Positions 1 to 64,000 of a stretch of 64,000 bases of DNA are shown one piece after another; the first letter of the stretch is position 1, and each line of letters starts with the position of its first letter. Where the stretch lies: NCBI RefSeq assembly GCF_052324685.1, contig NC_135211.1, positions 54,095,128 to 54,159,127 of the forward strand, written 5' to 3'. This DNA comes from Brachyhypopomus gauderio (lineage: Eukaryota; Chordata; Actinopteri; Gymnotiformes; Hypopomidae). Under the pieces are notes generated by a model. That model was not told the origin of the DNA and did not search any database. It saw only the letters and a program-made list of their open reading frames with translations. A program made the position numbers and the translations under genes.

Positions 1-950
1 CACACAGCTACTACATAAACTGTACACAAGATGTCTGTAAATGTGAGCAGTGCAAATGAATTAATCCAAGAACATTTTGGCAAAAATTACTTTTTTTATG
101 CATCAGTTTTACTCTTTATGTGAGGAACTTTGCAAGCCTATAATTACACACAAGGGAACGAACACGCCATATTCTCTTTACCTACCTGTCTGGTTTTGGA
201 ACATGATCATACAAGTAACAGGCGGGTGTGAAAATGAAGCCATTTCGGCCCACCCAGATGTGGTCTACTACAGCGGAATTATCATACCAAACCTATGACT
301 TAAAATGGACTCCTCGTCTTAAATATTTAGCTAGTTAGGTTTCAGGCCAATTCAGAAAACATCATGAGTTTAACTATATGAGAAAATGTTTTAATTAATT
401 GGTCTTTGACAGCGTCTTCCTACCTTTGGTAGACATGAACATGTTTTGAGCTCATTGTGACCATATACCATTTTCAATGGGATTCATATCGTTAAGAGGT
501 AATTGATTCAAGGATAGTCATGTTAATCTTCATGTAACTATTATACCCTTGTAAGAAGCAGCTAAGGTTTACATACAAATATATTGCCTTACTCATGTTG
601 TAACATGCAACTGATTCATTCAATGACTAAATATGTCCCTAAACACTCATTACCTGATTCTATTGTGTTCACATTTTCATACATGCTTTGGTAATGTGCC
701 TGTTTGTTTGCTTGTAAGCAGGGCAACAGAAGGACTGCATTTCAAAACAGATGCTGCTGTTTATTTAATGACAATGCCACAGCAAACACCTCCATGGATT
801 ATTGTTTTAATTTCCTTAAATGCACCAAGAGTGTATCCACAATTTTGTTTATTGTTCTTGTGTTCATTTTGGGAGAGGCTCCTGGAAGCATCTGTGTTTA
901 CCAACAGGTTTTTCATCTGTGTGTCATCTAGGCATCACGGGTCACCCGTC
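1..950. other. AT-rich intergenic stretch, no gene seen
   Basis: No coding exon, structural RNA or repeat family could be recognised here. The open frames present are short, lack splice context and have no family resemblance. The right end passes into the TATA box of the first mucin-like gene. Confidence 0.5.
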
Positions 951-953
951 TTC

Positions 954-1051
954 TATATAAAAGTCCAGGAGTACCGTCTTAGATTGAAGGTGTCCGCACA
1001 GGCAGCAAGAATATTTTCAGTTTTTTCTGAAAGTTTGCGATAACATTTTTG
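954..1051 (+). promoter_or_regulatory. TATA box and noncoding first exon of mucin-like gene 1
   Basis: TATATAAAA lies at 954-962. About 25-30 bases further on is the string CAGGCAGCAAG, a likely start region. A strong donor (G then GTAAGT) follows at 1052, so a noncoding exon of about 65 bases is likely, joined to the coding exon whose acceptor (ATTTCAG) ends at 1398. Mucin-like gene 3 has the same layout, which supports the reading. The intron holds a 27-base A run at 1190-1216. The transcription start is inferred from spacing only. Confidence 0.55.
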
Positions 1052-1433
1052 GTAAGTGCTTCTTGAAAAATTCATAATCTAAAATCTACAAGATAAATCT
1101 AGTAGGAATACATCACTAACCTATTATAATACTCTGGACTGTTTTGTGTTGGTTAAAGAATTCAGATATCTAATCTGTACATTTTCAGTAAAAAAAAAAA
1201 AAAAAAAAAAAAAAAAGTTCTTTTGAAAAAAGCATTAATATTCATAAACAAAGCATTAGTTTTTACTTGCATTAATTAGACTGAATAGTGTATACACAAT
1301 ATGCATACAGCACAGTATGCATATGGAACATTGTGAAACAGGGCTGGAGCAACAATGCAAACCATTAAAAAAATGCCACTGCATTACATACATTTCAGAT
1401 TATATTAAGAGAAGAAAAAAAGAATACAACAAG

Positions 1434-2138
1434 ATGCCAGACAAAATGTTCACTCTGTTTGTCGTAACTGGTAAGTTCCTTTATTCATGCATTTTGTAGG
1501 CTAGTTATAGAAAATCTGTGGGAGTAATAACAGTAACATGTACCTTTTCTCCTACACCAGCCACAGCCTTAATAAACTTTGCTGGTGCCAGTAACTCTAC
1601 CACAGTTGGGAATACAACAACTGGCTTATCAACTACTGTCATTACCATGACCACAACTGGGTCAACTACAGCTGTTACCACAACAAATGGATCATCAACT
1701 AACGCCAATACCACAACCGGGTCGTCAAATACCTCCAGTTCCCCAACTGCATCAACTATAGCCATTACCACATCAACAAATGGATCATCAACTAACGCCA
1801 ATACCACAACCCGGTCGTCAACTACCTCCAGTTCCACAACTGCATCAACTATAGCCATTACCACATCAACAAATGGATCGTCAACTAACGCTAGTACCAC
1901 AACCGGGTTATCGACTACCTCCAGTACCACAATCGAAGGCAGATCTTTAACTACAGCTGGTCCCACAAGCACAACTGGGCATTCATCTACAGCTGGTACC
2001 AAAGCCACAACCCGGTCATTAGCTATAGATGTCAGTATAACTGATACGAGTACATCGTCATCAGCTGTAGGCATGAAAAGGTGCAGGTCACTTCTATCTG
2101 TTGTGTGTGTCATTATGATCTTACAAATGTTTAAATAA
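1434..2138 (+). CDS. Mucin-like, probably GPI-anchored surface protein 1 (two coding exons, 204 aa)
   Basis: I do not recognise this gene by name. Coding exons are 1434-1470 and 1561-2138, split in phase 1 (G, then CC after a CTACACCAG acceptor). The first exon gives a signal-peptide-like start, MPDKMFTLFVV. The second codes a Thr/Ser/Asn-rich stalk with many N-x-T sites and three 31-residue repeats (unit begins NGSSTNA), typical of a densely O-glycosylated protein. The last 26 residues run from a small-residue stretch (SSSAVG) through KRCR to a hydrophobic end (LLSVVCVIMILQMF), the form of a GPI-attachment signal. No folded domain is visible. AATAAA-type signals follow near 2220-2245. Gene structure is well supported; function (mucosal or cell-surface coat) is inference. 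Confidence 0.75.
1686..1930 (+). repeat. 93-bp coding tandem repeat, about 2.6 units
   Basis: Units start at 1686, 1779 and 1872, exactly 93 bp apart, and code a 31-residue Thr/Ser repeat beginning NGSSTNA. The first two units are almost identical, pointing to recent expansion. The period is a multiple of three, so the frame is kept. Copy number may vary between individuals. Confidence 0.85.
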
Positions 2139-2259
2139 TTACCATCATTACTAATTTGTAGACTAAGTGATATTTGGACCATTTATCTGATCTAAAACTG
2201 CTTATGTAGACAGGAAAAAAATAAAATATTTGTTAACTAAATAAAGAATATAACTACAT

Positions 2260-3636
2260 TAAAGCTTGTTTCACATTAAATGACAAATCTTTACCAATAT
2301 TGGCCATCCTAAATGATCATGTTACATGAAGTAATTACACCCTCACTACAAAAAACGTGAGCTCATACCGTTTTCCCTATTGTACATGTATATGTAGTGT
2401 ATATATATATAATGTATGCTTGTTTGAGCATTTAGCAATAGCAGCTAATCATTAATATTATTTGTATCTAATGCATCTAATGGCCTGTCATGCTTGTATT
2501 TTTCCTAAAAGTTTGTCAGGTCCCATCCCATTTACACTTCTCAAAAATATACAATCTGGTTTGGGAAAACTTGTCTTGCTTAGTCTTGTTTCATTAGTTT
2601 CATTGTCACCATTTTACAACCATCCAGTAAAGATATATGCAACATCTATGCTTGTGAGGAGTCACCCTGTTCTGTCTTCACAAAAAAAAAAAAAAAAAAA
2701 AAAAAAAAGTTCCTGAAAATCCTCATTTGCTTGATTAGATGAAGGGATGGAACCATAACAAACCTCCAAAGACACGGATAGGACACACCCACATTTAAAA
2801 ACAGGTTTTCAGAAATCCAGGATGGAGCCTGGGGGAACCCAAAAATGACAATGCTATAAGGAAGAGAACATGAGGAAAGCCGGTCTCAAACGGGGACGCC
2901 TTTTGTGCCCTGGGCAAGACTGGATGGCTCCATTCATAAATGGATGAATGACAACTGATGCAAAAGACTGTCAATTTTGGCGCTCGGAGAGTTGTTTCTA
3001 TACTACTTAGGTGGGTTTAGTGTGCAAATCTGAACACGCATGTTGACACTGAAGTGTATTCGGTACTACATACACAAATAGCTCCTTAACATTGTTTTTG
3101 CAAGTGAGAAAAAATAAACAAATGCAAGTTTAACTGGAAGTGTCTTATGACAATGAAACAATACATGCCCCATGAACAAATTTCATGATCATAACAGTTC
3201 GTAACAGAAATGAACATGTCCGCAATCTTTTCAAGACAAAGACACACAATAGGTAGGTAGACAAAGAATAGAATGCAAAATTGCTTAGCAAGAAAAACTA
3301 CGCAATTTAAATATTTATATTGTCTGCATGATATAACAGTTTCCAGTCCAGTCTAGCTCCATGGCAGACTAGTGCCAGTTATTCTCTGGTTAATAATGTT
3401 TCTATATCGACACAGCTAATGACTGTGGTATCGTAGCCTGCCACTGTGCTAAATGGAATTGCATCAACACAGCCACCACAAAGCCGGGCACAAAAAGATC
3501 AAACGTCACTCATTCAACCTCATGCATTACTACAGAAGTTCTCTACAATATTACTTGCAACAAATGTAAATCAGCTTGAACACTGTTGGACCATCAGGAT
3601 TAAGTATACGTCGTTTCCAGTGTCAAGGAACTTTAA
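2260..3636. other. Intergenic spacer after mucin-like gene 1
   Basis: No gene is visible. The stretch holds a 17-base A run at 2692-2708 and otherwise unremarkable AT-rich sequence. It runs up to the transposon copy at 3637. Confidence 0.5.
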
Positions 3637-3971
3637 CAGGGTTGCCAACTTTTCAAAATCAATTGGAGTGAGATTTTTTGTGTGCGCGTGTGTGGACGGG
3701 GGTATATGAAAAGGAAACTTTTTTTGTTGACTTGGGGGGGGGGGGGGTATTGGGTGTTATGAAAAGGAAACTGCTCTCTGCTGTGCCTAAAGCGATCGAT
3801 CACCAGTGGTTGGCGCCAGAGTGAACTAGTAACTCATTGAATCATAGATGTAGATCAGAGATAAACAAACTAGATTTTTTTCAGCATGAGAAATCAGATG
3901 TATGGCACAGTGTGAGCGTGTGAAGACAGTCAAATGCGTGTGTCTCACACTCGTGAGAGTTGGCAACCCTG
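3637..3971. mobile_element. Non-autonomous DNA transposon (MITE), 335 bp, with 7-bp target duplication
   Basis: The ends are inverted: CAGGGTTGCCAAC at 3637 and GTTGGCAACCCTG ending at 3971. The flanks are a direct repeat, ACTTTAA, at 3630-3636 and 3972-3978. There is no open frame. The inside holds a G run near 3737 and a right end rich in GTGAGCGTGTG. A related copy lies in reverse orientation at 17717. A 7-bp duplication does not settle the superfamily; hAT elements normally make 8 bp. Confidence 0.85.
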
Positions 3972-4110
3972 ACTTTAATACCAACTGACATTGTATAAGA
4001 CATTTTCTTCATCATAGTGATTTTAATGCAATAACGATGTTACATTAACACAGCTACACTGATTACACAGAGTGAACGATTGTATTATTGTTCTTATTTC
4101 TCATGTGGTC

Positions 4111-4300
4111 GATAAAAGGACAGGATGGAATAGAATTGCAGCTGATATGAAGCTGCGTGTTGAGTATTTGGGGAGTTTAAATGTCCTATATTGACGGTGT
4201 GCTCAAAGTCACCCAAGTCTCAATGTTGGCTTGCAGTCTAAATTTGACTGTATCATGACAAAGTTAGCAAAAACATGCTGGTTACTCCATAGATGGGAGG
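4111..4300 (+). promoter_or_regulatory. Candidate TATA-like box and 5' noncoding exon of mucin-like gene 2
   Basis: GATAAAAG at 4111 is a weak TATA variant, and a strong donor (GG then GTAAGTACAT) stands at 4301. The coding exon downstream opens with an acceptor (TTTTGCAG) ending at 4907, so an upstream noncoding exon must exist. Another possible donor is at 4682. The assignment is a guess from layout. Confidence 0.3.
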
Positions 4301-4924
4301 GTAAGTACATAGTAATATATTGACAGGTCTACTGATGCATAAAAAAAATAGCTAAACTTGTATAGCCAGTATACATGACATGATCTTATTGACAGTGATT
4401 TAACAGTTTGTGTAGGTCACACCCATGAAAGATTGTAGAGAAACCGTTTCAATAGTTGTGCAACATGCTGATCTTTAATATTCAATCATGCATGTTAAAC
4501 CTGATGTCTCCTTGCTACATGAGAGCAGTTTGAGCTTGGCTCCGACAATTAAAAACGATCCATTACCATGGTCATCGACTTGAGTATAACGGAACATACT
4601 TTTGTCCAAAATAATTTGCACCATTTGTAAAAACAGAAGACTCTTATTTTGAAGTATTTTGGAGTTCACATTGCCTTATTTGGTAAGCAATACTTTCTTG
4701 CCTAAATTTAAAATAATGTGACTTAGATTTCTGAATACAAACAGGTAAAACCAGACATTTGTATGAAACGTACAAGAGAGATACTTAAGGGATTGGATTG
4801 TAGATACACATAACGGATGACAATGAGTACAGAATATGGCAAAATGACTAAACACTTAAGACATTTCGTTTGGCACTAGAGTTTTGAGTTGTTAATCTCT
4901 TTTGCAGACTCAAACAAAACAGTA

Positions 4925-7900
4925 ATGGGAACCATGGTGCTGCTTTCTCTCCTAATTGGTAAGCAGGGGAGATGAAAGGACAATTCAAAAGACACAATGT
5001 TTGCATGTATTATGAAAGTGACAAACCGAGTAACTGAATATTTCTTCTCCAGGAGGGCAAATCATATTCAATATTTCCTGTTCTGCAGCTGTGATAGGAA
5101 CACCACAAACTGGGGAATCTATTAATAATGTCGCCTGTGCAAATGCTGCTACTACAACAACCTCTGCTCAGTCTACCATGGAAGCTCAATCAACACCCAC
5201 AAAGAGTACAACATTCACAACAGCCGTTACCACTGACTCAACTACAGTTTCTACTTTGAACAAAACAATTCCTTCATTATCTTCCAGCACGGTCGCCGTA
5301 GCCACAGCTCAAATTACAACAGCTACTCAATCAACATACGAAGAAACTACAAGTTCAGTAAACTCTTCCACAACTACTGCTCCCACCACTAACGCTTCTA
5401 AACTCCCTGCTTTGACAACTGCGATTGTGGCATCTAGCGGTAGTGGTGTTATCCCGACAACTGTGTCAACATCCTTCAGCCTCGTTACTACAACAGCTCC
5501 TGCTCTGTCAACAACTACAGGCAGTACAAAAACAACCGAAATTTCTTCCGCAACTGCTGCAGTTTCAGCCCGCAATGACCCAGTTCCCATTTCAACAGGT
5601 GCAACCATCACGTCTGGGGGTACTGCCAATGTTGACACAATTGCTACCATGACATCTTCAAACACTGTCCCTACAACAATATCTGATCAAAATACAACAG
5701 TTTCTCAATCGGTATTCAGAGGCTGTGGAAGACCCATAACCTCTCCCATAAGTCCTGCTGCCACCATCAACTCTACACTAGTTCCTGCTTCGACACCACC
5801 AACTGCGGTATCTTTTAGCACTACTGCTTCCTCTACTCGTGCTCCTACATCTTCCATCACCACCACTGTCAAAACCTCAGGTCAGTCTGTAAGCGCTCAA
5901 TCAACATCCTCAGAAAGTCCAAGTACAACTACCAAGTCCATCACACATGTTGCAGCCACCACAGACTCTTCCATAATTGCAGGATCCATAACAGCACCTG
6001 TAGATGCATATACAAGGACCGCCACATCTTCCAGTGCCATCACCACAATACCCTCTGCTCAATCAATAACAAACTCTTACACAAGTTCTGCTACGGTCAC
6101 TCACTCTACACATCGTACTTCAACAACGGTCATTTTGCCATCTAGTGGTATTGCTGTTACTGAAACAGCAACAGTTATCCCTACAACAGTGGCTACAACC
6201 ACCAGCCCCGTCACTACAACAGCTTCTGGCAGTGTAAGTACATTAACGCAGACTGCAGAATATTTTACCACTACAGCTGATCAATCAAACTTCACAGGAA
6301 ATCCAAGTGCAATTATCAAGTCTTCAACAAGTGCCACAGCCATAACCGCCTCCGTTCTCAGATCCACAACTGTAACTGTAGCTCCTACCACAGGAACGAC
6401 GTCTACAGGTACTGCCACTTCTGCCAGTACCGGCAGCCAGATGCCCTCAGTTCCCATTACAACAGCTGCTCGATCAACATCCAAAGGAAGTACAAGTACA
6501 ACTTCAAACTCTTCCACAACTACTGCAACTACCACAGACTCTTCTACACTTCCTACTTGGACAACCATGATTGTGGCATCTAGCGGGACTGGTGTTGCCA
6601 ACACAACAGTCTCCCCTACAGCTGTGGCTATGTCTTCTAGCGCCATCACAACAGCTCCTGCTTCATCTACACCTGCACAGTCAACTACAGGCAGCACAAC
6701 AGCATATTCTTTCATAACTGTGGCCGCTCCATCCAGCATTGGGTCAATGCCCATTTCTGCTTCAAGCAACGCAACCATCGCTTCTACAAGTACCATTGCC
6801 CACACAACAGTTGCCATGGCAACTGCAGATAAATCTTCAAACCCTGTCCTTGCATCAACCTCTTATCAAAATACAACGGCTGCTCAATCAACACTCACAG
6901 GCAGCAGAAGTACAATCGTCACTTCTCCCACAACTGCTGCAGCCACCACTGACTCGACTGCGGCAACTTTTAGCACTACAGCTGCCTCTACTAGTGCTAC
7001 TACATCTTCCATCACCACCACTGCCAAAACCTCAGGTCAGTCTGCAAGAGCTCAAACATCCTCAGAAAGTCCAAGTACAACAAATGTTGCAGACACCACA
7101 GACTCTGCTATCATTGTGGGATCCATAACCGCAACTGCAGTTCCTACCATAGGAGCTACGTCTACGAGTACAGTTACCAGCACTGGCGCCATAATACCCT
7201 CTACTCGAAATCCAACAGCTGCTCAATCAATATCCGAAGGCAGTGAAAATACAATAAACTCTTACACAAGTTCTGCTACTGCCACCGACTCTTCTACCCG
7301 TCGTACGGTTATTTCAACGGTTATTTTGCCATCTGGTGGTATCGCTGTTGCTGAAACACTTCATACTTCGACAACTGTGATTGTGGCATCTAGCGCTACT
7401 GGTGGTAGCAACGCAGCAACAGTCACCCCTACAACTGTGGCTACACCCTTTAGCCCCATCGATACAACAGCTTCTGCTCCATCTACACATGTTCAGTCAA
7501 CAGGCAAAGCAAGTACAATTACAAATTCCACCATAACTGTGGCTGCTACATCCTGCATTGGGTCTATGCCGGATTCTGCTTCAACCAATGCAACGGTCAC
7601 ATCTACAAGTACTATTGTTGACACAACAGTTACCATGGCAACTGCAGATAAGTCTTCAAAGCCTCTCCCTGCAACAACCTCTGAACAAAATACAACAGCT
7701 GCTCAGTCGATATTCACAGTCAACAGAAGTACCATCGTGACTTCTCCCACAACCGACTCTACTGCAGTTCATGCTTCGACAACAGCGACCGTGGCACCTT
7801 CCAGCACTGTTGGAAGTGCGGCTACATCTTTCAACGTTACCATTGCCACAGCCTCAGCTCAGTCTATAACAGCTGATCATTCAACACCCACAGGAAATAT

Positions 7901-8525
7901 AATCACAAATTCTACCATAACTGCGGCTGCTTCCTCCAGCATTGGGTCTGCGGCAGTTTCAGGTGTCGCATCTCCAAGTACTGCTGCTGTTGACACCACG
8001 TTCACCCTGACAACTGCAGCCAAATCTTCAAACATTGTCCCCGATACAACCTCTGATCAAAATACAACTGCTCAATCAACCTCCACAGGAAGTACAAAGT
8101 CTACAAGTACCAGGGCCACCACTAACTCTGCTATCAATATGGGATCCACAACAGTGACTGTAGCCCCTGCCACAGCAGCTGCATCTACAGGTACCGCCAC
8201 ATCTCCCAGCATCATAACAGCATCTGCTCAGATGGTCACATCACGATCATCTACGTTTACACCAAACAGGACTCAGACTGCTGCTGCCTTGACATCTGCA
8301 GGTACTCCGGTACCACTTACCCCAGTCTTCCCTGGCAAAGCTGCAGAAACTAGTCCATCACAGAGATCCACTGCATACACAGCACCATCCAGGATATCTA
8401 CCGCCATAACCACTACCACAAAAGAGTCAGTACATCAGAATGTAGATTCGAGTGGAATAAGCTACAGAACAAGCCTGTTCACGGCTTTGTGTTTTGCATT
8501 TATTCCAAACATATTAAGCAATTAA
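4925..8525 (+). CDS. Large mucin-like, probably GPI-anchored surface protein 2 (two coding exons, 1156 aa)
   Basis: I do not recognise the gene by name. Coding exons are 4925-4958 and 5089-8525, joined in phase 1 (G + CT). The first gives a signal peptide, MGTMVLLSLLIAVIG. The rest is one uninterrupted 3.4-kb exon coding a stalk made almost wholly of Thr, Ser, Ala, Val and Pro, with very few Cys, Trp, Tyr or charged residues, as in gel-coat mucin domains. Long imperfect repeats share motifs such as TADKSS and QNTTAAQS. The C-terminus (SSGISYR, then SLFTALCFAFIPNIL) fits a GPI signal and aligns with those of its two neighbours. AATAAA signals lie near 8607-8625. The open minus-strand frames are shadows of the skewed composition. 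Role as a surface coat protein is inference. Confidence 0.78.
5560..8110 (+). repeat. Imperfect long repeats inside mucin-like gene 2
   Basis: A block of roughly 65-85 codons recurs at about 5570-5730, 6700-6960, 7520-7760 and 7900-8100. Each contains an SSIGS-like string, then ADKSS or a variant, then DQNTTAAQS or a variant. The second and third are the most alike and are spaced about 825 bp apart, suggesting internal duplication of a large piece of the exon. Boundaries are approximate. Confidence 0.6.
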
Positions 8526-8639
8526 CTGTGCATCTCTCCTACGTTCTTGCCAAGTTTTCGCATACTGATGCCTGACGTTTAACTATAGCAATAATTAGAT
8601 TTAAAAAATAAAAGCTAAACAATAAAGTACATCAAAAGC

Positions 8640-11600
8640 TACATTATGAATGCTCTTCAGCATATTGTACAAGTTTAAACATTTTATTTGTTAAGTTTTA
8701 TTCTATTGATTATACAACTTTGCTGTACACCAAACTGCATAATGCATACAATAAGAGAAATACACTCAAATAGGATTAGTTTGTACTGAAAATGTTAACA
8801 TGTCTTGTGTACCATGTTTGTGTAATAACTACTAAGGCACTTGCAAATGCTTTGAACTCCAAATTCATAAATCAAGCCAAAATCTACAAATTTCCAATTT
8901 CTTTGAATTATTTTAGATAAATGATATTTATTATGCCAATATTAGTAAAAATTAATTAGTATAACAAATTCAAGTATGTATTGGAACATCCAACATTGTT
9001 ATAATTAATTCATCTCCCAAAAAACTGTCCTTTTCCAGGAAGGACAGGTAGGCTGATTCCAAAAGGTGGCTAAAGTTCAAGCTGTCACAAATGTATTAAA
9101 GTCTCAGTGATTCAGTGACTCGAAGTTTTAAAACATTTAGGAATGGGTGAGACCTGAGACTAGATGATTTGGGATTAATTTTATATGGGTGCATCCCTGG
9201 TAATGAGTAATTAATAATGGTAATTAATGTTACACAGATGCGCGCACACAGAAAATATAGCAGTGAGAAGTCTTCTACAAACATACAACTCTTTAAAAGA
9301 ACAGGAAAACGTTAATGCTATACTCTATGCTATAAAACGTCTTTCTTCCGCTTGCACAACACTGCAAAGATTAGATCATCCGTCCATCAGTCTGACTATT
9401 ATTTATGCCTTCATATCTACCCGCCTTGACTACTGTATCTCCTGTAAGGACGAGTTATACTGGGAAGACATCACAAACTCCAAATGACTCAATTCTCCTG
9501 CCCGTGTTAACCCACTGGTCTCAACACATCACACCCATTTGACATCTCTACTGGTTTCTGGTGAAACCATGGTATTCATTTCAAAATACTCCTCACATGC
9601 AAGGATCTTAATCACTTTACTCTCCTTCTCTCCTACACACCCAGGTGTTCTGGACCAAGTATACAGACATTATAGCATTACTTCACATTTATCCTGTAGA
9701 CGTACATCATTCAGGCAGTACATTTAGACAACTTGCAGAGGCTGTCTGCAGCAAAAAAAAAAAAAAAAGATAAAAAGTTCAACTGAGGGCTGACCAAAGC
9801 AAAATAGTGACTCACGGATTAGTAAGTAAACAGTCATCACTTCATCACTTCTTAATAAAGGGAGGTATGGCATGTAGCTACAGTACGTGCTGTAGCATGC
9901 CGTTCCACACTGAAAATATTCCATTAACTCATCAAATAAATGTCTTCCTTAAATATACCATGCTAAAACATTGCAAAAAGGTAAACTCGAGGTTTGTAAT
10001 GGAATGGATATGTTTACACAAATTTTATTCTGAAGTCACAGAAATCTTCATGAACTGCTCACTAACGTCAGGCTGTGCGTAAGAGAGTATAATGTCTCAG
10101 CAGTTACGCAACAACACTGGTGTGTACAAACAAAGGCAGGAGTGCTAAAATGGGTGGTGCTATTTTTAACCACCACGTTTCTTTTATGAAGTACATTAAA
10201 AGGACAATTTTAGAGTGTTTCAAATATAGCCTTAAATTAACTTGTCCAGAAAGTCATACACATGTTTCTTGTATACAAGTGCAGTCATCTTGCCAAACTA
10301 CTTTTACTATACCAATATATAGTGATGTGTAGAGATTGCTGGAACACCAACTCAGACAAAAATTATTTCATGTTAAAAAATATTGAATGCAATACAATTT
10401 TTGTAAATTGTAGATGTTACACATCTCTTTATGTTCACATGAATTACTCCCTAGCAGAATTCAGTAGCTGCAATACTAGAATTTCTTGCTTTCTTTAGGA
10501 GTAATTGGTTAGAACTCCAAAAACAAAAACTTAAAAAACAACCATTGCAATTGAGATTGGGTATAAATTTCTGAATACTTTGTTTACCTTGTTTTTATAC
10601 ATCTTTATAAATTAAATGCTTGATATGGTGATTTAGCAACCTGTTACACACCTTAAACACGTCACGGGAGCATGACAAACGTAACAGGTGCGCTTCATTG
10701 ACACTTGGAGGCAGACTACGCAATGTCCTGGTGATAACTTTCCCCAAGGTCTCCTCCATAGTTACCTTATATTTACAAAGCCGTATAGTGTTTCCATATG
10801 TATATTTACAAAGCACAACCAATGCATTCAGCACAAACAAAAAGGTTATTGGCTCAGCAGCAAGACTTGGATATCTCCCATGTTTGAATGACGGCTGTAA
10901 CCTATTAGATGGTATGCTTGCATGCATTGAGGGAGGTGAAATATTTGATCAATCCATAACTGAATTTTACATCCCAATGACATGCACGTCAAGTCGTTTT
11001 TCAAATGCCTCCGTCGTACACAAAAGTAGTTTTTTTCACATAAAAACTGATCTGTATGGTTTTTGCATGCATGATTTTGTGACATGTCACTTTTGTAAGA
11101 TCTATGAGACGGGGCAAGATGCCTTTAGCTGCATTTTCAAAATCAGCCAAACTGGTTTTTTAAACTCTTAAATGAATTTTACTGACCTACTCTTGCTCAT
11201 ATTGTCTTCACTGTTTTTTCTGGAGGTGAAATTAATTTGGTATTTTTGTAATTAATTTTGTAAATTTATTTTATTCACTTTATTCTTTATTTATGAGCAT
11301 TTTTTGCTCATAGCATAGCATGCTGTTAGCATTTTTGAAAACCATTCTCCTAATCAAATCTGTATTTTCTTAAAAATCGCCAAACCTATTGTTATGAGAG
11401 TGGTCTACGTCATTACAATTTTTCTATTGGAATGTTCACTCACTAGAATCATGACTTCCCCACACTACCCAGTTAACCAGAGGATTCCGTGGATGAACAC
11501 TCACTGGAACCATGATTTACCCCAGTCAGCCAATGGTCTTCTGGCACCTCTGTCCCTGGTGTTTCAGCCCCAACTGGACCATACATTAATCTGGCCCTGG

Positions 11601-11740
11601 ATGCTATAAGGCAGTGTGACTAATGCAAAACTACTGGACTTGGTCATGTCACACCTTTTACACATCTTTGTACTCATTTCACAGGACAGATTTACTTCTG
11701 AAAACATTTATTCGATTTAAAAAATGCACGACATTGGATG
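8640..11740. other. Intergenic spacer between mucin-like genes 2 and 3
   Basis: No gene is supported. The frames at 10595-11171 on both strands overlap each other and have no recognisable family, splice context or composition bias. The stretch holds a decayed LINE piece near 9230-9500 and, just beyond it, a V-SINE. Confidence 0.5.
9230..9500 (+). mobile_element. Decayed L2-type LINE reverse-transcriptase fragment
   Basis: The translation includes a string like ISTRLDYCIS, matching the SRLDYCNSLL motif of L2-family reverse transcriptase that is well preserved in the copy at 33.4 kb. Flanking codons are scrambled. It is a short, old, 5'-truncated piece. Limits are approximate. Confidence 0.5.
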
Positions 11741-11747
11741 GAATTGG

Positions 11748-11995
11748 GCAGTCATGGCCTGGCGGTTAGGGAACTGGTCTTGTGACCGGAGGGTCGTGGG
11801 TTCGATTCCCAGACAGGCCATGACTGAGGTGCCCTTGAGCAAGGCACCTAACCCCAACTGCTCCCCGGGCGCCGGGCTAGGGCTGCCCACCGCTCTGGGC
11901 ACGTGTGATCCACAGCCCCCTAGTAATCACTAGTGTGTGTGTGTGTCTGACTGCACAGATGGGTTAAAAGCGGAGGACAAATTTCGATTGGGTTG
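11748..11995 (+). mobile_element. V-SINE (tRNA-derived SINE)
   Basis: A tRNA-like head is present: an A box near 11755-11770 and a B box GGGTTCGATTCCC near 11800. The central part, GTGCCCTTGAGCAAGGCACC, is the conserved core of vertebrate V-SINEs (HE1/DANA kin). The tail includes a GT microsatellite and AGATGGGTTAAAAGCGGAGG. It looks nearly full length. It is a SINE and not a tRNA gene, because the cloverleaf is degenerate and joined to the core. Confidence 0.88.
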
Positions 11996-12702
11996 TAAAA
12001 ATCACAATTGACAAAATATGGCACATTTCATTACATTTCGGAATATCTATAGAACACTTTCAATTCTTTAAACATTTGACACCATCTAAGAATACATAAT
12101 TGTAGTTAGTAATAAATATGTACGGGGGGGGGGGGGGGTGTAGATCCATTTAAAATAGCCACGTACACTGACCCCATCCTTAATTTGAAGTAGTCATCAC
12201 TTGAATACATATGGACATGGGCACCTGTAGGGGCTAAATTAGTGCAAATAAACAAGGTTACGTGAAGAGGCCAACTACTACAAATACATCAGCGACTGGG
12301 AGTGTGCGCGAGTGCTGTGGTAGGTGTGTACGGAATGCAAAGTATGGCTGGGTACTATGGCCAAGGTGTGACAAACAAATCCTGCAAATAATAGTTCAAG
12401 CCATACATTTAGTAACATTTAGTGTGTAAAGACACAGACATGTAATCTTAATATAATTTAAACTCAGTTTGTCATATATGAAAAATATATATATTAGATA
12501 TGGGTATGAAACTAACTGCAAGACATGACAGTTATGCTACTGTGTCATTTTCCTCCATTGTGTGACGGAATTGCGCCTTTGTTATTGGACTCGTCACACC
12601 CAGTTTGTACGTAAGAGACACAAAGTGTCACTGATGATCACTGATAAACGCAAGTCAGGTAGGACAGGAGGAGTTATTTCTGGCCAACGTTTTTGTCTGG
12701 TG

Positions 12703-12798
12703 TATATAAGACAGTTTGAAAAGCGGACAGTGAAACAGTAGCAAGCCACTTTACTACCCTTACACTTTTCTAAAGGCAAAAGCATCTTGGCTGGTGTG
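12703..12798 (+). promoter_or_regulatory. TATA box and noncoding first exon of mucin-like gene 3
   Basis: TATATAAG at 12703 is followed about 28 bases later by AACAGTAGCAAG, a likely start, and by a donor (GTGAGT) at 12799. The next exon opens after the CTTTTGCAG acceptor ending at 13019. The layout and the AGCAAG start string match those of mucin-like gene 1, suggesting duplicated promoters. Confidence 0.6.
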
Positions 12799-13036
12799 GT
12801 GAGTAACATTTTATAAATTTAATTGCATTTTTATTTCATCTATTTAAATGTAATAATTTAAGGTTTCACATTTAGTAGTGTATGTTTATGTAATGTATTT
12901 AAATAATCATTATACTAATTTTTGGAGTAGAAAAGTAGTTCATTTCTAATTATTTCAGGCCTGTAGACATTCTGGATACTGGAACATCTCTGAATGATTC
13001 TTCTCAACTACTTTTGCAGGTTCAAGAAAGTTAATA

Positions 13037-13596
13037 ATGATGCTGATAACGACAATAACAATTTTCCTTCTAATCGGTAAGTCACAATAACAAATCAATG
13101 GTGAAGAACTTTGAATATTGAAGCCATTAAAATAACTAGTTTGACAAACGTCAACGTCAAAAAAAAAAATCAAACGTTTTTCTCGGCAGGCGCCGAAATC
13201 CAAACCATGACTGGTCAGCCTATTGGTCAAGCTGCAATAACTACCAATGCCAATGCTGTGACAACTGCAAGAGCAGCAACCACAACCGTGGCGTCTCCGA
13301 GTGATCCTGCTGCAGACATGATCATTACCTTCATCGCTGATGCCAATTTCAAAGCTGCAAATATGATGGCCATGAATTTTGCGGTTGCCAACGCCACGGT
13401 AGTTCTCTCTACCACCGATGCTACTCCTGCTTTGACAACTGCAGCTGTGACTTCTGGTGCCACAACAACCACAGCTCCATCTGCTGTGGCTATCGCTCAT
13501 ATAAATGAGTTGGCAACATCAGGCAATACAAGATGTCGAGCAACCGTCATGATGGCTGTGTGTCTTGCTATTGTTTCACGTCTGATGAGCAGTTAG
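13037..13596 (+). CDS. Small mucin-like, probably GPI-anchored surface protein 3 (two coding exons, 148 aa)
   Basis: I do not recognise this gene by name. Coding exons are 13037-13076 and 13190-13596, again joined in phase 1 (G + GC). The signal peptide reads MMLITTITIFLLIGAEIQ. The body is Ala/Thr/Val/Asn-rich (for example TTARAATTTVASP) with a few acidic residues, less purely mucin-like than genes 1 and 2. The end, SGNTRCR then ATVMMAVCLAIVSRLM, is GPI-signal-like and aligns with gene 1 (KRCR then LLSVVCVIMI). The start has two adjacent ATG codons. An in-frame stop (TAG) ends at 13596. Same orientation, phase and design as the other two indicate a tandem family. Confidence 0.7.
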
Positions 13597-13759
13597 CCAT
13601 GTGGTTATGTGCTCAACCCTCAAGTGCTAACCAACATGGACAAATTTATTCATGCAGTCAGGATCCGGACATGAAAATGGGCTTCATGCATTTATTATTT
13701 TGTTTTTATTCAGCACTGGCTACTTATTTCACTGAAGACATATGAAGTTGTGTTCCGAG

Positions 13760-15570
13760 CTATATTGAGCATTATTAAGTGTATAATGTACATAAATGCA
13801 AGTCTACTTTAACTCTGAAATACATGTCATTACAAAATACTGTATGTAGTTTTAATGTTTTGAAATTATGCTGTGGATATTTATTATATTTATTGATCAC
13901 AGCAGGCTGTGTAACAATGTGCAATGTACATCTTTAGCTTTTTTTTTATGTACACTAAAAATACTTTTGCCATCACGTATGTACTTTTAATAACCTTGTT
14001 TACTTTCCAAGTGTTTTTTTATTAACATTTAATTCTTTTATATGAAACAGTGTTCTATTGTTAATTTTGAAAGTGCAACAGAAAAAAGCTCTCATTATTT
14101 CTTCATAGTATTGTTTTCTCTATACCTCAGATATACTGAATTAACACTTTGGACGTCCTTTAAACTTACTTAACAGTGCAACACAGTCATTAAAGAAGCA
14201 AAGACCCTGATGACTAACATTTACACTCTTCTTATGTTGACATAACAGTGAGCGAATCATATGCATTGCTTAAGATTATTGTTACTCTGAATTTTATATT
14301 TAAAATTAATTACTAGTGCTCTTACTGAATACCTTTAGGAAATACTGTGAGTATATGTATTTATGAACTTCTCAATCCATTTTACAGTTTCATAAAATAA
14401 ACAGTGATGAAAATACCGTTTTGTCCCCTCATCTTTAAGAGAAAAAACCATGTGGGAAAGCCAGCAATCCAGATGAATAAAACAAGATAATCTATTCCTT
14501 TCTCCACCAAGAACACAGACCAATTCCACAGAAGGATAGCTGGAAGTGCCACAGCACTATTTCAAATATTTACAGCTTCACTACAAGCAGATCCATCAAA
14601 TGATGCACATTAAGCCCTATAGTATTACAACTTACTGAGAAAACACACAACCTGCAACTAAAACACATGGGTTACAGGACTAACAAACAGGAAACCATAA
14701 CTACAGAAGTCCAGTGAGAATATTTCACTTGAGCTATAATTAACCAGCACGGTCAAAACATCGATTCTAGGTGTTCTCATTAAACCAGGAGATTTCTTAG
14801 ACAATACAGTTATATAACACCTTAATTTGTAATGTTTATAGTAATAGATCACACAAATTACATCATTCAAATGCCTATTTTCTTCACACAAACAAAATAT
14901 GAATGACTTTTGACTTTTAATATGGAACCCATTGGGTAGAGGATACCATAAATCACTGACTCACAGTATGGAAGTTACTACAATACAGTTACAGATTACA
15001 CCTACCAATTCTGACTATGCACCGCTCTCGTCTGGGTGGAAGACTGTAGCTCCTTATATGTTAGCAGGTCTTTGTAACTTCACTGCATCCCTGGGGTGAT
15101 TGCTGAAGAGAACTCGCTCACAGTGGAGGCTAAACTCTTTAAATGTGGTTTGTAATGTCCAGAATTGTGAGTTTTAAAGCCTCTATTTCTGAGGCCGTGA
15201 GGACTTTCTTTCACTCAAAACACTGCACCACTGCACTGCAACCGCATGAGCCCGTGTGGTAAATATCAGACTGATAGCGTGTTTAACTAACAAACGCCAT
15301 CCTCTGATTGAAACACCTGGCTTCAATTATCCGTTTAATTGAACCAATACACTTAGAGATTCACATGATTTACAACTATGCTGGATCATTTACTTCAAAA
15401 AGCATTACAAAATGACATTGTTGGCCGACAACTATGGCCGACAAGTCCTTATTTTCACCGACCACCTAGCGATTTAAAAGCGGCATTTTCACCAATTTCC
15501 ATCCATTTAATTGACAGACTTACTGACTTTACCAGTACCGCCCACAACCAAGAAATATGCAGGCAGGGTC
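13760..15570. other. Intergenic, no gene seen
   Basis: The start is probably 3' UTR of mucin-like gene 3. The rest is AT-rich with only short unsupported frames on either strand. Confidence 0.5.
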
Positions 15571-15579
15571 CCTGTAGTG

Positions 15580-16407
15580 CACATATGTCAAAGTCAAGGC
15601 CCGCGGGCCAGATCCGGCCCGCGGATTGATTATCTATGGCCCCCTGGATGATATTTAATTACTATTAGAACCGGCCCGCAGGCCACAGCCTCCCGATGGT
15701 GTTTTGCACGCACAAACACTACATTCCCCACAATGCAACGGTAGCCCGCGAAGTCACTGCCGCGCACACAAGCGGCGAGGGTCCGCGCGGCGAAAATGAC
15801 GCAATCGCAGTGGCTCTGCCCGTGCGCGAGGGTCGTGCGCCTCTCGAATTTTGTAACTGCGCGCACCAGTTAAACTTATTTAAGTTAGATATTTATACAT
15901 ATAGTCGAAATGATTCGAAATAATTCGCTTTTTTATTCACATTATTTAATGGTTGTTTATTTTCAAAACGCCCAATCTTAACGTCTTCACGTTCTCTCAT
16001 GTTTTGTCTTGGAATTACAAGAGGCTCGTATTTGTTAACGTAATACATTTGTTGTGAAACGAAGTCGTTACAATTTCAAGCATTTTCAAATGCTTTAGCC
16101 TAAATTCCAGCACTTTTCAAACCTTTATTAGTTAATTAATTTAATGTACAGGACATGTTTTCTTTGAAGGAAGTTTGTTTTTATCTGTTTGCTTGTTGAA
16201 AAATGTTTTCACTTGAAATTACTGACAGATCCATAAGAAAATATTGCTTTATTCATTTAAGCATTAAATAGTATACACTGTGTTGGGTCTTGGTTCAATA
16301 TGTGCAATCATTTCAATATGTTTTAATAAACATTGAACCAGTCCGGCCCTCGGCTTGTAGCAAATTTGGTTTTTTGGCCCTCGGTGTATTTGACTTTGAC
16401 GTCCCTG
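15580..16407. mobile_element. Non-autonomous hAT-type element, 828 bp, with 8-bp target duplication
   Basis: The ends are inverted: ATGTCAAAGTCAAGGCCC near 15585 and TTTGACTTTGACGTCCCTG ending at 16407. CTGTAGTG is repeated at 15572-15579 and 16408-16415, the 8-bp duplication expected of hAT insertion. No transposase frame is visible. A CpG-rich piece at about 15740-15860 stands out from the AT-rich surroundings and may be captured host sequence or a retained promoter. Confidence 0.88.
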
Positions 16408-17099
16408 CTGTAGTGGCATTGTCGCCTACTCATTATACCTGACTACTGCTTTCTGGTTCGTAATGGAAAACGTTTGAGATGATGAAGATAGAGGACGATG
16501 ATTATCACCAGTGTGAAAACAGCATTTGTTTTCCTGGTCAGGACTTAGAAACATTGGCTGCTATTAGCTATAGGCCTACTTATTAAGTTTGGGATTTAAA
16601 GGATCTGTTACATTTAAACATCTTACGAGCAATTTGCTGAAATGTAGACAAGGGATAATAAACAAGAAATTTAAAAACAAGTTTCAATTTACTGTTAGTG
16701 GCTATAGTCAGAAGTACAAAGTAATTTGGGACATAGATGACAAACTTATAACTATATATATATATTTTATACAAATTTACATATAAACATATTTTCAAAG
16801 GGGTGATTTAAGAACTTTACTAAATCATTTTTACACCCTCAATCTCCCACTTTATATTAGGGCAAAAGCTGTATATTTATTTTCATGTCTAATATCAAAC
16901 ACTGCAGGAAAAGGTTGTGTATAATATTTGATGTATAATCTATGGAATAATTAGAAGAATGTCTTTGATTCATAATGCAAAGGATCAAATGACCTAGAAC
17001 AGCTACTGCCAACAGGTTATGTGGCAAAATCAGAACTCAGCATAGGCCACTATCAATTACAGTCAGTAATCAATCACTTCCTACTTAGGTAGCCTACAG

Positions 17100-18079
17100 C
17101 AGCGTTTCTTAACCGGGGTGCCGCGGTTGTCTGTCTTCATCGGGGGTGCCGTCAAAATATTCTGATGTGAAATAAAAAACTATAGTTTTAAAAATTGAAG
17201 TTATTATACGCTTTAAAAATCATTAAAATGTATTTCATATGACCAAATCTCTCAAGTTTGGTGGGCGTGAGCTTTTTTTCAGGCGGGGGGGATTGGAATC
17301 TGTCGCGATGGTTAGTGTAGCGGCTGTGTGTGTGTGTGTGGTTGGGGAGCGGGCTGGCTAAAGTCTACCAAGAAACAGCGCGATCTATATTCTGATTGGT
17401 TCAACCTGTTATAATATACAACCGATGGATTGGCTGAATATGCTGCGGTGTGCGGCGATTAGATTATTTAAAAAATAAATTATTAATAATAATAATATTC
17501 AAGCGTGAGAAATTCCATGTGTGGCGTGAGAGCGTGTGAAATCGCTAAATATGCGTGAGTCTCACGCTCAAAGCGTGCATATGACCTGCATATGACCAAG
17601 GTCAGCACGTGATTACGCAGGTTTCCCACTGACTGTAAGTCACATCAGCTCTCTGTCTTAATAATCACTTTTTTTGTGTTAGGTTGGCCGGGAGATGGTT
17701 GCAGAGAGTATGTTTTCAGGGTTGCCAACGCTCACGCATTGAGCATGAGACACACGCATTTGACCGTTTTCACACGCTCTCACGGCACACTTCCGATATC
17801 TCACATCCGAAAAAAAAATCTTGTCTATTTATCTGATCCATATCTATGATTCAATGAGTTACTAGTTCGCTTTGGCGCCAACCACCCGCGAAGATTGCGA
17901 TATAATACTTAATTTGTGTCCATTTTACGTTCACACCCCCCCCCCCCCCCCCCCCCCGTCAACAACTTACGTCTCCACCCCCCAAAGCCTGTGTTTTTAA
18001 CGCATTGTAAACTGGGGTGCCTTAAAATTTTGCATGCATATAAAGGGTGCCACAACTGAAAAAAGGTTGAGAAACACTG
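17100..18079. mobile_element. Non-autonomous hAT-type element, 980 bp, with a second element inside
   Basis: The left end CAGCGTTTCTTAACC and right end GGTTGAGAAACACTG are inverted repeats typical of hAT (Charlie-like) elements. The flanks GCCTACAG at 17092-17099 and 18080-18087 are a perfect 8-bp target duplication. There is no transposase. A separate element of the 3637 family sits inside at 17717, and a piece resembling that family's GTGAG-rich end lies at about 17500-17590. Confidence 0.9.
17717..17995. mobile_element. Nested partial copy of the 3637-3971 element family
   Basis: CAGGGTTGCCAACGCTCACG at 17717 matches the reverse complement of the right end of the 335-bp element at 3637, and similarity continues through GAGTTACTAGTTCGCTTTGGC and a C run at about 17936-17957. 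The far inverted end is not clear, so the copy is truncated or diverged. Its position inside the hAT element makes it the younger insertion. Confidence 0.7.
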
Positions 18080-18089
18080 GCCTACAGGA

Positions 18090-21000
18090 CATACGGCTCA
18101 GCATGGAGAGTTTTACGAAACTGATACATAAACGTTTCCCTGGCCTATGTTATTTACAGCCTTAATTAAGAAACAATGAGCATTAATAATTCATAACTTA
18201 AGTTAACAAAGTAATGTCAGTAGACCAGCGACATCAAAGCAGACTCTGTCGTCTGCAGAAAAGGTCATTGTACTTCTTCGCTAATCCCAAAATATTTCTT
18301 GACTAATCCCATAAAACTTCACTAATCTCATGAGTGGAGATCTCTTTTCATCAGTTTAACGGGTGAAATGCACAAGAATCACAGTGCAGCAGTAGGTATT
18401 AAAAGCAAGCATACATCAGCTTTAATTAGCCAGCTATTGGTATGGTTATCGCATGTACTTTTGCACGTTTTCATTTTACAAACAAACTTTTTTTTCTCTG
18501 CAGACTCTCGCGTGCTTCTGAAATGAGGATGTGACATCGAGTCTGCAACATGCCTGTTTTCTGTGACTCAGCTGTTGGAATGTAACCTAACCCACACAGC
18601 CAAGGCAAGGAACATTTTTTCAGTGAACCCAGGTGAAATTCACACACACCCTATAAACACTTTGAAATAGGCATGTGAGAAAAACGTTGCAGCTCGAGAA
18701 ATATCATTGCTGCTCAATAGACTACATGTAGTTCAGCTTCAGGTTAAGAGCCATATAGCATGTTCTCTCTGCACGTCCGGCATTTGTTCTAGCTAGCGGA
18801 TCATTTTGATATTAGAAATTTTTTACCAATTTTTTTACAGGAACAATCTGGCACAATTTCACCTGGCACAATTTCTTAGTAATAAAAACAAGAACTTAGA
18901 AGAAGACATTGTGTAGAAGACAATTATTTGAATTATGTTTTGTTAGGCGGTCTCCATGTAATACGGAGCAGTTTGGGCAGTTCTGACCAAACACCTTCCG
19001 AGAGCGATTGACTTGTATTGATATTGGTGATTGTATTTTTTTTAATATTTCACATGACTTTTCACGTAAAATTTCGTTTTACTGACCCGGTCACTAAGTT
19101 CACTAAGGCAGTAAATCATTCTTAAGTCCTCGAATGACTAAAGTACTTTTCAAAATGTCTCAGTCAAGGTTCTCAAACAGTCCAAATATTGTGGAAACAT
19201 TCCTCTCAGAGCATGGTTACATTTAGGAACACGTCTGGTAAATGTCGGCGAACCTCTTTCGGGCGAGGCACCGTAGCTTTTTTAGATTATAAGTCTAAAT
19301 GTGTTTGGTTATGTAAATAGCTACTAAACAAGTATTTCTCCACCTTTTCTTATCGGTCATTCCGTCTACGGGTTTTTCTTCTAAAGACAGACAGACTTCA
19401 CAAGCATACAAAGTACGAAAAGAATGTGGTCTGTCGTAGACTACCAGCAGAACATGCGCAAATATATAATGTAAATAAACAAATGAATGCATGTCTTTTA
19501 TATATTTGCAAAAGATAAAAGATAAAACATCAATAACATTGATGGGAATCACCACCCTTGCGTAGCAGCCCTACAGAGATAACAGCTCCCCCTGGTGGAG
19601 AATCTTCAGTCTGACGGAAGTGGTGTGTGATGCACCTTACGTGCTTTCAATTAAAAACAACTCGATCAATAAAATTATGTTACAAAATGTACGTTTAATA
19701 ACGGAATAACCGAGACAATAGTGGCAGGCGAAAATAAAATAACATTTTCAGCGTTACCAACTCAAGAGGGTAACGTTTTATATCTGATCAATTATAGCGC
19801 CCTGCTGTTGCGAGCCACACGGCTGCTGTGAGGCGGTGAAGTATGATATATTCATTGAGTCAGAACTGTTCAGAATTGGTGAGTGTTTTGGCAACATGTC
19901 GGACATCTTTATGTTTTTAATATCACACAGAAGCTGAAAAAGAAGGTCCAACTCGATGGTTTGTTGGCAATTGTAAATAAGGGTGTCGCTTCCGGTGCAA
20001 ACAGCAGACTGCAGAACACCAAAAGCACTATTTTTCTGGTTTAAACGCAAAGTGTCACCTGGTCAGATGACTCAAACTGTGTGACACCGTTGTCTCATTC
20101 TCAGAAGACACTTTCCTTGAACTTGGGCAAACTCAGGTGGCTTGACTCCTGTGGAGGACCTCAAGAGGCTCTCTTGTTTAAAACGTTTATTAAAAAATCT
20201 CATCAATAAGACAAAAAATATAACAAAATTGGTTACATAAGCTACATAAACAGACTGTGAGTAATGAGTGGGTGGTGTGCCACCTTTAAACTCAGAAAGC
20301 TGTCCATCAGTAACACTGGGTTGTCCCAAACAATTATTAACACGTTCATTCCAGCAATTTCTATCTGATTAAAAGAAAATGGTGTTGGTTTTGTGCTGTG
20401 GTTTTTTGGATTGTTGAGGGTGCTTCACTTGAGCTCAGATAATAATCGGGAACACAACATAAAAGTGAAGGGTGTGGATGAATGGAGCAGAGCTGGTAAC
20501 TATAAGGATGGTAACTATGGGGATGATAACTTGTGTGGATACACACGCATGGGGCAGAGTGGGTGGTGTGGGCGTAGACAGGAAGTACACGCTGGATGGT
20601 GTGACGTGACGGTGTGATGTGACAGTTTGACGTGACGTGACTGTGTGACGTGAGGGAGCCGTCAGACCCAGCGTGAATAATGCAGGTACACAGGTTGTTG
20701 CCGTAGTCCAGAAGTGCCACAGGAACTGTCTGTCAGAAGACTGCCGTTGTGCTCACATTAGAAGAGACACTCTGAGTTCATGGCGAAGCTCTAGTTTTAT
20801 TGTGCCTCAATCAAAACCTTCTTTTTGGACCTCACTGGGATCCCTACCTAGGTTCCCCACATCTTGTGACTACATAGTTCTGGTAAGAGGAACATAGGTG
20901 TCTCATTAGCACAACCGGGATTCCTCCGCCCACCACATGACGTCCCTGTCTCGCAACAGTAAACATCTGTTACTACGGTTACTTCTCATTGTTATGCTGG

Positions 21001-22640
21001 TTACTCACGTGCTAAAGAATGCCCCAGTGTTCCAGGGTTGATATTCTGTGTGTCATGGTTTACCCCATGTCTGCATTTTCCAATAACACTGTTTGCACTG
21101 GACTTGCATCTTAACTTTATAATGCTGATTGGATTATGCTTTGTAACTGTATCTTTTAATGTGTGCATTCTCTTTTCTAGCAGTTCAGGTGTTTCTTGTA
21201 GGACTGGTCCAACACACGGCAGCTCCACACTGGTATAAAAGCCATGCACCAGGTGGAAAAGGCAGAGTTTGCACATTCAGAAACTGTTTCCAAATATGCT
21301 CATATCCATGAAAGACAAGCAAAACATTTTCACATGATTGCAACATAAAAAATTAAGTAGTCAAAGAGTTGTGTTAACGGTCCAATGTTTAGGGTGTCTC
21401 TAAGGTTGAAGGTTCTAGGTTCAGTTTTATTTGTACTACAAATAAACATTATTTACAGTATGTATTAAGTGTCAGTCAGACACATGGAAAGCAAAAGAGA
21501 CAAGAATATCAGAAGATATGCACACACAGCATGCCACCAATCACCCCAAAACAATTTAAAATTCATACAAGAACCTTTTTCACTTTTAAAAACTACTTCG
21601 GTAGTTTATTGGTACTTTATCATTCTGGATTTATCTGATTGCCACTTTAGTGGTATTTGTACATCATTTTGAATAAGAAAAGTGGTGGCCAATGTATTTA
21701 AAATATATACACAGAATTGTTTACAGACTATGTTTATCTTCCAACTTGCACTTAAGCCTTTGAATCTTCAGTGTTTCATTCTAAACCTGTCTAATGGTAC
21801 ACACAGCCCACGTTTGACACACCTTGTTTCATTAAAAAAAAGAAAAAAAGAGACACACTTGATTCAGTTTCGCACTTCTTATATTTCAGAGGGGTGTGGA
21901 GGAAGGAGGACATTGCTGAGGGCACAGCCAAAGGCTTTGATCTGCTCAGATAACAGTACATACTTCTCTGTCATACTTCTTCTATGTGGACACAGTTTTT
22001 AATGCGGTTTGGGGGGAAGGTGTATCTTTTGCGTAGCTGAATAAACAGTGGTGTGTCAATAATATTCGAAAATGACTTATTTTAATTGGATGAGAAATAT
22101 GAAAAAAGTAGAACACAAAGGATGAATCAGTGGAAATGCTTGCTGCACAGCAGATGGAAGAATCAGTGAGGATAATCAGAGTTCACACAGAGAGCACTGT
22201 GTTACTATTATCAAAGAAACATATCAGAGTGCCACAGCTAGGTTCTCATATTGTGCCTTCAAGCATTTAAAAATGTTTAAACATGCACTGAATGTTTCAA
22301 TATTAATATGTTGCTAAAAACATGTATTCATCAAAATTAATAAAGTTACCATGTCTGCAATTAAAATGGCTTCAGTATTTAATTAAGTGTAAATCATGAT
22401 CGTCATCCTCCACAATTTTCATCAGAGTAAAAAGAATTGAGTCACAGTTTTGCTAAATTGCAGTAATGAAGTCAACATGGCTGTTGATGATGTAATAACA
22501 GTAACCACACAACACAGTGTGCTGATGAAGGAGAAATCTGCAAAATATCAAATTTTTAAAGATTTATAGCATTTATATTTAGCCTTTATATAGTATACAG
22601 AACCACCTTACCAAATAAAAAATTCAAAATCAAACAAACT
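18090..22640. other. Intergenic, no gene supported
   Basis: Several frames of 60-120 codons occur on both strands (for example 19778-20050, 20072-20329 and 20361-20720 minus), but none shows family resemblance, exon-consistent borders or coding bias. GTGACGTGA-type short repeats lie at about 20580-20655. I found no RNA gene. Confidence 0.45.
20580..20655. repeat. Short tandem GTGACGTGA-type repeats
   Basis: Imperfect units such as GTGTGACGTGA recur several times in about 75 bases. The array contains multiple TGACGT cores (CRE/ATF-like), probably a by-product of the repeat. Confidence 0.6.
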
Positions 22641-23080
22641 GAAATATTCACCAGAATATGGAGCATAGTAAAATGCATTTCATGACTGAAATATCTCTAA
22701 GATGCATAATGCCCACTGTGGTAGATGCATGGCTAATTGTAATTTACTGTGTTCAGAAAATCTATATTTGAACAAAACCTCTATTATTCTACTTATTAAT
22801 GTTGCTACTTGTGCATATGTTTTATTTAACTGAAAAGATGTTTATTGGTAGAAGGACTTTACAGTTCCTGAAGCACATGTGATTATATTGACCGTCCATC
22901 AGCCATTATGCGGTTTGTTATATTATATTATTATACTGACCGTGTCTGACCAATGCACCATAGTGCAAAACACAAATAATGAGGGGATATGACTAATAGT
23001 TGAAACATAGTGCCCTCTGGTGTTAGATATAGGTACTTCAGGGATGCAGCCTTAAAATTTGATTTCAATATTGATACAGG

Positions 23081-23219
23081 GGCGCAGATGGCACTGGGGA
23101 CGGGGGGGACATGTCCCCTCCAGATTTATATTGACCCCATCCGAAATCTAGCATCTACAAGCATAAACGTATATATTGTACAGCTTGGTCCCCCTCACTT
23201 CAGAATTTACATCTGCGCC
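23081..23219. mobile_element. 139-bp MITE inside duplication unit A
   Basis: GGCGCAGAT at 23081-23089 and ATCTGCGCC at 23211-23219 are perfect inverted ends, and further bases inside also pair (GGGGGGACATG against CTTGGTCCCCC). It is absent from the matching place in unit B, so it inserted after the duplication or was lost from B. The family is unknown. Confidence 0.65.
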
Positions 23220-23549
23220 GATGTATTGATATATGTTAACCATACTGTACAGCGTTGTTATATCATATACAATTGCATTTAAACCTGCTGCAAAATATGC
23301 AACCTGAGCAGAAAAACCATGTTGTAGGAGAATAAGAGTTTAAACAGAGTGACTTATATTCATCAGAACAGAAGGATTTGAAAATGTCTCCACAATGTCC
23401 AGAGTTCCACCCTCATAATATTGTACATTATAACCATATAAAATCAAGGAATGGTTGCTTAAGAATAAAAGAAAAACCTGTATGTTGAGCCTAACAGAGT
23501 AAGTCAAAGAAGCCTGTTCTGAACCCTTTTGAGTATGAATAGTGTATGA

Positions 23550-23668
23550 ATTGGTCACGACACCTAACTGCCAGTGTGTGAATTGGACATGACCCCTAAC
23601 TCCCAGTGTGTGAATTGGATACGACCCCTAACCCCCAGTGTGAGAATTGGACACGACCCCTAACCCCC
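23550..23668. repeat. 32-bp minisatellite overlapping the 3' end of UBL gene A
   Basis: Units start at 23550, 23582, 23614 and 23646, exactly 32 bp apart, each like ATTGGACACGACCCCTAAC plus CCCCAGTGTGTGA. The last unit overlaps the Gly-Gly-stop codons of the gene on the minus strand. Unit B has only about two copies at the same place (27464-27518). Confidence 0.85.
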
Positions 23669-24565
23669 ACGGCACCTGTAGACGGGAAGGAAACATGCCC
23701 CAGGCATCACTCTCAGCTCCAACAGGGTCTGTGGACCTTGAACGATAACGCCATTGTAAACGAGGTCCATGTCTTCCATCTTCAGCTTCTGTTCCTTCAA
23801 CTTCTGCTTCAGACGCTCAATGGTGTCAGTGCTTTCCAGACTCAGGGGGATCTGGAGAATTATTAGATAACATTAGATAAACAGCATAATTAGCAATTAA
23901 AACATAAAACAATAAATCATGCAAGGACATTACAGGTCATGCTGGTATCACCAACTTGTAACACATTCTTTTATTATTCAAAGAGCTTAAAGATTTTCAC
24001 ATGGCAGTAAAAATGTAGTACACTAAACTACAGTTCAAAGTCAGTCCACTTTGAACACAAGAGACTGACCTCCCCAGTTTGTTACTTATATTGTGGACCC
24101 AAACAGAATCTATTTTCTAAATTTGAAATAAAAAGTTTGGGGGGAAAAAAAGAAAAAAATCACACAAAGTTTTATGTGCAGGGTAACTATAGTTTTCTAC
24201 CATATTCATGGTCAAATATACCTGGGTGCCACTGGAACTGTCAAATACTTTGATTGTAATTGGTCCAGACACAGGAGAATCAGCACCATTACAGGACAAC
24301 TCAATATGGCTGCTGTGTTTCAGATATTTTAAGTACCCATCAGAGTCAGCAGGATTTCTTTTGACTTGTGGTGTCACTTTAGATTTTGAGCTTTGAAAAG
24401 CAGTGAGCTGAGAGAGAGAGAAAAAGAGAGACTTTTGAAAATTCCTTTAAAATGCATTTTAACTAAATCAATAAAAAGTGTTTGAAAACAAGTTTGAATT
24501 TTATAGTGTAATAATAGAAAAATAAGTCATACCTTTTCCATTACTGGCTGAGTTTGAGTTGCCAT
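23660..24565 (-). CDS. Single-domain ubiquitin-like protein with C-terminal RGG (UBL gene A, 136 aa)
   Basis: Three minus-strand exons: 24565-24533, 24407-24222 and 23851-23660, all joined in phase 0 with GT-AG borders. Residues 1-58 (start MATQTQPVMEK) are an extension of unknown fold. Residues from about 60 form a ubiquitin-like beta-grasp: ITIKVFDSSSGTQ, IPLSLESTDTIERLKQKL, MDLVYNGVIV, then VYRCRGG and stop. This parallels ubiquitin's first strands, its SDTIE helix start and its LRLRGG end. Like FAT10 and unlike ubiquitin precursors, the diglycine is exposed without cleavage, so the product could be conjugated directly. Only one UBL is present, whereas ISG15 and FAT10 have two. Nearly identical to UBL gene B, its tandem duplicate. 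I know no name for it; role as a modifier is inference. Confidence 0.8.
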
Positions 24566-24653
24566 GTTGAGTCATTCACTGTACCACTCTGCATGTGTGC
24601 TAACAGCTGTCTGGTGCTGCGTTGGGTTTACCTATCATTTTTATCAATGCAAG

Positions 24654-24669
24654 CCAAAAGAGAAACCTC
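24654..24669 (-). promoter_or_regulatory. Interferon-response-like motif upstream of UBL gene A
   Basis: CCAAAAGAGAAACCTC lies about 90 bases upstream of the gene's ATG. On the minus strand it reads GGTTTCTCTTTTGG, close to the ISRE consensus AGTTTCNNTTTC with two departures. A matching motif holds the same place in gene B. This is a weak motif match and no proof of interferon control. Confidence 0.35.
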
Positions 24670-25570
24670 TGCCACACTGGGAATCACCTACAAAATCTCA
24701 TTGTTTATTTTGGTTATTCTTGTTAATCACGTGATCTGTAGGCGCTGCAACCAAAAAAGGACAATCTAATGAGAGACGTAAAAGACAGAGAGAGAGAGAG
24801 AGAGAAATAACACAAGCACTGATATATGAGCATATTTTGAATGCATATATAGAGATGAAACCAACAGCAGGGTTAAAAGGTTGTGCAGGGTTTATAAAGA
24901 GGTGAGGCATTTGACCCCGTGTACCCTGGGATGGCCCTGCCTTCCCAGTATCTCTGCACTGTGATTCTCTCATGTCCAGGTGTTTCTCTGAGGTGCTGAC
25001 ACTCCTCAGGGTCTCATCTCTGCCTTTCCAGACACTGTTTCTCTCCTGACCAGCAGGCATCTGTTTCCTTACGCTTCCATAACTGTAGTTAGCGCTCCTG
25101 CTAGCACTTGTTGATCTGAGCTTTCTTCTCCAGACTGCTGTTCATCAGCCCTGTCAACGTTTCTTTAAGAATCACAAAAGTGACGTGGAATCTCCTTCAC
25201 TGTCCGGTAACACGCACGCTGCCATCGGCCATGACAGAGATGCTGACACTGCTAACAAACAGTACACAAAACTGTATTTTACAGTATAATCATTGTAAAC
25301 TACAAAACAAAATTAAATTCAATGATTTACAGGGACATATACTGAAGATGTTCTTTCACCAAAACATGGAGTAAAACACATAGCTGAACTATCTCTAAGA
25401 TGCATAATGCCCACTGTGGTGGATGCATGGCTAATAGTAATTTACTCCTTTCAGAAAATCTATATAACAAAACATCTAATATTTTACTTCATAAATGTTG
25501 CTACTTGTTCATATGTTTTATTTAACTGAAAATATGTTTATTGGTAGAAGGGTTTTACAGTTCCTGAAGC

Positions 25571-26206
25571 TGTAGCGAACCCCCCCCCCTCCGAAAAAAA
25601 ATTGCTTCCTTTCCTAATTAACTGCAATAAATAAAAAATAAAAAACTGAGATGACAGTACAGCTTTAGAAACGCAACAAACAATAACACATGTACTAGAT
25701 AACTTCTTAAGCAAAATAAGGTTCCAACAAAATGAGGTTCACAGCTCAGTGTTCATCAGAAGCGGAATATGTAAACAACGCGCACGAGGACATAAAATGA
25801 ATGAATCGAAACTAGCTAGCAGTGGTGCTAACGACAGCTAGCGTCGCCACAGCGGGCGGAAATTATCATACAGTTAAGCCCGCCCACTAAGAGGGAAGAT
25901 ATGATTGGTCAATTTTACTGTCATTTGAAACTGGTATTGCGCTGAATTATAACTGCCAGGCCCTCTGTAAACGAATAGCGGGCATCACAGTCCTGATAGG
26001 GGGAGACACAGGCTCACAGGCTTCCACTTAACCCCTCACCTTCCAACACAGATTGAATAGACACGGGTGAATAATTTATTTGCTTATATTTCTGTAATTG
26101 TTTAGATGTCGATTGTCAAACTGTAAGTAGATAGGATAAATTATATATATTTATGTTTTAGGAATATTTTAGGCCCTCTGAGAAGTCGTAGACAAACAAT
26201 ACAATG
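25571..26206. mobile_element. 636-bp interspersed repeat with 9-bp target duplication (family unresolved)
   Basis: The repeat begins TGTAGCGAACCCCCC and is flanked by TCCTGAAGC at 25562-25570 and 26207-26215. The unfilled site, with one TCCTGAAGC, survives in duplication unit A at 22866-22874, which fixes the ends exactly. A second copy lies in glb1 intron 6 (about 40083-40760). No open frame or clear long inverted ends were seen. An 8-9-bp duplication favours a non-autonomous DNA element; a TG start also recalls a solitary LTR, but that would normally give 4-6 bp. Confidence 0.75.
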
Positions 26207-27509
26207 TCCTGAAGCACATGGGATTATATTGACCGTCCATCAGCCATTATGGTTTACTATGCGGTTGGTTGCACTTGCAGATTTTGGCCACTGGGTGGCA
26301 CGCTACAGGAATTTTAGTAGCATCCACTAAATTGACTGGTACAGCATGTAACATTTAAATCCATGAACATAGTAGATTACTGCTTTTAAATAACTGTCCA
26401 CTGCAGTGACCAGTATGTGGGAAATGGTTCAAATGACTCAATTCCTTGCAGTCCACTTTGCAGGGAACAGCTTGGGTATTTGGAATGCATTTACAGCTGA
26501 CTGCAGTTATACCAGCTCAGCGCCTGAACAAAGTGGATTGAAGCTTGACTGAGCTTCATAACATTAACTAGCACGTGAACAGAATATGGGCTAACAAATG
26601 TAAACTTTTCTAAGAAAGTGATAGGCCTAATATTAATGTTTCAAGCTTTCAACATTCTTAATACTAATCACTGAAACAGCACTTCATACATCTGACAAAA
26701 CTGACAAAAGGATCGGGAGCAGTTGTGTTGCTTTACCGTGTCGGACCAACGTATACACATTGTATTGCAAAATACGAATAATAAACGGATAGTTGACATA
26801 TAGTGCCCTCTGGTGTTAGGCAATGGTATTTCAGGGATGCAGCGTGATAATTATATAAAAAGGCTGTAAATTATGGTTTTAACCAATGGAAATATTTTAA
26901 TCTAATTTAATCCAATATAAATAAATATTTAAATATTTGCTCCCAGTTATCTATTGTCTAGCTACAGCGTATTTCATTTACCAAAGTTGAAAGTTGAAAC
27001 TAGCAAAGTTGGATAGCAAAATGTTTTTATTTGATCCCAGAATACCATCAGTGAAAAAAATAAATTAAAAACCACATTATTATTATTATAACCACAAATA
27101 CATAATATTTAAATTGACATTCAACCTATTAATGCCATCAAGTAAGTAAGTATATTTTTGGAACGTCCCATTACATTCTAACATTTTCTTCCATTGTATT
27201 TGGTCACTGTGGAACCACCAAGAGCTCATAATGATTTATTAAAGTTATAGAACAATAAGATTTCAAACAGAGAACAGTGACTTATATTCATCAGAACAGA
27301 AGGATTTGAAAATGTCTCCACAATGTCCAGAGTCCCACCTCTTTTATTATTATACCTTATAAACACTTAAAATCAAGGAATGCTTAAGAATAAAAGAAAA
27401 ACCTGTATGTTGAGCCTAACAGAGTAAGTCTAACAGGGTAACGTTTTGAGTAATGGTGTGTGAACTGGACATGACCCTTAACCCCCAGTGTGAGAATTGG
27501 ACACAACCC

Positions 27510-28304
27510 CTAACCCCCACGGCACCTGTAGACGGGAAGGAAACATGCCCCAGGCGTCACTCTCAGCTCCAACAGGGTCTGTGGACCTTGAACGATAACG
27601 CCATTATAAACGAGGTCCATGTCTTCCATCTTCAGCTTCTGTTCCTTCAACATCTGCTTCAGACGCTCAATGGTGTCAGTGCGTTCCAGACTCAGGGAGA
27701 TCTTATTGTAATTGAACATTAGATAAACAGCATAATTAGCAATTAAAACATAAACCAATAAATCATGCAAGTACATTGCAGGTCATGCTGCTTTTAAAGC
27801 ACCAACTTATAACATGCTTTTCTTATTCTAAGAGCTTAAAGATTTTCACATGGCAGTAAAAATGTAGTACAGTAAACTACAGTTCAAAGTCAGTCAGCGC
27901 ACTTTAAACATAAGAGACTTTAAACACTTGCCTCCCCAGTTTGCTACTTATATTGTGGACCCAAACAGAATCTACTTTCTAAATTTGAAATAAAATGTTT
28001 GGGGGAAGAAACAAAAAAATCACACAGAAAGTTTGTTTTATGTGCAGGGTAATTGTAGTTTTCTACCATATTCGTTGTCAAATATACCTGGGTGCCAGTG
28101 GAACTGTCAAATACTTTGATTGTAATTGGTCCAGACACAGGAGAATCGGCACCATTACAGGACAACCCAATATGGCTGCTGTCTTCCAAATATTTTAAGT
28201 ACCCATCAAAATCAGCAGGATTTCCTTTGACTTGTGGTCTCACTTTAGATTTTGAGCTTTGAAAAGCAGTGATCTAAGAGAGAGAGAAAAGGAGAGGGAG
28301 AGAA

Positions 28305-28343
<39 letters not shown>

Positions 28344-28463
28344 CTTTTGAAAATTCCTTTAAAATGCATTGTAAGTGTTTTGAAAACAAGTTTGAATTTT
28401 ATAGAGTAATAGTAGAAAAATAAGTCATACCTTTTCCATTACTGGCTGAGTTTGAGTTGCCAT
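27510..28463 (-). CDS. Single-domain ubiquitin-like protein with C-terminal RGG (UBL gene B, 136 aa)
   Basis: Exons 28463-28431, 28273-28088 and 27701-27510 on the minus strand, joined in phase 0, are the same size as those of gene A (33, 186 and 192 bases). The acceptor of exon 3 is AATAAG rather than CCAG, slightly weaker. The UBL part reads ITIKVFDSSTGTQ, ISLSLERTDTIERLKQML, MDLVYNGVIV, and ends VYRCRGG-stop. Differences from gene A are scattered substitutions, mostly in the extension (NPADFDGYLKYLEDSSHIGL against NPADSDGYLKYLKHSSHIEL), and all frames are open, so both copies look functional. GA microsatellites sit in intron 1 and upstream. Function as a ubiquitin-like modifier is inferred from the fold and exposed diglycine. 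Confidence 0.8.
28277..28336. repeat. (GA)n microsatellite in intron 1 of UBL gene B
   Basis: A mostly perfect AG repeat abuts the exon 2 acceptor. On the minus strand it gives a long CT tract that may serve as the polypyrimidine tract. Unit A has a much shorter version at 24410-24430. A second (GA)n lies upstream of the gene at about 28657-28700. Confidence 0.8.
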
Positions 28464-28552
28464 GTTGAATCATTCACTGTACCACTCAGCATGTGAGTTA
28501 ACAGCTTTCTGGTGCTGTGTTGGTTTTACCAAACAAGATATCGCTTTGCAAA

Positions 28553-28572
28553 CCAAAAGTGAAATTTCTTTC
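28553..28572 (-). promoter_or_regulatory. Interferon-response-like motif upstream of UBL gene B
   Basis: CCAAAAGTGAAATTTCTTTC lies about 90 bases upstream of the ATG, at the place of the gene A motif. It holds two GAAA-type cores (AAAGTGAAAT, and GAAAGAAATTTC on the other strand). Retention in both duplicates is suggestive, but they share recent ancestry, so conservation alone means little. Confidence 0.35.
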
Positions 28573-28655
28573 AGTCTGGAAATCACCTACAATAATTCAC
28601 TGGTGTTTTGGTTTTCTTATCTGATCAGCTGGGCTTGCAGCCAAAACATACACCT

Positions 28656-28703
<48 letters not shown>

Positions 28704-29069
28704 AGAACAAACTTAAACTTTATACATACTTATTTTGTATCTGCTTGCATTTATGTGTACATGTGTGGATAGATTCGGGCACCAAGAAACGAGCTGCTAG
28801 AAACAGATGGTGAGGTAAGAATTGATCAGGTCACCAAAACAGGTGCATTTGTGATGAATAAACAGACTGGTGAGCCCACAATTCTCCTCAAGACACATCG
28901 GGCTTTTCACATTACGTTGGCCACCGCATTATTAGTTTTGAATGAATGAGAAGGCCCCATTCTGCTCCTGGCATGGGCCTGCCTTCCCAGTATCCCAGTA
29001 TGTCCACATGTTTCTCTGTGGTGCTCTTCAGGGACAACGGTGACCTGGTACCATGATCATTGTTAACCC

Positions 29070-29850
29070 CGGTTACCAGACAGGTTTGAGTGATAAGGGG
29101 TCCCTGCAAGACAAGATCAGTAAAGACTCTCTGTCCAGGCCTGTCTCTCTAGTAGTGAGTTTACAGTGAGTCTCATGTAGATATTTAGAGCAATGTGGAC
29201 AGAATTAAAGGTTTTAAAAAGTGCTGCCTAATACTCTTTTTTATTTTACCCACATAACCCTGAGCAACCACACTATGTCAATACAGCCATGTGAATCTAA
29301 ACAAGTGTAAAAAGTACATTGCAACAAACAGATAACATAGCAACATAGCAGATCAGGATTAATATGTAGACTTAGTTGGGCTTGTCGGGGAGTTCTTTAT
29401 TTTGAACATTCACCCTTGTGTCTCCTGTGTACTGTTTTGATCTGTTCTGTCTGGTTACTTCCTCCCAGCTGGTTATTTGAAAGCGCTGTTTATAACTCGC
29501 TATAATTCCTCCCTCCCTCAGATGGACGACCACTACATTTTTGTTGTATTGATTTCTGGGATGGCTAGTCCTTCCACACTGTCCCACCACATTCTTGTGT
29601 TCTAACCTGTTAGACTTTTGTACACAAAGGTACAAAACGAAACACTGAGTGTGTAGTTTCACAGAACTAAGCATTGAGTCCAGGCAGAAAAAAAAGGCAG
29701 AAATGCTAATTATACACCTAGATTGTTCACTCAGCAGCTGTTCCATTAGAACTCCTACCTTGGGGCAACATCTCGTAAGTGTATAGCCTACTTATTGTCA
29801 TGCACTCTTAATGAACTAATTAATGATACCACAGCCTTTCTAAAACATGG
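29070..29850. other. Spacer between duplication unit B and the Tc1-like element
   Basis: A frame of 124 codons on the minus strand (29372-29746) has no recognisable family and no splice support. I see nothing else of note. Confidence 0.45.
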
Positions 29851-29855
29851 AAATA

Positions 29856-30716
29856 CAGTCCCTGACATAAGTTCTGTCGCTTATACATGTTGTGGAAACA
29901 AAAGCTTATAACCTGACTTTAAATTCATCAATTGGTTTTAGAAATGACTCATATGAAAGCTGAAACCCTCCCAAATGAGATTTAATTTACAAAAATAAAT
30001 TTGCTTCACTGCAGAAATATCGATCATTTAATGAACACAGAAAGGTCAGATTTTGGCAAGACAAAAGTCGTCGCCCACAGAAAGTAAGGTGAAAATCAAA
30101 CAAATAATTCACTTCATACAAATATATGCTTCATAACACTGGTGAATGACGTTATGGTGCTAGTAGAGCCATATTTAATATTTTGTGTGACTTCCACGAG
30201 CTTGAAGGACCGCATCCATGCAGTTCGACAATGATTCATACAATTTATTGATGAAGTCATCAGGAATAGCAAAGAACGCAGTCTTACACGCCTCCCAGAG
30301 TTCATCAAAATTCTTTGGTTTTGTCTTCCAAGCTTCCTCTTTCATCCTACCCTAAACCTGCTCAATGATGTTCATGTCTGGTGACTGAGCTGGCCAGTCC
30401 TGGGACACCTTGATCTTCTTCGCCTTGAGGAACTTTGATGTAGAGATGGATGTATGAGATGGAGCACCATCCTGCTGCAAAATTTGACCCCTTTTATGAT
30501 TGGTAATGTAAGATGTAGATAACACTTCTTGATATTTTAGGCTATGGATATTTCCTTCCACCTTGCAAATGTTAAGCACACCCCCATACTGAATGTAACC
30601 CCAGACCATGATCTTTCCACCACCAAACTTGACTGTTTTCTGGATGAATTTAAAGTCAGGTTATAAGCTTTTGTTTCCTCAACATTGATAAGCAACAGAA
30701 CTTATGTCAGGGACTG
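29856..30716 (-). mobile_element. Internally deleted Tc1-like (Tc1/mariner) element, 861 bp
   Basis: Inverted ends CAGTCCCTGACATAAGTTCT (29856) and AGAACTTATGTCAGGGACTG (ending 30716) are each flanked by TA. A second inverted block (AAGCTTATAACCTGACTTTA near 29900, and its complement near 30640) extends each end to about 80 bp. On the minus strand, 30609-30352 codes the middle of a Tc1 transposase, with MVWGYIQYGG, QQDGAPSHTS and DWPAQSPDMNIIEQ (second and third catalytic acid regions); degenerate C-terminal sequence follows to about 30170. The N-terminal DNA-binding part is missing, so the element cannot move by itself. It appears fairly young because the ends are well matched. Confidence 0.9.
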
Positions 30717-30719
30717 TAC

Positions 30720-32050
30720 ACTGCTGTGTCTGAGAAATGTCCATCAGCCCAGGACCCACCACTACGCCATTGGCTCCGTAAGTATTAATGCTGTGCAGAG
30801 GACGGCCCAAGCACCAAATAAGGTCCAGTCAGCAGTAGCATGGGCAGAGGGTATCTGTCAAATTGCACAGGCCAGATATGCTTTAGTAGTTATGCCCTTA
30901 TTTAATGCATCTATCAGACAGCCAGTGGGTGTAGGTTCTTCATTCAAGTGTGCTCATTCAAAAAGGGGAAAAAATTGTTTTGGTAAGCATACATAATAAA
31001 AGTGAAACTACATGGTTGTTGTTGACAACCTTGGGAAGACGAGGGAGTTTTCAGCTGCACACTGAAACTAAAACCTCTATGTCCTTGTGAGCTACCAAAT
31101 TCTATAAAGGACCAGTCATGGAGACACCCACCCCACCTTCCTCCACAAGTGTTGTATTGAAATCTACCAATTTCTGTGACTGTAGAGCCAGCAGCCCACA
31201 AGTCACTATGTTAGAATACGTGAGCCCACCATACCATCCTAACAAATGAGTAAAATCAACCTTCTGTTTGGTTTCCATGACCAGTGTTTATTAGCTTCCA
31301 TAGCTGTACTTATGTTTGCTTTTGATTTCATTAAATGCTTCAGTTAGTGTCTGCTTCTCTCTCTCTCTCTCTATCTCTCTCTTTGTTTGCATGATCTTCT
31401 TTCCAGACAGGGCCAAAACATCAACAACCACCCACATGGTGCTTAGTTATTTACAGAATGGTTTAATAGGAAATTTAAATGTAAAAATAAGTACATTACA
31501 CAAAATAAAAAGACATTGCCCAACAGTACCTTGACATTTACAGGTATAGAATGATGGTTTAGGAATGAAGAAAGAATAACTCATAACTCAAGAACAGATA
31601 CGCTTAATAATGTGAAGGTGACATTACAGAGTACATAAGGTGATTTGGTCATCCTGACTGCTGCCAAACATTAATTCTCATGAGAAACTGCTTTGAATTG
31701 ACTGTTTACTAATGCCAGTTCTTTCATCATTAATTTCCATTCATTAACCAAAATTATGCTGTATGGATATATTTGACAAAAATGTACAGTACATTTTGCA
31801 TAGTTGATTCAATCCTATTTGTGTAGCTTGCCACAAAGGATCTACAATATTGCACGCATAGAAACTTTTCCTTTAAATATAAAGTATAATTACACCCTGT
31901 GTGAATTAAGGGGTTACACTCACACACCTGAGACATATTTGCAGTACCACATACCCTGTGAATAAACGTACAGATCATTTCTATTCTCAGATGACAAAAA
32001 AGAAAGAAAGAAGGTGTCATGATAGCAATAATGAGTCACGGACATTACTG
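30720..32050. other. Spacer downstream of UBL gene C
   Basis: No gene is supported. A minus-strand frame near 31180-31010 has splice-like borders (CTCTACAG acceptor, CCCAAG then GT) but no family I recognise. (CT)n lies at about 31352-31382. Confidence 0.4.
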
Positions 32051-32054
32051 ACTC

Positions 32055-32632
32055 TCACCCCCCAGTGACTTTCTGAAAGGTAATAAACGTGGCCCCTGGC
32101 TTCACCCCCAGCTCCTTCATGGTCTTCTCCCCTGGGACGGGTTTGCCGTTGAAGGCGAGGTTCAGTTTTCCCTCCAACTCTGGTCTCCACTTCTGGTAAC
32201 GGCTCCGCAGCTTCGCGATGGTGTCCATGCTCTTCACTTTGAACGGGATGCAGGTGCCGTCATTGCCGTTGTAAACCCTGACCGAGGTGGTGTCGGGGTT
32301 AGACCGAGGGACTGGATCGTCATGGACGAGTATAGTGCTGTGCGTGGTGCGGTTGAACGGCTCATAGAGAGCATGTTGAACGTCTTCGCGTGGCAGCTGA
32401 AGAGCGTCTTCCCAGGTGTCTGTGGGGCACTCCATGAGACAGTGAGGTGGAAGACGTCCTGGACACCCATCCATCACCTACAGCAAAGACATGAACCCAC
32501 AAACCTCAGTTTTAAAGTGTTTATGTTTATTAAATACTTAAATACTTGTAATAAAAAATTGTTTTTAAAAAAGTACAAAGAACATACCAGTCCAGGATGT
32601 CCAGCAGGTCGAGCTACTATTGTGGCGCTCAT
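32055..32632 (-). CDS. Diverged ubiquitin-like protein with C-terminal TGG (UBL gene C, 155 aa)
   Basis: Two minus-strand exons, 32632-32588 and 32477-32055, joined in phase 0 (donor GTATGT, acceptor GCTGTAG). Residues 1-15 are MSATIVARPAGHPGL. About 60 residues follow with no recognised fold (contains TWEDALQLPREDVQ). From about residue 79 a ubiquitin-like domain runs to the end: TSVRVYNGNDGTCIPFKVKS, MDTIAKLRSRY, KLNLAFNGKPV, TMKELGVKPGATFITF, KVTGG and stop. The MDTIAKL and ELGVKPG motifs match the helix start and late turn of the fold. The bare diglycine is as in genes A and B, but sequence identity to them is low. Same strand and neighbourhood suggest an old paralogue. Exon 2 has higher GC than its surroundings. 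Candidate modifier; function inferred. Confidence 0.78.
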
Positions 32633-33309
32633 GTTTCGTCTTTCGTCTTCAGGTTTAATCTTCTGTGCTGTCTGTCTTTGCACTTTTATGTGATCCAACC
32701 TGGGAAATACCCAGCAGCTCCTCCTACTGTCTGTCGTGATCAGAAGTCACACAGCTTGCACTGTGTGTTCTTGGTGTTCCTGCTCCCTGCTGTCTAACAG
32801 CAGCCAAAAGGTCAGACTTGAAAGAACGATTCAGTTTGATAAAGATAAGAAAGTACTGTGTTAAGAAATTAGAGTGTTAAGTTACTGTTGCATGGCCAGT
32901 TTTAGGTGGTCAATACAAAATACTTTAAAACTATATCTGGCTCAAATATTTCCGCTACAGTGAATGCACCACGAGTCATTATTTAGAATAACATTTCCAC
33001 ATTCCATTGACACATCAGTCGACAGTGTGCCAATTCAGGTCATGAACACAATAAAAGGTGCAATCGCAGGGAGATTTTGGTACTTCCCGGTGCAAACCGA
33101 AACCAAAATCATTCTGCCAAACAACGCCACAATGGTAAACCGATATAAACTGCAGTCATGTGATTTCTTGTAACTCGAAGGCAATTCCATTCTTTGTTTA
33201 CCAAATATATGATGATGATGATGCTCGTCAGTAAAGTCTCAACATGGACAACAGATCTTTCAAATGCTTTATAAAGAAATTTATTTTGGAAACCACATGA
33301 AGAGACAAT

Positions 33310-34165
33310 ATTTTGAAGGTATTATTGCAGAGAACACACATTCGGAGGATTCGGCCATTTCTCTCTAGGGAGGCCACTCAGGTCCTTGTCCAGTCCCTTG
33401 TCACCTCAAGACTGGACTACTGCAACTCCCTCCTGGCTGGTCTTCCTATGCATGCCATCAAACCCCTGCAACTGATCCAGAACGCTGCAGCTCGGCTGGT
33501 CTTCAACCTTCCCAAGTTCAGCCATGTCACTCCCTTGCTGTCCTCCCTCCACTGGCTTCCGGTAGCTGCCCGCATCAAATATAAAACCCTGGTGCTGGCC
33601 TACAAAGCAAAGAATGGTCCAGCTCCTCCTTACTTGATGGCCATGGTAAAAACCCAGATGCATACCTAGAGCCCTCCGCGCCTCAAGTATGTCTCGTCTT
33701 GACCCTCCATCATCCAGGACACATGGGAGACAAGCATCCACTTTTCTCTGTCCTGGCTCCAAGGTGGTGGAATGAACTTCCCTTGTGTGTCCGAACATCG
33801 GAGTCACTTGCTGTCTTCAGACACCGACTGAAGACCCACCTCTTTCAAGTGCACTTTGCATAATTATGCTTCGTCTATTGTGCTTTATCGTCTCTTTCCT
33901 CAGGTGTTTGTTACAGGTATTGCTTACTGTCTTTTTCTCAGGTATTGTGCATAATTGGGTTATAGGAATTGTTTACTGTCTTTTTCCTCAGGTGATGTGT
34001 ATATTCAGGTATAATTGTTAGGTATCATTTGACTTTGGTCTAGTGGTTTTTCCAGCTTAGAGTACCTTGTGTTCAGGACTATTCTACCTTGGAGATTCCA
34101 AGCAACTACGTAGCACTTTTGTAAGTCGCTCTGGATAAGAGCGTCTGCTAAATGCCATAAATGTA
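33310..34165 (+). mobile_element. 5'-truncated L2-type LINE
   Basis: The frame 33313-33669 codes the end of a reverse transcriptase with VTSRLDYCNSLLAGLP, IQNAAARLVFNLPKFSHV, LHWLPVAARIKYK and LAYKAKNGPAPPYL, the classic L2 (Maui-like) string. The 3' part continues, with the frame lost, through a CLRTPT- and FRHRLKTHLF-like region to the family tail, GTAAGTCGCTCTGGATAAGA, GCGTCTGCTAAATGCC and ATAAATGTA. The 5' two thirds are missing. It ends just downstream of the ccdc86 3' UTR. Confidence 0.9.
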
Positions 34166-34591
34166 GAACACAAAGCTATTTGGTATTGCAGATTCAATGT
34201 TTATTACCAAATATACTGTTACATTTATAAGGTCACTTACATATCATAACCACTGCAGTAATTAAAGGCAATTCTGCTTTACTGAAATAAACACTAATGG
34301 TGTCTTGCTTATTGCATCAACAGTTAATATCTATTTGTGTCGCTTTCAGTTTCCACAGAGAAGCTTCAGCAGTTCACTGGTGCTGAGAGACCTTGAAGAC
34401 CATCCTGCAGTCTACTGCACGAAAACCACCACACCCCCTCCGCAGCCGACAGAGGGATGTGGCTCCACTGACCAGCAGATTACGATGTTTACACACACCA
34501 GCGTAAACACCCGAGACTGCTGAATGCCTGTGGGGCCTGTCGGGGCCTGTCAGGACCTCTCTGGCCTTTGGGGCTTCCCGGCAGTTGTATT

Positions 34592-37500
34592 CTACTCTCC
34601 TTTCTTTGCTTTCTTCACAGCCGGGGCCGTTTTCTGCAGAACGGAAAGTGTGTCCCTCTTCTCGATCTTCCTCAGCTGTTTCTTCTTCATCCTCTTTAGC
34701 TTCGCCGTGTTGGTAATCTGAGGGTGACATCGAAACGGGGGAGCAGTGAGAAAATGATGAGATTAGAAATCAGGAAGTGAAACGGAGTCAGAGGGGTTAC
34801 TTGCACAGGGAACTCGATCACGTGCCACCAGACCAACACGGCAGGTTAGTGAAGCTGACAGTAGGAAAACACAGACGGACACGTGCATCACGTGAGCCCA
34901 TACACCACACGTGCGTCTTACCACTTGGACGATCTCTGCTTTCTTCTCGTTCTCTGCACGTCTCCTCAGGTTCTCTTCTCTCCTCTTCCTCATCTCCTGC
35001 GAGACAGAAAGGGCAGATGGGTATTTTTTTTTTGTTTGCAAAACATTATTCAAAGAGCTAAACTGTTTCGCATTTAAAAACATCCTAGCGCTCAAGGAAG
35101 TAATTCAAAAGTGAATCCCTGTCAGTGGTTAACAAAGAGCTGGCCTTTGGTCTTCATGTGTGCCAGTTCTTCCTGGAACACTGCAGTCCAAGAAGGGCCA
35201 CCACTATCTTAAACAGCCACTGCTTTTCAGTTTTCACTTTAAAACCAAATTTGAACTGTGTGGAACATTTTCCCATGAAACAAAAATTTTTTCAGAACAA
35301 AAATGCTCAAATAGAGCTGCTCTGCATGTCTATGCAGGGTACATTATAGCATTAATCAAATATGAACCTTTTCTGTCTTTCTTTTTGAATCCCACACAAC
35401 ATATTTTGTAAGGGCTAAGAAACAACAATGGGGAAACACCAAATGTATTTGCTTTGCCTCTGTTATTTGTACAGCTGACTGGACAAACAGCAGGTTCAGG
35501 CACATCCTCCTCCACACGTGCCATCAGGTAATCCCCTAAACTTTCAGAATCCTTCATGCTAATGATGCGTGTGGCAGGAAAGCTCTCCATATGTGACAGT
35601 ATATGACCGAAGAAAGTAGTTAATAATTAATCAATAACCCATCAACAACTTTTAAATGTGCCGATTTATTGAGCTTATAACCTGGGTCTGAATTTACTGC
35701 TCCATTTTGCCCCCTAGTGGAATACTATAGAGAGTAGCTCTTTTTCCACCATTTGTTATGAAGATTCTTTCAGTTCAGTTCTGGCCCACAACATGATTAA
35801 TTTAAAACATTGTAGATTCATTTGGTGGGCTAAATAAAAATTGCTATATTAGAAAAAATTTATGACAATATCTTTAATAAATCCTGCCTGAAATGTAAAG
35901 TCAATCTCAGCTTAAGAATCCTGCAATCCTGAGAGTGACACTGGACAAGTGTTGAGGAAAAGCCTCCCATTCTCAGAGGGACAAATGGAAATACTTTGCA
36001 CCCTGCCTTTCTGGAGGAGAGGATCCAATTGAGCTGGTGGCTCCACTGTGTGGTGCAATTGAGTTATGACATAATATTGGGAGTACTGTACTAAGAAAAA
36101 TCATGGATTGTAATAGCAGAGACGAGCCACGAGGCTTCGCTGTATTTTATAGATTTGCAATTAATAAACGAACATGATCATTTGAGATCAAACAGGGCAA
36201 GAAATTTGTCAAATTCTAAACAGGTTTTCCTCAAGTTCATTTAATACTAAATATAAATGTACAGCTTTCTGTATAATATGTTGTTCTGTTTTGTTGTTCT
36301 GAACCCAAACTTGGTTCTGTATCCTAGGTATGTCAGTTGAGGTCAACGCTGGATTAAAAATTAGGCAATTAAATGCATCCTGAATGAAGATTAGACAGAC
36401 TTTGTGGGTCCAGAGTCTTAAATTGCAACAGACGCAGCCATGAGCATGGTAGTGGGGGGGAAAGTGGACCTGACTACCCAGGGCCCAAGTAGGGAGAGGG
36501 GCCCATTTTGATCATGTGCCTCGTTTGGCATTTATAGGGGCCCACTGACATTGAGAGTGTACAGGGCCCAGAATTTGCTGCTACACCCCTGGATGCAGCG
36601 TCACGCGCCCCATCAGTGTCACGCGCACGCACCTCTTTCTCTCTGGCCTTCTCGTCTTTGAGCTTCTGGCTGTATTGTTTTACAATCTCCTTCTCCCTCT
36701 TGGCCTCCATCTTCTTCTGCCAGGAGCTGCGCAGGGGCTTGTCTTGCAAAACAGCCGAGAACCTACGAGACGAACGCAAGCATAAGGTCAAGATAGTTTT
36801 CTTATAGCAAGAAAGAAAGCGCTTGAGGTAAGACCACAGATGGTATTTGGATGCGATGTCATAGCGGAGGAAGTGTCAACAGGCCTGGTGAAGATGCACA
36901 TGGAAATATCTTCTGCTTTTTGTTCAATAGTTCAATAATTATGTACAATACCTCTTTGGCTCTTTATATCCTATATGTTTTTTAGTATTTATTATTAGTC
37001 TAGCTTCTATTACTGTTATGATGCTGCTGGAATCTTAATTAATCTTAAGGGAGGGATGCTTGAATGGATGGATTCCATCCATCCATCCATCGTGTTTGAG
37101 ATCAACTATGCAAAACGAACTCGCTGTGGTGGACCGTCAGTGTCCACCAAGTCGTGCAAACCACTGACTGCGTATACATGTTTATGGTGAACACACTGAA
37201 TTAAAAGTTTCAATCATGTGTCCGTGCAACGTGTACTAACACGATGGTAAATATGCCATGGTAAATAAATAATAAAAACGTCAAAACGTCTCACTCACCT
37301 TTGCTTATTACGGTCCTTCCACACCCGACCGGACTTGGGTTTCCCGAGCGGTACCATCCTAATTCCTTTCTCCCTGGACTGTGAACGCCTTCTCTTCCTG
37401 CTGCTTTTGTGCGTGACACTGGAGACGTGCTCGTCTGGCGTGCCGTCCTGGTTCTGGCCGGCCGGATCAGACTCCAACGTGGCTCCGCTACACGACACTG

Positions 37501-37777
37501 AAGACTGCTGTCGTCCAGGCTCGGACGGAGACGGCACAGACTCCGTGCGACCCGGTTCTACGCTTGCAGCGGTGTCGGTGTGTGCTGTGGGAAGCTCTTC
37601 AGCGCGTTTCTGGACCGCAGGTCTCCTCGCACGGCGGCTCGAACCCTCCGAGTGCCGAACAGACGCCGGTGTCTGCACACACCGACCACTACGTGTCCTG
37701 ATCACGTTTGGAGACGGTGTTGATGTTTCGCGCTCCGTCTCCTTTACATCAGATTCGTCTTGAGAACACGTCGCCAT
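34592..37777 (-). CDS. ccdc86: Coiled-coil domain-containing protein 86 (cyclon homologue), 269 aa
   Basis: Four minus-strand exons: 37777-37299, 36762-36633, 34996-34922 and 34717-34592. The N-terminal 150 residues are low-complexity, Ser/Arg/Glu-rich and variable (RTRSGRC motif). The conserved C-terminal half begins GKPKSGRVWKDRNKQRFS, then LRSSWQKKMEAKREKEIVK, a long Lys/Arg/Glu helix (KLKDEKAREKEEMRKRREEN), ENEKKAEIVQVITNTAKLKR and KKKQLRKIEKRDTL. This matches the CCDC86/Cgr1-like family of nucleolar, chromosome-periphery proteins; yeast Cgr1 acts in ribosome biogenesis. Human CCDC86 is longer (360 aa), the difference being in the variable N-terminus. The gene lies head to head with glb1, 248 bp between start codons. 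AATAAA on the minus strand near 34200 may end it. Confidence 0.92.
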
Positions 37778-38025
37778 ATTGTTTGTGACTTGTATTCTCG
37801 ACGTTTAGTTGAAAATGTATCGATGAAAAGCGAACTCGCACACGTGGGAACCCCTGTGATGATTCCGCACTGAGGAAGAGGCGAAGAAGAGCGGGTGAAT
37901 GTTGCGGCGTGTTTCCCCCTGGTGGCCGCCACACGCGTTGCAGCAGCACATGATGCGGTTCAGCTTCCGCACCGCGTTGCTGAAACCCAAACTCACTTGA
38001 CCGAGCTAGGATCAACACAGGGACC
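37778..38025. promoter_or_regulatory. Shared bidirectional promoter of ccdc86 and glb1
   Basis: Only 248 bp separate the two divergent start codons. The stretch is richer in C+G and CpG than the surroundings, has no TATA box, and CpGs continue into ccdc86 exon 1. Both genes are of the widely expressed kind in other vertebrates. Start sites cannot be fixed from sequence alone. Confidence 0.65.
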
Positions 38026-40117
38026 ATGGACTTCACAAAAACACAGGCGATGTTACTGCTGCTGTGCGGTATTACACTTCCAGTAAGTCTTGACAGGTCG
38101 CTCATTTTAATGTGCGGGGGTTTTCAGTTCTTCGGTATTTCATTAATTTAACGTGAATTTACTTGTTTTTATTATTGGGTTGATCTAACTATACACCCAA
38201 TAATACACCCAGTTTAAGTAGTACATGTAGGCACAGTCACTGAGGTTTGAGCGCACGTATTTAAATGAGTTGGTATCCGAGATTTTGTGTGAATTTACGA
38301 ACTGAAATTATCAAAGTCTGCTCATTGTTGAATGGTAAATAGTCAACAGACACTGATACGTTGTTTTACCATCCGTATCTTTCTCGAAAAGTGTTGTTCT
38401 GGAGATGAGTGCGTTGTCTGGATATAATTGTAGCGGCACAAAAGCGATGAACTGTAAGCAAAACTCAACAAACCTGATGTGGTCTGTCATGTTGCTGTCT
38501 TGTGACCTGTCGTAGGGCGGTGTAAAATAGACCTTTCAAGTCAGCCGCCTGTTGTCCTTTAAAACTGAACATAACTTGGAAGTTACTGCTGAATACAAAG
38601 AGAGAATTTAATTCTTAGGAATTGGATAAATAATTTCAGCTTTTTTTCTGATATCATGGCTGTAAATCTCATGTGTGTACTCTCTAACAGTTTGCCACAG
38701 CTGGTCGTAGTTTCACAGTGGACTACAAAAACGACTGCTTCCTCAAAGATGGAGAACCTTTCCGCTACATTTCTGGCAGTATCCACTACAATCGGGTCCC
38801 TAGGGTCTACTGGAAGGACCGACTACTGAAGATGTACATGGCTGGACTCAACGCCATTCAAACGTAAGCAGATGACTCCCTAATTATGTGGGTGTTTGTG
38901 TTTGAGAGAACATGTTGTAGTTCCATTGTATTTCGCTCTAATGCTTAGTGCTGCTTCAGACATGTACATATTTTTCGCTGCAATAAAAGAGGTGAGCCCA
39001 CACCTCTCATCTGCCTCTCATGAACTAAATTTTTCCCTCCAGGTACATACCGTGGAACTTCCACGAGCCCGCACCAGGCCTCTACGACTTCAAGGGAGAC
39101 CGAGACCTTGTGTCCTTCCTGCAGCTGTGCCAGGACCTCGGCCTGCTGGTCATCCTGCGTCCGGGCCCGTACATCTGCGGCGAGTGGGACATGGTGAGAA
39201 AGGGCGGGGACACACCTGGAGAGGACAGAAGGGAATATGGTCTAAGACGGCCAGGACAACCAAGGACTGCTGAGTGTGCTTCATTTAGATGTCATGAAAT
39301 GTTTTATAACTACAACCTGATTTATGTTTTTGGTTAATCAAGGGAGGATTGCCTTCCTGGCTGCTGAAAAACAAGGACATTGTCCTTCGTTCCTCAGATC
39401 CAGGTAGGACTGTCAAAGTGAATGATTAAATCAAATGCAGCATTCAGATGTATTTCGCGATGCGGTTCGCTGAGGTGATTTGTTCCTGACTCGTAGCACT
39501 TCAGAACTCTTTCTGGTTTAGACTACATCAGAGCCGTGGACAAGTGGATGGGGAAGGTGTTGCCCATGATCAAGCCCTTCCTCTACCAGAATGGTGGACC
39601 CATCATTACAGTTCAGGCGAGTCTGCTGGATAAACTTTCATTTACAAACGGTACTTGCAGTCAGAGGAAAGTCAAAACAAAACTGTGTTCTGTCTGTATT
39701 TTACCCTGAATGAGCTACCAACCTCTCCTTCAAAGAATTGTGATTTTTGGCATCCATTTTCTGTTCGTGTTGAAAGTGTCTCGGTGACGTGGTGTCCACA
39801 GGTGGAGAACGAGTACGGGAGTTACTTCGCCTGCGACTACAACTACCTCCGCCACCTCGCCAAGCTGTTCCGCTCTCACCTGGGGGAGCAGGTGGTGCTG
39901 TTTACCACAGATGGTGCGGGCAAGAGCTTCTTGAAGTGCGGGGCACTGGAGGACGTCTACGCCACCGTGGACTTTGGGCCTGGTGAGGAGGAACAGCCTT
40001 CGCTAACTCCACAGTCACAAGTCAGAGTGTCTGGGTTTTTCTTCTCATGCAGACAAAAACATTTAGCCTCTTTCTGCACCAGTAGCGAACCGTGACCATT
40101 AAACCTGGGCCCGCTAC

Positions 40118-40150
<33 letters not shown>

Positions 40151-42999
40151 ATTTTTTTTCCTCTCCTAATAAACTGCACTAAAGAATAAAGAAAAAACCG
40201 ACAGTATAGCTTTAGAAACGCATGTAGTGCGTTCAAATAACATTTGTACTAGATAACTTGTTAAGCAAAATAAGTTTCCAAACAAAATAAGGTTTCACAG
40301 CTCCGTGGTTCTCGCAAGCGGAATATGTAAATGAGGACGTCAAAGGGCCGAATCGAAACTAGCTAGCGGCGGTAGGGTAACGACAGCTAGCGTCGCCACA
40401 GCGGGCGGAAATTATCATACAGTTAAGCCCGCCCACTAAGAGAGAAGATATGATTGGTCAATTTTGCTGTCATTTGAAACTGGTATTGCGTTGAATTATA
40501 ACTGCCAGGCCCTCTGTAAACGAACAGCGGGCATCACAGTGCTGATAGGGGGAGACACAGGCTCACAGGCTTCCACTTAACCCCTCACCTTCCAACACAG
40601 ATTGAATAGACACGGTTGAATATTTTATTTGCTTATATTTTTGTAATTGTTTAGATGTCGATTGTAAAACTGTAAGTAGATAAAATAAAATTGGATAATT
40701 ATATATATAATGTTTTAAGAATATTTTAGGCCCTCTGAGAGGGCGTAGAGGGCCCTGACGGTTCCCCACTGTTCTGCACAATAACATTTGTGAAGGAAGA
40801 CCTGCATAATAACAAAATAGTGCAATTAAAATGTATTCTAAAAAAATATTAAAAAGATAAAAAATGGAAAATGTGAAACGGGGAGCAGCAAACTTGTAAA
40901 GGACACAAAAGAAATCATTCTTGTCTCCTGTATTATTTAATTATGAGTGCCTGTGGGTATAAATTATTCAGATCTGATTCTCAGTTTTGGAGAAAACATT
41001 TCACTCTGGCCCAGAGTGAAATGTTTCAGATCTGATTCACATCGTTGGTAAGATATCTGTCCCAGAGTCAGAAGTGACTAGTACTGAAGTTATTTACAGA
41101 ATGTGAGTTGGGAAAATGCAGTCAGTAGTGTGAATACAGATAATGCTTTGAACTTGGTCTCTCGAACAGGTGGCAATGTTACTGCAGCTTTTGAAGCCCA
41201 GAGATACGCAGAACCACACGGCCCTCTGGTGAGAGGTTCCAACCTTTTACTTTAACCTTACACAACTGAGGTGTAAAAAAAAACAAGCATTGGCCAGATT
41301 TAAGAATAAAAATATCTTGGAGACGGTTAATTGTTCTGGGTTGTTTTCAGGTGAATTCAGAGTTCTACACAGGGTGGCTGGATCACTGGGGAAAGCCTCA
41401 TTCTGTGATCCGCACAGCAGTTGTCGTCAAATCCCTCAACGAGATACTGGAAATGGGAGCTAATGTAAACCTGTGAGTTAACTTTTTTTGTCATTTCCAA
41501 GAAATTACATTATTAATGGTGATAAATGCACTGATTTAAGACTTTTATTTTGCTTTTCAAGGTACATGTTCATTGGAGGAACCAATTTTGCTTATTGGAA
41601 TGGTACGTTTCGCAGTGCATGCTGACAGATAAAATACTGTCACAAAATAAACCCCTTTGTACTAATTGAAGTTTTTGGGATTGTAGGTGCCAACACGCCC
41701 TACTTTCCTCAGCCTACCAGCTACGACTATGACGCCCTCCTCACTGAGGCCGGAGACCTCACAGAAAAGTACTTTGCTGTCCGTGATGTCATTAAAATGG
41801 TACAGATTCAAGTTTGCTTTTTCTTCTGATGCATTTATATTTATTTCAAAAATATGTATAAACGATAAAATATTCAGTACGGGGTGTGACACTATTGTTT
41901 TGGAACAGTACAAGAAGATACCAGATGGGATTTTGCCCCCATCTACACCTAAATTCGCCTACGGAACAGTAGAAATGAAAAAGGTGTGTTTTTTTGTGAA
42001 TAATGAGGTTTTAATATAGTAATATGTCCTTTCCCTAAAGTTGTTTTACATATTTTTTTTCAGTTCTAACTTTTTTCACATACTTAAAAATATATATCTA
42101 CTATGTACTATACAGATTTACAAGCAGTGTTCACCTGTTTTTGTAGTTGCGGACAGTTGCTGAATCTCTGGACATTCTCTCATTCTCTGGACCGGTCAAA
42201 TCTCTCTACCCACTCACTTTTGATGAGCTCAATCAGGTAATCAATTAATTCCCCAAATCCAAGAAAATTATATATGATTTAAACCATCTATATGCCAGAA
42301 TAGAAAAATCAGCAGGGGAAAGACTTTTATTATCTTTTATGAATTGCCCAGTGGCAGGCCAGTGAATGTGCATTATATGTTTTTGTGTTCCTAGTAGTTT
42401 GAGGACAACCAATAATGGCATAATTGGCATAGATGGCATAGGTTTTTATGTTTGGAGATTATTATGTTTTTTGTTTGGAATAGAAGGATTATCTATACTT
42501 TGTACGGTTCGTTGTAGTATTAGATAGCAAGCAGGCACAGTATTAATTGTGGGTGGTTGTCCTTTATCTTCAGGCCTTTGGCTTCATGCTATATCGGACC
42601 ACACTTCCTGTAGACTGTCCAAGGCCTACTCCCCTGTCTTCTCCTCTTAATGGAGTGCATGACCGGGCGTACGTCACCATTGATGGGGTATGTGTGAGTG
42701 GGTGTGTGTGTGTTGGGGATTTGTCATTTACTTATTTTGAAAATAGTTTTTCATACATTTTAAAATTATCTTTTAAAATTATCTTGTCTTCTTGTTAGGT
42801 TGCTGCTGGTATCCTAGAGAGGGACAAAGCCATCAGCATCAACGTAACAGGCAGAGCTGGCAGTAGCCTCGACGTCCTGGTGGAGAACATGGGGAGGGTG
42901 AACTTTGGCAAACACATCAACGACTTTAAGGTTCGAGAGATTGAGAGGAAATTTAGGAAATTTACACCTTCTAAAATTGTAGCTCGTAATGTTTTTAAA

Positions 43000-43034
<35 letters not shown>

Positions 43035-43803
43035 GGCCTGGTATCTAACCTAACACTTGGTGCGGACACGCTAACTAACTGGGTTGTGTACAGTCTGAGC
43101 ATAGATGAGGCGGTGAGGGACGGCCTGATCTGGGAGGCCGGCGCTCATCAGGACAACGACGCCACTCCTTCACTCACTCCTCCACCCGCAGCCCTCTCCC
43201 AACCAGCCTTCTATGGCGGTTCTTTCCAGATCCCAGACGGCATTCCCGATCTCCCTCAGGACACGTACATCCACTTTCCTAACTGGAGAAAGGTGGGGAC
43301 AGTTATCAGAATAGCTGCATGCATTCATACTAATTTCAATGGCTAGCAAGAGAGGACAATTCTGAACAAGCCTTCTCATTTTTATCAGTGCTGTGGTTCC
43401 TGAGGATTATATAATCTAGGATCATGAAGCATATTAATACACTGCAAGGACTAATCCACTTTAAGCCTAATCCAGTTACGTGCATACGATGGCTAAATAA
43501 GCCTGTAATTCACAGCTGCGTTTTCACCATCCGTCCTCTGTGCTGCTCTCCCAACAGGGCCAGGTGTGGATCAACGGGTTTAATCTGGGTCGGTTCTGGC
43601 CGTCCCGTGGGCCCCAGGTCACCCTCTTTGTACCGGCCCATGTGCTCAGCACCAACTCTGTGAATAACATCACCATCCTGGAGCTGGAGGCGGCCCCCAG
43701 CCCCCCCTTACCCTGCGTGGTCGAGTTCACGGACACCCCCATTATAAACGCCACCATCAGGCCCATGGTGCCGTACACGAGGGAGCGGCCAAACCTCCTC
43801 TAA
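38026..43803 (+). CDS. glb1: Lysosomal beta-galactosidase (GLB1), 655 aa, 16 exons
   Basis: Hydrolyses terminal beta-galactose from GM1 ganglioside and glycans in lysosomes. Exons: 38026-38082, 38691-38863, 39043-39193, 39343-39403, 39522-39616, 39802-39982, 41170-41228, 41351-41472, 41562-41602, 41687-41799, 41909-41983, 42147-42236, 42574-42687, 42799-42930, 43035-43292, 43558-43803. Exon 1 gives a signal peptide ([16 protein letters not shown]). Glycoside hydrolase 35 motifs are intact: [36 protein letters not shown], the acid/base Glu in VENEYGSY (exon 6), the nucleophile Glu in [13 protein letters not shown] (exon 8), [12 protein letters not shown], and [15 protein letters not shown] near the end. 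Human GLB1 is 677 aa; the C-terminal tail is shorter here. Intron 5 begins with GC instead of GT (CAG then GCGAGT). Intron 6 carries a copy of the 25571 repeat. The NFAYW and NGVHDRAYV stretches favour GLB1 over GLB1L. Confidence 0.96.
40083..40760. mobile_element. Second copy of the 25571-26206 repeat, in glb1 intron 6
   Basis: Long matches to the copy at 25.6 kb include GCGGGCGGAAATTATCATAC, AAGCCCGCCCACTAAGAG and GCTCACAGGCTTCCACTTAA in the same order and orientation. The left end holds a C run of about 30 bases (40121-40149). Target duplications are not evident, so the exact limits are uncertain. The copy differs from the other by scattered substitutions and indels. Confidence 0.8.
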
Positions 43804-44605
43804 GACCAATAGTTCTTGGGTTTGGATCTCGGGGGATGCGGATTGTACAGTGTTGCAACCGTTTTGTGATTCTGCTAATTGAGCCGTCACTTATAAGTGC
43901 AGTGCACTGGCTGATTATGGGACTGGCTGATTATTTCCTCGTGTGCTGCACTAGAAAGTGAAGACACACATGCCTTTTACACAGTTACATAGTGGACAGT
44001 GCAGATTCAGTCACTGTGTTTGTACATCATCAGATGCAAGACTGTTGAATGGTGCCATCTGAATGTTATTTTCTGAATTGTATTGTTAATGAATGTGCCC
44101 ATACTATTGGGATGTCTGGATGTCATGTATTATCAAACGTCTAACAGAGTGCATTTGTGAGTCCACCAGAAAGGATGTGACTAATTCAATGCCTGTATGA
44201 AAATCTGTTCCAATTACTGTATGCAGTTATCACTTTTAATCACGGTGAAATTATTCAGTATTTCTTACCCACAACGCACTTTGTAGTTAAATCAGAAGGA
44301 TTTAATAAGCTTGGTATTTGGAAGTGAACATTTTGCATTTTTGCACTTTTCTGCTGGAGCAATGTGCAATAAGAATTTCTGTCGTAAGGCACTTCAGCAG
44401 TGTACTACAGGGGAAAAAAAAAAAACATTGCCACGTAAAGTGATTTTGTGCCTATTTTTAAGTAATGCAATTTTCCACAGATTACACTAATGCATTTGTC
44501 TTTAATGTGCATTTCCCGGACATAAACTCTTGTCTCGTTTTAATCTTTAATCAGTAAAGAAGCATTAATATGCAACAAACGAACTTCTAATAAAATCCTG
44601 ATTTT
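43804..44605 (+). other. glb1 3' UTR
   Basis: No coding sequence is seen. A polyadenylation signal, AATAAA, lies at about 44589, about 110 bases before the CpG-bearing start region of cldnd1, so the two genes are tightly packed. Confidence 0.6.
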
Positions 44606-44689
44606 CAACAGATCTAAGTAGCTATATGACTCTTCACCTTAATCCTTTGCACACATCTTCATCTTGCGCTTATCTGTTGCGCCATACGC

Positions 44690-44765
44690 ATGATTATTAC
44701 GTAAGCAAGCCACGCCCACCGCACCCGGAAGCGGACTGTGACCACGGGCAGAAACTCCAGGAGTG
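44690..44765 (+). promoter_or_regulatory. Promoter and 5' noncoding exon of cldnd1
   Basis: A small CpG-rich patch contains CACCCGGAAGCGGA, an ETS-family (GABPA-type) site, and ends in a donor (GAGTG then GTGAGT) at 44766. No TATA box is seen. A second noncoding exon may start after the TTGTTTCAG acceptor near 45284. The exon chain to the coding start at 45605 is inferred. Confidence 0.5.
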
Positions 44766-45044
44766 GTGAGTTACATTTAACCAGGATTAATGGCTACACG
44801 TCTAACGTCATCGCCGCTATGAATTTGTAAGTGGTTATAGAATAGCAGAATATGTGAATAACTCAGATACCCGACAAACAGGAAAGCGATGTAGCTCATT
44901 AATAGCCCGCAATGGCAGGGACCTGGCAGCGGTGTGTACCCTATAGGTCACGTTTGAGGTCAAACCCGACGCCTAATTCAGAGACCTGCACGGGTAAAAG
45001 TGGTCATACATTACCTGTTACTAGTCCCGGGATTGAGTGTCAGG

Positions 45045-45161
45045 ATGGCGACAATGTTTGCGGTCTTGGTGTGTTTAGTACCCTGCTTGCTTGCTGGATT
45101 TTCAGGTCGAGTCGATGCCAACCTTGTTTGTAACGAGAGTGCCTCTCGGTTGTCATTGTAG
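45045..45161 (+). CDS. Short open frame with signal-peptide-like start, upstream of cldnd1
   Basis: A 38-codon frame reads MATMFAVLVCLVPCLLAGFS, then GRVDANLV and on to a TAG at 45159-45161. It has a Met, a hydrophobic core and small residues at a likely cleavage site, like a secretory signal exon. A donor-like GTAACG follows the GTT codon, and joining in phase 1 to the sequence after the acceptor near 45284 would keep a frame open for 30 more codons containing EDEKTGTYRC. It may be an upstream frame in the cldnd1 5' UTR, a small secreted protein exon, or chance. I do not recognise a family. Confidence 0.25.
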   Translation: MATMFAVLVCLVPCLLAGFSGRVDANLVCNESASRLSL

Positions 45162-45604
45162 TTGTGTCTGTTATAGAGGAAGAAAGATTCGAGTCATTTC
45201 AGCGCGATTAATTACTTTGCTGGTTGATCGATTACCACTGTAGTCTCTTTAGTATCCGAAATGTGTTTTTCTGTCATTGTTTCAGCTGTGGTATCTGCAC
45301 TGGAAGACGAGAAGACCGGGACTTACCGATGTCAGATCGTCCTCGTCTTTAAATATGAAGCAGTGATATTTGCCTAGCTGGAAAACACATCAAAATGATC
45401 AGAAATCTCCTCATAAATTCTTAAAAGGCTCTCACTTATCTAATGTACTACCATCAGTATAGCCAATTAATGGCTCAGCCTGCACTCACAAATTCATAAT
45501 TAATTTATAAAGGCCAATATATTGTAGGCTGTAGGGAAGTCAATTAGACACCCTGCCCATTCCACTGCTGTACACAGGACTTGCTAAATATTCCTTTTGG
45601 AAAA

Positions 45605-46915
<1,311 letters not shown>

Positions 46916-47505
46916 GGGACGGCGGCACAGCGCTCTCACGGTCAGCTGGTAAACAGGTGGGACCGGTTGTACAAGAATCAGCCCTCCTTTTGTTTGCCGA
47001 CACGTTTGCTTGACCAGTGACTGAAGAACTTTGCTTACATTAGAATCGAACTGCTTAAGGTGACGAACGCGACTGCCAGACTGGTGCGGCTCTTTGGTTC
47101 CCTATACGTGCGCATACGTTTTTGATCCCAAGTGCTTATCTAGTCAAACACGCTTGCAGGGTCCCACACCTCTGCTGCTTTGCTTCACTACGGCCCTGTT
47201 CACCACTCTGTTAAACCCTTACGTAGCCACACAAAGGCTCAGAGAACTTTGAGGTGTGTCACTTAACTGCTTTCGCTGGATGCTACAGTACCAAGAAACT
47301 GAAGTGTTCACAGACGCGTAGAACCAGTTTCCCGGACATGACGTTAAGCTTGTGTCAGTCTTGAGTTGAACTGAAAGTCAAAGTGTTCGCTTAATCTGGA
47401 TCTGGGAAACTGGTCTAGAATAGGCCAAACTGACTTGCACTACTGACTGATAGCCACTCCTCTAGATTTGTTTGTACAAAGAGTAATATAATTCATTCCC
47501 CCCCC

Positions 47506-47594
<89 letters not shown>

Positions 47595-48680
47595 GACTGT
47601 TGACTTGACACAACCAGTGTTTGTCTTTGCCTTTAAATTAAATTATGAATCTTGGGTGAAAACAGAGTGCTTTTGTGTTGGCATCTGATACCACCCAAAT
47701 AACACAAAGCCAACGCTTCAGTAGAGGCTCTGTAACACTAAACACTTGTGAGATTATTGAAAGTTCACAGAACTTAAATAATTAAATGTGTACACGGGCC
47801 TGTTTTTGGAACATGTTTCGATCTGTGATGTTTAGAAAACGTGTTCTGTGAATCCTGGATCCTCCAGCAGAGCCTAGAAGGCGAGAAGCCATATTTCATA
47901 TTTCATATGTGTGAACACATCTGAAAACACACCTGAACACACACCTGAACTGTAGCTGTAGACCTTTCTGATGTCCTGTGTTTTGTGTGTGCTGGTAAAA
48001 CTGTAAGATGTAATCTGGTTCATTTTGTCTACATGAACTTAGTACACATCATAAGATTTGTACCCGTCACCTTCTGTGTAAATATGCATTGATGTTGCAT
48101 GGATGCAAAAAAGAACTTCTACTTCTTGGCTTTACCTCATACAGCCATAATTCGGTAGTTTGATGTTTGCAGCAGCATTCAATCCTTTTAGGTTTTTAAA
48201 AATCTTTTTTTGTTCTTGCACTTTGGATTGTGAGGTTCACATTACTTTGTGGTTGTTGAAGATCTTAGATTTCTTCGGATTTGTGGTCAAATTGCTGTAA
48301 GGTCGGTATCGTTCTTGATGGTTCAAGTAACCACTTAAAAAATATTTAGCATGGCTGGTGTGTGTATATATATATATGTACATTGGTCTCTTTGGAGTTT
48401 TAGTTTTTTGCATGTCTTTGCTGTGTTTGGCTTATTTGAATTTGCTTGAATTTCTTAACTTTACGTTTTTGTTAGAAAATGGAAAATACATGCAGCGAAA
48501 ACAAAACAGCAGTATGCTAAATTTAAAAGATACCTCACACTGTTTTATCCTAGTACAGCCCCATGTGACATTTTAATAGTGTCAGAATAGGCTGCTTTCC
48601 CTGTCTTTTATCTCTTGAGGTTTTTTCTATGTTTTTATATGCCATCATTTCAAGGCATCACAATAAACATCTTTTCAAGT
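46916..48680 (+). other. cldnd1 3' UTR with C-run/(CA)n microsatellite
   Basis: No coding exon is seen. A C run of about 24 bases (47498-47521) passes directly into (CA)n to 47588. A polyadenylation signal, AATAAA, lies at 48662-48667. The UTR would be about 1.75 kb, comparable with other cldnd1 genes. Confidence 0.6.
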
Positions 48681-49107
48681 AGAATCATTACTTTGTAGCA
48701 CATTTATTGTTTTATTTATTTATTATTTGGTGATCTGAGTGCACTTGAGGAGTAGACTGTTTAAATTGTTTCTTTCTTTTAAAAAAAGTTGAAGCATTAT
48801 ATATTACATTGTTGCAAACACGGATTAATTCATTGACAATTTTCAAGGCACGTTCTTGTTGGGTTGTAATAGGTTTTACACAGTGTCCAGAATACCAACC
48901 CATGGTATTCCTGTATATTCACAACACTTTTTTTGGTTGAGATTTGTTAAGCACCATTGAGGATATAGAATTGGGTGAGCAACTCCAATCCCTGGACCAG
49001 TTCTTGGCATGGCTGTCGGAGGGTGGATGATCTTGTCTGCTTGTGCCTCACTTGCTCTGATATTTCCTCCGACCTTCCTCCTGATCTTCCTCTTTCCGAT
49101 ACCTTCC

Positions 49108-51630
49108 TCAATCGCTCTTCAAGCGGACGCTGGGGAGCACGAGCGTCTTCTTGCGGGCCAAATGGAAGGCGATCCCTTTCTCGTAGTAAGCGGCCTCGTT
49201 TATGAAGAAGGGATGGAGTTGCTCTTCTTCATCGTACCGCACTGTCTCACCGGAGAACGTGAGGAACAGAGGGTCGCCACGTTTGAGAACACAGAAGTCC
49301 TGGTCCTGGAAACGATATGGAACACATCTTTGTTTATTGTTCTCCAGGATTATCAATATATCTGTTTATTAATGTGGTAAGAAGCACTTGAGCAAAGACA
49401 AGAATGATTATTATTATTATATGAATCTTCCTGGTGTCCTCATTGAGTGGAAGTCCAAGTACATTATTCTCCCTCATTGTGCCATTATATTCAGCTATCA
49501 GTAGCATTGCAGGCTGAGGCAGTGGGCCATCAATCAAGAATATTAAGACCACACCCAGGCTGTTCTCAGTTAAGGCTGATGGGCCAATTTGGTATTGGTA
49601 TTGGTATTTGTGCAGTGTTTTTATCATATTTCTGATGGGTTATTTCTATTTTTTATTTTTTTTTATGTGTTGAAAATGTGAGTAATGTTTAACATAATAC
49701 TGTAGTTGGTATCATAAAAAACACTGACATTTTATATAACAGTTTTCCTGGGTCTATTGCAGTTACTCTGAGCTAGCTAAGTTACAGTATAGCTATGCTA
49801 CAGTAATTTTCACTATTTATACCTGCAGTTGTGGGTGGATGACAGCTAAAGGTTTGCGAGCCTCTGGGTCTCTCGGGTAATCGACACTCTTCTCAAACAT
49901 GAAAGCATCCACCTCTCCACCCTCGATTAATTTTCCTGAAAGAAAAAGATAGAAAACCACAATGACTTTGCAGATGCATGTTTGGCCTAATTTTGGACAG
50001 GATTACATTCATTCATTCACCTTCTATACCGCTTACTCAGAGATACAAACCAACCCTGGATAAGGTGCCAGTGGACCACAGAGAACACGTGCACACACCC
50101 GTTTATTCACACAGGAACAATTTATAGAGACGCCCATCAATTCTACACGCTACACCTTTGGAATGTGGATGGAAACCAGAGTATCTGGAAAAGACCCATA
50201 GAGGCACATAGGCAAACACCACACAGGCTGCATCCAGGCCAGGGGTCACACCTACAGTGTGTCCCATGTCACTAGAGCAGGGATCACACCTACGGTGTGT
50301 CCCATGTCAGTGGAGCTGTGAGGAAATAGTGCTTACCACGCATCCACTGGGCCACCCCTATAGTTTCCTTTGTCAAACTTAGTGTGTTGTAAATTAAGAT
50401 TGACATTAATATTAAAAAATATTTTCAGTGGAGAATTTCCATGAATGTAGTCTTGGTCTATAAAACAGGAAAAATTCAGAATTTGACTTAAATCTGTGTC
50501 CTGAGAACTGTATGTTATAAAAATGAAGTTGTTTTACTACATTAAAGAGTGGCCTGGTTAATACTTTGTATTAAGTCAAAACCAGGAAGGGTTCCCGTAT
50601 CAGAAGTACCTGAGTTGAAGGTTTTAATCCAGTCCAGAACCACATCGACCCCTTCTTTCATAATGTCAAAGATGTCCGCCCTGACAACACCGTGAGGTTG
50701 TGGCCCCACCTCTAAGGCTGAGGGAACAAAAGCGTGTGAGTGAGATAAGGCAAACTGTGTCAAAAATGCACATGTAACTATTAAGCACACACACACACAC
50801 ACTTACAAATGCCATGCCTGGCCACAGACTCCAAAGAATAAGCATCGGAGATTGGAATGTTAAGCAAGATGAGTCTCACAGGCACATTGGTTATCTTTTC
50901 CTATCACCCACAAAACAAAGAAGTCATGAATAAGCAAATCTATGAATGAGCAAAAAAATAATAATATAAAAAAATATCAACATCTAGAACAAAAAGCTGA
51001 GGAGGTGGGAATGGATATTTCATGCTGAATACATGTTTCGTGATACGTATTACACTATCACACTACACTAGCGTGGATCGTTTGCTCATGCCTGCAGGTG
51101 CTTGTAAACGTGCAGGGCAACCCAGTCGGTGTACGAGTATGAAATCACTGTGAGGCCCATGTTAGCTGTGGTGTTATGGAGGTCACAGATCAAGTCTGCG
51201 GCGTCTTTTGTGCCTTTGGGCCCCAACAGGGCGTTCAGTTCCTGTGCTCTTCGAACTTCATAAGGAGTGGTGTCTGTGACAGGAGAACTAAGGGAGAAAA
51301 AGAGATGAATTTAGGTAAATTCATCAATGTACATTTGCTGGATCATGTACAAACACCCAGATATGGTGCTGGGTTGTGTAATACCTCTCCTGACCTGAGG
51401 ATGGCACTGGTGAAGCAGCGGTTCAGGTCTTTGTCCACGTATCTCTTGCATTCTTTGACGGCCCGAGGATTGGACAGCACCGTGGTCACAGGGACGGGCC
51501 AAATGCAGTCACCCTTCTCCCTCCTCTGCCTCTCCAGCTCGGGCACCAGGTACACCCCCGTGAGTTCGTTGCCATGGGTACCCCCGCAGACAGCCGCGCG
51601 CCGTATCGCGGGTAACGTGATCAGCGCCAT
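49108..51630 (-). CDS. acy3: Aspartoacylase family, ACY3 type (N-acyl-aromatic-L-amino acid amidohydrolase), 314 aa
   Basis: A zinc amidohydrolase that deacetylates N-acetyl (mainly aromatic) amino acids and mercapturates. Six minus-strand exons: 51630-51395, 51287-51092, 50900-50807, 50717-50610, 49935-49823, 49305-49108. Zinc ligands are His and Glu in GGTHGNE (residues 17-23) and His in CDLHNTTANMG. Substrate contacts NPRAV and KDLNR, and the catalytic Glu in LEVGPQPHG, are all present. The end, FFINEAAYYEKGIAFHLARK, is closer to ACY3 than to ASPA. Where ASPA has the carboxylate-binding Arg168 (TTRSIAKY), this protein has Glu (SLESVARH), as ACY3 has Asp, which supports aromatic rather than aspartate specificity. 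Intron 2 begins with GC (CAG then GCATGA). The gene converges with cldnd1; their polyadenylation signals are about 40 bases apart. Confidence 0.92.
50005..50355. mobile_element. Degenerate copy of an abundant fish interspersed repeat in acy3 intron 4
   Basis: The stretch starts TTCATTCATTCACCTTCTAT with ACCGCTTACTC, and continues through AAGGTGCCAGTGGACC, GGAACAATTTATAGAG and ATGTGGATGGAAACCAGAG. These are recognisable, diverged parts of a repeat common in many teleosts. I cannot name its class. A 28-bp stretch near 50243-50302 (ACACCTACRGTGTGTCCCAT) is duplicated inside it. Confidence 0.55.
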
Positions 51631-51702
51631 CTAACAGCAAACGGCGGTATTGATAATGAGCTCCAGCAATCAGGACCGGAGCCTATGGCTTCTGTTTATA
51701 TT

Positions 51703-51751
51703 TATGAATGAATGAATGAATGAATGAATGAATGAATGAATGAATGAATGA
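51703..51751. repeat. (GAAT)n microsatellite just upstream of acy3
   Basis: About twelve perfect ATGA/GAAT units lie within 75-120 bases upstream of the acy3 start codon, so in the promoter or 5' UTR region. Length variation here could touch transcription start use. Confidence 0.85.
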
Positions 51752-54700
51752 AATGTAGTTTACCATGTAGTTGACCAACATACAAACTCTTCTAAGTGCA
51801 AGATTGAGAACATTTGCTTTTCTTCCTTTTACCACTGTATTACCAGTACCACCAGTACCAGTACCATAGCCTCTTAAACTAAAGGTCCCACTGGAGATTC
51901 TACATTCACATCTCCAAGTTACTTATTTACATCATAGTCTTACATCTTATTTACATCATAGTTACAGTACAGCTCTAACACTAATCAATTATTGACAGTA
52001 ATAGTTGATTTGCATAACTAAGATATTTTACCTGGAGATGAAGTAGTTAAGGACAGACAAGTCGATCATTTATTGGCTGCTATTAGAAGGCTATAGTATA
52101 GTCACGCAATGATTAATATTTAATCACAATAAAGGCAAGTTAGGGTTCACGCTGTAGTCACCAGGAGGTTTATGGTGACCCAGTGTATGGTCGTTGTCAT
52201 GTTATAGCCTATACAAAAAGAAAAGAAATAAATAAAAATATCATTTTATTATTAAGCACATTTATGGACTCGGGGGGCCCATACAGTTCTACTGGGGCCC
52301 CTACATTTCTATTGGGGCCCCTTCCCACAGGGTGTACACTGACTGTAATGGGTCCTTTAACAATATCTCTCAGTAGTCAGCTGCATCATACACTATTTCA
52401 TTCTCCCTGACAATAATTTATGCATCCCCATTCATAATCTCATTCATAGAAGATGATGTGGTTATGAATCATCTTCCATGAATCATCAATATTATTCAGA
52501 ATCTCATCTGTGGTAGACAAACAGATAAACATGATACATTTGTTATTTATAACTCTAAAATCCTAAAAAATCTAAAATAATCAAAAAAAATCCTAAAATC
52601 TATTAAAATATATAAAAATACGGATTTTATGAAAGTATGCACATTGCATAGTAGTGGTTGTCAGGAAGAGTATTACTTCACCAATGCTGTGCCAAAGTTG
52701 TGGAGCAGTCGTCTGTATTGAACTGACTTGCTAAACTGGATCCTTACTTGATGAAACAGGAAACACTTAACGGTTTGCCAGCTCTGTCCAGTTGAAAATG
52801 CCAGAAACAGGAACCTGAACTTTAAGACCGTCACGGATGATTTTGCTGAGTGCAAGGAAAGCAGGCTGGGCTAGTGCATGCCTTAAAAGTACTGATTTAA
52901 AGTACTGACAAAGAACTGATTTAAAGTACTGATTTAGAGTACTGATTCAGTTAGGGCATAAAATTGCACATAAATAATTACATAACGTCCCTTTTTGTTC
53001 ATTATTTAAGCTGTATTGCTGGGCCCACTGGTTTCTGTTCACATTGAGGCCCGGAATACCCTAGTTATGCCTTTGATTAACTGCTCAACCCTGAGAAGTT
53101 ATACAAAAAATCAAAATCCTATAAATAATAAATGCACAATTGCGTATTTACGTTTCACAACAGTATAAAAACATCCAAATGACTCAAAAGTGTTCAACTG
53201 TTCATAAGCAGTCTGCAGAAACAACTAATGTCAGTGAATGGCAAAAAGTAGATGCAAAGTGGAGAGATGTAAGTTCTCCTACCATTTAATGTTAGTGAGA
53301 GATGGTCTTTCTAGTTGTCGTCCTTGTCTTTGAAGCCCCAGAGTTACAGGTATTCACAAACCTTTGAACTCCAAGGGCCTTGAGGGCAAAGTGCGTGCTT
53401 GTCGAACACAGCAGTTTAGTGAATGCTGGAGTGTTACAGCCTGATAAACCAGATGGGTGTAAACACGCAGTGCGTCACTCTTTACGTCTCCTACACATGC
53501 GCACACACACTGCACATTCACGCTGCAGCACCCTCTGCTACTCTGATGATATAGCCGTACTCTCACACACCCACACACACACACACCAACCACGAGGTAA
53601 AGCGACACATAGGAAAGGAACTGGTTCCATGTCTTACCTCCTCCCTCTTCCTCATCTGCAGGACTCTTCCTCATTCAACCGCCAGCCTGGTTCTAATTTC
53701 AAGCAGCTGCAGCGACCTCCCCTACGTAACAGAAACCCTCTCGGGGCAGCAGGCACTATTTGCTATTTGCGGCTGCTGGCTCAACAATACTGTTCTCAGG
53801 TCAGTGTTTAGGACATGAGAAGAAGAAAAACAAGAGGAGTGCAACAGGCAAAATTGTGATGAGTCATCTGTTTGAGGGGAGAGATAACAGGGGAGGAGAA
53901 AGAGGAAGCGAGCAAACAGGCGGGGCAAGAAAGGGGGCGGGGTCTCTGCTTTAGTGACCCAGCAGTTACGTCGTGGAGTGTTTGCATTTTCAGCTGCATT
54001 GTTGAAAACCTGCAGGGACATGAACCTCGTAGCAGCAGAACAGAACATGCATGCATGCGCCAATCTTGCTGATGTCTGTATCTAAGAAGAAAATTATTCT
54101 CCTTTTTATTCCCTGCACAGTTTTATCAGGAGAATGCCACATTATTTTGAAACATGTTCATGGAGTAAATGTCACCAAATGAGTATTTTACGTGGAATTA
54201 CATTGTGGAAGTAATACACTCACTATCTTGTTACACATTAACAGGAAGTGGGTAATGGCTGTCAGCGCATTAGCTGCTGCACATGGGTTTGCAAAATAAC
54301 CTGCTATGAAACTGCTGGGAAAAGTGAGAATTAAAACCTGTTATTGACCGAGGTGATTGGGATCTGAGGTGATTAGTTCTTCAGATCAAGCTTCTTTCTT
54401 TGATTAAGGATCTTCTCTCATCATATTGGGAGTCACAGTTGCTCACAGCCCAAATAAGACTTCAATTGAGCTGAGGTGCAGACACACACACACACACACA
54501 CACACACGTACAAATCTATACACATAGATGAATAATCACATGCACACAAACACACACACATGTACAAAGCATATACCAACATTGCCCTCTGTTGGTTGTT
54601 CCTTTTTACTAAACATATGGCAGATTTTGGTATTCATAATTCTACAAAATCGTAACTTATGAAATATGCTAAGCACAGCACGATCAAACCATTTTATGGG

Positions 54701-55842
54701 TTAAAAAGACATGCAAGTATTGTAAATGAGAGGTTTAGTACAGATGTATCAAAATGGTCCATCTAGAGTGCCAAGTAGGGCTAATGCTTAATACTCTCTT
54801 AATACTTCCTTAATACTCCCTTAATACTCCCTTAACACCATACACCAAAAAAAAAACCCTTGGCTTTGTTTACCCATCCGTTGCCTTTGGTTTTAGTGTT
54901 GTCGTTTGTATGTGGTGGTTTGCTTCTGAACTTTTTTAGTCCCGTTTTTTTTTTTCTCTGCATGCCACAGGTGTACGTCTTTGAAGGAAGCTACATTATC
55001 CTCTGAATTTCCCTGAAAAGGAAACACATTAGTGTTAACACCAATTATCCTGTCACATACTGTAACAGCCATTAGCTGGCATTCCCTTGACTAGAACAGT
55101 CACACAAGGAATCTACGGTCAGTTCAAACACTCATCTCCACCTGTCAAAGGCAGAAAGGAGGTGCCCACCTCTTCAGGAAAGCAGAAAATGGCGGCTGCC
55201 TATCTTCTCTGTAAGCCTCCTCTTCTTTCTCTCTGGGTAACAACCTCTCCACTCCAACTGATGACGGTAGTCAGTCGTGCAGAGCAAAAGTAGCAATTTA
55301 GCTCACAGATGGAGGGTGGGCTAGGACACACACTTCTGGGAAAGAAAATTTTGCCCACGAAAGGGGAAATGGGACCGTGATGAGGGAAGAAGCTGAAACT
55401 GCTCCTTGAGAAGCCATGGGCGCATCCAGCTGGGAGATAACGACTGGAATTCAGAGCAAAGAATCTGTGCTTTCAAAATGTGTTCAATAAATAGGTGAGG
55501 TAGCACAGGAAACTGCACGCAATGGACCTGCTGCGAAATAAACAAACAGGCAAAGCATAGGAATGCTAAAGCAAAAGTGGTAAAGTGGTGTTGGCTTGTT
55601 TTGGCTCCACTATAATCTTCTAATTCATGTTTATTTCCTGGACTTCACAGAAAATCACAGTTTCGGCTTCCAGGTTTTTAGAGCTTTTCAAGAATCAGGT
55701 TGAACTCCTTCAGCTATGTGGTTACACAGATACGGATCTTTTTTTTTTAAAGACACATCCATATCAAGAATCCAAGAAGAAGCTGCGGGTGTATGATGCA
55801 ACATTTCTCTCTGCAAACACAAACCCGTCTACACGCACACGT

Positions 55843-55844
<2 letters not shown>

Positions 55845-55930
<86 letters not shown>
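55845..55930. repeat. (CA)n microsatellite, about 43 units
   Basis: An unbroken CA array flanked by GTGCG and CATGGATG. It is the second longest dinucleotide array in the window. Confidence 0.95.
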
Positions 55931-55931
<1 letters not shown>

Positions 55932-56224
55932 ATGGATGCAGTGAGAGGAAATGGCTGGGAGATCAGACTCATAAAGGGCAGCGGTGCTAGTGTTTAATCC
56001 TGTTTAATTGCAGTGATGCCCCCAGGCAGATTTAAGGGGAGATATGAGACACTCGCAGCGCTCAGACACCTGCGGAAGCATCAAGAGTATTAGAGAGCGT
56101 CCGAGGATGAAAGACACTTAGCCAGCTGAACCCAGACCGCTTAACGAGGACTTACACTGTGGTTACTCTGCATTATACATACATATACATACCCATGTGT
56201 ACATATATATTGTATATATGTAGC

Positions 56225-56525
56225 CTTATTTATAAGGCTACATATATACAGGCTCCCCTGGGTGGTATTTTTCATTGAGATCCTCTGGGAAACATGGGAG
56301 TTTGAGGGTTATAGTATCTTAGATGTTCTCAGGACTGCTCTCTCCTGGACATTGTTCCTGGGATCTGCTGGATCCGTTCTCCTAGTGCACGCATCACCAC
56401 AGAAATCACTGTTGCCTTCATCTTCCACATCTGGTCCTGGTGTTGCCATCACTTGGTTCGATTGTAAAGCTGCTTTGTGATGTGTTGTGAAAAGCGCTAT
56501 ACAAATAAATTTGATTTGATTTGAC
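56225..56525 (+). mobile_element. 3' end of a LINE or LINE-tailed SINE
   Basis: The stretch ends in TTGTGAAAAGCGCTATACAA followed by ATAAATTTGATTTGATTTGA, the 3' end seen on many fish retroposons with a TTTGAT-type tail. No coding sequence is evident upstream of the tail. The left limit is uncertain. Confidence 0.6.
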
Positions 56526-56859
56526 TTGAGATTGCTACATCTATCACTACAGCCCTCTTCTGTTATTTGACAGAATATTTATCACTACAACATCCAGTTG
56601 GTCATCCATTGCCATTTTACCAGTCCATGTATCTAGAAGAACAGGATCTTAGCTCATTCATCTAGTCATTCTTCACCACCTTCATGGGTGTATCCCACTT
56701 GGACCTTAATGTCCAGCCTGTGCAGATGTTTCCGTATATTATGTTTTCCACTTGGTTAAGGTGTTCAATCTACGCTCTCTACAAGAACACAATAGAGGAC
56801 TGCTGCATTCCTGCAGAGGAAGAATGCTTTAAAAATATGAACACATTTTTAATTAACAA

Positions 56860-57000
56860 AATGTAAAGTGAATGAGCAAAAGTGGATTCTAAATAAAGTC
56901 AATATTTGGTGTGACTCCCTTTGCCTTCAAATCAGCATTAAGAGCATTTGTTTATGTTAATAACTATTAAAACTTCTGTTAATGAAAGAACTCTCACTTT
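56860..57000. mobile_element. Possible short Tc1-like remnant
   Basis: TCAATATTTGGTGTGACTCCCTTTG resembles a stretch in the Tc1-like element at about 30165-30190 (AATATTTTGTGTGACTTCC). No ends or frame remain. This rests on one short similarity. Confidence 0.3.
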
Positions 57001-57575
57001 CTACATTCATAATGCAGTATTTTTACACACAACAGGAAGATTTAGTAAGGGTTTAATGGTCTAATACTGACGAGACCCTTGCAAAGACCCTTCTGTATTG
57101 TTCCAGAATTTAAATTAAATTGAAATTAATACAAATATTGCCCGTTACCACACGTTTACGAGAGAGAGAGAAAGAGAGAGAGAGAGTTTTCCCCCAGTAC
57201 GTTTTTCTTTGGTGCTCTGATTCTGATTGTCAGCTCACTCTCCCCTTTTCTGTGGATGCATCTGACGGAGCGCAACAAATACCTATCCGAGAACCAAGCA
57301 CCCTCAAGTACACGGGAATGTCTCCTTATCCTTAATAGTTTTTAACGAGCTTATTCTGCTCAGGAGAGACTACAAGTGTCCGTCTCTGCCTACGGTGCTG
57401 GTTAACTTAACTTTGGAGAGAAATCTCCCATTTGGAGAGATGGAAAGACGCACTTGCGAAACGGATATGTAAAAAAACAACAAAAAATTGAACCTCTTTT
57501 TTTCGGTAGACAGATCATTCTGTTCGCGGTATTCAAAGCAAAGTAGCAGAAATAAGGATAGGGGAGAAGATCAGC

Positions 57576-62636
<5,061 letters not shown>

Positions 62637-62715
62637 CAGGGCCAAGGATGGTGTGCTGGGGGCCAGAAACGGGCTCCGCAGGGAGACGACCTTTGACTCT
62701 GAGCAGCTTAGCTGA

Positions 62716-64000
62716 GGGCGGGATGTGGATCAATGGGCTCATTTTTGCCGTTATTGAGTAGCTGAGGTTCCCTAAGAAGGCCAATAGTCTCTTAGTCTGG
62801 TCTTAGGCGCTCAGTTAGACTAGTCCTCATCCTGAAGTACCCTTCAGTGTTTTCCTCTTCAGACACACCTTCCTAGTACCTCCCCAATAATCTCACCACC
62901 ACTGACGCTGCATGCTCTGTTTTGTGCTTAATGCTGTTGAATGTATTAACAACTAAGTTGTTTTTTTAAAGAAATTTGTATTACATTACATATTTCATTT
63001 TTCTGTCTGACAAATGAGATATTCTTTTTGACAGAATACATTTTAAGGCATTTTTCATATATTGCATATATATTATACATTACATACATTCTGTGTTTTT
63101 GTGTATACAGATACTATGATCAGTATAGTGTTTTATGCTTATATATACACCAGTCTTTTGTTACCATACAAATCCAAAATATGTTGGTTATACCTATATA
63201 TACACACTTTTTATATGTTTGTACTGTTGATCTTGGTCAGTTTCATTTAAGTGATGAATTAAATGTATTTTGAAGCATTCTGTGATGAGGATCATTGTCA
63301 AATGTCACACAGGCTACGAACACTTGCTAGATGATATACTGTAGGCTAACTGAAGGACTAGTGCTGTTAATTGCGATCAAAGGTCAGTTATGCTACATGT
63401 AGGAAACAAACGGTCAAAACAAATACAAATGTTTTGATATTCTGATTCCGCCACGTTACCCATCTAGAATCTTCACAACTGATAAAGCGACCAGCGGGTT
63501 TCTGCACTGGTCAGTATAAGCAGTTCACACCACGGAATTTCGGTCAAAACTTTGTAAACTCGGTTCGCCAGGAACGGCACCTGCGCAAACAACACAAAGG
63601 TCAGTAACTGTTGCACCGGCTGCGTGATCACGTGACGGTCGGTTTATTCGGTTTGTCTTGGTGTCTTGCACAGAACCGAAAGCACGAGTTAATAATTGAA
63701 CGACATTGGTAGCTGATAAAATGATTTATAAAGTATTTTAAATTTTTTATGTATTTTTTATTCGAAGAAGACATGCAATACACAGTATTCTCTAATGTCA
63801 TGATTTCAGGTAAGATTAAAGTTCTTTATCTTCTAATCTATATCTTCAGACAATATGACGCGCTTTTGCATACGTAACCTATCTTCGTAAACTCTCTTCG
63901 AATTGCTTTGGTTTAAGATTTTAAAATTAAACGTAAATGTAGTCAGGCGTACAGACGTATGAAAATGTAATGCATAACAGCAGTTTAAACTATGATCAAT
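62716..64000. other. tacr3 3' UTR and downstream flank
   Basis: AT-rich sequence without a recognised exon. A CpG-containing patch at about 63470-63680 includes CACGTGACGG and could be the start region of another gene lying beyond the window, but no exon can be assigned. Confidence 0.4.

Follow-up and report, generated by a model that had tools for sequence, protein, structure and literature searches.

Three neighbouring fish genes predicted to encode single-domain ubiquitin-like proteins with a bare C-terminal diglycine

Vertebrates possess few conjugated ubiquitin-like modifiers, and fish cells would allow a direct test of a further family ending in a bare Gly-Gly (GG). Among the known ones FAT10 does without processing, and ATG12 carries one ubiquitin-like domain (UBL) behind an N-terminal extension and uses its terminal glycine without processing, the end being a single Gly and the E1 being ATG7. 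The combination of one UBL, an extension and an unprocessed terminal glycine is thus not unique, as ATG12 is alike in principle. FAT10 consists of two tandem UBLs (PMC12355090), SUMO precursors have a short peptide past the GG which needs removal (PMC3472776), and TINCR is a protein without GG and with a short basic N-terminal extension (PMC10006087).

In the present study a window of 64,000 nucleotides from the genome of the fish Brachyhypopomus gauderio was analysed, in which a cluster of three small genes, A, B and C, had been predicted at 23660..32632. This span proved exact, as it runs from the stop codon of A to the start codon of C, and the exons, all on the minus strand, were located base for base. 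Gene A comprises exon 1 (24533..24565) with the ATG and 11 codons in phase 0, followed by the donor AAG/GTATGA, exon 2 (24222..24407), in which the extension is completed and the UBL begins with its first beta strand, and exon 3 (23660..23851) with the remainder of the UBL, ending in RCRGG and the stop codon. In gene B, exon 1 (28431..28463), identical to that of A, is followed by exon 2 (28088..28273) and exon 3 (27510..27701), which likewise ends in RCRGG and stop. Gene C is composed of exon 1 (32588..32632; ATG, 15 codons, phase 0) and exon 2 (32055..32477), the latter encoding the larger part of the extension together with the entire UBL and ending in FQKVTGG and stop. A short phase-0 first exon (11, 11 and 15 codons) is common to all three genes; the UBL is split by an intron after its first strand in A and B and lies within a single exon in C. 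GT-AG borders were found in all five introns. The acceptor before exon 3 of B, AATAAG, is weak with a pyrimidine fraction of 0.50, compared with TTCTCCAG and 0.62 at the corresponding site of A, so that B may be mis-spliced. A TAG inside the genome match to exon 2 of B was set aside, since it is part of the intron acceptor (TTAG) and lies beyond the exon border. Within 600 bases 3' of the stop codon the motifs AATAAA/ATTAAA are absent in A, occur three times in B and once, at 588, in C.

According to these exon models, proteins A and B would each have 136 amino acids (aa) and the C-terminus VYRCRGG, and protein C 155 aa and the C-terminus FQKVTGG. The extension, for which 58-78 residues had been given, measures about 59 aa in A and B and 78 aa in C; a single PF00240 stretch in each of the three bears out one UBL per protein, and in all models the stop follows directly after an exposed GG, as the original prediction held (RCRGG, RCRGG, KVTGG). 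Judged from sequence, the three genes look real and their earlier description accurate. The ubiquitin-like nature claimed for the domain was recovered with PF00240, whose curated Pfam cut-off of 25.4 bits was exceeded by A (35.0 bits, E 1.2e-8, aa 61-125), B (31.9 bits, E 1.1e-7, aa 61-125) and C (29.6 bits, E 5.8e-7, aa 83-147). In agreement with a ubiquitin-like structure, the predicted model of C, the one protein modelled, adopts a beta-grasp fold, its last four residues, GG included, having a pLDDT below 50. The best PDB match of C residues 1-80 had an E of 0.86 and none was credible; the extension of A was searched against PDB within the whole of A.

When aligned on ubiquitin numbering, A and B present Arg at positions 72 and 74 and Asp at 42; the corresponding residues of C are Lys, Thr and Asn, and its positions 70-71 are Phe-Gln, which SUMO2 has as well. 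Lys72 of C matches neither SUMO (Gln) nor ubiquitin (Arg). Neither Lys48 nor Lys63 is present in A and B, and C has Lys48 only. The hydrophobic patch of ubiquitin survives in part in A and B, where Val70 is retained but Leu8 has become Ser and Ile44 Val, and is lost in C (Asn, Ala, Phe). A 32-bp tandem repeat of four copies (23541..23669) overlaps the Gly-Gly-stop codons of A. The idea that the GG-stop of A and B is an accident of this repeat was rejected, since C likewise ends in GG-stop, and no such repeat was seen by eye after the stop of C.

The local duplication that had been proposed is supported. A and B are 91% identical, and C shares 27% identity with A over its length. Owing to the 91% identity, the GG ends of A and B count as one observation, not two; that A and C keep a UBL and a terminal GG at 27% identity, and that a search with A finds C (E 3e-8), is more than chance. 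This genome search with A, carried out exon by exon with the best candidates only (16 matches, 16 of 16 candidates scored), ranked C next after the exons of A and B, with polyubiquitin following at E 1.2 or worse. The corresponding search with C (4 matches, 5 candidates scored, likewise best candidates only) returned C, A (E 0.0011), B (0.05) and the first exon of C itself. Of 37 PF00240 matches in the 797-Mb assembly, 15 were inspected as open frames, 11 were assigned to polyubiquitin repeats by place, two were B and C, and nine were left out; among the 15 inspected, a stop right after GG was found in one ISG15-like frame only. The family thus appears, by these searches, to have three members in the genome. 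Pattern matches among viral contigs (45) and in a collection of genome contigs (77), both poor places for a fish gene, yielded no confirmed relative. The safest statement to be drawn from the sequences is that A, B and C share ancestry and form a small, locally duplicated single-UBL family with bare GG ends, whose proteins are most likely conjugatable.

A profile comparison with ISG15 and FAT10 had been suggested together with the prediction, and neither ISG15 nor human FAT10 turned out to be the nearest relative. In a small local BLAST comparison A was closest to C (56 bits), followed by NEDD8 (40), ubiquitin (35), the ISG15-like protein of this genome (25) and human FAT10 (18), and C was closest to A (56), followed by SUMO2 (39) and ubiquitin (27); shuffle z-scores were in agreement. 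In a tree of ten domains, which are short, C and SUMO2 form a pair (support 86) with A/B as its nearest neighbours, and these four are separated (95) from the domains of ubiquitin, NEDD8, ISG15 and FAT10. Outside the family and among the proteins compared, ubiquitin and NEDD8 are nearest to A and B (26-28% over 68 aa), and ubiquitin shares Arg72 and Arg74 with them; A and B differ, however, in the 59-aa extension, Asp42 and the missing Lys48 and Lys63, and are neither a fusion nor a repeat precursor. Among the compared proteins from outside the family, C comes closest to SUMO2 (28% over 81 aa), and SUMO2/3 resemble C in the single UBL after an extension and in the FQ..TGG tail, whereas C stops at GG, has Lys at 72 and bears a 78-aa extension.

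With FAT10 (UBD) the three proteins share the bare GG end and a cysteine in the tail, but they have one UBL instead of two and a low similarity to either domain of human FAT10. With the human sequence as the only FAT10 used, A, B and C gave z 1.5-5.2 against both domains in both directions, and BLAST E values of 20, 37 and 1.7. Human FAT10, used as a query against the genome, gave 13 matches, mostly to polyubiquitin and, at low strength, to the ISG15-like gene; judged by place, no FAT10-like two-UBL locus was recognised among them. The ISG15-like gene, situated elsewhere in the genome on contig C3 (C3:6339489-6339941) and named so for its two UBLs and LRLRGG end, encodes 157 residues within a 183-codon open frame. 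ISG15 resembles A and B in the R-x-R-GG tail and differs in that A, B and C have one UBL each and end in YRCRGG, YRCRGG and QKVTGG, not LRLRGG.

The reading favoured here, with a probability of about 0.5, is that A, B and C belong to a small family of ubiquitin-like modifiers, each with a single domain, a divergent extension and no C-terminal peptide to cleave. In that case the exposed Gly-Gly would be adenylated by an E1, handed to an E2 and joined to lysines of target proteins, and the extension might serve as a recognition arm by analogy with SUMO or ATG12. For A and B a ubiquitin-type E1 (UBA1, UBA6 or UBA7) would be the most likely activator because they retain Arg72 and Arg74 of ubiquitin; for C, with less confidence, the SUMO E1 (SAE1/SAE2) would be more likely because of the F-Q-x-x-T-G-G tail and of SUMO2 being nearest outside the family among the proteins compared. 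That the three proteins are expressed, activated and conjugated is our inference, as are their partners and any purpose they serve. A search of the genome for E1_UFD gave two matches at one locus, the exon-by-exon procedure being too insensitive to count E1 genes. A more specific version, in which the family is restricted to a lineage and its paralogues have diverged in E1 address, A and B with a ubiquitin-type and C with a SUMO-type tail, seems rather improbable as a whole; if true, two distinct conjugation pathways would be supplied from a single gene cluster. Neighbouring paralogues with ubiquitin-like versus SUMO-like tails would offer a natural test of how the last residues set the choice of E1.

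Several observations count against a modifier function: dN (0.038) and dS (0.044) are nearly equal between A and B, Arg42 of ubiquitin, an E1 contact, is replaced by Asp in A and B and by Asn in C, Lys72 of C fits neither SUMO nor ubiquitin, the acceptor of B is weak and A is followed by no AATAAA/ATTAAA within 600 bases, and the tail of C, GG included, was modelled at low pLDDT. The ability of UBL proteins to act unconjugated counts against it as well, TINCR being an example of such a small protein, and A, B and C could accordingly be genuine UBL proteins that work as adaptors or by binding the proteasome or other partners, with an inherited and unused GG. The loss of Arg42 in all three and the hydrophobic patch, partly kept in A/B and lost in C, would suit such a role; a GG placed exactly before the stop in both A and C at 27% identity is hard to keep unused, and we regard this explanation as unlikely. 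Highly improbable is a derivation of A, B and C from ISG15 or FAT10 by loss of one UBL, as might be suggested by the bare GG of FAT10 and the likeness of YRCRGG in A to LRLRGG. Against it stand the separate ISG15-like gene, the z-scores to human FAT10 UBL2 (A 4.0, B 5.2, C 4.5) compared with those to ubiquitin (A 8.7, C 7.1), where human FAT10 UBL2 itself reaches 12-13 against ubiquitin, the lack of any recognised remnant of a first UBL, as C 1-80 has no PDB match better than E 0.86 and the extension of A is only 59 aa long, and the ten-domain tree, although based on a short alignment.

It is possible, if somewhat doubtful, that B and perhaps A are decaying or recent copies with little or no function and that only C, or A and C, are at work, which can be reconciled with the modifier reading for the remaining genes. 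Besides the acceptor of B and the missing AATAAA/ATTAAA after A, a transposon remnant between B and C and a dN/dS near 1 point in this direction: A and B differ at 16 of 411 coding positions (12 nonsynonymous, 4 synonymous; 5 and 1 in the UBL). On the other hand, neither stop nor indel occurs in these 411 coding bases, compared with 8 indel events in the introns, where 44 of 475 positions differ (45 of 475 when aligned separately), and the exons changed more slowly than the introns, exon 3 differing at 5 of 192 positions (Fisher p 0.002). From these counts the reading frame was kept, yet there is no sign of amino-acid constraint since the A/B duplication, and gene conversion could account for the low dS relative to the introns. 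The stronger argument for function comes from A and C, which form an older pair and have both retained the core of the UBL and the terminal GG. Finally, the chances are about even that A, B and C already bear a name in other fish, as annotated or even as described genes, which can be true along with the modifier reading; C is a plain two-exon gene within reach of automatic annotation, but no description of such genes was found in the open-access literature among the matches listed.

An innate-immune role had also been proposed for the cluster, and nothing in its support emerged: no consensus ISRE (GAAANNGAAA), GAS or NF-kB site was found in the 1 kb preceding each of the three start codons, in a crude scan which relied on consensus only and may have missed upstream noncoding exons and distal elements. 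In the ISG15-like control, 977 bases were scanned and one ISRE, GAAACCGAAA, was found 414 bp before the start codon, with no GAS or kB site. ISRE motifs occur in the window at 0.094 per kb, so that the control match could be due to chance and the promoter test is weak. Local duplication alone is uninformative on immunity. In a 2026 review on ISGs of fish, as far as consulted, the UBL dealt with is ISG15, and neither FAT10 nor ubd is mentioned (PMC13030082); a salmon ISGylation study reports its other ubiquitin-like genes, clustering with ubiquitin genes, as not significantly induced (PMC12234341).

As to the surroundings, 4 of 10 open reading frames scanned in the window had a Pfam match. Between B and C lies a DDE_3 transposase fragment (30355-30660, Pfam), presumably Tc1-like, beside and partly over a 76-bp inverted repeat pair with 95% complementary arms within 29854-30718, a region which, by these features, is a transposon remnant. 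To the right of the cluster, exons of a glycosyl hydrolase 35 (39029-39334, E 1.7e-21) and a rhodopsin-type receptor (57510-57944, E 5.1e-26) were recognised with Pfam. A direct repeat (22681-22874 and 25379-25570) has a spacing of about 2.7 kb compared with 3.85 kb between A and B, so that the duplication history may exceed one event. On the left, a 93-bp (31-codon) tandem repeat at 1651-1932 has a Thr/Ser-rich, mucin-like consensus frame on the plus strand, where a mucin-like gene may be located. A basic, lysine-rich open reading frame on the minus strand (36477-36875) matches Cgr1 below the curated cut-off (E 8e-4) and is taken by us to be CCDC86-like, and a probable membrane protein exon on the plus strand (45548-45940), with no Pfam match, is presumably claudin-like.
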